From assembly GCF_011397635.1 (NCBI RefSeq), contig NC_064771.1:12959379-13023378 (forward strand): 64,000 bases of DNA, read 5' to 3'. Every line of letters starts with the position of its first letter. Positions within the stretch are counted from its first letter, which is position 1. This DNA comes from Epinephelus fuscoguttatus (lineage: Eukaryota; Chordata; Actinopteri; Perciformes; Serranidae). Below, piece after piece: positions 1-64,000 of this stretch. Both the position numbers and the translations under genes were made by a program. Below the pieces are notes generated by a model. The model had not been told where the DNA came from. It ran no database searches and saw only the letters and a program-made list of their open reading frames with translations.

Positions 1-1551
1 TGGCCAAAAAAAGAACTGGAAGCTTCAAAGCAGGCCTACTCTTTAAAATCTTGACCCTGTGTATTGACAGGTTTTATACCAATTGCTATAAAAGAAATCT
101 TTGCTTTTCATCATTATAACTGTGGCTGTCCTGTTTTCCCACATCCCAGGAAGTTTCTACGCCAGCAGCTGCGAGGGAAGAACTGTGAACTCTTACTGGT
201 CGTCTCAGAGGAAGTGGAGGCACATCAAACATGGCGGTCTGATGGCTAAAGGTTTAACACCTCCTAAGCTAAGGGATCACAACTCCAGCTGGGCCAACGG
301 GCCAATCACAGGACAAACGGGAGAGGAAGTAAAGTCGTGCACAGCCAATCACATGGATGCACACTTGCAGATGTAATTTTCCCCCCTTTATTGGGTTTTG
401 TTTACACAGCCATTGCTGGACTCTTAATCTGAGAGGATGCAGAGCAATGAAGGAAGCAAACACTTTACAGGGAGAATCAAAGAATCACAGTCCTTTACTC
501 ACGACACACTTAAGACTTATAAAACGTTATTATTCTGTTTCTGCTATTCTCGTGTTTTTATATATATTGACTATTTTTCAATGTCGGTTTTGATCCGTTG
601 ACTTTTTTTTCTTTTTACCGTTGAAGTTTCCAAAGTCATGGGATTTCAGGCTTTATGAAAAATGCTGTGTTGATCTGCTGTCTCCCACAGTGATCCTCCC
701 TGCTTCTGTCATGATGTTCACTGATGTGTCTTTGTGTTCCTCTCTCTCCCTTCACGTTGTGAATGTCCCCCTCCTGTCCGTCCGTATCCTCGGTTCTTCA
801 CTTTCACCAAAGCGTGCCCTTTTCTTGCCTCAGTGTGACTCCATCTCACTTCTCCTCTCGGCCCCTTTTCCATATATCACAGGTCAATTATCACGTTGCC
901 AACTTTGTATTTCATCTACTTCCCAAACGCCTCTGGCACAGTCTGAGCCTACACTGTACCGAGGCTGTGCCGACACAACAGTTTTATACGCAACAAAGCA
1001 ATGCAACACCCAGGCCAAGCACTCCCTCTAGTGGATGTTTGCCTCAGTTTCCTACCAAGGAAGTAACAGCACCATTCATCCAGTTTTTTGTGATTATTCA
1101 TATTCAAATCGTTGCTTTATAGTGATGAGGAGTGCTTGTCAACGAGGAAAAAATGCAATACTAACAGTTATCATCTTTTAGTAGTATTATACTGTAGAAT
1201 TATCCAGTTAAGGTGGTAAGAAAACCAGTTGTCCAAATTATTGATAAAATCAGACTCAACAAAAGTACAGGAATTGGCCACACTCTGTGTAACCTGCACA
1301 TTATCAGCATGACAGTTCATTTTTGGCTTTGAAAAAAACACTCACCACAACAACCCCAACTCAAGGTCTTCGTACAAGTCCGTTCTGGAGCTTTTGACTG
1401 CACCACATGGTCCTCATCAGCAGATTGAATTGACTCAGTTGCCCATGAAATGTCGATATTAAAACTTTCTTGTAGTGCTAAAATGGTTATTGATTAACGA
1501 AGTAGTTGAACGACGGAAAATTGCTGACAGTTTTGGTTATCTATTAATAGT

Positions 1552-1741
1552 TTAAAGGTAGAGTAGGTGATTCTGGAGAAAGAAACTTGATTGCTGAGTC
1601 TGAGTTTCAGGTTGTCAATTAGCGACGCTTTGGGTTGGTATTCGGATCAAACTACCAACCCAAAGAGTCACCGTTTGACGACTTACGAATGAGACTCAAC
1701 AATCAACTTTCTTTCTCCAGAATCGCCTACTCTACCTTTAA
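1552..1741. repeat. 190-bp TTAA-flanked foldback MITE
   Basis: The two halves are near-perfect reverse complements. The outer arms read TTAAAGGTAGAGTAGG and CCTACTCTACCTTTAA, and pairing continues almost to the centre, where TTTGGGTTGGTA faces TACCAACCCAAA. TTAA stands at both ends (1552-1555 and 1738-1741), as expected for a TTAA-targeting, piggyBac-like non-autonomous element. It has no coding capacity. If transcribed it would form a long hairpin. Confidence 0.8.
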
Positions 1742-3450
1742 GCAATTGTCAGTTATTGTTTGTAAATATGCTCAAGTGAAAGTAAAAGCTAACCTCCCAT
1801 TCACTATTGTTTAGCATTTAGTCTTTCTATATTTTAGGGGTTTATTTTTTGGTGCTGTGTCTGTAGGGTGGCTACTCATTATGGTCTGGCAGCTGGTCAG
1901 CATCCACACCCATACACGTCTCAGACACAGACAATAAGAAGGAAGTAATAATATCATTGTACACACTTCAGGTGGGTCATAAGCGATGATTTATGAGCAA
2001 TTTAAATATGAAAAACCTTGGTTCTGAGGAGTTGTGATGTGCATTTATCACAATTTTCTGACATTTTATCGACCGAATGATTACTTGGAAACTGAATTGG
2101 CAGATTAATCGCTTATTAAATAAGCGTTTATTGCAGCCCTGCTTTCTAGTAAATGGTTCTGAGTGCATTTTATCTGCTGATGAGGACTGTATAATAAGGT
2201 CAAAAGCTCCAGAACAAGCAAGTAAGAGATCTGCGTTTAGATTGTCCTCAATACACCAAATAATTATTAATATAAGTAATTGTTACAAACCATTACATCA
2301 GTATAAAGAAATAACGTTTGTCCATATATCCCACTCTTGCTTAGTTAGAGCCATAATAATCTCTTGCACATGGTAAAATGATAACACACAGGCAGATGAC
2401 AAACTAAGGATACACCACAAGGGAAGATACTTATTTGTTTTTTAATGTTATTTTCCTGTCATGATCCAAAGGATCACCACCACAGCAGCCCTCTGTAGCA
2501 CAGGAGCTTAGCTGATGCAGGCCTCCTCCTCCTCCTCCTTCTCTTCTTAAATATCTTTAGTCAAACCTGCCAAACACAGCTCTGAGAGGACATCACAGAT
2601 TGTCCCATCAGGTCATATATAGCCAGGAGGGGGTCTCTAATGTGCGAGGGTTCAGTCTGAGGAAGGATTTGGTGGATGCTTGCGCAAAAGGAAGTTGTCA
2701 GTTTGAGAAAATGGAGGGAGGGGAGATAGAGAACAGCGTGCCTGGGTTAGAGAGTGATGTAGAAGATGTGGAAAGAAAAGTGAAAGTTGACGGGCTGGTT
2801 AGTGAGCACATGTCCAGCCAGACGTGTGCTGCCGTTGATTATTGTGAAACAAGCCTTATGAGAGATTCCACTGTTTGTAGCTTTCAAATCTACGAGCTTA
2901 AGAGAAACTGTTAATACTATACATATTGTCTCTTAACGACAATATCGGCCTTAACTTGTTTACATGAAAAGAATATTTGTTGCTCTGAAAGATTAAGAGG
3001 GGCTGTGCAGTTTGATGCCATTTCAGGAGATTTATTCCAAAGCACCAATTTATCGTAAATATCGAGGAGAGACAGCTGAAGCTCGTTAAATATAATGTTT
3101 TCACTTTTTGCAGCCAAGGGCTTTATGTTATTTACAAGTGTTTGAGATAGTATGGTTTTATAAAGACGCGATCACATGTTTTTTCAACGGCATGTCTTAT
3201 TTTTGGAATGACACTCTTTGATTCCAGCCCAGTCTGTGGACCTTTAATGTCGTAATATATCTAAGTGAAGCTGCATTGAAACATCAGAGAGGTTGTCACT
3301 AATTTGCTGATACTTTTGGACCCAATCACATCATTACTAGTGTTTCACAGTTGCATCAACATGTGCTTTTTTTGCCATGACAATCCATTCAGCCCCTCCT
3401 ACTAAAGGAATCCTGATTGTCACTGTATTTTTATTTTTATTTTGCATAGA

Positions 3451-3456
3451 AATAAA
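3451..3456 (+). terminator. Candidate poly(A) signal of the upstream plus-strand transcript
   Basis: AATAAA lies in an AT-rich context after about 3 kb of mostly non-repetitive, non-coding sequence and is followed by a TG/T-rich stretch. It is a plausible cleavage signal for the unidentified gene at the left edge. No transcript evidence is visible. Confidence 0.4.
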
Positions 3457-3542
3457 ATGCTTATAATGGCACTTTATGTATAAGTTACAGTGTGGGTGTA
3501 TTTTGTGGGTTATTTACTCTAAAAGGGTCGATGTTGAGTTAC

Positions 3543-3798
3543 TATGGAGCCCCTAATGTCCTGAAAGATGATGTAATTTACTTTGTGCACACAAGTTAAT
3601 TATCTTGTGCGCAAAAGTAATCTAATCATCTTGTGTTATTATCTTGTACACACAAGTTGTGACCTTGTTTTGAGATAATAGGGTAATATGATAATTAGTT
3701 GTGCACCCAAGACAAAAGTTATCTTCAGCGTGCAAGATAATAATAAGTGCACACAACATTAAAGAAATATCACATTTTGGGACATGAGGGGCTCCATA
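3543..3798. repeat. Foldback MITE with TATGGAGCCCC termini
   Basis: The left end TATGGAGCCCCTAATGTCC is matched in reverse complement at the right end (GGACATGAGGGGCTCCATA). TTAC occurs just outside both ends (3539-3542 and 3801-3804) and may be the target duplication. The interior contains several diverged copies of a CTTGTGCACAC-like unit in both orientations. No ORF is present. Confidence 0.7.
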
Positions 3799-3804
3799 AA
3801 TTAC

Positions 3805-5239
3805 AAAGCAGACTTTTTCCTCTATTTTCTTTACCTGGCTGGCAATGTTTTGGTCAGTAGCGGAGGGTAATGAAGCACAGTTACAGTATTTTCATTATAT
3901 GCTTTTTTGATACTTCTACCCTTACTGCATTTTTGAGGGAAATGTTGTAGTTTTTATTTGACTACATTTATTTTACAACTCAAGAGTTACTTTTCAAATC
4001 AAGATTTCACAAAAAAGCATATATAATACAATGCATTGTTAAAAAGGAAGGATGGCAGAAGAAATACCTGCACACCAATTCATAAAATAAATATATGTAT
4101 TATGTAATAAATAAATAAAACCGCAGAGAACGTTTCAGTCTTAGGCTATCATCAGTGCTCAAGGACTGAAACATTTGCTGCTGTTTTTATCACTTTACAA
4201 TATTATTCTTTTGAATAAATTGACAGTTTTTGCCATTGATCTCAGCCTGTGAACCTTTTTTGTGGCTATCCAGCTCAGTTGAAGTGGTGTGTGGTTATCT
4301 CTTCTGCCATCCTCTCTTGACTGTCCATTGTACCGACGCACCTAAGATCAACTTTTATGTTGCCCTCAGTAGGCGCAATTTCACAGCAGCCTTAAGACTT
4401 TGTCAAAAAGTTAACCACTGGTTTCCAACCTTTTTGGTTGGTGAGCCCCTATAAAAAGAATATGCGTGGTTTTGATGTTTATTATCCTCTTAACTTTTCA
4501 GATCGTTTCATTCCAAAAAGTTCAAAAAGTCAATACCAATTTGTGAAGCAGATTTTGTTTCATACCCCATGAATCATCTCCCAACCTCTTAGACTGATCT
4601 TGTGACTCTCTGTAGGGGGTCCAGGCCTGCCCACAGAGATGGCTGGGCCCCTGAAATGGTCCAATAAATGCACCCTGCCTTAATTTGCAACACTGATATT
4701 GGTGCATGACCACGTTCTTTCTTAGTTTAGATCAGTAAATTTCGCCCCTTTTTTGTTTGTGTTTTTGCAACAGTTGTGTACAAAAGAAAAAATAGACCTG
4801 GTTAGGCCATTTTCAGGAGATGTGTTATTTTTTCAGCAACTGTTTAAAAAATTGGATTATCATTGCTTATATCACCCCCCCCCCCCCCCCCCCGTGGCTG
4901 TACCCTAGAAAGCCCCCCTTATGGGCAGCCCTGTTGGGAGAGATGGGCCTTAACTACAAACTGTATTTAATTAAGAAGTTAAAACTAACTTCACTTTGAC
5001 CAACTGCTACAGTGAAATGCTACTTTTTCATTTGTACTTTTGTGTCACCGATATAATAATGTAATATTTAGTAATACATCAGTTACAGGTGCCATTCTGC
5101 TGTGATACTTTATACTTTACGTCACTGAGATTCTCAGTGCCACACCTGTACTTGCGGCAGAGTGTGTCCACATCGTAGTATTTCTATTTTTGCTGTTGTT
5201 TTTTTTAGTAGTATCCATCCTTCCACTGTGTGAATGATG
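3805..5239. other. Intergenic spacer with degenerate repeats
   Basis: No convincing gene is visible. The stretch holds AT-rich sequence, a pure C run of 19 bases at 4875-4893 and what look like decayed dispersed repeats (for example around 4420-4500). The short open frames here have no recognisable domain and are taken as chance. Confidence 0.5.
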
Positions 5240-5549
5240 AGGCAGCTAGTGACGCGCGCGGACTCATTGTAAAAGGGAGCGCGCTCTCGGGTGCGCGCGG
5301 CGCGGTGTGCAGATGTGTCGCAGATTTTGTAAAGTCACTGGACGCACGGAAAGATCCAGCAGAAGGAAGTCGCTCCGGATAAATGGGCCCGTAAACTGAC
5401 AGGAAAACAAAGCGGCTGTGGGAGAAACGGGAAGAAGAGGACAGGAGCGAAGGGCCGCTGTCACGAGCGGTCAACGTTAGCTTAGTTTGTGAAGGCGCGA
5501 GACGTTACTTTGACAGTTAAAAGCCAGAAGGACGGCGGCGTGCACGGAG
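5240..5549 (+). promoter_or_regulatory. CpG-rich promoter/5'UTR region of cbx7
   Basis: CpG density rises sharply here (for example GACGCGCGCGG near 5250 and GTGCGCGCGGCGCGG near 5290) against an AT-rich background, and stays high across the first coding exon. One GTTAGC hexamer is at 5476-5481. No clear TATA box is seen, so a CpG-island type start is likely. The exact transcription start cannot be fixed. Confidence 0.6.
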
Positions 5550-8500
5550 ATGGAGCTGTCAGCGATTGGAGAGCAAGTGTTCGCTGTGGAATCAATCGTC
5601 AAGAAAAGAGTTAGAAAGGTAACCGTTATACATGTTGCCTAAACGTGTCAGCGCGCGGGACGCTGTCAGCATGAAGGAGGAGACACATTTTTGGGAGGCA
5701 GGGATGCTACTTTGTGTGCTAATGAAAGCTTGAGAGATTAAATGAACAGAATTGCGCCACTAATCTGGTTATCTAATTGCAGGCTGTGTAAAGGGGGCGG
5801 GTTAGGGGAGGATGTCCCTTTAATGTAACGTGGAGAGTGTTGTCATTGCACTACAGCTTAACGTGTCAGGTGTTTGGCTAAATACGCAGGGACATGACAT
5901 GGGGTGATGTTATTAACCAAACATCTTGATTTCGGACCTGTTTAGTTGGTAATTGGGTTTGACTGTGAGTGAGCATATGGTGTTTACACCTGCAGGTGCG
6001 CAGCTAGAAATGATTGTCCCTCCAGAGCGCACCAGGGCCCCCCGAAACTGCTCTGTTTACTAGTTGTTCCCCCCACTCCCTGTATGACAAACATGTCGCT
6101 GAATAATTTAACACTGACAAACTGTTTAAAGGTACAGGGGCTGTCAAAATACTTTAAACACTTTATGAGAAATGGAACTCTGATTCAGAAGTGGGCTATG
6201 CTACTGTAAGTTATAAGAAGAGATGCAAAGGTAGGTTATATTACCCACTGTCATTGGGAGTGAAATGCTAAAAATGTAAGCTCAAGTAAACTTATTATAA
6301 CTCCCCCAAAAATGACTCAATTTAATATGAAAATTACATTGTGAGAAACCTATGCAAGTAAAAGTTAAAAAAGTACCTGGTTGACACACAGTGGTGCGCC
6401 TGTTAGTGTTGTAGTTAGTCGCCTCACAGCAAGAGGGTTCCTGGGGTAGGGGGTTCAAACCATGGGTTAGGGGAGCCCTTCTGTGCTGAGTTTGCATGTT
6501 CTTCCTATGTCAGCATGTGTTTTCTCTGGGTACTCCAGCTTCCTCCCACAGTCCAAAGACATGCAAGTTAACTGGTGATTCTAAATTGTCCGTAGGTGTG
6601 AATGTGAGCATGAATGGTTGTCTGTCTCTATGTGTCAGCCCTGTGATAGTCTGGCGACCTGTGCAGGGTGAACCCTCACCCTTGTCAGCCCCCCCAACAG
6701 GATAAGCGGTTACAGAAAATTAATGAATGAATGAATGGTTGATAATAAACTCAAAGTACTAAGTTACTTCCCATTTGAATATTTTTTTATGCTCTGCAAA
6801 ATAATAAAACAACTGTTTTTAATGAATTAATAATTAATAACCCTAACCCCTTTTAATGAGGACAAATGCGACCAGATAAGTTAATGTTACTATCATAACA
6901 TCCAATATTAACACATGAAAAATTAACATACCAGTATAGCCAAAGATAGCTAGCCAGCTTCCTTTTTGACCTGCAGCATTTACATATTGGTTCAATGTGT
7001 CTGCAGAGGATAGGGGAAGTGTTTTGGAAAGCTGATCGTTGCTGAAGCTGCCTCTCTCCGCTTTGTTTTTTTGTTTGTTTTTTGCACCATCACCGTGGCA
7101 TCGTGATGGAAAGATAGGTCGCTAGCAATTTGGCATCTGCAGTAGAGGTACTTGTCACGTTTTCTTCAGTTAATCTGCATGCATTTAGAGCAGACCTGTT
7201 GTAATGAAGGTAAAAATGGCAAATGTAGTGAATTGAAAAGTAGAGTACTGGCTCAAAAATATACTTGAGTAAAGAGTAGAATAGATGAAAAGAACTCTGT
7301 CATTAAAAAAAAAAACTACTTTTTTACTTGTGTATTACTCATATCACCCTTGCCATCATGCCAGTTAGCTGCACTTTTTTGTCAATTAGCACTTAAACAT
7401 CTGAGTTGTCAGAGTAATATGTGACAGCTAAACCTACACCCAAATTAAAAATGGTGAAATAGCAGCTAATTTAATCTGTAAAGGGCAATAGCCTCAAAAT
7501 GTCAAATCTTGCAATATGCAGTAGGGCCTCAACTAATGATTATTTTGATTATTGATCCCTCTTTCATGTTTTTTGTTTGTTTGTTTTGTTCTGTTTTTCG
7601 TCTTACCCATAGCCTGCTTATAAAGATGGACGACACATCTCCACTTAACCCCACTGTACAAAAATAAAGCCAAAATATCCCAGATACGGTTGCTGCCATC
7701 TTGCGCTGGTGACGTCATTTGGAGCCAGAGTCAGCGCAGTAACAACCTCTGCTGGTATTGAATTCCCACCCATTTACCCATCCGACCAATTGCTAGCAGC
7801 TACATTGCTAGCGAGCATATCAGTTGGCACAAACATGTCAATCATGACATCAATGCCCCATTTTTTTAACATCAAATGACTAATAAAAACCAAACTTATC
7901 AGATAAACAAAAAGTCGAACATACAACAGGGTGATAAGAATCACCTAAAGTTACAGAAACCATCTTCAGAAAAGAAATGTACTTTCAGTTTTTAGTTCAG
8001 CCAACCACCAGGAGGTGATCCAGATGTTTTGGTTTCACTTTTGAGAAGTTGTCATGTTGTCCATCTTTATATACAGTCTATAGTCTCACCGGTCTTCCAA
8101 AACTCAAAAGCGTTCAATTTACAATAATATCAAATTTTTGAAATCTTCACATTCAGCAAATGTGTGTCATGTTGCTTGATACTGTTAGTTACTGTAGTTA
8201 GTTACTGTTAATTACTGAGTTAATACACAGTATAAGGAGTACAAGGATACGGCTACTTAGTTTGCAACGTGAACTTCTGTTTTATTAATGTTTGCAGTGG
8301 AGACTTACTTCATATTAATTCGTCTTTATAAATGGTTTGATGTTGAGCTTTAAGCGAGGCTTCACAGAGTATAAAGTGAAAGTTTGGTAGAGACAGAATA
8401 TACGTAGGCCAAAGTTAAACCACTTGTGGTACTCAGTGCACTATATCTGTCCGTCCACAACTCAAACACGTCTACTCATCTTGCTACCAACTGTTATATT

Positions 8501-11500
8501 ATCAGATATAGAATGTAAAATATTGGGTGATACTCTGATATTTGTTATAGGTGGATTACTACACTTTACACTTACACTTTAACAATATTTTTAGATGTAA
8601 ATCAAACCCAAATCCAGAAAGGTTTTTGGGTTACCAGAGTACACAGAGGCATCTTGAATGGAACCAGTGTTTGGAATGATCCCATAAAATATATTGCTAA
8701 TTATTAAGACCACTTATTACACTATGAGAGCATGATACATACATGCTTTACAGGTCAAAATAATTATGTGATCTGCATTGCAAGTTATGGAAGATATGGG
8801 CACTTCATTTTCAGTCTCACCCAATTTACAGAAAATCCATGGCCTTTTTGCTCCATGGGGGGAACAGGGTGAGTAAAATGAAGTCGGGAAAAGTGATGAC
8901 TTCACCCACTGAGAATACCTTTGAAAGCTTGGAAGTTATTATCAGATGATGTCACCGAGGATGACTAAGTCTGAGCAGCTTGGCTGGTGTATGGGAAACA
9001 TACAGTGCATTTTACATTATCCCTTAATTATGGATATTTTCTGATGGCATGGCAGCATCCTCCTTCATATAAACTCAGTCAACAGCAAGGATAGGGGAAT
9101 ATAGACATTATGCAGGTAAATATCACCTACAGCAAGTAAGGTGTTGTCCAGCAACAAAACCACTAAACAACTCTATTTTCATAGACACTTTAATTACTCA
9201 TATAATACTATAGATGAGAATGAGAGCCAAATTAGTGTTGTAGCAGTTACAGTCTGAGCACCTTAATCAAACTAAAATCTGATCTGTGGTGTCTGAGCTA
9301 TCACACTTACAGTTGTGTCTGTTGACTGTAGCACCTCCTATAGGTCATTGTGGGGAAATACATTTCTTTATTTGTCATCTAAATCAGACGTGGCATCTCA
9401 AACATCTGCATAGGAATTACATTTGATAGATTTTGATGGGACAATGATGCATCAAACTTGTATTAAAGGGACAGTTCATCCCAAAATCAAAAATAAATAT
9501 TTGTCCCCTTACCTGTAGTGTAATTTATCTAGATTGTTTTGATGTGAGTTGTTGAGTGTTGGAGATATCGGCTGTAGAGATGTCTGCCTTCTCTTCAGTA
9601 TAATGGAACTACTTGGCACTCAACATTATGTGTTGTGATCTAAATTATGAATTCACCTCTTGACTTCTTTAACTTTATGTCTCTACAGGGGAATGTGGAG
9701 TATCTGTTGAAGTGGAAAGGATGGCCTCCAAAGTAAGTATGTAAACTTTTAATCAGAAGGCTGAATAGATTATATATAAGTCACAACTGTGCATCATATT
9801 CACGTTGACATGTACAACAGATTATACGGTACATATGCACAGAAAAGTACTGTGACCATATAAAAAAATGAATGACAAATAATTAATCAAATAGCATAAA
9901 CATTAGTTCATGTGAGAAGTCATTTGACAGATTGAATTGATTCATTAAAAAAGTTCTTAAAAGTATAGACAATGGTTTCAGCAATTTTATGTTAACCAAT
10001 ACTGCATTAATGGACCATATACTTTTTTGTAACTGCTCACAGGTATAGCACATGGGAACCTGAGGAACACATTTTGGATCAGCGCTTGGTGCAGGCCTAT
10101 GAAGAGAAGTAAGGCTCCTCCACACATGTAATACTTGCCTGAATCCAGGATATCACAGAGGGTTTGACCCATAGTGGAGCAGGTGGTGCTGAATAAAGCA
10201 GTTTTCTTCTTACATTATATTTAAAGGGATACTTTGCTGATTTTTAACCAGCTGTGTATCATAATAATGTGGTGAGTGTGTGTAAATGAACCAGTGTCAA
10301 AAACTCCCTGCTCATCTCCCACACTTAAATCTCAAACAACAGACTGTATGTCTGCATTTTAATGGAGTATAGAAGTGGATCAAGAGAGGGATAGACTGCC
10401 CTCTCTCTCTCTCTCTGTAACCCAGACTCCAGTTAACTCAGAAGTCCAATTAAATGGTAAAACTAGGCCGTGCTGATCAAATATAAACAAAGATTCTGTT
10501 ACTGCGTTGCCTATTTCTTACCAAAAATGTATTCAAAAACATATTTTATGCTGGGTTCACACTACATGATATCAGCCCAATTATAGCCCGACGTAGCAAC
10601 GTACGGTGTCGGCATGAATTGTGAACGACAATGAGTGTCGTACGCGATAGTCCATCGTTTCAACTAGTGTAGTGTGTCATTGTAGACCACAACCGACACC
10701 ACACCTGGGATGCCTCACAACGTTCCGACAGAAAGTCTAGCATGTTTAATTTTCTTTCTGTCGTTTAAGACAGCTCCTGTCACAGCCGTCACTTTGATAG
10801 GAACACAGAGCGATCTGCTGCCGTAGAAAACTGTGCGACAACAACAGTCCAGCCTTTTAGATATTTCCTCTAGGGACGTTAAACAGCAGAGGACAGCCTC
10901 TTTATCAACACGGTGTGTACTGCCGGTAGCATCAAGCTAGCAAACAATGTTATTCCTTTATAATGACGAGATTAGAGACGAGATAGAGACGGGAAAATTA
11001 AAGAATAGAGGCGGGGCTTTTACTTAGCACAACTGCAGAGGGTACCAGCTTCATTTGAAGCAGACTACATTATAAACGGGCCATTATTTATTAATCCCTC
11101 TGTATTTTTATATTTTTACTTTTTATCCGCTCCCGTTTGCCTTGATCAATTTAATGCATCACGGCATCATTTCATACTCATCACTTCCTATATCTGTTTC
11201 AAATTAAAAGCCCATTTTAATTTCGGTTGTGAGAATCCCTTAATTTTCTTAAAAAGCTTTTATTGTGAAGCATGTGCAGGAACTTGTTGTGGAGGATTCA
11301 GTGACTTGCATGTTTGCATATGGTACTTCAAATGTAGCTCCTGCCATCTGGTGGCACTTTTTTACGTTACTACAACATTTCCGCTGGCACATCATGAACA
11401 GACACAGTGACTGAAATAATAGTAATAATAATAAAAATAGGATGAGAGTGACCTGATGACATCACACACGTCATGAAAGACAACCAGGGATAATTGGTGT

Positions 11501-14230
11501 GGACCATCATATAGTCTATCATGTCTGTCGGCCAAGTCACGGCACAACTCCACGATCGCCTAATGTGACATTGTGACTGTCAGAATGGACAGAAATGTCA
11601 TGTAGTGAGAACCAAGCAGTATTGTATTGTTTAGATGTAATAGTAGGAGTTTGTGGACAGGAAGTGGTCTCCATACTGTTTCCTGAATAGTAGAAACAAA
11701 GGCTGAAAATACTGAGATCAAACTAAAACTCAGCCAAACTAAACTAAAACTAAGCAGCGCTGATCAAATATGAACCAAGACTCCTTTTCTGCATTGTCTA
11801 TTTCTAACCTCAAATGTTTTCAGAAACATTTTTAGCCTCATGTTTAAATATAATATTAGATCAGTGTGGTGCAGTGCATTGTTTTAGTTGTAGAGTTTCT
11901 ACCTCTTGAGCAAAAGCGAATGTCACCATCGTTTTCTTTTTTTCTCTGGTCATATAGCACCAATTTTAAAGTTTTTCCATTTTTCTACGGCACAGAAAGC
12001 CCAGTTTAATAAAAAGATCATCTTTCCAGAGGTGAAATACTTCTTTAATCATAAAGAGATTATGACTCAGCAGACCAAGACCCAGATCCTAGACCTCTCT
12101 CCAGCTGGTATTAGCATGTGACTGAAGTTGTTGGATTGTAACTAGATATGCAAAAACAATAAAATTCCACATCTTAAGGCACTAAAGATGTAAGGAGGAT
12201 GTTGCATCTAGAATGATCTGGTCAGACACACATCTAGCCACATTTAAAATGGTGGTGTAAATGAGTGTCATTACTCTAGTGCGCTGATAATGACTGCCAT
12301 GTTTACCTCCAGTTTTTAAAGAAGTCATTAATTTGAGAGGAAGTGACAGGGGCCCTGTTGAGTTTTCTGGTAAACAAAGTTTGTGTTTATATTCATTGTT
12401 ACTCTAAATGCATTGTGTGAATCCTTGGGGCCTAACAGACATGTTGAATGCATTTCCTTCCTTTTTGTCTAAACTGACCTGTGTACATTTTTCAGGATCA
12501 GAAGCTATTAAGATTCTTCCGCCATCTCTTTTTTTTAAATGGTGTGTTGTTTGCCTGGCTGTTGTTTTTTTCTGTGCACTAATTGAGTGATTGATAGATT
12601 TTTGAATCCCACATTGTTTACACCCAAGTTTACTTGTGTTTTTGTCGTGTTAAGCTACCTGTGAATATTGTAGAACTTACAAAAACAGGGACCCACTGCT
12701 GTTGTACTAACATATGTACCATCAGCCTACTTTTAACTGTGTGCTTGGCTTTTCAGAGAGCAGAGAGAGAGAACATTGGGGCACAGGAGAAAGGGATCCA
12801 AGGCCAAAAGACTTATTCTGCAGGTAAAGCTTTGAGCTCAATAAAAAGTTAAAGAATTACAGTTTTGTCTTTTTTTATACATTACTTTTTATCTGTTGAT
12901 ACAACTCTGTTTCCCTTTTCCATTCCCTTGCTGGCTATCCTGCCACCTCATCACTCTCCTCTATAACCAATTTGAGTGTTATTAAAATCATTCTGAATTT
13001 CAAGTCATAAAAGTTTAAATAGTCAAGCATTCTCTCTTTGATTTACATTCAGGACACTGTCTACACCATGGATCTCCGCAGTGCTCACAAGACTCCAGAG
13101 CAACCTCAGCCGCGCTTGCATCTCTCCCTGACACGCTCTCTGCTCCCTGAGGATGAGGATGAGTCGTACAGCACCCTAGACCCACGACCACAGCTGGAAC
13201 ATCGGAAGAGCAAACCCAGGAGGTCACAGTTCACGTGCCTTGACTCAAACCCTCCAAGTCCCACACAAGAGGACTGGGGAGAAGATGAAGATGAGGAAGA
13301 GGATAATGTAGAAAGTGAAGAGTATAGAGAGGAGGAGGAGGAGGAGGAGGAGAAAGAGGAGGCTCTGAAGACGACAACAGAGAAGAGCGGTGGCACTTTA
13401 AATGGTAAGTGTGTCAGTTGGTCAGCCAGTAGACTCTAATCACCATCACGACCCAGTTTACTTGACTCCTTGTGAACCTTCTAGTAGGCACGGCCATGCA
13501 AAGGCTTTTTTTTGACTGGGCATGCAACCAAAAACACATGAGCTGATTAAAGAGAAAATCATGCAGAGATCATGCAGACTCACTGAAGTCTCTGCTGCGT
13601 ATGTAGCAACAGCCAATAGGGTCTTCAGTCTGTCCCATAATGCAAAATTCCTTTACTTGGAAGTCTGACACCACAGCAGAAGAAAATCTTTAATAAATTA
13701 GTGGTGAATTTTTAGTTGGACAGAGTAGTAAAAGCCATTTTCATGATTTAAAGGTGAGTCATCACTAAAATTCCCCAAAATAATGACATGGATTGCATTA
13801 TGTCGCACTTCTGTCCTCCCTATCACCTCTGAAGCAATTAGAGCTGACTGTTCCTGCAGCCAAATATCTGCCTTTGTCACTTTCTAACATCTATCAGAGC
13901 AGAGACAATCTATCAAGGTCTGTCCAAAGACGTTAACTCAATAACAGAACACATGATAGGCTTGATGCAATCAACTCTACCCTCTTCTCCCTCTGTCTTT
14001 CTGTCTCCATGTTCCCATCTCACTCAGGACAGGAGAGGACAGTCGAGTGGAGCTCCACCGTCGGACCAGACGAGGTCACTGCATCAGAGAAGCCAGGCGA
14101 CGTCTGGAGGCCTGTCATCTGTCCAGGGGAGGTGACAGTCACAGATGTCACCCTCAACTCCCTCACAGTGACATTCCGAGAGTCAAGAGTGGCCAAAGGC
14201 TTCTTCAGAGACTGGGGCCTGGAGGTGTGA
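5550..14230 (+). CDS. cbx7: Chromobox protein 7 (CBX7), Polycomb PRC1 chromodomain subunit, six coding exons
   Basis: Exons: 5550-5618, 9689-9732, 10043-10108, 12757-12823, 13053-13404, 14028-14230. All junctions are GT-AG and keep frame; 801 nt give 266 residues (human CBX7 has 251). The N-terminal chromodomain (about residues 8-62) begins MELSAIGEQVFAVESI and carries the three cage aromatics F11, W32 and W35 that bind trimethyl-lysine, chiefly H3K27me3. It is followed by a basic AT-hook-like stretch ending KAKRLILQ and by VYTMDLRSAHK, which matches the CBX7 signature. An acidic linker fills about residues 155-187. The C-terminal Pc box (about residues 228-262, EVTVTDVTLNSLTVTFRES then GFFRD) docks RING1 proteins and closes the canonical PRC1 complex in the nucleus. 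CBX2/4/6/8 fit less well. Which teleost duplicate (a or b) it is cannot be decided. Intron 1 (4 kb) and intron 3 are filled with repeats. The gene is convergent with ep300. Confidence 0.95.
6380..6735. repeat. Dispersed fish SINE/LINE-tail repeat in cbx7 intron 1
   Basis: The segment contains phrases common to a very abundant teleost repeat: CTTCCTCCCACAGTCCAAAG, a GTGAATGTGAGCATGAATGG stretch, GTCTGGCGACCTGTGCAGGG and a terminal GATAAGCGGTTA followed by an ATGA tandem. A second copy in the opposite orientation is at 18695-19040 in this window. It has no intact ORF. Confidence 0.75.
7609..8083. repeat. MITE with TATAAAGATGGAC terminal inverted repeats
   Basis: The left end TAGCCTGCTTATAAAGATGG is matched in reverse complement at the right end (CCATCTTTATATACAGTCTA). 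The remaining roughly 430 bp is non-coding. Just upstream, 7520-7560 holds a fragment resembling the CAACTAATGATTATTTT element found again at 63462. Confidence 0.7.
9464..9640 (+). repeat. Truncated TTAA-type repeat (TTAAAGGGACAGTTCATCCC family)
   Basis: The left terminus TTAAAGGGACAGTTCATCCC and the interior GAGTGTTGGAGATATCGGC are characteristic of a widespread percomorph non-autonomous element. The right terminus is missing. It ends about 50 bp before cbx7 exon 2. Confidence 0.6.
10221..11850. repeat. TTAA-type repeat in cbx7 intron 3, split by a hAT insertion
   Basis: It begins TTAAAGGGATACTTTGCTG at 10221. A segment at 10465-10545 (GCTGATCAAATAT then CTGTTACTGCGTTGCCTATT) recurs diverged at 11750-11830. 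The intervening part contains the hAT-type element annotated separately. The right boundary is approximate. Confidence 0.55.
10550..11619. mobile_element. Non-autonomous hAT-like element
   Basis: The left terminus GCTGGGTTCACACTACATGA and the reverse complement of the right terminus (CTGCTTGGTTCTCACTACAT) form imperfect inverted repeats. Flanking 8-mers TATTTTAT (10542-10549) and TATTGTAT (11620-11627) match at 7 of 8 bases, the length expected of a hAT target duplication. No transposase remains. It lies inside an older TTAA-type repeat. Confidence 0.7.
13330..13353 (+). repeat. Coding GAG trinucleotide microsatellite in cbx7 exon 5
   Basis: A run of GAG codons encodes consecutive glutamates in the acidic linker between the chromodomain and the Pc box. 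It is in frame with both flanking exons, so length changes would alter the acidic run without breaking the gene. Confidence 0.7.
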
Positions 14231-14839
14231 TGTGTGATGTCTCAGTAGGTCTGGTGGAGAGGGCACTGCGAGAAGGAGCTGGTTTAATCACAGGGTGTGA
14301 ATGGTGGTCGAGGGCCAGGGTTGGTGGCGTTATTCCCTCTCGGTAACCTCTCACTCTGTTCTTCCCCTTCCCTGCAACTTCCAGCCTGGTCAGTGGTAGG
14401 TTTACATGCACAGAGTCAACCTGGACGTAAGCCTCACTCCATTTAAGGTTATGTTTAGGTTGGCTGTTCACCTTTGATGAGGTGAGACTGAGTTTCCTTG
14501 AAAAGGGTATAAGTGGTTGTGACCTCTGTTGGTGAGTGAGGACATGCAGAAACGTAGCCCCAACAATTGAGTCACATTTTTTCACAGAGAAGAGTCAATT
14601 AGCTGGCTGAAACAGAGACCAAACCAAAACATGTGGTAAAGATGCAAGATTGTGTAAAATCCATGGAAATAGAATGAGAGCAGAACGGACATCGAACTGT
14701 CGTGGTCATTTGACTAGTACCAAAAAAAATGGTGTATGGTGTTAGTTGTTGTAGTAGTGGCTGTAAAGTGTGCGTTTGAGAATGCCATTTTGGCCCAGTC
14801 TAACACACACATCCATCCATTTTCTTTTGTTTTTTTAAA
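14231..14839 (+). other. Proximal 3'UTR of cbx7
   Basis: The sequence follows the TGA at 14228-14230, is unique-looking and has no long plus-strand frame and no AATAAA before the LINE starts. The transcript either ends at a variant signal here or reads into the LINE. Candidate AATAAA motifs lie further on, at 19737-19742 and 25578-25583. Confidence 0.45.
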
Positions 14840-17800
14840 TTTTATTTTTATTGAATTTTCAATTTAACACACAAATAGTCAACAAACATTAACCAAAAGA
14901 CATACAGAACAGAAAATTCCCACCTCAAACTAACAACAACAGGTGCTGCAGAGAAACAATCAAACTAAAAGAGAAGAAAACAAAAATGTTTATACCAAAT
15001 TTACATTCGTATGACAGGGAGCAAGTAAACAAGCAAGGGTACAAATACATGTAGCGGCCAGACATTGCCTTCTAGAGATGAGCCATTTAAAGTCTCTGTA
15101 AAAAGGAGTGCATAGGCTTCCAAATTCTCCAGAATTTGTCCGATTTGTGATTGAGGTCATGAGTCAATTTTTCCAGGGGGAGAAGGGATGATATTTGTGA
15201 TATCCACATGTCAGTCGTGGGGACCTGGGGGGTTGACCATCGTAGCAGAATACACTTCTTGGCCAAAAATAAAAGGATAATTAGCAGAGATTCAGTATCT
15301 GTGTCAAAAAGACTGTCCGGAATATGACTTAACAAAATGGAGCAGTCAATGAGAAATGTTTACCAGTAACCTCCTGAATCACTGAATGGATCCCATTCCA
15401 GAATGGCTGGATGCGGTCACATGACCAAAATAAATGAATAAGTGTACCTTTATGCTTTTTACATTTAAAACACATGTTTGAAGTGTTCGGGAACATTCTC
15501 TGGAGGCGAATAGGTGTAAAAAAAGATAGATGAAAAAGTTTGAAGTTATGTTCATATATAGAGATTGAAGTACATTTTGGAAAATTACAGATCTCAGACC
15601 AGTCTGTGGGACTAAATATCACCTCCAGATCGCGCTCCTACAACGGCTTCAAGGGGTCATAGGCTGAAGAGTCAGAATATTGCAAAACATAAATTTCAGA
15701 GATCAGTCCTTTGGGTGATTTGGCTGAGACCACCATGTTTTCCAGTTCTGACAATTCCATACGGATCATGTTTTTCTTTAATAAAGACTGTATAAAATGG
15801 CGAATTTGGAAGTACTTAAAAAGATCTTTGCGGGGAATGTCAGACTCAGCCCTGATTTGCTCAAACGGTTTCAAAGAATCAGAGATCAACAGGGCTGCAA
15901 AATCTGGCAAGCCCTTAGCAACCCAATCCATCAGGCTGATGCTCCTTATCTGAAGTGGTAAGTCAGGATTCAGTGCCAAGGGGGACCAAGTTGAAATAAA
16001 AGGTGGAATATTTAGGTATTTCTTCACATCCCTCCAGACTAGTAACGTATTGTATACGATCATATTATTTTTAAGGGAATTTATCTGATCTATATTGTTG
16101 ATGAAGGGGAGAGAATTTAGTCTTCTAGGGTGGCATGATAGGGTCTCAAGACCGATCCATAGAGAGTCTTTCCTATTCAGGAACCAGTTTGTCATCATTT
16201 TAAGTTGGGCTGACCAATAGTAGAATTGTAGATTGGGCAAAAATAAACCTCCCAGTTCCTTTGGCTTAGTGAGTTTAGAAAATCTAACTCTTTGATATTT
16301 ATTATTCCAGATATAATGGGAAATGCAAGAGTTGAGTGACTTAAAAAATACTGGGGTCAAATAGCATGGAAGATTTTGAAATAAATAGCTTAAGCAGGGA
16401 AGAATATTCATTTTTATAGTGTTGATTCTCCCAAGGAAAGAGGTTGGTAAAGAGGACCACTTTTTCAGATCTGCCTTAATTTTTTGAATTAAGGGGGAAT
16501 AATTGGTCTCAAATAAATTATTTAAATCAGGAGTAATAAAAACACCTAGATATCTGAAACCCCTCTTCAACAGCTGGAAAGGTGATTGTATGGTCATATT
16601 CTGGGGGATGTTAAAGGGTGTGGCGACCGATTTCCCTAGATTAATTTCATAACCTGTTAACATGCTAAACGAATGTATAGAGTCAAGGACTGCTGGAATT
16701 GATTTATCAGGATTCTTTAAGTACAAAAGAACATCGTCGGCAAATAGGGAAATGACATGGTTCCCTTCGCCCACTGTGATGCCATTTATATCGGGATGAG
16801 TTCTGATAGTCTCAGCCAAAGGTTCGATGAACAACGTAAACAATAAAGGCGACAGAGGGCACCCCTGCCTACAACCTCTGCGCACTGGGAAACCCTCGGA
16901 CAGCAAGCCGTTAGTGCTGACAGTGGCTATTGGGTCAGAATAAAGAATTTTAATTGCATTAATAAATTGGAGCCTAGACCGAATTTTTCTAATACAGGAA
17001 ATAAAAAAGACCATTCTACTCGGTCAAAGGCCTTTTCGGTTGAGTGACTTAAAAAATACTGGGGTCAAATAGCATGGAAGATTTTGAAATAAATAGCTTA
17101 AGCAGGGAAGAATATTCATTTTTATAGTGTTGATTCTCCCAAGGAAAGAGGTTGGTAAAGAGGACCACTTTTTCAGATCTGCCTTAATTTTTTGAATTAA
17201 GGGGGAATAATTGGTCTCAAATAAATTATTTAAATCAGGAGTAATAAAAACACCTAGATATCTGAAACCCCTCTTCAACAGCTGGAAAGGTGATTGTATG
17301 GTCATATTCTGGGGGATGTTAAAGGGTGTGGCGACCGATTTCCCTAGATTAATTTCATAACCTGTTAACATGCTAAACGAATGTATAGAGTCAAGGACTG
17401 CTGGAATTGATTTATCAGGATTCTTTAAGTACAAAAGAACATCGTCGGCAAATAGGGAAATGACATGGTTCCCTTCGCCCACTGTGATGCCATTTATATC
17501 GGGATGAGTTCTGATAGTCTCAGCCAAAGGTTCGATGAACAACGTAAACAATAAAGGCGACAGAGGGCACCCCTGCCTACAACCTCTGCGCACTGGGAAA
17601 CCCTCGGACAGCAAGCCGTTAGTGCTGACAGTGGCTATTGGGTCAGAATAAAGAATTTTAATTGCATTAATAAATTGGAGCCTAGACCGAATTTTTCTAA
17701 TACAGGAAATAAAAAAGACCATTCTACTCGGTCAAAGGCCTTTTCGGCATCGAGGGAGATTATCATTGCTGGGTCTTTATGAGGATTAAGATAGTGAGTA

Positions 17801-18694
17801 ATATTAAGACGGACATTATCTGTACCATACCTCCATTTCACAAATCCTGCCTGGTCTAGGTTTATGATTTTCGGAAGCACGTCTACAGGCCAGTAATTTT
17901 GCAACTATTTTGTAATCCACATTGAGAAGGATGATAGGTCTGTACGATGAACAGTCCAAGGGGTTTTTGTCTTTTTTTAAGAGCAAACTAATAGAGGCAT
18001 ATCTCCAAGAGGGAGGGGTATCACCTTTCAAAATATTATTAATAACGGGCATAAATATTGGGTGGATCTCTGGCCAAAAATTCTTAAAAAATTCTAATGG
18101 AAATCTGTCTGGGCCCGGACATTTCCCGTTCAGCATGGATTGAATTGCGGCCCAGACTTCCTCTGTTGTGAATGTAGCATCTAATCTGGATCGATCCTCC
18201 TCTGCAATGATGGGTAGAGATAAATTATTTAAATAAGAATCTATGTCAGTCTCAGATTTCTCTGAACTGTAGAGGGATTTGTAGAAGTCTCTGAATGTGT
18301 TATTAATGATCAGCGGGTCACATGAGACTTGGCCACTTGGCATTCTTATTGTGTTAATTGAGCGATCGTTGTTCTGATTTTTTAATTGATAAGCAAGTAA
18401 GCGGCTAGATTTGTTGCCATATTCATAATACTTCTGCTTGGTGAAGAGTAGTAATTTCTGAATGTGGCGAGTATGGTCCATATTAAGTGCAGTCCTAGCA
18501 GACACTAATGCTTTTAAGTTTATGGCCGTAGGTGACTGTTTATGTATTTGTTCCAACCTATTAGCTTCCTTTTCAAGATTTTTCCTGTTGCCCTCTAACA
18601 CTTTTTTTGGTGAGAAGTGTAGGAGATAAGGTGCCCGCGTAGAGTGGCCTTAGCTGCATCCCAGATCATAGCAGGGGACACTGGGGAGTTTTTA
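14840..18694 (-). mobile_element. 5'-truncated L1-like LINE, ORF2 remnant with reverse transcriptase
   Basis: Read on the minus strand, ORF2-like pieces follow in order: 18595-18694, 17816-18601, 17635-17904, 17024-17722, 15638-17014, 15329-15622 and 15087-15335. They carry an [10 protein letters not shown] block, the CRQGCPLSPLLF block and the catalytic FADDVLLYL motif, then the C-terminal Cys-rich region (CFKCKKH). These are typical of vertebrate L1-group ORF2. At least four frameshifts break the frame, and the endonuclease part is absent because the element is truncated at about 18694, where another repeat begins. It cannot be autonomous. An AT-rich tail lies at 14840-14900. It sits antisense downstream of cbx7. 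Confidence 0.88.
16331..17746. repeat. Identical 708-bp direct tandem duplication inside the LINE
   Basis: Two copies, 16331-17038 and 17039-17746, follow each other directly with an offset of exactly 708 bp. The junction shows a few bases of microhomology (GG/GTTGAG). Both copies translate to the same 229 residues starting [17 protein letters not shown], and I found no difference on reading. Because 708 is a multiple of three, the downstream copy merges into one 458-codon frame. Confidence 0.92.
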
Positions 18695-19040
18695 TTCATC
18701 CATCCATTTTCTAATCGCTTATCCTCTTGAGGGTCACGGGGGGGGCTGGAGCCCGTCCCAGCTGACGTTGGGCAAGAGGCAGGGTACACCCTGGACAGGT
18801 CGCCAGACTATCACAGGGAATCTAACACATATTTTACTTAGTAAACAAAAAATACATCCATCCATCCAGGAATGGATGTATGGAATGGATGAGAAAGCTG
18901 GAGTACCCGGAGAAACCCCACACTGACATGAGGAGAACATGCAAACTCTGCACAGAAGGGCTGCCTCCTGGGATCTGACCAGGAACCCACTTGCTGTGAG
19001 GCGACAGTGCTAACCACCACACCACCATGCCACCCCAGAA
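18695..19040. repeat. Dispersed fish SINE/LINE-tail repeat, inverted relative to the 6380 copy
   Basis: It starts with a CATC tandem followed by CATTTTCTAATCGCTTATCC and contains GGACAGGTCGCCAGACTATC, the reverse complement of the 6380-6735 family, and ends around GTGCTAACCACCACACCACC. An internal gap shows it is partly deleted or rearranged. Confidence 0.75.
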
Positions 19041-19109
19041 ATATACAACCTTCCACCAATCCAAGTTTCTCTCTTTCACCCAACATGTTGTAAGAGTAGC
19101 ATAACTCAT

Positions 19110-19480
19110 TTAGAGAATAGCTCAGTGCGCAGCCAGTACGTGTTTGTGTGTGCAAATGAGGTGTGTGTGGTTGAACAAGCAAGAGAGAGAAGGATCCAAG
19201 CGAAGCAGAGTTAAAGTTTAACAGTGAAGATATAAAGAGTGAATGCAAAATAGAGTTTACAGTTTGTGCAATAATAAATGCTGCAAGCCCAGTAGAAGTT
19301 TCCCTTCTTTTGTTTACCAACTGTTGAGTGGAGCAACAAGGGTTTGGTCCGGAGTGAGTACGGACTCCAGCCCAGGAGACAACACAGTCTCTTCTGACCA
19401 TGGTCTGGAAGCAGAAGCAGGAAAAGCTAACACTAACATTAGCTTAAATGCCTCGTTGACTCATCTTAAACAGACTTGAT
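19110..19480 (+). repeat. Dispersed repeat with AAGCAGAGTTAAAGTTTAAC core
   Basis: The stretch with GAAGATATAAAGAGTGAATG and GTGCAATAATAAATGCTGC resembles a dispersed teleost repeat rather than host coding sequence. The 78-codon open frame within it has no recognisable domain and I do not treat it as a gene. Confidence 0.45.
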
Positions 19481-19640
19481 TCAAACTTGAACAAAAACAA
19501 ACTCACCAAAACCATCCTAGTAAGTCTTCTTAGTCATCTAGTTCCAGCCATCACCTACTCTCTTTCGGGTTAAATAAATCCTTAAATTTAATGAATCAGA
19601 TGTGAAAATATGTTGGATCTACATGCTCTGTTTATCGCAG

Positions 19641-20109
19641 CGGTCTCCTGATGCCTCTCAGCTGTCCACTGAGCAGCGGCTCTCACTCCTTCTGAGGCAG
19701 CTAAAGTAGGCCCATATCATGTTCCATTGAATGTGCAATAAATGACAATGAAAGAAATGAGGAAACAGCAGTTACAATAATATTTTTAAAGTAAAAGATT
19801 GCTTATTCAAAAACATAATGTTGGTTTGTTTACATGGAAGTTTATACAGAAGTTAGCCCACGATAACAGTTGCAGTGGCCACCACTCTGACCTTCCTGCT
19901 ACACTGATTCAAGTGGGAATGTCCGTTCTACTGTCCATCTGTTTCTATGGCATAATCTAATTAAATATTAGCATAATTATGTTTCTTTTTTTTTCAGCTG
20001 TACAACAGAAAGTGTGACTCAAGCCGCCAGCCTGATTGAGATGCAAAGAATTTTAAGGAGCCCCAGGAGGGTGCTTTGTGGCTTTGTCTCCACTGGAAGG
20101 ACACCCTAG
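19641..20109 (+). CDS. Two coding-like exons of an unassigned gene or alternative transcript end
   Basis: A CAG acceptor at 19638-19640 opens a frame that runs RSPDASQLSTEQRLSLLLRQ to a GTAGG donor at 19706. A second acceptor with a long T tract (CTTTTTTTTTCAG) at 19985-19997 continues in frame with NCTTESVTQAASLIEMQRIL and ends at TAG 20107-20109. The joined 58-residue product looks like a helical C-terminus, but I recognise no family. The first exon enters in phase 0, which is compatible with splicing from cbx7 exon 1 or 4; equally it may be the last part of another gene whose upstream exons I cannot find. About 340 bp of non-repetitive sequence follows, as in a 3'UTR. Confidence 0.35.
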
Positions 20110-20454
20110 ATGGCACTTTGTCACGTTTTCTCCATCCAAGAGGGCATTTAATCTATGTGGGGTTTTTAATGGAGGCACTAATGCCCCCCAATTCCCTCTG
20201 AGTCCAAAAGTGCTGTGGCTGATATATGATTGCCAGGTTTAAGGTAGATTTTGGACGTTGTACACTTTGGCTGAGAATCAGTTTTAGTTAGCAGTTTTGG
20301 GCAAATTTAAGGGCCAATATTGGCCTCTGCAATCTTCCACTGTTGAACAGTTGAAAATGTGACTAAGTGGGTGAGGAAAGTGACTCGTTAGTACTGGTTA
20401 AAATGTGCCATAACAGGTGTATGATCTTCTGTCAGGGGTCTTAACTCTTCCACC

Positions 20455-21271
20455 TTAAAGGTACCCTGTAGGGTTTTCTTCTAACCAAAAGCAGTTATGC
20501 TTCCATTCAGTGTTACTCACCAGAAGCACTGTGTGTGTCCTCGAGCTCTGACAAATGTGCCTAATGCATTTTCTTCCTCATAAAACATCTACAAAGCCGA
20601 TTAAAGAACTTTTCAGTGCCTTCCTGCCTCCTGTAGATCAGTGGAATAGCATGAAACCGGCATCAGCATAGCTTAATAACTAAGGCTATGTTTAGACTGC
20701 AGGCAAATCTGATTTGTTTCTCAAATCCAACCAAGCGACATGTCCATACTATTACTTGCAAGTAATAAGAACAGATTTGTGTCTAGACATCACCAGCCTA
20801 CCTTGAGGGGGTTGCTGTGACTTGGATATCAGTAACTACAGAGCTACGCTGGTGACATGGCTCTCCAACAATGGAAGCATGATGAATTTAGCCCTCCAAA
20901 CAATTAATTTCGGCGTCTGTTCAAAGACTCCTCCAGAATGCTCTGCTAGTAGCAGCATGGATTCTGCTCAGCTTCTTCATCACTCTGGATTTGTTGTTGT
21001 TGTTTTTGTTGCATTGCGAGTGACACAAAAGACACTTTGAAATCCAATTTAAGCAGCCAGACTGAGACACATCTTTGAACTGGAATCACATCGCAAAAAT
21101 TGAATCTCACAGGTGTTTTTTGTTGTCCAGACTTAGTAAAATCAGTCTGGATGTGCAGTAAACTGATTTGGGCCGGCATCCTGAGCAAGAACTAACGAAA
21201 CTGGGACCCAATTATTAAAACATCGCTCCATTGTGCTCCTAGTGGTGAAAAACTCTACAGGGTACCTTTAA
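20455..21271. repeat. TTAA-flanked MITE with a probable nested element
   Basis: The left terminus TTAAAGGTACCCTGTAGGG and right terminus CTCTACAGGGTACCTTTAA are inverted repeats, and TTAA stands at both ends. The middle (about 20690-21200, starting GGCTATGTTTAGACTGCAGG) resembles a separate hAT-like insertion. No ORF is supported. Confidence 0.7.
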
Positions 21272-22066
21272 AGCAAGCATGAAAATGGTCATGTTCTTAT
21301 CTCCTTTCATGCTTTTATTTTGTGAGATGGGCTTTTACGAGCTTAATAGTCTAATTGAGCAAACATGATGAGCTTGCAATTGTACATTTCACCAAAAAAG
21401 TAAAGAGTAATGACAGTCAGTAGATAAATGTTGTGGTATGTATAAAGTAGCACAAAATTAGACATAAAAAATACAGGTCAAGTAACGTGAGTAATTGTGA
21501 AGAAGAGTTCTCTGTGCATGTAAACACGGTCGCTGGTTCTGTCTCTCTTCCACACTAGACTTACCGTTCAGTACTGGACCCATACGTATTGTACATACTC
21601 TACTACAGTGAGGTGAGCATAGCTGTCAGTCCCATACTAACATGCAGTGCTGTATCCTGTAAACACATAGACTGTTACTACTGTACAACACACAGCTTAG
21701 TCTTGTATGCGTTTCAGAATCCTCTGAGAGATGATTTGATCCGCCTGCATGCCTTCGTCCTCCAGTACAGTTATAATATCAATGCAAAGACAGACTGTAG
21801 TTTTCTCTGTTTACCTAATACTTAGCCTCTTCATCTCGAAACATACAACACAACGTACAAGTGATGACTGAGTATTGTACCAAAATTAAGGAACTAGATG
21901 AGACTTGATTAACAGAATGTACTTTGGAATTGCACTGTATTTACTATACATCATAAGGGTTTGTGTGTCCATCAGGAGCCGACAGGGTGAATCATACAGT
22001 TTACCTGACTGTAAAAAAATACGAAGAGGTTTCATTGATTCCCTACCTTTCAGTTATCTTGCATTC

Positions 22067-23141
22067 TTAAAGGGATTGTTCGACTTTACTGAAGTGAGGT
22101 CGTATGAGGTACTTACCCACAGTCAGTGTGTTTCCTACAGTCGATGGCGGTCAGCAGGCCACCAGTTTGAAGAGGCAGGCAGGACTATCGCAAAGGACAG
22201 TAACCAATATACTGCTGCGGATGGGGGCAGCAGCAAAACATATTTTAGCCACCTAAAAAAAGTATTAGTTGAAATGTACGCTATATTTAGAATATTTAAA
22301 CTTCTTGGCTAAGATGTCAGACAACCCTTTCCAACAGGGAACTGAATTCGTTACGCTCTCTTCAAAGCCAGACTCCATTAACAGAAACAGTAATTGTACC
22401 TCGCAAAACACAGGAGTTGCTGGTCCAAAGCTTCCTCCACCAATTGGTTTGTTTGTTTCATTGTGTGACTTTGGTGAATCCAAACTAACCCTTTAAAACA
22501 CCAAAGTCACACATTAACACAGTGTAGACTTAAACTAATATTGATTTCTTTTAGGTGGCTGAAATACATTCTCCTGTCGCCCCCGTCCACAGCAGTACAT
22601 TGCTTAGCTTCCATGTCGGTACTCCAGATTGCTTTTCCGAACTGGTAATGCCAACCGCCATCTCCTCAACGTATTCTCATAGATCAGTTCGTATGATATC
22701 GTACAAATTAGCGCCCCACGAATGATGTTACATCCTTAATGTACAACTACATAATTAATGTAAAGTTACAGAGGCTGGGTGTGGGGAAAGAAACATGGCA
22801 ATGACCACCTTAGAATGACTCAAAGCTCACTCCAAGCTCATACTGTTCCAAACACACAACTCCACGGGAAAGTCTAGGTTTTTTGTGACTCACCCACCTC
22901 CCCAACCTGCCTCCTTACTAGACAGCTCATGACTGCTTCCTTGTATACTCCCGTCAGCGCATTGGTCACGTGGTAGCAGCCTTTCAAAATGCGTGGGATT
23001 TATATGAATTTGGGATGATACTTTTCACAGGAAAACACATCAACAGTTTGTGAGAGCAGTTTGATCTCCTGTAGGTAGCACACTGACTATTGATTCGTAC
23101 CTCTTAACACCCCACTTAAAAAATCCAAACTGTCCCTTTAA
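22067..23141. repeat. Two inverted copies of a TTAA-type element
   Basis: Copy one runs from TTAAAGGGATTGTT at 22067 to AACCCTTTAA ending at 22496. The following 22500-23141 is a diverged copy in the opposite orientation, ending TGTCCCTTTAA. Landmarks pair across the centre: TTTTAGCCACCTAAAA near 22250 faces TTTTAGGTGGCT near 22550, and GTCAGTGTGTTTCCTACAG near 22120 faces CTGTAGGTAGCACACTGAC near 23070. It is non-coding. Confidence 0.75.
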
Positions 23142-23987
23142 AAAATGTTTGAGACACTGTAGGTTACCTATCACAGCTAACAACATGTGAAGTTAATTTA
23201 TTTATTAAGCTGTGTTACACTAATGTAATAATGCAGCTGCATCATTAGTAAGAGAGTCTTACTCTTAAGTCAGACCCCACAAGGAGTCGCAAGATTTTAG
23301 TAGTGTGTGGCAGGATGATTGTTCAGGCAGGAACGAAGAAAAATCAAAATTCTGTTTTTCAGACTTTTCTCTAATATTTGCTTTTACAGTGTGAAATACT
23401 GTAGTTTTCGCCATTCAGGCCCTTAAAAGGTTTTAACTCACAACTTTAAAGACATGCAACCTATGACAAGGGTTTGCAAGGAGATTTTCCATATATCAAA
23501 GGACAGGTTCACAAGTTTTTTAAGTCTGCCTTAAAACAAGTCATGTGCCCATGGAAAACATTTTTGTTGTGTTCATTCTTCCTGTTCATAACGACCATTA
23601 ATAGTCCAATGTGAACCTATACAGTAACAGGAAACAAACAAAGACAGTCAGGAAACACTGCTTTAAGTCTATGAAATTCCCAAAGACACTTCAATGCAGC
23701 AACAATGGCACTGAATGATCATTTAAATTCGTGAGGTAGGTTACAAAAGAGATGTGACTGTTTGCTAGGATGGATTGCACATCTTAAAGTATATCAAGTA
23801 ATTGTGGCATAAAAATCAAATATAAGCACAGGTTCAGTTTTGACCATGGAAAAAGCAGCTGACTAAACAACTCAAGTCAACTCAGGGTCCATTTAGTAGC
23901 TGACCCAGAGCTCTCAATCATACCACATGATCTGAGTTTGCTCAGCTCTCGTGGAATTTTAGATGTTGACTTAGAAGTTAAGTTTTA

Positions 23988-24465
23988 AACATAGACTGTC
24001 TAAAATAATAGACGTAGCCACCGTGACGTCAGACGTTGCTTTGTGGACAACCATTATGAGTTTGGCTTTTTGGCTGTCACCACCTTGTTTTTTTGGAGCT
24101 AGAAGTGACCATGTTTGGACAAGAGGATGGATCTGATATGCATTGCTCCACCTCTGTCCTGATTGACAGGTCATCGTTGTAGCAACTTGTCCATCACAAG
24201 GTAGTCACACCCTAATGCATAATTTACAAAATGAACATCATGCTGTACTGACAAAGACTTGAAATTAGTGACTGAGAACATAAACTTGTTAGGAAAATGT
24301 TTACTGATGTAATAAATTAAGTGAGAAGTATGATCATTTTCTTAGAGACTTCTACACAATCAGACTTTTGAAAGCAGTGGAGTCGCCCTCTGGTGGCCAT
24401 TAGAAACATGCAGGTTTAAGGCATTCCTGCGTTGGCTTTATTTTTCAGACCTGGAGGCTATGTCT
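23988..24465. repeat. Dispersed MITE, CATAGACTGT terminus
   Basis: It begins CATAGACTGTCTAAAATAAT and contains GACGTAGCCACCGTGACGTC and GAGTCGCCCTCTGGTGGCC, phrases typical of a very frequent fish element, and ends near GGAGGCTATGTCTA. The first bases resemble the TAGACTGT terminus of the element at 7609-8083. Confidence 0.6.
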
Positions 24466-25083
24466 ACTTTTTTATGGTTTGTGGTTTTAAAGTTCATTAT
24501 TGACCTTGGAAACAGCAGTTAACAAAATAATAGCACCTCAAGGTCTATTATTTATGGAATATAAAGGAAATTTCAAAAGCTACAATTCCATGACAACTGA
24601 GAAAACGTCATCTAAAATAAAGTGCTGTTGCTGCCTGGAAGGAAGGAAATCAATGTAAAAACCTGCAGTATTTTTAAGAAGAACGCCCCCCTCCCCATTA
24701 ATCAAATAATCATTAAAAAAATTGTAATAATTATGAAAGAACACATAAGTTGAAAGTGAAAAGTTTCCCCATAGCTTCACAGACGTATCTCATGTAACTG
24801 CAGCCATTGATGAACTCTGAAATTCGGTCTAACCCTGTTGGCTTCCTGCCCAGTGGACACAGGAGCTGATGTGATGTGTCATGTCTGTGGAATCTCCCAC
24901 AGCGGTGCCCCATTGGTCCGCAAGTTGTTTATCCTGCACTGAGGATGATGGGTCAGCGTCTCGTGATCTCAAAACCGTCCCTGTGTGACAATGAAGCTGC
25001 AGGGAATGGAAGTGCCTGATGTTGCATAATTTTGTTGTTTGTTTGGTCTGTGGAGCTTTTAGGGCTAATGTCTCCCTCTATCC

Positions 25084-25086
<3 letters not shown>

Positions 25087-25134
<48 letters not shown>
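25087..25134. repeat. (AC)n microsatellite
   Basis: An uninterrupted AC dinucleotide run of about 24 units, flanked by unique sequence. The apparent Thr-His open frame through it is a low-complexity artefact. Confidence 0.97.
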
Positions 25135-25136
<2 letters not shown>

Positions 25137-25577
25137 TTACCGTCCCAGCTTATTTGGTTTGTGTATGTCTGACAGCAAGATCCTCCACTGATGCTATTAA
25201 GACTTGAAACATGAGGAGACTTTAAAGGAGAGGAAGACGGAGGGGAGAAACGTTTATTTTTTAGTCGTTATTTTTCTACATTGACCTGAATGTATATTTA
25301 TTCTTTAGAGACACCTGTGTATTTGTCCTGCAGACGAATGAACAGAATAGTTTTTATACTGTTTGTGATAACCACTGAGCTGATGATGCCATATCTAAAA
25401 GTACTGACGCGACAAAACAAGCACTTGGAATTGACGTCGCCCAATGTGGCCGCTTGTGCTGCTTCCGTCCACCACCGAGCGAAGGACCTTGCACTTTATT
25501 GTGATGTAAACCTGCACATTACCTGCTCCAGTCTATCAAGTGTCATTGTGTATAGAATATTTCTATGGTGATACTAA

Positions 25578-25583
25578 AATAAA
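25578..25583 (+). terminator. Candidate distal poly(A) signal, plus strand
   Basis: AATAAA is followed by TGTTGCTCATGTTTAATATC, a GT/T-rich context. It is the last good plus-strand signal before the convergent ep300 3' end and could serve cbx7 or the unassigned transcript at 19641-20109. Confidence 0.4.
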
Positions 25584-25974
25584 TGTTGCTCATGTTTAAT
25601 ATCATTTTAATCACTTTGTTTGGTTGCTTATTGATGCACCAGATACTTTTTCTCTAGTTACTAATGGATGCAGTTGGATGCATTAAAATCTTGTTTAAGA
25701 TAAGAGGCAGAAGTGCAAAAGGGATCCAAAGAAAATATTGATGATGCCAGAGAAGATCTATAAGATTTACCCCTCCTCACCCTAACAATTTTCACAACAA
25801 TTTTCATACGTGTGTGTTTTCGTGTTTTTTGTGGGCGTGTTACACCAAAACCTGTTTCCCCCCGGCAATATTTTTGCAAGCGCACCGTTGCTGTGGCACC
25901 GCCCAGAACAACTGTGATTGGCTGAAAGAAATACAAGTGGCCGGGTGTTTTTTTCTCCAATGTTAAAGTGAGAG

Positions 25975-26990
25975 TCAGCCCAGCCAGACTTTTCTTTTCT
26001 TGAGAAAGGTCTGGTGAGCGAGACAATCCTCCATGGAGTCCAACATGTTTCTACAGTAGCCCAGAACAGACAAAACAAACACTGGCAAACACTGGCCGTC
26101 CAGGAGGCATCCTGATCAGATGCCTGAACCACCTCAACTGACACCTTTCGACTTGAAGGAGCAGTGGCTCTACTCCGAGCTCCCTCTGGATGTCAAAGCT
26201 CCATACCCTATCTCAAAGGCTGAGCCCAGCCACTCCACGGTGGAAACTTATCTGCGATCTCATTCTTTCGGTCACTACCCAGAGCTCATGACCATAGATG
26301 AGGGTTGGGATGTAGATGGACCAGTAATTGAAAGCTTTGCCTACCGCTCAGCTCCCTCTTCACCACAATAGTCCGGCGCAGCACCTGCATCACTGCAGAA
26401 GCCGCACCAAACCGCTGACCCATCTTGTGCTTCACTCTACCCTCACCTGTGAACAAGACCCCAAGATACTTTCACTTGAGGCAGTAACTCTTTCCCAACC
26501 CGAAGACTGCAATCCACCATTTTCCTGCAGAGAACCATGATTTGGAGGTGCTGACTCTCATCCCAACCACTTCACACTCGGCTGCAAACCGCCCCAGTGC
26601 TGGAGGTCACGGTGTGACAAAGCCAACAGAACCACATCATCTGCAAAAAGCAGAGACGCAATTCTGAAGTCCCCAAACCGTATCCCCCCCCCCCCCCAGC
26701 TGCGCTTTGAGATCCTGTCCATGAATATCACAAACAGGATCAGTGACAAGGGACAACCCTGGCGGAGGCCAACACCCACCGCGAACATGTCTGACTTTAC
26801 ACCGAGTATGTGGATGCAGCTGTCACTTTGGTCATACAGGGAACGGATGTCCTGTAGCAGAGGAGACTTCTGCAGATAATTGGAGAAGTGGAGAAGTTTC
26901 AGCTGGGTGTAATCGACAATCTTCACCACTAGACGCCAGTGAAGTCCCCTGTATCTTACACATTGGACCTTTAAATCATAGCCTGAACAA
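25975..26990. repeat. Dispersed element (TTAAAGGTCCAATGTGTAAG family) split by a LINE
   Basis: The left part contains ACATGTTTCTACAGTAGCCC at about 26042 and the right part GAGAAGTTTCAGCTGG to CACATTGGACCTTTAAA at 26884-26978. Both parts match the ends of the copies at 55440-56075 and 60290-61350. The LINE fragment at 26100-26870 interrupts it, so the LINE is the younger insertion. Confidence 0.65.
26100..26870 (-). mobile_element. Non-LTR retrotransposon fragment, reverse transcriptase region
   Basis: On the minus strand the translation carries GLRQGCPLSLILFVIFMDRI followed by ASLLFADDVVLLA, the RT catalytic block, in a different family from the L1-like element at 14840-18694. A run of 14 C at 26684-26697 encodes a glycine expansion. 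The frame is interrupted and both ends are missing. The plus-strand 83-codon frame at 26120-26371 is antisense to it. I do not assign a clade. Confidence 0.8.
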
Positions 26991-27129
26991 GACTGGGTCT
27001 TAAAGGTTAGTGTCTTAAAAAAAAGATAAACAGTTTTGATAGTAATACTTTTTTTTATTGTGACCAAGGTACATGCTGAGTGGAACGTTTAGAGAAAACT
27101 TGTCAGTGCTCTCTGGTGGACAAACTACA

Positions 27130-27560
27130 AGGGAGACACTAATATTTTTTTAATAAGGGTGCGACGTGACATCCGTCTAGATCAATTTATCAATTAAGCG
27201 ATCAAAAATCCAATATTACCGATGCAACATGAAAACATCGATACATATAGTCATGTTAAAGATACGCCTTTTTATTTTGAAACCGCTATGACACATCTCT
27301 CAGTATTTCCGTCACACCTCCTCCCTAAATGCTCGAATTGTGTTAGCGCCCTAGTGCCAGGCAGACAGTGCTAAGCAGCCAAGAATCAGACAATGGGGAT
27401 ATTTATTGATATAGTCTCATATTGATCACGGGCCTGAGTTGAATCAAATTGATTTTGTATCGTGGCACACTTTGTGAAATCAGCAGGTATTGTATCGTTG
27501 TCCAAAGAAACCAATATATCCTGTTGTGGTAAAAGTTGTGATGTACTCCCCTAGTTTGTA
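27130..27560. repeat. Probable degenerate dispersed repeat between the convergent 3' ends
   Basis: AT-rich sequence with ATCGAT/GATCAA words (for example GATCAATTTATCAATTAAGC and TTGTATCGTGGCACAC) looks like an old transposon relic. No termini can be defined. Confidence 0.3.
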
Positions 27561-27829
27561 AATGACCTCAGTTTCATGTGACTGTACTGCAGTTTCGGTG
27601 TTTGTTGGCTGACAACTGATAACTCTGCAACAAGCCACTATCAGCTGATATATCAGCCTGGCAGAGTTATTGTGCTGGGTCTAATTTATTGATTTCATCA
27701 TTAGAAAGTTTAACATTTTGAGACTTTTCCTGAATCTACAAATACTATGGATTTCCATCAAATGATGCTCAAATATGTGTGAAATATTTTATATTCATGT
27801 GACAAAAGAGGCAACAGCTGAGTATTTTT

Positions 27830-30100
27830 CCAATGGTACAAACATACTTTATTGTACAATTAATTTATTGGCAAAAAACAATCAGACCACCAAAATAACT
27901 TAAAAAAAAAAAACTAATGAAAATGGAGCAACAGTTATTTTTGCTTTCTCTCAGCAAGCACCAAAATTGTTAACAAGAGGAACGAAAAAGTGGTCAAAGA
28001 TTCCATTTGAATACTAAACAAATATTTAAATAGTCTTATTTCCAGTCTCTTTTTAGGAGAAGAAATGATTAAAACAAAACTATTTGTTCAGTTGCCATCA
28101 GTTTGTACAGTGATTCAGTATGTTTACAACTATATTCATGTACATGAAACATTTCTTAAAAAGGATGGTATAATATACTCCACGGCCTCCCCAGAGCAAA
28201 CTGAATGACTGTCTGCAGTGTCTTTTTGCATCACCATAACATCTTTAATACAAAACAAAACATGTTTTTATCTAATAATTCCTGTAGCTTCAAGTTTTAT
28301 TTCCAAAAAATAAAATTAAATAATATATCTATATATAAAAGACAGTTTTTCCTTGTTTTTTTTCTTATAAAATAAGTCTCAAGATATATTGCCACCTGGT
28401 TCTGATGTGTCCCCTCCCCATACCCAGCAAGCCCAACCTTTTGAGAAAAATAGTGAGCATGTGAATATTGTGTCTTCAGTCCTCTCCATAAAAAGCTAAA
28501 TGACCAAATTTAAACTCTTTCGGATCACACCTCTAATCAACCCCGTCTCGGCTCTACTTCGTGCAGGTTCTAACGGTTGAGATTGTTCAGGTGTGACTTG
28601 TTGCGATAATCCCTCCCTCCCTAAATCCTTGTCAAAAATACACAGAAAAAGGCGCATTGGTGCTTGTGACCTACTACACCCCATACTGTACCTTTTAGAA
28701 AAGAATCTCAATACTGTACAGTAGCTCAGGAGTACTTTTTTAAACAGATACAGCAAATATCCAATCAAACAAGAGGGGAAACAAGCAGCAGAAAACAATT
28801 CCTCTGCTCATATTAAGGTTTTAAAGTATATACAGTTGTGGGTTTTTTTACACCTTTCACTTTCATTACAAAAAAAGTATCTAAGTCCACCATTTCTTAC
28901 TTTGTACAGTACTAACATTGAATTAAATCTTGTGGCTGAGGGGCAGTCATGAGGATGAGGAACAAAAGGGAAACCGTTGAGGGGGCTAAAGATACAGGCA
29001 GGATTTTCGTAAACCTCTGCAGCCCAAAAAACGTTATCGACCTCTTCTCAGCATCACAGTTCACAACAAGGTTGTAATATATGTACACGCACAACCTTTT
29101 AACATCGGCCAGCTTGAAACAGAAGCTAGACGATCGGACATCAACAGTTCATCCCTCCGTTTCCTGCAAGGGGAGGGTGGGGGTGAGGGTAAGAAAGGTG
29201 TGCACATTCACAGGAGAACTGAAGATGGAGGATGGAGAGGTGGCCCAACGATTTGTTCTGCGGATCTGGCAACATACAAATATGACCAAACCCACGGTCA
29301 GTGTCACCCGCTCCCCGAAACACTGTTGAGGTTTTAATTCCAACCTATAAACCCTGTCAAAAACAAACAAAAACAACTAGGAAACCTGTCAAACTCAAAC
29401 TGCATTGAACGCACCCTCCCACCCACCTCATCGTATAAAATAAATTCTATATATGTGAATTGTTGCAGTCGCTGTAAAATGTACATTGCTGTGAAAACTG
29501 TCCAGAAAAAGATTCCTGTAACAGAAGATATGTTGATGCTTGTATTACAATCCATTGAGGGAGAAAAAAATAATAATAAATTCAGAAATAAAATATACTT
29601 AACTCTCTGCAAAATAGATACAATTATGACTGGGTATTTGAGGAGGAAAACAAAAACAATAAAAAAAAAAAAAGGTACATCGTGTCAACTCACTTTTAAT
29701 TTTTAGCCACATTTAAAATCTTAAAAATATTCATAAAAAGGCAAAATTCTCAGTCCCCAAAAATATTGTGTCATAGACTAAGGAAGAAATATCTTCAACC
29801 TGAAACACTGCCCTTCCACCTTTTTGTACACAATTGGCAAAAATATATAGATATATATTAACAGCAATAACTTACCATTGTTTTAATTTATTCATTTATT
29901 GACTTCTAAGATTTATGTTGCATCTCCCATAGGAAGGAAGCTTCAGTTCTTATTTATACATCACAAAAATATTTAAATAAAAAATAAAAACTTCTAAAAC
30001 CCCAAAGCAGTAGTCCCCGCCTCGCTCTCCTTTCATGGCAGTTTGTCATTTGGGGCGACTGATCAGAGCATCAAGACAGAGAGACAGTATGGAGTCAAGG
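27830..30100 (-). other. ep300: 3'UTR of ep300
   Basis: About 2.25 kb of AT-rich, largely non-repetitive sequence follows the TAG at 30101-30103 on the minus strand and ends at the AATAAA at 27848-27853. I see no conserved ORF; the open frames of 60-100 codons here have no domain similarity. T-rich runs are frequent. Confidence 0.6.
27848..27853 (-). terminator. ep300: Poly(A) signal of ep300
   Basis: TTTATT on the plus strand gives AATAAA on the minus strand, 2.25 kb beyond the ep300 stop codon. A second AATAAA-like motif lies 15-20 bp upstream in the minus orientation. It is the most distal good signal before repeat-rich sequence begins. Confidence 0.6.
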
Positions 30101-30856
30101 CTACATAAGGTCTAAACTGCTGTGGTTAATGTTCGTCCCCAGCTCCTGGTTGTTGTCGCTGCTGTTATTATTCCCGCCCAACATGTCCGACTGTCCCCCC
30201 TGTACGCCGTGCATCCCTGTCATCCCGCTCAGCTGGGACATGATGGAGTTCTGGTCTGAGCTGAACTGCCCAGGGTCTACAGAGTTACCCGGCTGCTGCT
30301 GAGATAACGCTTGCTGCTGGGGTTGTGGAGGTTGGGGCGGCGCCATACTGGGGTGATGTTGCCCTAGATGACCTGGGTGGGGTGAGCCGGTCTGGGTCTG
30401 CGGGGAGATGCGGTGAGGTGAGGGCTGAGGCTGAGGCTGGGAGGAGGGCTGCATGCGTGGGGACGGGCTGGAGTGGGGAGGTTGTGACTGCGGCCTTGGC
30501 GAGGGCTGAGGAGACCTGACCTGACTGCTGAGCGACCCGGCAGGACCAAGTCCTCCCTGTCCTTGGAGGTGGGGGTGGGGGGACTGCGCCAGCTGCTGTT
30601 GGGGACTCATGGGACTGCTGTGCTGGGCTGGAGAGCCCCCACCAAGATGCTGCTGCTGCAGGAGCCTCTGGTGGATGTTCGGATGAAGCATACCTTGGGA
30701 CGTCTGCTGCAGTGGAGGCCCGCTACCTCCTCCACCTTGCTGCTGCTGCCCCTGCCCTGGTCCGCCTTGTCCAGGTTGGAGCGGGGGTCCTCCTGGTCCT
30801 CCAGTACCTCCACCGGGCCCTCCGTCTTGTCCTTGAAGCCCACCCATTGAATTCTG

Positions 30857-30887
<31 letters not shown>

Positions 30888-31148
30888 ATCTGCATCTGAT
30901 GCTGGAGCCTTTGCTGGATCGCTGCAGCTACTTGTGACATGGAGTTGGGGTAGTTTTGCTGCTGACCTAGCTGTCCTGGCCCACCCTGTGGTCCTCCCTG
31001 CTGCTGCTGGGGACCGCCTCCACCTCCAGACTGAGGTTGAGAAGGGGGTATCCCTTGCCCTCCCTGGCCAGGCTGCATAAAACCTTGCTGGCCTGGCTGC
31101 TGCTGCTGGAGTCCTTGAGCCTGCTGGAACTGCCCATGGTTTCCCATT

Positions 31149-31215
<67 letters not shown>

Positions 31216-33361
31216 GGTGTCTTCTCAACAACAGCTCTCTGAACTGCGGGTTCATGTTGGTAATGTTGCCTTGTTGCCCTGCTTGCATTGCTCCCTGCTG
31301 CTGCTGTTGTTGTTGTTGTTGTTGCTGCTGCTGCTGCTGTAATGCAGCCATTTGCTGTAGATTCCCAGGCAACATTGGTCGCTGCTGCTGCTGTTGTTGT
31401 TGTTGTTGTTGCTGTTGTAACTGCTGAATCTGAGCCATGGTGGGCATGTTCCCTCCCCCTGCTCCACCCTGAGTCATGTTCATCCCTGGCTGGCCTGGCT
31501 GGTTCACATTAACCTGCTGTTGTCCATCCATGTTAGCAAGCTGGTTAGGCCCGGGCCCTCCTACACCAGAAAGCACTCCAGCAGCCCCTTGGAACCTCAC
31601 ACCTCCAGGGCCCGCTTGTGGAGGCCCTCCTGGTCCTCCAGGGCCACCCTGACCACCCTGATACCTGGCTGCTCTCTGCCTGATAAAAGCAGCCATAAGG
31701 GTGGGGTTGGAGCGCAGGATGTTGAGGACTTGCTGCTGTTGGAGGGGTGAGCTTGGAGACCGCAGTGTTCTCAGGAGGTCTTGTAGTGCTGCCTGTGGAA
31801 GGTTTCCTGATGCAGCTGCAGCTGCTATTGGATTGGGTGCCCCTGCTGCCCCGCCTGATACACCCATTACCTGCATCAGCCCGCGGTTTCCTGGTTGCGG
31901 CTGTTGCGGATTCATTGGCTGCTGCTGTTGCTGAGCGACTGCTGGCTGCTGCTGTGGTGCCATGTGGCCCATCATGCCTGGCCTTTGTTGTGAGTTCATG
32001 GCTGGTCCACCAGCACCCCACTGCTGGTTTGCTGGCTGAAGTTGTCCACCACCTGCCTGCTGGACTTGCTGGAGCTGCTGCTGCACTTGTGGTGGCAGCT
32101 GTGACTGAGGACCACCTTGCTGCATCCCCGCCAGCATTCCCTGCTGCTGTGGGTCTAACATAGTCCTGCCAACAACTCCCTGAGCCTGAGGGGGCATGCC
32201 CTGGGCCCCAATGTGGGGCATGCCCATCTGGGCCTGGGGGTTCTGGTGGTGAGGATGTGAGGGTATCATGCCCCCCTGTCCCAAGCCACGTATCTGGGCT
32301 TGAGCCTGGGCCTGAGCCATCTGTCTTTGGGTCTCTGCTAGACGCTGGATTTTTAGGGCTGTCTCTACAGCAGCCAGAGGGGGCCCTTGCTGCTGGCCTT
32401 GCATGGACCCCTGGCCCTGGCTGGGTTGTTGCTGCTGCTGGGGTGGTGTGGCTGGACCCAGTCCAGGTTTGCCCAGGGACTGGTGGATAGGAGAAGCCCC
32501 AGGTGGTCTGGGGTTGTATGGAGGCAAACCACCAGGGTGCTGCTGCTGCTGGACATTAGGAGGCTGCTGCTGGAGCTGAGGCACCATCTGCTGCTGAGGA
32601 GAGTTCATCATCCCCCCTCCACCTCCTCCAGCCACTGGCTGAAACTGATGAAGATGGTGTTGAGGGGGGATGGCACCACCCTGCTGCTGAACCTGCTGCT
32701 GTGGGCCTGGGGTTCCCATTCCCCCCATTCCACCCATCCCGACTCCCTGTTGCTGAGGAAGTGCAGGCATGTTCGCCTGAGTGGGTGTCTGTGGGGTGGG
32801 AGGCTGTGTGCCTACAGATGTAGGAGTACCAGGACCAGTTGCTCCATTGTTGGCTCCTGGAGAAGGCAGGCCATTGCCCCCAGGAGCTCCTCCAGGAGCA
32901 GGCTGGCCCACTCTCTGCATGCTGGCCATCCTCCTTCTTAGCATCTGAGCTTGCTGGAGTCTGTGCTGCAGCTGCTGCTGGCGGAGCTTGTGCTTGATGT
33001 TTAGGCAGAACGGAACTGGGCACTTGTTCTCCTGACAGTGCTTAGCATGGTAGCAACACAATGCGATAAGCTGCTTGCAGATGGGGCAGCCACCGTTGGT
33101 TTTTCTCTTGCAGCTTTTTGTGTGCTGAACAACGCGTTTCATCTTCTGGCAGGACGGCAGAGAGCAGTTTGCATTTCGACACTGGCAGGCATGGACGAGG
33201 GACTGGATGCAGCGCTGGATGCTGAGGCGACGAGAGTCTCCAGGGCTCTGAGTGGTTGCGGCTGCCTGGTTGCTGCTCTCATCATCCAAACCAAGGCCTA
33301 ACTTCTCCATCTTGTGGACGTGGCCCTTAGTGTTGTAACATGTGATGCACAGGTCGTAATC
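30101..33361 (-). CDS. ep300: ep300 exon 31: ZZ end, TAZ2, NCBD and Gln/Gly-rich C-terminus
   Basis: This single exon encodes residues 1756-2841. It opens with [10 protein letters not shown], completing the ZZ finger, then TAZ2 with its four-helix Cys/His pattern ([16 protein letters not shown], then [20 protein letters not shown]). The NCBD ([20 protein letters not shown]) binds steroid receptor coactivators and IRF3. The rest is disordered and dominated by Gln, Gly and Pro, with several Gln tracts of 10-25 residues built from mixed CAG and CAA codons at about 30855-30890, 31149-31212, 31298-31340 and 31380-31425. The protein ends [10 protein letters not shown]. Many long open frames on the other strand are products of this compositional bias. 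Confidence 0.95.
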
Positions 33362-33952
33362 CTGTAGGGATGGATAAGTGACAGGTTTAGTGGTGACATG
33401 CAGCAGGTTCTATATTAACATAATAAATCCAGTAACTCAAATATCATCTTTTATTATCAATTGTTACCATAAAGCAGACCCAGCCAAACAACTCTTCCCC
33501 AACTCACCTCACAGACGGTACAGTGGAAACGAGTCTCCACGTGGTGCTTGCACTCATTACAAGTGTAGACGAAGCGGTCTTGGCTTTGGTTATGCAACTC
33601 CACCAACATGCACATAGAGCTCCACATGGACCTCCTCAGCGAGCTGAACTCCAGGTGTTTGTCTCGTGCCAATGTCAGAAAGGCATCACGACCATCCATG
33701 AGGTCGCATGCCATCAGGGGATCCGGGTCTGATATAGGGGGCAGGGCATTTGCCATTGGTGCTGCAATCAGCCGGATCACAAAGAACACCTAAGACAGGA
33801 AAAAAGAGGGGCAAACAGATTAAAACATATTCAGCTTTTCGAACTCAGAGTAAAATCTGAAAAATGAAGTCAATATTTCCAGTCCTCTCACTCCACTCCT
33901 TCAGTAAGTTGCTTGAGAGTGATAAGACGCTGGCACATAAGAATGATACATA

Positions 33953-34010
<58 letters not shown>

Positions 34011-37000
34011 TTTTTCCCCCCCATACCTCTTTGTGTTTTTCCATAGTGGCATAGAGTTTCTGTGAAAGGTCGTTGGAGACATTGGGCATCCCTGGCTTCT
34101 TCTTATTGGCTCTGCTCAGGCTGCTCTTATTCTTGCTCGTCTTCTTGTTGTTCTTCTTCTTTGCATTTTTACTGTCACCTTTCGTGTCCTGCACAAGAAA
34201 GAAGCAAAATATAAGCAATCACCTGACGAGAAACCTTTCTTCATAATGCCATTTTTTTCACCCCTCTCCTGCACAGCGACATATATAGTCTTAATATGTA
34301 TAGACTCATCACAGCATTCTTACATCAACGCTCTCATTGGAAGTGCTGTTCTCCTCCCTTTTCCTCTCCTCTTCCTCCTGCTCCAGCTCTTTGATACTCT
34401 CCTCCAGCACATTGGGCCAAAAGTCACCCTCAAAGTAAGGCAACTCCTTCGCACTGGTCAAACGATCCTCTGTCGCCTGCTTGAAGATATCCTGTTGGGC
34501 CACATTGGAAAATAAGTTAATCTTTTGTATGGATGGGATCCATTCAGTCAATACTGTCAGCTATACCATGACATGCTCGTAAAAGAAAAGGTCTCAAACA
34601 CTGAATCTCAAAATGACCATTCCTCCAACACGTACAAGAATAAAGATGAATACTGCCTCTAACCTTGTAATCGTGCACTATCCTCTCTGCCACAGCTTTG
34701 TCTAACATCTTCTTGTACCACTCCTGGAGGCGTTTGGGCTTTGGGATCTTCTGATCTGCAGGGTGACAGTGGAAGATGTAGTCGTCCCCTTCACTTGGTG
34801 GACAGGCCCAGATGTGCCCAGTGGTGTAACTGAGGAGGACACACGAGAGAACGTACATAATAAGCAAAATTCATTTAAAGACTTAAGTAAGTTTTGTGAC
34901 AGGACAAGCGTTCAGATACCAAAATAAATGTTTTCTTTGAGCAGCAGAACTTACCCCAGCTTCCTGACATATTCCAAGTAGCCAATGAGGATTTCATGGT
35001 AGACGGCAGTTCTTAGACAGCGAGGCCGGAAGAAGTGTACACTGTCCAGGTAGGAGATGTATACTCGCCTGAGTGGGTGGAAAAAGGACATGTTAATGTA
35101 TCACAACAGCGGAAATACAATCTGAAATTGATCTTTAAAAAAAATGATTCCCTTTTCATGAGAAAGAAAAACAATGTCTCTAACATGGTGATATTGACCT
35201 TACCTCTGGTTGGGCTGAGGGCAGTCAGATCCGTACTCTTGAACATGCATACCAAAGAAGCAGACGTCTGCTCCATCAATGTCCTCAAATGCAAAAAGGG
35301 CTTTTGTCCTGTATGGGAAAGACTCTGACATCTCTCCGCTGTCCACAAATCTGTAGACAAAAAGGAGAAAGAAAAAACACAAATCTAAACTTACTGACTG
35401 TAAAATAGAAAAATCTTCACTAATAAACCCGATCATTTTGTTAGCTTCTGAGTACAGATACATTTCTTCTATATTTGCACTAAATTCTTGAAAATTATGT
35501 AAAGAAAATAAACAAAAAATACAGCAAAATCTGTTAATGTATTTCACACACAAATGTGGCTGTGAGCAAATAAGACTGGCATCTCCAAATCTTGATGGGA
35601 AGAGAAAAATTAGTTTGTTCACTCTGAAGTTCAGCAATGTGTCTTGTTTTTGTACCTGGACTTCATGCCTGGTTTGACTTCCACCACTTTGTCGGAGACG
35701 TGGACAACGCGAATAAAGACTTCTCCAGCCTCAGGGTGGATCTGACGCTTGAGGAAGTCATTCACCCTCACCTCTAGGTAACTGCCCAATTTCGTCTGAG
35801 GCAACCCTGTATGGGCAAAGATTTTTTTGTTTTAGTTTAGTTAACTTGACGGCTGGTAAAAACAGCAGAGAGAAAAAATAAGCTACAAGAAATAATCCAA
35901 ATATGTATATGTGTGTTCATTGAGTTAGTAAATGGTGACCATACGGGATTAATATGTGACAGCAGTCTCATATGAATAGAAAACAAAACATCAGGATAAA
36001 ACCACAACAAGCGTGGCCACTTACGTTTGGCAGAGTATTTGTTCTCTTTCCTGGTTTTGTTTGTCTTCTTTAAGCAGCCGTCACATACAAAACTGTGGGA
36101 AAAAAAGTCCATTGAATCAGTTGGATAACATCAAAACAATATTTAGCAAACTACCTTAGACATTCCTCAGAAACTCTGGGAACAACTGAAATGAGAAATT
36201 GCTGCTCACCCTGAGGGCCAGATTGTTTCATGGTGCAAGACACAAATCTGATGCATCCTGCGCCCACAGTCCATACATTCAACAAGCCTGGAAAGAGGGA
36301 CAGAGATGAGGAGGCAAATTACATACTGAAGTCCTTAAAACAAATTTGGTTTAATCTTATTTCCCAGATGCTAATATTTGACTTTTGACGAGCAGTTAAC
36401 TTACAGCTCAGGGTCCAGTGTGTCGTTCTTCTTCTTTTCAAACTGCTCCTTGTTAATCGATCTGAAATCAATTAAGAGAGAGTATGACGATATGTAGAAC
36501 AACAAGAGGCAATTGTCAATATACAGCAACAACAACAGAACTGTTGAGTACAGGCTGCTGTAAAATAAGATTTTAAAAACAAATCACGTAGCTAATATTA
36601 TCAGGAATGTGGCTGGAAGATGACCAGAGATAGTTCATGAAAAGGCAGTACTAGGTTTTAAAATGTCAGGACGATCATTTTTCAAATAGAACATTTGAAG
36701 GGAACATATTATGCTCATTTTCAGGTTCATACTCACGTCTGTGGCTGGGTGGGGTCATCGCCCAGGGAAACCGTCTCTCCCTGGATCTCGTTGAAGCACT
36801 TCTCGCAGAAGTGGTACCTGTCAGCAATAAGCCCAAATTTTGGTGAACTACACCATTCCCCGCAGCACAGTCAATCACAGACAGCGCACGGGAGGGCAGT
36901 CACCAATTGGTACAGGACATGGGCAAGGCAGGGTGCCACAAGCAGGGCAAGCAGGAAGTGGGAGCGCAGGACAGCAGGAAGTCGTCATCGCAACAGCCAG

Positions 37001-40000
37001 TCATGATTTTGAGGGGTGAGGGTGAAGGAGATGGGAGGGGGGGGTTTGGAAGTGCATGGTTGTTCAAGGCAAAAGCAAGCCAATGTTGATGTCACAGCCA
37101 TCAGAAGGGAGGACAGACAGGTCAAATGGACCAGGGACAAGACGAGACGAACATCCAAGACAACACACAGCAGAGAGCCGAGGCAAAGCACAGATTAGCA
37201 ATTTGGACATGAGAGGATGAGCAACAACAACAAGCACCATCACAGCTAACAGAGCAGGAGCAGAATCAACGGGAGCTAAACGTGAAAAGGGAACTGGAGC
37301 AGGAAGTGGCAGCACAGGACGTAATACAGACACTGAACAAATATGAAGTAAGCACAGACAGCTGCTCAGCTGTTCATCCATTCAAGCAGTTCATTTTAAA
37401 GTCGGTCCTTTCACATTCTAGTAAGGTTTTCATGGGTGTGTAAAAAGAAAAAACTGACAGGAAGAATCAAAAAGATGGTGAGTGGAGTCTGCAAGGAACC
37501 AAACCCCATGTTGAAAGAGCAGTAAGAAAACTTGCATTATTGCTGCTTCCTCCAAAAAGAAAATGCCAGTTCAGGGTGCTGTGAGAACTTTTAAAAGATA
37601 ATTTCATGCAAAAGCACAAACAGGACTTCAGAAACATGATATTTTCTTTGCTTTGTCTGTGCAGCCTTTTCTTTAAACACTGACAAATACCTTTTCAAAC
37701 ATTCTGTGTTGAGGTGTTATTTATAGGTAAGTTTAAAGACACCAAGAACAACTTAAAGAATGTGAGAAGAAAGGACCGACTGTTAAAATGCCAGTGCATT
37801 AGGCACCACACGGAGGTATAAAAACGGGGAACATGAGGTGAAGGGAAGCATTTGAGGAAACATAATTAATCAGATGCACACTATAGATAGTCTCTTCATC
37901 CAATTTATCTCTTCTATAATGCCTTCCTCTTTTACTGACCCATCCATCCATCTAGTTGCCTCTCCACCCTTTAATACATGGGCGTTTCACTCCCTCCATA
38001 CCTGTTCTGGTAGCTGAAGTAAGCAGCATCTCTGGGAATAGTGCACAGCTGCTTTCCGTAGCAGCACAGTGTCTGAGGAGAGAACTCCAGCTGATGGGCA
38101 GAAACAAAAACAAGAAAAAAACAACATTAATTTCTTGACCATCAACAACAGTAACTTAAGTCACAGCCCCTCAGCTAATCAAACATACACAATATGAATA
38201 AGATCTCTCTAGGCTTCCAGTGGTAGTTCACCTTAACTACTACTGCATGTGATACAACAAACCTAGTCAAACATGACATGTAGTTTATGAATCACCAGCT
38301 TAGTTTTGTTATAAAAAAGTTATTATAGCTAAAGAAATGTTAAAAAAATTCCTCTGCTTTGTCTCATTGTCAGAGGTAACCCTTCAGCTAGCCTTTCATA
38401 ATAAGGGCCATTCACTTTTGTTATTTGTCTGCAAAACCAAAAATAGCAGAGTCTAATGAGAGCTGAAACGTGATATGGCGTCGGCATGCCCAAGGCCAAA
38501 TTTAGCTATGAACCCACTTCACCACTTCCATTTTCAGATGTGAATGATGGGAGTTAATTTCTACATCTTAAACACACAACATTCATACACACCATCTTAT
38601 CCAGTCACATTCTCACGACGTACACAACGTCATACACTGAAGTTAAAATAAATGACATGCTACGTGTTGCCCAAAACAAATGAAGCTACTTTTAAAACTC
38701 TGGACATTTGAAACCTGGGGAAATTAAAACCTTTTTGGTGTCATCGTTCAGCCTCTAACTTTATCAAGTAAAGACTTAATGTGGTGAATAGAGTGGTGCT
38801 ATACAGACAAAATACTGACTGACTTCATCCAACATTCCTTCTTACCCTTGAGCATCTCAACATCAAGATTTTCTCCTCAATTTTTACACTATCGCCCCTC
38901 ACCAACATGCATTTCCATTTCATCCCATCCATCACTCTGTCTCACCTTCCTCCCACAGCAGTAGCCAAGGCTCTGCATGACGGGATCAATCTCCTGCTCG
39001 AAAACCTCGGCCAGCTTGGAGCAGTACTTGTACACCCTGGATGTTTTGCGGTTGTACAGCCAGGCGTTGTTGAACATGAGCCAGATGTCATCCACATACT
39101 GCCAGGGATCCTGGTACTGACCTACAACCAAAACACAAAGCATGAAATGAGGAAACTTTCCAAACTAAAGGCAGCTGCCGCATTGGAGCATCCCCTATGA
39201 AACGGGTAAGAAAAAGCCATGTCAAATAAAATAGAGACAGAACACTATTCTTTGTAACACAGCATGACAAATGGTGCAGTGCAGTAGAACACAAACTCAT
39301 AACTCGATCAAATCTATACACAAGTTCATTCATCTTTAATAGTGGTCTATTACATTTCCCAGGAATGACCAAATCTTGTAATAACAAGCAGCATGTACTA
39401 ACCTGTATCCAGTTTGCGTTTGATAGTAGACAAATCCATTGGGTTCTTCACAATATCAAAGTAGTCCTGCAAGAACACAAAGGGCATGTGTTTACATTGA
39501 GCAGTTAAAACGTTTGGCCCAGTTTTGTGAGTAAATCATACACACAAATAAAGCAAAACATATGGAAACTACACCCTGGTAAATACACCACAAGCAACAG
39601 CAGTCAAGAGATGTAGGATTTCTGATCAAATTCTTAAAGCAAGGGAACTACACCAAAGACAGTAAAGACCATGACAGTTTCAACTAAGCAAGCAAGAAGA
39701 ATACACTCAGTGACATGGTGAACACCAACAGGGACAAGGCGGTTGATACAAGGGAGAGAAATTTATACATCTCGACATCAGCGGGGATACATACAGGTAT
39801 GCACAGCAGTTGTGGGTCTACAGGCATTCTGAAGGGCAGAGACTCTGGATCTTGTCTGTAGAGAGACTCGAGTGTGGGCATCAGGGCCTGACGAAGCTCC
39901 TCTGGCTTGAAGACTGGAAGAAATACAGATGAGAGAAGAGAATGGGATGAAAGAGTAATCGGAAAATTTCCCCTCCCTTTGGACTCCATCACAAAAAAAG

Positions 40001-43000
40001 AAAACACCCAATTTGAATCGATTATTACATATAAGGAGATATTTAGAAAGTGCATGTAAGATCAGAAGTTCTACTTACTCTTCTTTTTCACTGGAACTGG
40101 TGTAGCTGCCTCTGAAGACTCCTCTTCCTCTTTCACCTCCTTCTTTACCTCCGGTTTCCTGTCTTCTGTCTTGACACCCGATGTCGGCGTTGTTGCCGAT
40201 GTGTCCATGGGAACCCCTTTACCTCCCTCTCCGGTACACTCCTCCTTTTTCAGCTCTAATTTCACAGGCTTTTCCTCTGTTTTGAGGTTGCTGAGCTTCC
40301 CTCCTTTGGAGCAGCTGCCGGTGTCGCTCTCCTCCTCCTCATCCTGCTGCTTGACCTCCATCTTGGGGTCGAGGTTGGTGGCTGAGGCGTTCGACTGTGG
40401 TTGCTGGGAGGAAGTGTCCAGACTGCTGACAGAGGCTGGAGTCAGGGCCTGACTGTCCGCTGGGAATGAACCCTTTTGGGACAACTACAGAGAGACATAG
40501 AAACGAGCATGGAAATTGTGATTATGACAAAGTGATGCATGAAGGCCAACAAGACAGGATACTCTGACGAGATGGAAGGTTTTGAGTAGCTAAAAAGGTG
40601 AAGCATGGGACAAATCAAGACACCACGGATGCACAGTTTAATCATAACTGAGGCAAGGATAAAATGTTTGGTCTCATGGTAAAGACCAGGCAATACATGG
40701 GGAAGCAACAGGTTAAAATAAATTTTACATAATGAGACATGAGTTACTGATACAATATCAATGAAATAAGTAGGTAATATGCTAAATCACACTGACCGGA
40801 GTGCGTGGCAGCTGAGCACCGTGCGGCGTCGAGCTGGAGGCCAATCCGGGATGAGATGGAGTGGTTGAACCAGCCGGCCCCATATGCTGCTGCTGGATGG
40901 GCTTGTTAGAGCCGGGGCCCTGACCGAGCTGGTTCTGCTGGGGGGCTGAAGGTGGACCCAGCTGTGGTGCGTTAGGGGTGTGAGGCTGTGGGGTCTGGGA
41001 CCCGGCTAGTCTCGGGGGTGTTTGGTGAGGAGTAGGAGATCGGCTGTGAGCGGGGGACCGGCTGTGAGCAGGGGAAGGTGAGCTACGCATGGCTGCTAAA
41101 TGGGGGATGGAGTTGGGTTGCTGGTTTGTGTTAGATGGAGTCATTGAGGAAGCGGGGGCTCCGACGGCTGAGTTGGGACCTGCACCACCCACGCTCTGAG
41201 GACCCATGGGCCCCACTGTGGAGACGCCACTGGGACCACTGGCTGAACCTGGCTGTGCTAGAGGACTAGCAACTGGAAGCGAGGGAGGAGTGCCCATCTG
41301 TGTCTTAGGAAAGAGGAGGATGAGAGTGAAGAGAAGGGTCACAGACAGGAAGGGTGCACAGGAAGAGGGTCAATAAAATATGTGGTTCAAGAAGAACTTA
41401 ATGCATGACATCATTTTTAAGACCAGTGGTTTCATTTTAGGCATTTTTTTTACTATAGGTGCTTTTTATTTACATTTACACAGGATTTTTTCAGAACACT
41501 TAATTTATGAATGTATTCCTGAGCCAGAGGGTCCTGTCCTAAACGGTCCCTAAGCTGGGGTCCTGGTCTCTGATGGCACAGGACTTATTAAGGAGTCAAG
41601 TGTTGCATTTTACACTAGCATCTACCACCCTCCAACTTTAGGATGTACACTCAGACACTTTATGAGACCTAAAGATAAAATCTACTGATTGCACTGTAGT
41701 TGCATCCTCACAATCTTTCCTATCATACCAAATGCTTAAGACAAAACTAGTGTTTATGCTTCAGGATAAACCTCAGTCCTCGGTAAAGACTTGAGTGTAA
41801 TTTGCCACACATCCCTTATTAATAAAACTCTGACTAACAGGAAAATTAACTTAGGCCACCCTACCTGTGCCATGCCTGCCGGTACGCCAGGTTGAGCCAT
41901 CCCAGGCTGAGCTGCTCCAACTCCAGGTCCTGAGCCAGGAAACTGTCCCTGGGACAGATACTGGTTCTGCAGCTGGTTGACATTAGGCTGCCCCATCCTG
42001 GGTCCGACCATCCCCATCTAAAAGGTGTCAAGGAGCATTGGCAGGGGTTAAAAATGCCTACACAACCTTTTCTGCCAAAGTAACATTTTTGTAAGCTAGT
42101 TTGTAACAATTAATTTTCTCTATGCTGAAAAAAACTTTCAAACTACACACTCTTATAGCCACTATGTCAAACGGTACAAGGAAGTAAATTCTTAATTGTG
42201 TTTAGAGATACATTAAAAACAAAACTGTCATACATGGGGAGTGTTCAGTACTGACCTGGTTGCCAGGTGCTCCTATGGGGAGAGGAGGCGTGGATCTCTG
42301 GCCCATAGACTGCATGCCTATTTGATTGAACTGATTCATACCTGACAAAACACAGAGACTGTTATGACACACGACATAATATTCCATATGGAAACCACAT
42401 TACATATTGTATTTTGTTCATAAATAGTTCCCGTGCCAGTGCAGCAGTGCTGTTTCCATGTTGTGTAAAAGTGACATGTCAAAATACGACTTTGTGTCAG
42501 ACTTTGGGTCATGCGGTGTGCCCTGGTGGCCCTATTGGTTCTTTACCTGGGCCTTGCATCCTGTTGACCATCTGATTAGGTCCAGCTGGTCGCACCATTG
42601 ATGGGTCAGGGAGGGGACCGTCTGTAAAAACAGAGACAGGAGAATGAAAAATCAAGCTGTCATCTGTGCACAGGAGAGAGGGAGAAATGGAAATGCCCTC
42701 CACATGTGGGAAGTTTGCACAAACAAAATGTTAAATCCTTTTTTCTGTTTTTTTGTTTTGTTTTTTTTTTTAGTCAGAAAATATAAGGGGCACTTTGAAA
42801 TAATTACACAAAGACACCTGGTAATGCAGTTTGAAGCTTTTTAAAAAGATCTGTGGGGCAACTGATTAATAATGTGTGTAAAATCTGAAGCAATTCAAGA
42901 CAAAGACAGATACAAGCTACTCTACTTGGAGGCCCAAGCGTGACAAACTGTGAGAAAACACTGGAAAAGGTGTAATGCATGGCCAAAGTAACAGAGGAAA

Positions 43001-46000
43001 AAATGGGATCCAGTTAATCCCCTTCTCAGCTCTAACATTTTCCAACCATGCTGGATGATATCAAAACTGTCCAATAAGCAAACTATGGGCAAGTCCATCC
43101 AAAAACAGAACATCAAGATAATACAATGTGATACAAATAATCCTGCAGTCACACAGCATTACTTACTTCAATCTTAAACCATGAGGTAAGCAATACAAAG
43201 CGATGCTAAAATGTCCGAATGTCACATTCTGCTGGATTAAATTATCATTCACATGAATGCGTGCAGCCCAGCGTAACATGAGCTCATCCAGATCTCCATT
43301 ATGCTGCATGGCCACTCACTTGGAGGCAGTCCAGTTGGGGGCTGACCCATGCCGGCAGGCCCGAGGCCCAGACCCTGCTTCTGGAGACGGGTCCTCCTCT
43401 TCTCCTCCAGCTCCTTCTGGATTTTGTAGATCTTCTCCGCTAGCAGATGATAGTACTCAGCCTGTCAAAAAGAGGGTGACAAAGTAAGGAAAATGCTGCT
43501 GGGGGGGTAAACGCCTCAAACATGGAGGAGCGATATAGAAAAAAATAAACTTATGACTGTCTAATGTTGAAATAAAACTTCAATGGAAAAACTTTTGTAG
43601 GACTTCCAAGTTATCAACAGAATAACACACAGGAAGGGCTTCAACGAGTAACAACAGTAATTCACCAGTCCAGCTCATACCCTCAAGGTTTTCACCTATG
43701 CCCAACAATGTTTTTGTTTCTGAGTAGCACACTGAGCTAAAGGAGAGAGAAACTTACTCTACTGTTTGCTGACTCATACATGTCTCCCTCAACCTTTCTA
43801 GCATAGGCCACCAAGTTCTCCATTCGCCGGTCCTTGAGAGCAGCAGGATCTGGAGTCGGAAAGATGGCCTGGACACTGTGGGTGGGAGAACAAACAGACA
43901 ACGTAAGCAAAACAGGAGGAAAGGAAGAAGGAGATAAAAAATTAAATTGTTACCTTCTGCGTCAGACAAAGTATTACTTTAACACTATATGTCTTTTTTA
44001 GTCCCTTTGAGAGTGTTTCTGCGTGGTTACCTGTGTTGTAGCTCAGCTAGCAGCTCTACTACAAGGGGCACTACCTAGTGAGTGTGCATGAGTCTTTGGG
44101 AAAGTGCCAGCGCAAAGTCATAGCACGGGTGTTTACTGTAGTGAATGTTATGGCCTGCCACTGAAGAAAAGTACATTTCTCATTCATGTATGACATCGTC
44201 TCTCCGCCAGTGCTTGAGAAAGCTTGCTAACAATACTAGCAGCTATGTGTAAGAGAAACAAACTGGGGTTTCGGTCAACCAGCTTAACCAAACTGTCAAA
44301 TCCAAGCAGACACATACAAGTGTCTACCACTGTCTACACTCATACTAGTGATTCTTAGACACACAATGTGCGTTTTGTTCGAAAGATAATTTGTAATAAC
44401 ATAATACGCTAACGAGAATATGATTAAAAGTACGGTGCAAACAAAATTGTAGTGTGTAGTTCGTCTTTAATACTTACAGTTTGTGTACCAAGTGGTTTCG
44501 TAGGTCCTGCGTGATGTCCTCATGCCAGCTTTTCCTCATGCCTGAGGCAGAGGGAGGGCCTGCTGTGGGCATGGAGCCAACCCCACCAGCATCATTCATC
44601 AGACTGGGAGAGAGAGAGAGAGAGGGCATAATTTTAATGATTAATTTCTTTACAAAAAACAAGACAGACATGTGTCTGCCCTGGTCTGATGTAGCCATGA
44701 TGGATGCTTCTAATCAAGGTATCTGCCAAATGGCACGTATGTGTTCCTTCTTACCCTTGGCTGTTCACATTGAGGTGCATCATGGTATCCTGCAACAGGC
44801 TGGCTTGTTGACTCTGAGGGGAAGCTCCCACACCTCCATTGACTCCCATAGGATTCCCACCTACACACAGAAAGGACAAGGCCTTATAAGTTGAATTTCT
44901 TGTGTTCCCCTACTAATAAAAACAGTCATATACCTTGGATATATGTAATGTCTTCACGCCACATGGCATCAAAAGCACAATCTTTAGGTGCTACAGGGCT
45001 ACTTTTTTTTTTTTTTTACTTGGAGCCCTTTGAAAGATACTTCAGGCAGGCACTTTTCAGAGTTCCTTCTGACAATACTGAAGGCCACTTGTAGCATCTA
45101 ACGCTCTACTTATTTCTCTTTTTATACATGTTTAAAATTCTTATGCTGGCTCCGGTAAAATTCTAAGCTCTCAGTGCTATTAGAAACAAGGTTAAGCATT
45201 TCTTTCTCAAGAGTGAAGCAGGTAAACATGCAGCCTAACTCACCCATTGGGTTCAGAGGCCTCATGCCAGCCTGCAAGCCTTGGTTGGACATATTGGGCT
45301 GGCCAGTCTGAGCTTGGATCTGGTTGCCCTGGTAGGTGAGGCCCAGGGCTGCGTAGGCTCTTTCTATGGAGCTGGGGTCAATCTGACTCGGCGGATTGAG
45401 GCTGGGAGCACTTGGTTGGCCACCAGGTACTGCCCCAAGAGAGCTGCCCAGACCTGCAGCTGTTGCACCGAGTAGAGCTGTGAGGACATAAGGAGAGGAA
45501 AGTGTTAATAATACATCTGATCTGCTCAAGAGAATATAAAAAACAAAGCATGAGAAATCCCTGTGGCTGAATAATTAGGCAAAACAGCCAAAAAGCATGC
45601 CGCAAATCTTATTATCATTTAGTACACCACAGATAATGTTTAGCTCACTGTACTGTCAAGGTCTCAGGCTCAAATCCAGCACAGACTGAGGCTTAACAAT
45701 ATTAGCATTATCTTTCTATATCAATATACTTGCAATAACACATCATAACGTCAGTAAAAACGATGATGACATAACAATAGCATAGTATGATTTTATCATT
45801 AAGGTGTACAATGTATCGTGAAGAAAAGGAATGTATAACGTTGTTTGGTCAGATACAGACACTCACACTGCGGGTTCCTCTTGTCCCCTGCATTCTTCAG
45901 CGGCAGGCACACAGGACAGTCATGCCGCGTGCAGTTCTTCCAATGGGAGATGATCTGCCTCGATGATGCACAGTGGGCAACTGAGGATGAAAATGGGCAG

Positions 46001-49000
46001 AGATGCAGGAAGATTTGGGGAATACAGAGGTGTATGAGGGAGGGAGAGGAGGAAGGAGAAAGAGAATGAAAAAAAGTGAGGTCATGGGAAAAAAAAAATC
46101 ATTAATTAAATTAGAGATGCCTGCCTGTTGCCTACAAAGAGTTGCCGAGTCAATAAGACACAGAAAACCGTAACAAAGTTAACCTAATACTGGCATTATT
46201 TTATCTTCTTAGTACTACCGAAAACAAACTCACAGTAAGTATGGTCCGAGCAGCCACAACCTTATACAGCTTATGCCTCCTGCATCATTTGCCTGAGAGC
46301 TATACCGTTGCAATGGGTGAAATATTCCTTCATTAGGAGGGGTACAGCCAGTGAAGTTAATTTCTCTCAGCTTGTCAACCTCAGAAATCAAATCTGTGTC
46401 AACACTGTACCCCATCTCTGAGCATGCACAGTGACATCTGCCCCAGATAGAGCAACTCTATAGAAAGTTAATCACAATAATCAGTGTTGTTTCAGAATAA
46501 ACTACATTGGCCATGGCGATTCTAACAAAGGAATATGTCAACTGGCTTCCATATCTTCAAATCAGTTTTTTAGGCAACAATGGAGTTCTATAGCAATGAT
46601 GTACAAACACTATCAAACAATATTTGTTAACTGGATAAATATAGGATGACTGAGATTGATCACAACTCTGTGATATCCTTTATTACACAAATGTGTCTGT
46701 CAAGAGCCTGCTTGTCAAACACAGGGATGCATCATAGCTATCCACTGAGTGCAGGAGCATGCAGCATCCCTTCGACTCACCCTGACAAGACTTGCCAGCT
46801 TGGCAGTGAGTCATGTGGTTGAGGACGTTCTTCATTGTGCGGCAGTGGGGCAGGTTGCACTGCCGGACCTCACCGTTGGCTTGCTCCCGCCGCTGGCACT
46901 TGTGTGCATGAAGCAGGAGCACCAGTTGCTGCTGGATTAGCTTGCGCTTCTCAGGGTCAGCTGTGGGCGGCGCTCCAGCAGCGGCAGATGCTGCAGAAAC
47001 CTGGGCACCGGGACCCACCAGACTTGCCTGAGCGTTGGGCACCATTCCTGGGGCGCCTCCCACAGGTGCACTAGAGGGGCCGCCCACACCTGTTTGTGAC
47101 TGCTGGGAGCCCTAGCAAGTGAAGTGAGAGGGAATGAGAAACGATGACGTGGGTGAGACAAGAGTAGTAATTAAATAGGAAATAGGAAGGGATAAGTTAA
47201 AAGGTAACAGGGAGTAGGGAGTGGAGAGGTAGAGCAGATTAAGAGGACAGGAGGCAGTGTTTAATTTACAAGAGGTGAGTGAGGTAAATGAAAAGAAAGC
47301 AGGAATACAGAGCAGTAAAACAGCAGTGCGATGAGGAGAAAAGGTAGCAGGGAAGAGATAAGGGAATCACTTAAATCACTTAAATCTGCCAACTTGATGA
47401 AAAGAATTGCAGAACAACTCAAACTTGCAACTAACACATGTACACAAACATTTTCTCAGTGTGTTTGTTCCCTACCATGGCAGCCATTCCTTGCATGGGC
47501 TGGTTCTTCTTGTCCACATTGAACTGGGCCAGGCTGTTGCCCATGGGACCTTTGTTCTGGAGCTGAGGGCCCAGCCCTGCGCCTCCCAGACCTTGATTCC
47601 CCTGCCCTGCATATGGACCTCCAAAAGGCCCCCCTGGGTTCCCCATCATCCCCATCTAGGAATAAAAAAAAGGAAAACGAGGAGAGACGGGGAGTCAGTG
47701 GGAATGATGAAGACATATGAAGATTAGAAGAGAGTGATGTAGAAAATCAGGTAAACTAAGACAACAATTAACTATGTGTCTGAAACCACATCTCATGGAT
47801 GTTATCAGTGATCACATTGCAGAATCAATCGTGTGCAGAATCTGTTGGCAGTGGGACAAGAGTTTGGTATCGGAGGGATTCTGGTTTCTGTTTGTAATCT
47901 GAGTAGAATTGACTAATCACGTTTGAGCTTCAGGTATACAGTATGTGTACAGAGGCGAAACATATTGGTTGAAAGCAATTTCAAGTGTCAGCTATCCTCT
48001 GACACTTAAACTTTATATTAGTTTTTTTTTAAATCTGCATTGATATACAGATATCTGTTTATGAAGATTTCCCCAAATGGAAGAGGAAGTCTTGCTACAC
48101 TGGACTTTCAGAAATACTGGCCATTGCCCCCTGGGGCTTCTCGTCGTCCGATTGCCAAAGGTTTCCAAGAGTGAAAAATTCATTCAAAGCCAAAATTTTC
48201 ATCTCCCAAAAGAATTTTTTTTTACCACTTGCACTTAGTTTCTACTAAATTACTCACTAAGGAAAAAAGACAATGTACTTCTAAATCAGTTAACCAGTTT
48301 ACAGCATCAGGTAATGTCTAATTATATAATTAAAAAAAGTAATTAAAACCTTTGCAACCAAACCTTCGTGCCAACAGAAGTAACAGCAGAGTGTGTAATA
48401 GCTATCCAACAAGAGTAGTTCCTCTTTTCTTCCTGTGCAGTGAGGGGGTTATTTGAACTTTTCTTTCAAAAATCACTGATCTATTCCTCATTAGTATCCC
48501 CGTCTCTTTCCTCTTCTCCTCATTCCTTCAATCAGCTTCAGCGGGTCCACTGCATTTTTCTTTAACTGCTTCATATACCTAACCTGAAACCCCTCTTACA
48601 GCTTCAGATCTCTATGGCATAATCAAACATCAGTGTCTCCAACACATTCATTCAGCAGCAGTAGCGGCAGCAGCCTGCCACTGCAACATTTTTATTGTCA
48701 CTCCTGTGGGACTGTCAATCACAGAGGCAGAGCAGTTTTCTGCCACTTTAACGCCAAGCATGAGGGTGCTACGTGTTGTTCATGGCTGTGAAATACATGG
48801 ATATAGTCACGGACCCAAAGCACTACAATGAGGTTGTATAAAAAAAATAAGCATCTCTGTCTGGGTAAAGAGCCAAACTAGAGCCTGCAGAAAAGTAGCT
48901 TACATTAAAGGAAAACGTTAAGCTAAGGCCTAAATATAATTTGTGAATAAGTTTTGCACATAAACATAAGATCTTGACCTACAATTATGTGCAAAATTAG

Positions 49001-52000
49001 CGGTTACCAACTGTACTTACTAAATGATAAATTATAAGTAATGACACCTTTACTAATTATATATTTAAACTAGTCCATGTTTCTGTTTAAAAGTAAGGTT
49101 CTGGGCAGTCGTAAAAAATTTTGAGCAGTGACTGAAAGATAATGCGAGTTCTACACGACTATTGAGGAGAACAACACTGACTGTATGTACATACAGGATC
49201 TTATTTTTACCTGTTATGGCATTTACAACCATCTTGTTTAACGTAAATATCAGAATTATAAAAAAGAATGAAACAGTTCATATGCAATGTTAAACTATGT
49301 CCATAGGAATAGCACGATGATTGAAGGAGTGCCTACCTTGTTCATTGCTCCAGGCTGCTGGCCCCTCATCCCAGCCTGGCCCCCAGCTCCTTGCTGCTGC
49401 AGGGTCTCAGCCAACAGGTTGCTGTTGCCACCCATCCCCTGATTCCCAAAGCCCATCCTGGGGGAGCCATTCATCACCTGGCTTCCAATCATGCCTGGCT
49501 GCTGCTGTCCATTATTGCCTTTCTGCTGCGCTCCCATCATGGCCCTGTTCATGCCACCCATCATTCCAGCTGCAGCATTCTGTTGCTGCATCATGTTGGC
49601 CTGCTGCTGAGGGGAGAGGTGCTGCTGCTGCCCCTGGCCCATCATCTGCAGAGGCCCCTGGCCAGGGGATGCCTTCATGTTCGCCAAGTGTTGCCCCATG
49701 GCAGTGGGGCCTCCTGGGCTGCCCATGGCTCCTTGGTGCCCCTGTTGGCCCGAGGTGGGTGCCCCTGAACGCAAAAGCTCGGAAAGCTGTTTGTGCTTGG
49801 CCACCGCATCCTGGCCCCCGCCAGGACCAAGTCCAAGTCCCAGTCCTCCTGCCCCTCCACTGCCTCCTCCAGGACCCAGTCCTGCAGGTCCTCCTCCCAG
49901 AGTGGTGTGCAACTGGCTGAGATCCCCGCCATTGACCAGGCCTGGTTCATTGGAGCTGATGAGCTCGTCTGGGAGATCATGCTCCAAGTCAAACAGTGAG
50001 CCGAAATCTAAAATGGAGAAGAAATGCAAAGTTTAGGAGGGGGGAGTCAATGAGATGGGAGAGAAAGACGGGAAAGGTGAGAGGAAGACAATACAGGCCA
50101 CAGCCATGTTAAGCTGGTATAATCCTTCATTTTTCAGCATGACTGAGTGAAAATGCAATTGCATGCTTGACATTAAAAGTGATAAAAGCTGTTTAGAGAC
50201 AATTTTCTCCCATCAGAAATTAACAACATGCCATCAGGCACAACACAACTGAGCACTAAATTCCAGGTGAGATTCAGAGAATTTGTGAGTGTGAAGATGT
50301 GTGCACAAACACATATGCAAACACACACGCCCACATGGCCTTCTTGCACAGAGAATCCCTGACCAGTAAAATGATTCAACATGTTGCAAAGACAGGTTTG
50401 AACAGACAAGGTGACGAATGGTCCATTTCATATAAGTAACGCCACAAAATGGAGCCATATCGGTAGAACGCACATTCAGTGTCAGTCTGTATTCACTGTG
50501 TTAAAATGCACACAGCTTAGGCAAACAAATATGATGCATGTCATTTATCTTTATTTATTTTTATGAGGGACATCAAGACCATTTTTTCAAAATACAGAAT
50601 CTAATTAAGTCCTAAGTGTCACCTGCAGTGGTAATTTGCCATTCTTTTGTTTAATTCATTGTGAATATGTCAATGGGTTGATCTACAATGACAACAATCT
50701 GCAGCCCTGAGTTTTAATAATCTACATCTGAGAATTAAGAAATTAGTTATCAGCAATAAACACTATTTACAAACTGCTTTTTGAAGGTACAATCAGAGGA
50801 ACAGTATGCAAGAACTTATACCAATTTCTCATATCAATCTGCTCAATTTGTCACGTGCTTTTACTTCTCAACTCAACTATAAACACTCTGCATGGCAGTG
50901 TCACAAATAATAACGGAGGACAATAAATCTAAGTGCAAAAAATTGCACACCTTACGCACAGACCCCTTTCTTGATAGCACTGCACTGATCCTCAAAATAT
51001 ATCATGCAAGGTAACGTGAATGTGTGCACCGTCTGGGTGATTTAACCATAAAAGTCCCTTTGCACAGATGCTGACTGCCACGGTCAATATTAGCTGAGTG
51101 GACAGTCCAAGATGCAGCTGTTCGTGGTAAAATGAATGATCGAGTGACGAGACTTGGCTTATTATTTCCTGCTTGGAGCAATTTTTTGCTTGCTAACTTG
51201 ACTTGCTGGTTGATATCGCAGTGGCAGGACATGGCGCTGTCCATGCTCCACAGTTTGGCTCTCAGGCCACTACTCCAGCTGCTGTCACACGACATCCACA
51301 AAAAAACACAGCAACAATGCCAATTTGAGCTTAACAATTAGTCGGGACCGTGGGCCTAAAACTGTGTATCCCACAAGGCTAGCCTGACCATCGGCAACCT
51401 CTGCTTTCACCAACACTATGAACGGTAGCTAACATTAGTTGGGAAAGGGTCCGAGTTATGATGGGGCAACACAACAGATTGCTTTAGACGCTTGAAGCCT
51501 TGAAACTCAAATAACAGAATGGGGGGTAGCTGTAGCTGACTGTCAATTGGGCACAACTGTAACACACAAAAAACTTTATCATAAGTTAGCTTGGCATGGG
51601 GCTTATTATCAGCCCGGCTGAAGTAGCCATTAGACACGGGACCGTCAGTAAAGGACCCGCATTCGGTTAGCTAGCCTAGCGTTAGCCGAATGGCTAACAG
51701 AGCTACCTCCGGCTAAAATGGCTGTTAGCATGCGAGCTAGCTGGGGGAGCTGTTCCTCACGTCCGACACACACTCACTACTAGCAAGCTAACATTAGCAA
51801 GCTACGACAAAAACAGAAGAGTAATCCCGCGTCTTCTTCCCCTTTTAAGTGAACCCAAGCCGCCCAAAAATAACAAACTTAACGAATAACACAGTAATAA
51901 ATGATATCATAAAGCAATACTTGCCATTTCCATCGCTGGCGGAGGCGGAAAGTGCCGGAGAGGAGAGTTTAGGCCTCTTGGCTGAAGGCGGGCCAGAGTC

Positions 52001-52018
52001 CAGAACGTTCTCGGCCAT
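30101..52018 (-). CDS. ep300: Histone acetyltransferase p300 (EP300), 31 coding exons
   Basis: Exons in transcript order: 52018-51925, 50007-49337, 47655-47476, 47111-46781, 45980-45867, 45477-45244, 44860-44755, 44603-44478, 43875-43758, 43461-43320, 42621-42547, 42341-42256, 42017-41865, 41303-40797, 40484-40079, 39913-39795, 39466-39403, 39121-38946, 38090-38002, 36817-36737, 36461-36405, 36287-36210, 36092-36025, 35806-35656, 35350-35204, 35068-34955, 34829-34664, 34491-34324, 34188-34027, 33789-33508, 33361-30101. The sum is 8526 nt, 2841 residues, longer than human p300 (2414) with the same exon count. p300 rather than CBP is shown by [20 protein letters not shown] at the start and by [12 protein letters not shown] before TAZ2. 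This nuclear coactivator acetylates histones (H3K27, H3K18) and transcription factors. Domains: TAZ1 about 365-455, KIX 597-685, bromodomain 1118-1230, RING/PHD 1235-1358, HAT 1359-1735, ZZ 1735-1775, TAZ2 1794-1885, NCBD 2278-2322. Introns 1, 2 and 19 exceed 1 kb; I see nothing coding in them. The exon 14 acceptor could also be 6 nt further in (41297). Confidence 0.97.
33508..36025 (-). CDS. ep300: ep300 exons 24-30: catalytic HAT domain and start of ZZ
   Basis: Seven exons between these positions encode the acetyltransferase. Conserved landmarks include [51 protein letters not shown] and [20 protein letters not shown], the last holding the tryptophan and aromatic residues around the acetyl-CoA/lysine tunnel. 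Exons 28-29 encode the lysine-rich autoacetylation loop ([19 protein letters not shown]) that controls activity. Exon 30 ends in the first ZZ cysteines (CNECKHH, CTVCE). All key residues that I can check are present, so the enzyme should be active. The lower-numbered end of this block meets exon 31 across a short intron. Confidence 0.95.
33953..34022. repeat. Compound (TG)n(TA)n T23 C7 microsatellite
   Basis: On the plus strand a TG run, a TA run of about 13 units, 23 T and 7 C follow without interruption. The C run ends four bases before the exon 29 splice donor of ep300 (GT at 34026-34025 on the minus strand), so on the transcript a G run starts at intron position +5 and leads straight into poly(A) and UA repeats. 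Confidence 0.95.
36025..39913 (-). CDS. ep300: ep300 exons 16-23: bromodomain and RING/PHD module
   Basis: Exon 16 opens with [20 protein letters not shown]. Exons 17-18 carry the acetyl-lysine pocket region ([20 protein letters not shown] and the conserved [19 protein letters not shown], with the binding asparagine in NNAWLYN). Exons 19-23 encode the CH2 module: [48 protein letters not shown] and [20 protein letters not shown]. The module regulates HAT activity. One residue stands out: the sequence before the exon 16 donor reads PQLLCIP where human p300 and CBP have PQLLGIP. Confidence 0.95.
43320..44603 (-). CDS. ep300: ep300 exons 8-10: KIX domain
   Basis: The three exons encode [40 protein letters not shown] and [20 protein letters not shown], the three helices of the KIX fold that bind phosphorylated CREB, MYB and other activators. 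Residues known to line the CREB pocket (the Tyr in [11 protein letters not shown] and the preceding Ala/Tyr) are preserved. Splice phases (2, 0 and 1 at the ends of exons 8-10) keep the frame. Confidence 0.95.
45867..47111 (-). CDS. ep300: ep300 exons 4-5: TAZ1 domain
   Basis: The exons encode the TAZ1 zinc-binding fold starting [20 protein letters not shown], then [20 protein letters not shown] and [20 protein letters not shown]. Exon 5 contains [20 protein letters not shown] and [15 protein letters not shown]. All zinc ligands are present. TAZ1 binds HIF1A, CITED2 and STAT2 transactivation domains. Confidence 0.95.
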
Positions 52019-52330
52019 ATTTTTTCGAAATAAAAATATATAAAGTATCCACAATTGCAGACGTTTTCACGCCCTTAGAAGCTCATTCCTTCTCGTTTCC
52101 AATATTGCGACTTTTCCCCCTCCTTTTGGGGGACTAAGAGGGGGAAAGTCCCGTGTACAAATTACTCCTCTTTCCCTGGGTTCGCCTCTCGATTTCAGCC
52201 TCGGCGTATATCAACCCCCCTCCCTCCCTCGTCGGATTTTTTGTTCTTTATAAATTTCTGCCAGCGGAGGAGGAGGGGGTCGGTGAAAGTAAAGAGGAGA
52301 CACAGGCAGCGGCTTCCCTCTAAACTTACA
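51420..52330 (-). promoter_or_regulatory. ep300: ep300 promoter/5'UTR and hexamer-rich start of intron 1
   Basis: The initiator ATG is at 52018 with an A-rich upstream context. Further upstream (52080-52320) lies GC- and CT-rich sequence compatible with a TATA-less promoter. Downstream of exon 1, the first 500 bp of intron 1 hold seven GTTAGC/GCTAAC hexamers (51428, 51595, 51666, 51681, 51693, 51724, 51787). The transcription start cannot be fixed from sequence. Confidence 0.45.
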
Positions 52331-53200
52331 CAGCCTCTTCCAATGTAAATAAACTGTCCCCGGGTCTCTCCCCCATGGTTGCATCCGTCATTTCAACCTC
52401 CTTTCCAGCGGAGTCTGGATGGAGATAATGTCGGGCAGAAAAGGCTTGTTTGCCTGCGAAGTGATGGTGGTGCTGCTGGTGGCAGCGGCTAAGGATGAGG
52501 GGATGCAAATAAAAAAAATAAAGCTGACAAATGTGGAGCTGCAATGGTGGATAAAGTACGCTCATCCGCTGGGCTGTCCATGTAAAAGAAAAAAAGTTAT
52601 TTATCAGGAAATTCTTCCATGAAGAAACCTGATCTTGTTTCTGCCTCTGTGAGGTTTAGTTGCAAAGATTAAAGTTGGATTATGTTCAACAGTGATCTTA
52701 AATGCAAGTAATCTAATTGTTAATCAGTTTTGCAGCCAGCACTTTTTAAAAGGAGAAAAAAAATCGACATTAAGTGCAGCACACCAAGGGTGATTTACAA
52801 ACACTGACAACTAAATGCATCACTGGAGAGACTTGTTGGACTCCTCAATAGCAGACATTTATTAAATTAAATACCCAATCCTGTCTGCCTTATTTCTGAT
52901 TTGTTTGCTTTCTCATATGCAACATAGTGACTCCATGCATACACGTGTAAATCCTCTATCATACAGCAGAGAGGAATGCAGTTTTCTCAGTGTCCTGGTG
53001 TTGACTCTTGAAATTGGCTCCATGATCACTCTCACTCCTTCAGTTGGTTGTCAAAAAATATTCTTCCTGTCTTGTTCTTGCACCAACACAGTCATCAGCC
53101 TTACTTTGTCACTTGTTGTTAAGCATTTATTCCAATGTGAAAGTACATTTACACTTACAAATGTACAAAAACCTGCACGTACAGCAGCATACAGTAAGAG
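52331..53200. other. Intergenic sequence with no supported gene
   Basis: Mostly AT-rich unique DNA. The frames of 60-100 codons show no domain, no splice partners and no codon bias. I see no feature to annotate. Confidence 0.5.
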
Positions 53201-53207
53201 CTGATAC

Positions 53208-54165
53208 AGTGTACACTGCTCAATACAGATGTAACTGCTCCACAGCCATTCATTCATGGTCATTTTATACTGTAATGGTGCTTATATTGAGTCCAATAGT
53301 TAGGGCTAGTACCAGAAGTGTGGACTAGAGTCATATGACTTGAACTCAAGTCAGATTCGAGTCATAAATTTGTCAATTTTAGACTGTTTTTTAAAAAATA
53401 AGAAGGACTTGCAACTTGACTTGGACTTGAGCCATTTGACTTGAAAATACTTACAGGCCTGGAGATTTAAAAATATGTTAATGAAAAATTGTGCCATGAA
53501 TCAGTTCATTTCAATTCATTTCCCAAATCAGCTAACATTAACACTTTTCATTCCCAGCAACTGGACACTTAATCCCCATATTCATTTTGTCTGAACTCAA
53601 TCTGACAGCATCCAGTCAAGGTGCAGGAGAGAACCTCAAATAACTAATGTTACGCTACTGAGCACCAGCTGATTCCAAAAAATATATACCAACAATAAAT
53701 TTGTTCACATACAAAAACTACTAAAACACAAAAAACAAATTGCAGAATGCAATATGTGCGGGCCAGAAATTACATACTGAGATGCAACAACTTCCAACAA
53801 ACTGGTTTTCACAAAAAAATACAACATTTTAAAAGCGTTTATGATTTTTGTAAGTTTAATATATTATTACTATGTTATTCAAATGGCATTACATTTATGA
53901 AAGAGCGCATTATGATTTGTTTAGGACTTGAAACTCAAAGTTTAGGTCTTGGGACTCAACTGTCTTGACTTGGGACTTGAGTGCAAAGACTTGAGACTTA
54001 CTTGTGACTTGCAAAACAATGACTTGGTCACACATCAGGCACTTACAGTGTACACTACTCAGTGTAGCTTAAATGTAACAGCCATACAGCCATTCATTCA
54101 TGGTCTTATTCACAACACAGTAACAGTATATGCTTATATTGACTGAAATAGTTGAACCAGAGATG
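53208..54165. repeat. GACTTG-rich dispersed element between two direct repeats
   Basis: The central part (about 53316-54040) is full of GACTTG/CAAGTC words and has inverted ends (GTGTGGACTAGAGTCA against TGACTTGGTCACAC), a recognisable teleost repeat type. It is flanked by two diverged direct copies of about 95 bp (53208-53300 and 54046-54160) sharing ACAGTGTACACT, ACAGCCATTCATTCATGGTC and TGCTTATATTGA. No ORF is supported. Confidence 0.7.
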
Positions 54166-55439
54166 TCAGTTCTAACTACTGCACCAGGACATCAGCTGAA
54201 AACATGTAGATGTCTTGAGAATATCTGTACTTTCTTACATGTTTTTCTGCAATACAGCATGATTTTAGGTTTTCAAACTTCATCTGTGCTACAGTTTAGA
54301 GTAAAGTTTTGTAAATCTGAAATGTGTTTGGGCACTTGGTATTCCTACAGACTGTCCAGTGGGACAAAAGCAGTTTACAAAAGAAGAAAACAAATATGTT
54401 TGCTGTCAGCAGTGGGATAGAGTGGGATTCTACAGCTAGAGATGCACAATGAGGAGTAAAGGACTTACAAACAGTATGAATACTCTCTTACGGAACCTGT
54501 TTGACTCAGGTATTTTGGGGATACATAGTGTATTTATATAAGTTATTAAATGACCTGTCAGCAGTATGAAGATATTCACTGCATGTGGTAATTGTTTTAG
54601 AAAACATGGGCTTTTATCACTGTGTTTCCCTCAGTTCTGGTTACAACAAGCAGCCTCATCTTTAACAGGTGACAACATTATTTGAAGATGAACTCGATCA
54701 CCCTCAAGAAAAGGTCCAAAAGTAAGAATGGAAATCCTTCTAATTGGGAGAAACTCCACTAATTGAGCAGGTTGCAGAATTTAATTTCTGTGAATTGTCT
54801 ACGCCACGTGCCCACTAGGCCCTGCAGATCCTGAGTCCACCATGATGAAGATAAAAGACTTTGGTTGCAAACAGATTACAATCAGAAGTTTATGTAAATT
54901 TCTCCAAGAAGAATCTCATGTTGTCTTCAAGATTATTTTGTGCAAGTGGTCATGTCTGTAAATCTGCTGTAATGCCTTCAAAAGTTTCCACTGCATATAT
55001 ATAAAAGAAAACTATGAACCACATCAGTGAATCATGACACTCAGAGACAGTCTCATAAGTGCAAGCCTTATCCCAGGAATCAAACCCTGACATGTGGGTA
55101 TCATGCCCTGTCACAGGACCGTGGTTATATTAACTCATTAGGGGGCCCTTGGGCAAAAAACTTCTTAGCCCCCAGCTCTGCCAGGAATCAGCATTACCTA
55201 CTGCATGTTTCATATACATAAATGCTGAGGAAAAGTTATCAGGGCCTGTTTGTACCGGATTTGAAGATGATAACATTTACTCACAACTTTATAATGTGTC
55301 AGTTACTTTGACTAAACTTTACATGCCAGGGCCTCAGTCACACATGGGCCATATTGCAGTTGATATCGTACTTACATCAATATGAATGTTTTCTTTATAA
55401 AATAAAATAGAATAAAATCAAATAAGAATTGTTGTTTTT

Positions 55440-56075
55440 TCATCACCCTGGAAGGAGCTACTCCACACAGGGAGTAGGTCCTTGTCTACGGAGATCACCA
55501 TGCTGCACCACCATGTTTCTACAGTAGCCCAGAATGGACAAGCCAAACACTGGTTCTAGATAGGGCCATTCACATTTTTGCATCAGCCATCATAGTTAGC
55601 AGCTCCTCCTGGATAAGAGGGGGGAAAAAAAGATTATTTAATATGAAATTGCTTTATTTTTACCGGTTGAAATCACCAAGTCTGTTTGTTTAGGAGAGAA
55701 AGAGACCTCTGCAGGTAACCCAGCTCCTGCTAAAAACCTCCTGAATGTCTGGATCTTAAGTTAGCAGAGCAAAATGTGAGCAAACAATAGCAGGTGGCCC
55801 ATCTGCAACATGCTCACCAGCACTGAAGAAACACTGATTTGTAACGTAAAATGGTTTTATTCAGTGTTTTTACTGGGTTATATCATCGGATTTATTTGTT
55901 TTTGAGGGGAAGAGAGCTCTGTGGATAAATATGCTCCCTGTAAAAACCTCCTGAACAATAAAACACTGAAGGAATTCTAACCAGGAGAAGTTTCAGCTGG
56001 TTGCAATTTGCAATCCTCACCACTAGATGCCACTAAACCCCCCTAAATCTTTCACACTGTCCCCTTAAAGATGGA
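55440..56075. repeat. Dispersed element, same family as 60290-61350
   Basis: It contains ATGTTTCTACAGTAGCCCAG, two related internal GGAGAGAAAGAGACCTCTG / GGGGAAGAGAGCTCTGTGG segments each followed by AAAAACCTCCTGAA, and ends GAGAAGTTTCAGCTGG to CCTCACCACTAGATGCCACT, then CCCCTTAAAG. The copy at 60290 lies in the opposite orientation. Confidence 0.7.
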
Positions 56076-57189
56076 GGCCAGATGAATTTCAGAGAGAAAT
56101 GTAAGAAATGTTTATTGTTGTATTACTATCATGAAGTCTGTGTCTAAGAAAATAAGAAACGGGCTACAATAATCAAGTGGGCCAAGCATACCATGATTAG
56201 TCAACAATATATCAGACAGCTCCTTAAGATTTTAAGGCCCACCTTCTCGTTATCAAATAACAAAAATGAAAAAATGGGATGCTGTGTTTATTAACATACT
56301 TTCCATTTTCATTTTCCAGAAATTCATATGTAATCTTTCCATACAATCTTGACTCTTGTTTTTCACACTACCGGCATGTTGTGTCCCTTCTAAGCACAGA
56401 CATTACGGGCTGTTTAGCACCTATGTATCACACTTGCAAATGGAAGTAGATTATATTATTTGCATTCGTGGAGTATTGTGTATATACTGTATGTGTGTGG
56501 GTGTCTTTGTATTTTCCTGTTTTGAAAGTTTGCACAGCACATGTATGTGAATAATGGGCTTCGGTGAGTCCAATGCAACTGCCTGTGAGATATTTTAGAG
56601 CTGTATTAATCAAATAAACTTGGTGTTTTAGACTTGGAAATGCTAATACACTAAATAATGCTGTGTTTAAGGTTATTTGTGTGGTGGCATGCATTCTTAA
56701 GTCCAGTTTATTTTATTATTACTTGGTTGATTAGATGAAATATGCAATGCTCTTTTGGAAATTGCACTATTTTACTGGAGAAACCTAAATAATCAACGAA
56801 TGATGGCTGAATTCCATATAGCTACTTCAGTTTCAGGGTTCTGGTACTGTGCATGTTGGCTCACTGCCATGGCATATTGGGACACCTGAGTAGAACCTTT
56901 GTTAATGTTATTAATAGCACTTGTGGGTTTCCTGCAACAGGTCAAGATGTTTAGTGTGATAATGGTCCAGTCAGGTTTGAACACATAAATTACTGGAATA
57001 TGTCGCAAACACAGTTGAGAATTTTAACTTGCAGATGAAAAACATTTCCATTTCTCAACTTATCTTAATCGAAAACATTTAAATTTTGCTTATATTTTGA
57101 CACATAACATAATTGATGGATTTACTTGTTGTCTGTACTGACAAACCTGTGAAACAGGTATGGGAGAGATGGCATAGTTTCCAATTCTG

Positions 57190-57860
57190 TGTTTTGATTT
57201 GATTTGATTTGATTTAGATATCAGAGAGCATGACTAAATCTATAAATCCCCAAACCTGCAACCAAAAATTGCAATGTTTGATAAACTCTGTAGCATGAAG
57301 GTACTGTATGGAACAAATGGCAGCAAAATCTTCAGTTCAGTTCAGTTCTGGGAACTTTATTGATCCCAGAAGGGCAAATCCCTTTCACAGTCTACCCAGA
57401 CCATACACAAACTAGCAGACAGAAACAAGCAGCAACCAACGGTAGTAATATGTCAGAGATCAATACATGGGCAAAAGGTGATGCACACTGGCACGTCGTG
57501 TGGTTTCGTGCATACATACTCACACAGGATCAGGCAAAGAATAATAATTTACATACATCAATACAGAAATTAGTAAATATAAATAAGCATTCTACTGCAC
57601 TGCACATTACTTAACTACATTTGTTGAATGGATGGGCTTCGCAGCCATGTGATGAAAAACAGACACAGAGTGAACTAATTATGTGGTTACAAAATAAGGC
57701 ATTTATTTGAAGGATTACTGTCAGCATTTCGCAGCCTGGTAGTAGAAGGAAAAAGTGACTGGATATGACTGTGCCCTTGCTTTTTTACAGCTCAGTTGCA
57801 ATAAGTTTGTCATCAGGGTGGTCTCGGGAAAAGTCTTTATTCATTCATTCATTCATTGTG
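57190..57860. repeat. Low-copy tandem repeats and a probable LINE 3' fragment
   Basis: A GATTT tandem lies at 57195-57215 and an ATTC tandem at 57839-57857. Between them, 57330-57450 begins with a TTCAG tandem and contains GGGAACTTTATTGATCCCAG, a phrase found in many fish LINE-derived repeats. The open frame across it is not a gene. Confidence 0.5.
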
Positions 57861-58559
57861 AGCGTGAGCGGTTCATCCTCTGGTCAGCATGAATTTGCTC
57901 AGTACATTTGATGGCATCTTGCACTTCATAAGAAGTGAAAAAGTTTGCCTAAAGGTGGGGGTCACCAAAAATATGAGGATTCATCTATGAATATCCACAA
58001 CAGAAACTATTCTGGATTAAACCCATTCTATAGAGTTTGTGTGGAGTGAAATAGCATGTATGTGCAATCACTGATGTTGAACACAGGATATTAGAAGAGT
58101 TTAAAACATCCTGCACCAAACTTCCATCTTTCTTACCTCTATGAAGCCCCAAAAGTGGATCCGTGCTGGAGGTGACGTCATATGGAGGACTCGCTTTGCT
58201 TATACTGAGATGTATACATTTTAGGTACTTTGCCCAAACCCATTGAGTGTGTTGTAATACAGGGTTTCTTTCTTTGTCTGCCTATCTTGCTGTCCTTTTA
58301 GTGAAAATTTTTGATAGGCTTGAATTAAGCCACAAGTGACCTTTCTTCCCATTTAAGGTCGGAGTCATAATTAGCCCAGTGTCTTGCTACAGATTCATTG
58401 CAAACGATATGTTATAAAAACCCCACGTCTAGAAGTGCTAAACTACCCTCCCTCATTAGGGAACATAGTATTTTTAGGGTGATTCTCTGCTTTTTTCCAT
58501 TCCACACATAATCTTTAATTAATTGGTTATATTACTTAAAAATGCCCTCAGGAATCATC

Positions 58560-59200
58560 ACTGGTAAGATCACAGAAATATAATGAATTGTTGGGTTACA
58601 ACCATCCTAATGGTGCTTATCTTACCCAATAGGCTGAGGCTTATCCTCTTCCACTTAGACGGGTTAGTTTTTATCTCTGAAAGCTGTGGAGTCATGCTGA
58701 TTTGCAATAGGTTTTTTTTTTAATTTAACATAGTCTTACTCCTAGATACCCCATCCCTGAACTGAAATGATCTGATTATATTATATATTGGTATAACTTC
58801 TAATTTCTTCCAGTTGATTTATTAGCCTGATAATTCACAATATTTTTTCAACTGTGTTCATAACTCAGTACATAGGGACTTGGCTTGGGAACCGAAGGGT
58901 AGCTGAAGACGTGCCAGTTCACCTCCTGGGCACTGTTGAGATGTCCAAGGCAACTCCCTCAATTTTTGCATCTCTCCATTTAATACATGTATAGGTCCTG
59001 TTTGTGCATTTGTGTGTATTTTGGACCTGTGTGTATATGTATATGACGACAGAATGAACGAAATAAAATATCATCTGCATGAATAAACATTTTGTGTTCC
59101 TTGCCCCCTCCAGTTACACCTTTAATGTCTGCTTCTGCTCTGACTGTTGCAGCCAGCGGTTAAAAAAATAGGGTGATGAGTGGAGAACTGAGGGGATCTC
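58560..59200 (-). mobile_element. Degenerate L1 reverse transcriptase fragment
   Basis: Reading the minus strand, short pieces typical of L1 ORF2 appear in order in different frames: SRAEADIKGVTGGGKEHK next to an HADDILF catalytic block, and further on YLGVRL, which follows the RT thumb in L1. Frameshifts and stops are numerous, so this is an old dead copy, unrelated in age to the LINE at 14840-18694. Confidence 0.55.
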
Positions 59201-59229
59201 TCTGTTTGGAACCATGTGTGAGGCTAAAC

Positions 59230-60240
59230 ATGGAGATATCCTCCTGAGACCCTGTGTCCTCATATGAGGACATCACATTTTGGGTTTGCTTGACCTTATA
59301 CTTCATTATATTTAATTTAGACCTATTGTCCTCGTCCGTGGACACTTTTTGTGCCATCTAGTGGTAGTAAGAGCACAATACACTAATCCATGTAAAAACA
59401 AGATGGCAGCCATGTCTTCCAAGTCAATCTGCAGCCAATCCCAATGCAAAAAAGGACAAGTTCCAAAACTGATGAAATGTTATGGTTGAAACTTGTTTAT
59501 TTATGATGAATAATAGTTGCAATTTTATATGGCAACAAATTTAGTCATTTTTAGTTAGTAATAACAGTAATAAGACGCTGTTAATAAGAAATTACTCGTT
59601 TGAAGACATTGGGACTTTATTATTGTCCCGTTTGAGGACATTGAGACTTAATTAATGTGGCAGCCAGTATACTGGAGTATTGCTTGTAATATTCAGCTGG
59701 GAGAAGAACACCATAGGAAAGATAGTCAAGATGCTTATTCCAATATATTAGATGCAATAAGAATCACATGGGGTCCAGAAAGGTTTTTATTTACATAGGG
59801 AATGATAGGTTGCCATCTTTTGTTGAAATTGGCATATGAGCCTCTCTGGGAATATTTCGCCTTTTCTAATGATAAAAAAGGACTTTAAATCAGACAACCA
59901 GGATGTGGCAGAAGGAAGATTTGGGCTTTTCCAATGTTACAAAACATATCTTTGGGCAATGAGTGAAGCGAAAGCAACAATATTTTTCTTATTGACAAGT
60001 GCAAGGGGTACCCCAAAGATAGCTATCAAGGGGCTGGATTCAAGAGTGATATTAAGGACTTAACTTAATTTATTAAAGAAAGAGGAGCAAAGCTCTAACA
60101 ATTTTGGACAAAAATATTAATAATAATAATTCCAAAAATAATTGCCATTTTAAACAGTAAATAGTCATTATGGCAATAAAAAGATTTTATAGAAATAAAC
60201 TAAAGAAAAACAGGCATGCATATTTGTATTTTCTGTAAGT
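59230..60240. other. AT-rich intergenic sequence, probably old repeats
   Basis: Words such as TTTGAGGACATTGAGACTTA and TCTAGTGGTAGTAAGAGCAC suggest a decayed insertion next to the L1 fragment. No gene, terminus or ORF of known family can be defined. Confidence 0.35.
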
Positions 60241-60289
60241 ATGGCAGGAAAAAAACACAACACTGCAAATGCAAAGCAACTGAGTTCTG

Positions 60290-61350
60290 GAGGTTTTAAA
60301 GGTTTTATTAAAAGAACATTTTGTAAGATTTCGGGGGATTTAGTGGCATCTAGTGGTGAGGATTGCAGATTGCAACAAGCTGAAACTTCTCCCGGTTAGA
60401 ATTCATTAGGATGCTTTCAGACCTACAATTCGCTTGCTTTGGTCCATATCAGGGACTGATTTTGTTACAAAGCTGTATAATTGCCCAGAGTTGGTTCGTG
60501 TTCTCATGGCAGCATTTACAAGCAAACTACATGAAATGCCTTGTGTGAGAAAGCAGCTCTTGATTGGTCAGAATTTCCATGGAAAGATCCAGGAGGTAAA
60601 CAAAATGTTGAAGAAGAGTACACTCGCAAAATAAATGCAACACTTTCTAATGTCACAATGGAGGGACAATATACAGGTTGATTTTAGTGCTGGTCATCGT
60701 GTACTATATTGATTGCATTGTTCATTTTAGTCAGACCATACAGTTTGAAAACAAGGCGCGGCTCCAACTAGAAAACAATGTTTTGATGCATTGGATGTGC
60801 TGAATGTGCATATTAAGGCAGCACAGGAGGAGGCACACATTAATAATCCTCCAGGACTGTAACATGCTCATGCTTAGTTAACCCAAACGCTATGTAATGC
60901 GACTGCAGTTGGTACGGATCGAGGTCAGAACGTGTCCTCACCACAAATGAACTGCACCACAGTCTGGTTGAAACCAGACCACCTCCTCAGGAAGGTCTTG
61001 GTCTGATTGTTTTGATGCGCACCCAAGTGCGATTGCTGCCCAACAAAACTGCACTTCGGGGGCAAATGAACTTGACTTCAATTGAACTGAACCAAACAGA
61101 GCAGGTGTGAAAGCACCTTCAGTGTTCACTGTTCAGGTGTTTTTTACCAGGACCCAAATTATCTGCAGAGATCTCTTCCTCTCAAAAACGAATGGACTTG
61201 GTGATTTAAACCAGTAAAAACATTGAATAAAGCAGTCACAGGCATCACATAAATTAAAAAAAAAAATCAGCACCCCAAAGAAGATATACATATTATATTA
61301 TATTCCATTTCTGCCAAAATTATTCATATAAATCTGACATACTGGACCTT
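60290..61350. repeat. TTAAAGGTCC-type element carrying a nested hAT-like insertion
   Basis: The left part has GATTTAGTGGCATCTAGTGG and AACAAGCTGAAACTTCTCCC; the right part has GGTGATTTAAACCAGTAAAA and ends near ATACTGGACCTTTAAAA. An insertion at about 60409-61118 separates them. Its ends, ATGCTTTCAGACCT and AGGTGTGAAAGCACC, form an inverted repeat typical of hAT-like MITEs. Confidence 0.65.
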
Positions 61351-61559
61351 TAAAAAAGCAGGCTTATTTGACCAGGCAAGGCAACCACTAAAACATTACA
61401 ATTACTACATTTACCAATAACTTTTACTTTAACTATTAGTAAATTAAATAGTTTTAGCATTTCTATGCTCGTATATTAATTAATTTGAGATTTGAGGAAT
61501 ATCTCACAATGCTTCCTTCCAATTCCTCTAAAACATCATCTCCCATGATGCTGGAAGTG

Positions 61560-61700
61560 CGTAAAGAAACAATGACGTCAAAAGATAGGCGACCACAACA
61601 GAGTGCCGAGGACTGCGAAGACACAGCTGAACTCACACCGAAATAGTTTTCCAGTTGTGTTATACATTTCAGTGAGTGCCTAAAGAGTATCAGCATATAT
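61560..61700 (+). promoter_or_regulatory. l3mbtl2: Promoter and first non-coding exon of l3mbtl2 (predicted)
   Basis: A perfect cAMP response element, TGACGTCA, is at 61573-61580. About 120 bp later a strong donor, ATATAT|GTAAGT, occurs at 61701. A CAG acceptor at 62142-62144 (CTTTCCCCTGCAG) starts a second exon that contains the coding start at 62253. GTTAGC hexamers follow at 61771 and 62049. Exon 1 limits are inferred. Confidence 0.4.
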
Positions 61701-62252
61701 GTAAGTAACCACTGAAAGCAAAAACAAGTGAACTGCTGCGTCGTAACTAAACAAACGTGCTATTAGCACTGTTAGCATTTAGCCTGCATTTACAGTAGCG
61801 TGTGAGCTAGCCACACTTTTGTTTATGTTTTGACCAGCCTGTTTCTAAGCCTTTTGGCTGTGACAATTTGCTTTAAAAGTGATTTCAACAGCTAAATTCT
61901 GTGTTCATTATTTTATTTCATATATGTTTATCTTGTATGCACTTATTTGACAGATAACTGCTGGTTTGTAGAAGACTGTCTTGCCTAGAAATGAACATTT
62001 GCTCCTGCTGACCAGCTGTTTTCTCCTCTCTGGTGCATAGAGATTGGTGTTAGCTAAAAGTAGGTGTTACAGAATGTATTTTCTGGGTTAGACTAAGAAT
62101 TTTGTCTGCTATTTGTGACATGCATTCATCACTTTCCCCTGCAGAGCCCACAGAACAACAGCCTCCAGCTTTAAAGAAGGACAGATGCATTGGCTGTAGA
62201 TCCTGCTTTGCACTGTGAGTCTCTAGTGATCCTCTTGTGAGCAGAGCACAGG

Positions 62253-63216
62253 ATGCCTTACCACTGTGTGGCCTATGGATGTGGCAAAACTGCAGAAGAT
62301 GGTGCGACGCTCTTTAAATTCCCCAAGGACCATGAGGAGTTTCGCAAATGGGAGAAGCAGGTCCAGCGCACCCGCAGCCAGTGGGTCGCCACACCCAACT
62401 CTCACCTCTGCAGCGAGCATTTTGGCAGGGAGTACTTTGAGCCAAGAGCACCCATGGGGGCTCTGAAGCTAAAGCCAGGAGCTGTTCCCACAGTGTTCCT
62501 CCGTCCACACTGTCTCTCCTGCAAAGGAGTGGGATGTAGTAGCTGCCTGCCAGCTATCCAACGGCGGGGCTTTACAGCTGAACCAAGAGAGTGTGCTGTA
62601 AGTGTGAGTAGTTATTATTACGGAGAAAGGTCACTGCAGAGAGACAAAGAGAGTTTCTGCCATTCTGAGAGCTTTAAACAAACCTCTTGCTTGTTTACAT
62701 GTATGATGTAAAGACACATTCAAGCTTTCCATTTATCACTGTGTTTTTTTCTCTTCTCAGGCACCAGACAATGAAATGCCCTTTCAGTTTGATGATACTG
62801 ATGGAAGAGGTCATGAAGAACATCTGACAAGAGGAGTGACAAAGGCGGCGGAAAAAAACAGAGAAGAACGACCAGGTGAGGTGCAAATGATTAAACTGTA
62901 TGTCCATTTTCTGTCTCTGTAATTAAATGCTATTTAAAGTCAAAGTCAAAATGAGTGATGGAAGGTCTCAGACGATGGTTCAAAATAAAATAAAAATCCC
63001 ATCAGTATAAACTGTAGGAACTGTGATAAAATTAAATGATGATTTATACTAAATGTGTTTACTTTATTATTTATTTTTACAGTGGTGTGTGAGATGTGTG
63101 GCACCGCCGGCACTAGTAGCAGCTTCTTTTCAAAGACCAAGCGTTTCTGCAGTATATCTTGTTCACGCTCTTATTCATCAAACTCCAAGAAGTCCTCCAT
63201 ATTGGCACGTCTGCAG
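62253..63216 (+). CDS. l3mbtl2: L3MBTL2-type Polycomb protein with N-terminal THAP domain (5' part; continues beyond window)
   Basis: Three coding exons, 62253-62597, 62761-62875 and 63083-63216, join at GT-AG sites in phases 0, 1 and 0. Exon 1 encodes a complete THAP C2CH DNA-binding zinc finger: ligands C5, C10, C53 and H56, invariant P24 and W33, F57 and the closing LKPGAVPTVF box. A second cysteine group follows (CLSCKGVGCSSC). Exon 2 is a short acidic linker. Exon 3 encodes the FCS zinc finger, CEMCG through FFSKTKRFCSISCSRSYSSN then KKSSILARLQ, almost identical to human L3MBTL2 after the first cysteines. Four MBT repeats would lie to the right. L3MBTL2 is a PRC1.6 subunit that compacts chromatin. 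Adjacency to ep300 agrees with human 22q13. Human L3MBTL2 has no THAP domain that I know of, so this start may represent a lineage-specific fusion. A possible next acceptor lies at 63993-63994. Confidence 0.85.
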
Positions 63217-63461
63217 GTGAGAAAAAATATGTGATGTTGCAGCACATAAACAATGCTGAATAATGAGTGTGTGTGCTGCCATGTTATGTAGGTGGCATCT
63301 CATGTAGAGGATGTATGAGTTTTATTTTTCACCCCAAATACTTCTTAAAAGCAAATATTTGTACTCTTTTACATAATGCACATTACAATATAAGCCATTT
63401 TTATTCTATACTGGGAATATTTGCTGAGCATAAACCTGTTTTTACAGCATTTCACACAGTA

Positions 63462-63800
63462 GGGCTGCAACTAATGATTATTTTTTATCGATAAATCTGC
63501 AGATGATTTTCTTGATTAACTGTCTGGGTTATAAAATGTCAGAAAATAGTGAAAAATTTCTGTCCCAGGTTCTCAAAGTCCAAGGTGATGACTTTAAATG
63601 TTTTGTTTCATTAGTCCAAAGCCTAAAGATATTCTGTTTAATATGACATTAAACAGAGAAAAGCAGATCAGTGTTTCTGAGATGCTAGAAACAGCATTTT
63701 TTCATACTTTAACAATTAATTGCTTATCAAAATAGTTTGTCATTTTCTGTTAATTGACTAATAGATTGGTCAACTTATTGTTTATGGTCTAACTCACAGC
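63462..63800. repeat. hAT-type MITE in l3mbtl2 intron
   Basis: It begins TAGGGCTGCAACTAATGATT and contains TATAAAATGTCAGAAAATAG and CCAAAGCCTAAAGATATTC, phrases of a very abundant fish MITE. The right end (TAACTCACAGCTGTAAT) is a decayed inverted copy of the left. It is non-coding. Confidence 0.7.
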
Positions 63801-64000
63801 TGTAATCTTTATTTTTTGAGTTAAACACACAAATAACAGGACTAACCGGACCACTAGGTGGCACCTATGAGGCATTTGTAGTTAATTGCTTTGCTAAATT
63901 AAATAATTACGCTAACTTGGCACTTTGGTTACTTTACACATTTTTTGACAAGGCCTTCCTCACACCGTCGTCTTTGTGTCTGTGATTTCATCAGGTCTGT

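Follow-up and report, generated by a model that had tools for sequence, protein, structure and literature searches.

A THAP domain in frame with the FCS finger and MBT repeats in an l3mbtl2 gene model of Epinephelus fuscoguttatus

PRC1.6 is a silencer of germline and cell-cycle genes whose route to its sites is only partly understood. Mammalian L3MBTL2, a subunit of this complex, is treated as a histone reader. In the portions of two papers that were available, the mammalian protein is described as having an N-terminal FCS finger followed by MBT repeats, and a THAP domain is absent from that description (PMC8489530, PMC5806899). According to sections of the second paper, PRC1.6 reaches DNA through MGA/MAX and E2F6, with L3MBTL2 as a histone-interacting protein (PMC5806899). 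The same sections report that in human cells L3MBTL2 contributes to the choice of PRC1.6 sites, that it promotes binding at one particular group of these, and that L3MBTL2 binding is lost genome-wide in cells without MGA (PMC5806899).

In the current study, a stretch of 64 000 nucleotides from Epinephelus fuscoguttatus (C20:12959379–13023378), referred to below as the window, was analysed together with the remainder of the genome (1.047 Gb, 26 contigs). Near the end of the window begins a gene that resembles mammalian L3MBTL2 in its FCS finger, its four MBT repeats and its EP300 neighbour (human L3MBTL2 also adjoins EP300). It differs in the presence of a THAP domain, which is lacking from the mammalian protein as described in the passages available. 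Among the matches listed in a search of the open-access literature, no title or abstract opening describes a THAP–L3MBTL2 fusion; subscription papers and protein databases were outside its scope. Among the open papers containing both words, those examined show, in the passages concerned, tables of genes or variants, a table of expression values, or ‘thap’ as thapsigargin. Word searches of two papers on fish Polycomb genes found L3MBTL2 mentioned and no ‘THAP’ (PMC7230241, PMC9916924), and a similar search of a sea cucumber genome preprint, which classes THAP genes by their added domains, found no ‘MBT’ (PMC13228809). The pairing may already be visible in automatic annotation.

Table 1. Positions of features at the l3mbtl2 locus and at two E2F6-like genes. 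Unprefixed numbers are positions in the window or, beyond 64000, its continuation.
Feature	Position	Strand	Basis or remarks
EP300 first coding exon	51929–52018	−	Head to head with l3mbtl2; position and N-terminal sequence
Probable l3mbtl2 promoter with 5′ untranslated exon	61501–61700	+	CpG ratio, CRE-like site, possible donor after 61700
Probable 5′ untranslated part of THAP-A exon	62145–62252	+	Preceded by an acceptor ranking in the top 0.8% of AGs
THAP-A exon	62253–62597	+	Predicted first coding exon, residues 1–115; phase 0 donor GTAAGT; PF05485 match
Linker exon	62761–62875	+	Residues 116–153 plus the first base of codon 154; open frame, with an in-frame ATG (62776)
FCS zinc finger exon, L3MBTL2	63083–63216	+	PF21319 and 2w0t matches; acceptor and donor ranks
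Intron 3, start	63217–64000	+	Continues to 69105; contains the THAP-B exon (L009–L010)
THAP-B exon	L009:4258–4584 (66258–66584)		PF05485, E 1.3e-15; own ATG
E2F6-like gene 1 with THAP	ATG at C11:31154674	−	L030; THAP halves join in phase at KDPARVK/VWLAAL
E2F6-like gene 2 with THAP	ATG at C11:1193480	+	L034–L035; THAP halves join in phase at TDPARVK/VWLAAL

The THAP-A exon and the gene downstream

A complete THAP C2CH finger had been read in the THAP-A exon from sequence alone, and a Pfam scan bears this out: PF05485 matches over its whole length (profile 1–87 of 87, E 4.6e-17), and the score is 63 bits (cut-off, 23.9). The domain occupies residues 5–82 of the exon product. All the zinc ligands are present (C5, C10, C53 and H56), as are P24, W33, F57 and an AVPTVF box, and the product therefore has the ligands, the conserved P, W and F and the AVPTIF-type box by which THAP domains are recognized. 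The bare C2CH pattern is non-specific, since it occurs five times in the window and five times in 20 mononucleotide shuffles taken together; combined with an AVPTxF-type box, it occurs once in the 64-kb window and in none of the 20 shuffles. Directly after the domain, at 62511–62546 (residues 87–98), there is a CxxCxGxGCxxC motif, possibly another site for zinc. NCBIfam gave no match to the THAP-A or THAP-B exon. An AlphaFold prediction for the THAP-A exon alone had a mean pLDDT of 41.2 and a pTM of 0.26. Viral and prokaryotic contigs yielded 11 and 93 pattern matches, respectively, none of which was confirmed by tblastn as a relative, as expected for a fish gene.

The THAP-A, linker and FCS exons, of 345, 115 and 134 bases, join in frame as had been proposed: the introns are GT-AG, the junction phases are 0, 1 and 0, and 198 codons are open. 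The splice sites had been described as perfect, which holds for the GT and AG dinucleotides and for the linker exon, where both sites are strong (acceptor in the top 0.01%, donor in the top 0.04%), but less well for the THAP-A donor (GCT/GTAAGT, the exon ending in T), which ranks within the top 4.5% of GTs, or for the FCS acceptor, in the top 3.3% of AG sites. The FCS donor is in the top 0.11%. All such ranks are approximate. The donor of l3mbtl2 exon 13 is weaker than that of THAP-A, and an alternative donor-like GT six bases beyond the latter (after 62603) would preserve the frame. Openness of the frame does not by itself settle the matter: 62241–62708 stays open in 2 of 2000 shuffles, and when the final 3 kb were shuffled 300 times the longest frame reached up to 223 aa (mean 96), compared with 156 observed.

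The third exon had been called unmistakably the L3MBTL2 FCS finger. It matches PF21319 (E 1.9e-17) and, among solved structures, the L3MBTL2 finger 2w0t (E 7.6e-16; the next is PHC1 at 0.0055), and to this extent the identification stands. The finger alone, however, cannot separate L3MBTL2 from MBTD1, since it is identical to human L3MBTL2 (2w0t) at 30 of 36 positions and to an mbtd1-like finger of the same genome at 27 of 36, while that mbtd1-like finger is itself identical to human L3MBTL2 at 31 of 36.

The identity of the gene is decided by the MBT repeats. The 40 kb from window position 62001 onwards were taken as stretches L009–L012, and a gene model was built from L009–L010. It has 17 coding exons (window-equivalent 62253 to 76684), GT-AG boundaries at 16 of 16 introns and one terminal stop, and encodes 856 aa; acceptors are poor at exons 8, 17 and 11 (top 37%, 13% and 10%, respectively). 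A THAP domain, an FCS finger and four MBT repeats lie within a 735-aa stretch that excludes the last exon. Over residues 220–663, the best solved relatives are L3MBTL2 (3cey, 669.5 bits; 3f70, 668.5 bits), compared with 566.7 bits for MBTD1 (4c5i). The four repeats are thus nearer to L3MBTL2 than to MBTD1, which rules out the latter and identifies the gene as l3mbtl2. The MBT repeats of Sfmbt match the same product at 453 bits.

The neighbourhood agrees with this assignment. Matches to zf-TAZ (in two pieces) and ZZ lie on the minus strand between 30 and 52 kb of the window, in a gene that we take to be EP300, and which is thus found beside l3mbtl2. The window holds another Polycomb gene as well as these two, at 13937–14227, where there is a CBX-family C-terminal motif (CBX7_C, E 3.6e-15). 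A genome scan gave nine FCS matches, of which eight were examined, the ninth being at C7:4.68 Mb. Two further fingers of L3MBTL2/MBTD1 type, at C20:6.11 Mb and C19:7.81 Mb, each lie at an MBT cluster of their own; these loci are presumably mbtd1 copies, and l3mbtl2 therefore looks single-copy. On visual inspection, the MBT clusters other than that of l3mbtl2 lack a THAP domain within 100 kb among the THAP matches listed (150 of 1861 candidates).

The THAP domain and the MBT repeats are thus linked by one open frame whose splice phases match. It is quite likely, judged from the sequence, that coding in fish l3mbtl2 begins with the THAP-A exon and that the gene is a fusion. The main product, of 856 aa, would consist of the THAP domain, a linker, the FCS finger, four MBT repeats and an acidic tail.

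The start of the gene, THAP-B and shorter transcripts

The l3mbtl2 promoter, with a 5′ untranslated exon, probably lies at 61501–61700. The CpG observed/expected ratio of 0.73 at 61501–61750 is the highest of the sixteen 250-base windows between 60001 and 64000. In 500-base windows between the EP300 start and the FCS exon, the ratio peaks at 61501 (0.54), and the EP300 start region reaches 0.75. The peak at 61501 is immediately 5′ of the THAP-A exon. The region also contains a CRE-like TGACGTCA at 61573, one of four in the window, and the possible donor ATAT/GTAAGT, ranked in the top 3.3% of GTs. In the putative untranslated part of the THAP-A exon, the AG before 62145 outranks those before 62245 (top 7.4%) and 62252 (top 25%), and an upstream ATG at 62185 opens a frame of four codons. 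Close upstream of the putative promoter are dispersed repeats (60308–60407, 61116–61231 and 55657–56068) that are 79–88% identical; a relative of these at 26890–26975 is 78–79% identical.

The sequence-only reading had offered, as an alternative, that a THAP gene and l3mbtl2 share the locus. There would then be one or two short THAP genes on the same strand with poly(A) ends in introns, and l3mbtl2 would start, THAP-less, at ATG 62776. Features of the locus are compatible with this. The unspliced THAP-A frame ends at a stop at 62709–62711, AATAAA occurs in intron 2 at 62984 and 62989, and the in-frame ATG is available, so that a THAP-less L3MBTL2 protein starting there is possible. However, an out-of-frame ATG at 62771 precedes it, and the upstream CpG ratio peaks before THAP-A. 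In addition, no acceptor between 61500 and 63980 is above the listing threshold except that at 62761. A separate terminal exon that would close an independent THAP gene, which had been named as an observation that would count against fusion, is therefore not seen there in any strong form.

A second THAP exon, THAP-B, bears on the same question. It encodes a THAP domain differing from THAP-A and lies in the intron between the FCS and MBT exons. The two highest CpG ratios of L009, in 250-base windows, are found just upstream of it (1.22) and over it (0.80), and the upstream region contains an E-box, CACGTG, and CGCCATTT, which we take to be a YY1-like motif. The GTAAGT donor of the exon is in phase 0 and ranks in the top 1.2%, and exon 4 of l3mbtl2 starts in phase 0; when the two are joined, skipping the FCS exon, a THAP–MBT frame of 767 aa is open. 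A second promoter in intron 3 would probably give a 767-aa isoform in which THAP-B replaces THAP-A and the FCS finger.

Two points at THAP-B would also fit separate genes. The acceptors at L009:5059 and 6974 are about equal in score to that of exon 4, and THAP-B could therefore join elsewhere. If left unspliced, it reaches a stop two codons past the donor, and there is an AATAAA at L009:4700, which makes a short THAP-only mRNA a real alternative; with the signals in intron 2, such mRNAs are possible from both THAP exons. On the other side, the donors of both THAP exons match the phase of the next l3mbtl2 exon, and this, with the open 17-exon frame, favours fusion. Separate genes are considered improbable, and the fused gene is preferred.

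THAP domains elsewhere in the genome

The genome is rich in THAP stretches (1861 candidates at first look, of which 150 were scored), and many of these are perhaps transposon-borne. A transposon THAP might therefore lie near l3mbtl2 by chance, or the arrangement might be an artefact of assembly. The window does contain a perfect tandem duplication of 709 bp (16331–17747, 100% identity) in a LINE reverse transcriptase, which may be an assembly error. However, about 0.03 THAP domains would be expected by chance in a gene of 14.4 kb, even at 1861 candidates per 1.047 Gb (hand arithmetic), and THAP-A and THAP-B are both intact, on the same strand and in the right phase. Neither has a near copy. 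For THAP-A, with 143 of 143 candidates scored, there are 31 other matches; the top-scoring one has 38% identity (42.4 bits), and identity rises no higher than 43%, over partial length. For THAP-B, with 150 of 1036 candidates scored, the best-scoring other match has 48% identity, and 52% is the highest identity among the other 149 listed. This suggests that both are old or unique, and the multiple near-identical copies that mark a recently active THAP transposon were not found among these matches. An artefact or chance proximity is accordingly regarded as extremely improbable. Scattered THAP frames of about 114 aa, roughly 34–38% identical to THAP-B, are numerous genome-wide among the matches listed and are probably a repeat family.

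Clouaire, in 2005, reportedly described a THAP domain in zebrafish E2F6. In the current genome, 16 E2F-domain matches fall, by count, at 13 loci. Six of these loci were covered by 16 stretches of 10 kb, which were scanned with a small home-made THAP profile. Five weak matches were found outside l3mbtl2, of which four form matching pairs at two E2F genes of C11 (13.4–19.0 bits); the fifth is at L033:2623–2739 (21.0 bits). The scores in the pairs are weak because the THAP domain is split, and the claim rests on a Pfam scan of the joined exons, which gave E 5.8e-14 for the gene at C11:31154674 and 1.4e-12 for that at C11:1193480. E2F exons (E 3.7e-24 and 1.2e-20) lie about 1 kb and 5.7 kb downstream of the respective THAP exons on the same strand. 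A later exon of the first gene, with a similar one in the second, presumably fits E2F6.

The other four of the six loci showed no convincing THAP domain at the sensitivity of the home-made profile. Twelve loci of 3 kb (seven other FCS and five other E2F) gave no match to it, and upstream exons could lie beyond the 3 kb. The E2F loci at C2:22.07 Mb and C8:27.22 Mb were set aside, their motifs being taken as E2F4/5-like and E2F3-like, respectively.

The two C11 genes thus share with l3mbtl2 an upstream THAP domain on what is presumably a PRC1.6 subunit. In the E2F6-like genes, however, the domain is split by an intron after PARVK, whereas THAP-A and THAP-B are each encoded by a single exon. Aligned with THAP-A, the E2F6-like THAP domains share 12 residues of 36 in one alignment and 16 of 52 in the other, and this low similarity indicates that the captures were probably separate. 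Two kinds of PRC1.6 subunit therefore probably carry THAP domains in this fish, which suggests recurrent recruitment rather than accident. A broader proposal is made tentatively, at a little under an even chance. THAP-A and THAP-B would be alternative first coding exons with their own promoters, giving isoforms that keep or lose the FCS finger; together with the E2F6-like genes, these would provide PRC1.6 with several THAP readers, and THAP capture would have repeatedly rewired the destination of the complex.

Predicted recruitment and comparison with known systems

It had been suggested that fish L3MBTL2 may carry a DNA-binding domain of its own. The single open frame from THAP through FCS to the four MBT repeats supports, as a gene model, the structural part of that suggestion; the direct recruitment route proposed with it can be put forward conditionally. 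Most likely, the THAP finger would let L3MBTL2 read DNA sequence, and PRC1.6 would gain an extra recruitment route beside MGA/MAX, E2F6/DP and methyl-lysine binding. If the gene is a fusion, DNA-guided recruitment of PRC1.6 by the THAP domain is somewhat more likely than not.

THAP-A and THAP1 are identical in 31 of 86 alignment columns. THAP1 contacts DNA at Lys24, Arg29, Arg42, Phe45 and Thr48. In the alignment, Lys24, Arg42 and Thr48 are kept in THAP-A, Phe45 is replaced by Trp and Arg29 by His. DNA binding by THAP-A is therefore plausible, and its motif is likely to be different.

The domain might alternatively be a domesticated leftover within the fused gene, serving protein contacts, dimerization or nothing, rather than sequence-specific recruitment. 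The two substitutions at THAP1 contact positions would be in keeping with this. So would the human data available in part, in which MGA loss abolishes L3MBTL2 binding, so that L3MBTL2 alone may not suffice (PMC5806899). This loss also implies that the THAP domain may stabilize recruitment rather than found it. The intact zinc ligands and AVPTVF box, and the lysine, arginine and threonine kept at three of the five contact positions, argue against a leftover, which, given fusion, is the less likely reading. If DNA-guided recruitment holds, the built-in DNA reader of fish L3MBTL2 would amount to a natural experiment in re-addressing a Polycomb complex.

THAP1 and THAP2 have a zinc finger of the same family as THAP-A and are, to our knowledge, stand-alone THAP proteins without MBT repeats or an FCS finger. 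LIN-15B of Caenorhabditis elegans is likewise a separate polypeptide and not a fusion with an MBT protein. In the part of the source available, it is described as a THAP DNA-binding protein that, with E2F/DP/RB-type DRM factors, is implicated in the silencing of germline genes in the soma (PMC5734877). In PhoRC, Drosophila Sfmbt, a four-MBT FCS protein, pairs with the DNA binder Pho. For L3MBTL2 itself, a fragment comprising residues 170–625 is listed, in the portion of the paper available, as binding YY1 199–228 by SPR (PMC10487186). Both pairings resemble the fish protein in bringing a four-MBT FCS protein together with sequence-specific DNA binding. In these, however, the DNA binder is a separate protein, whereas in fish L3MBTL2 it would be part of the same chain, if the THAP domain binds DNA.
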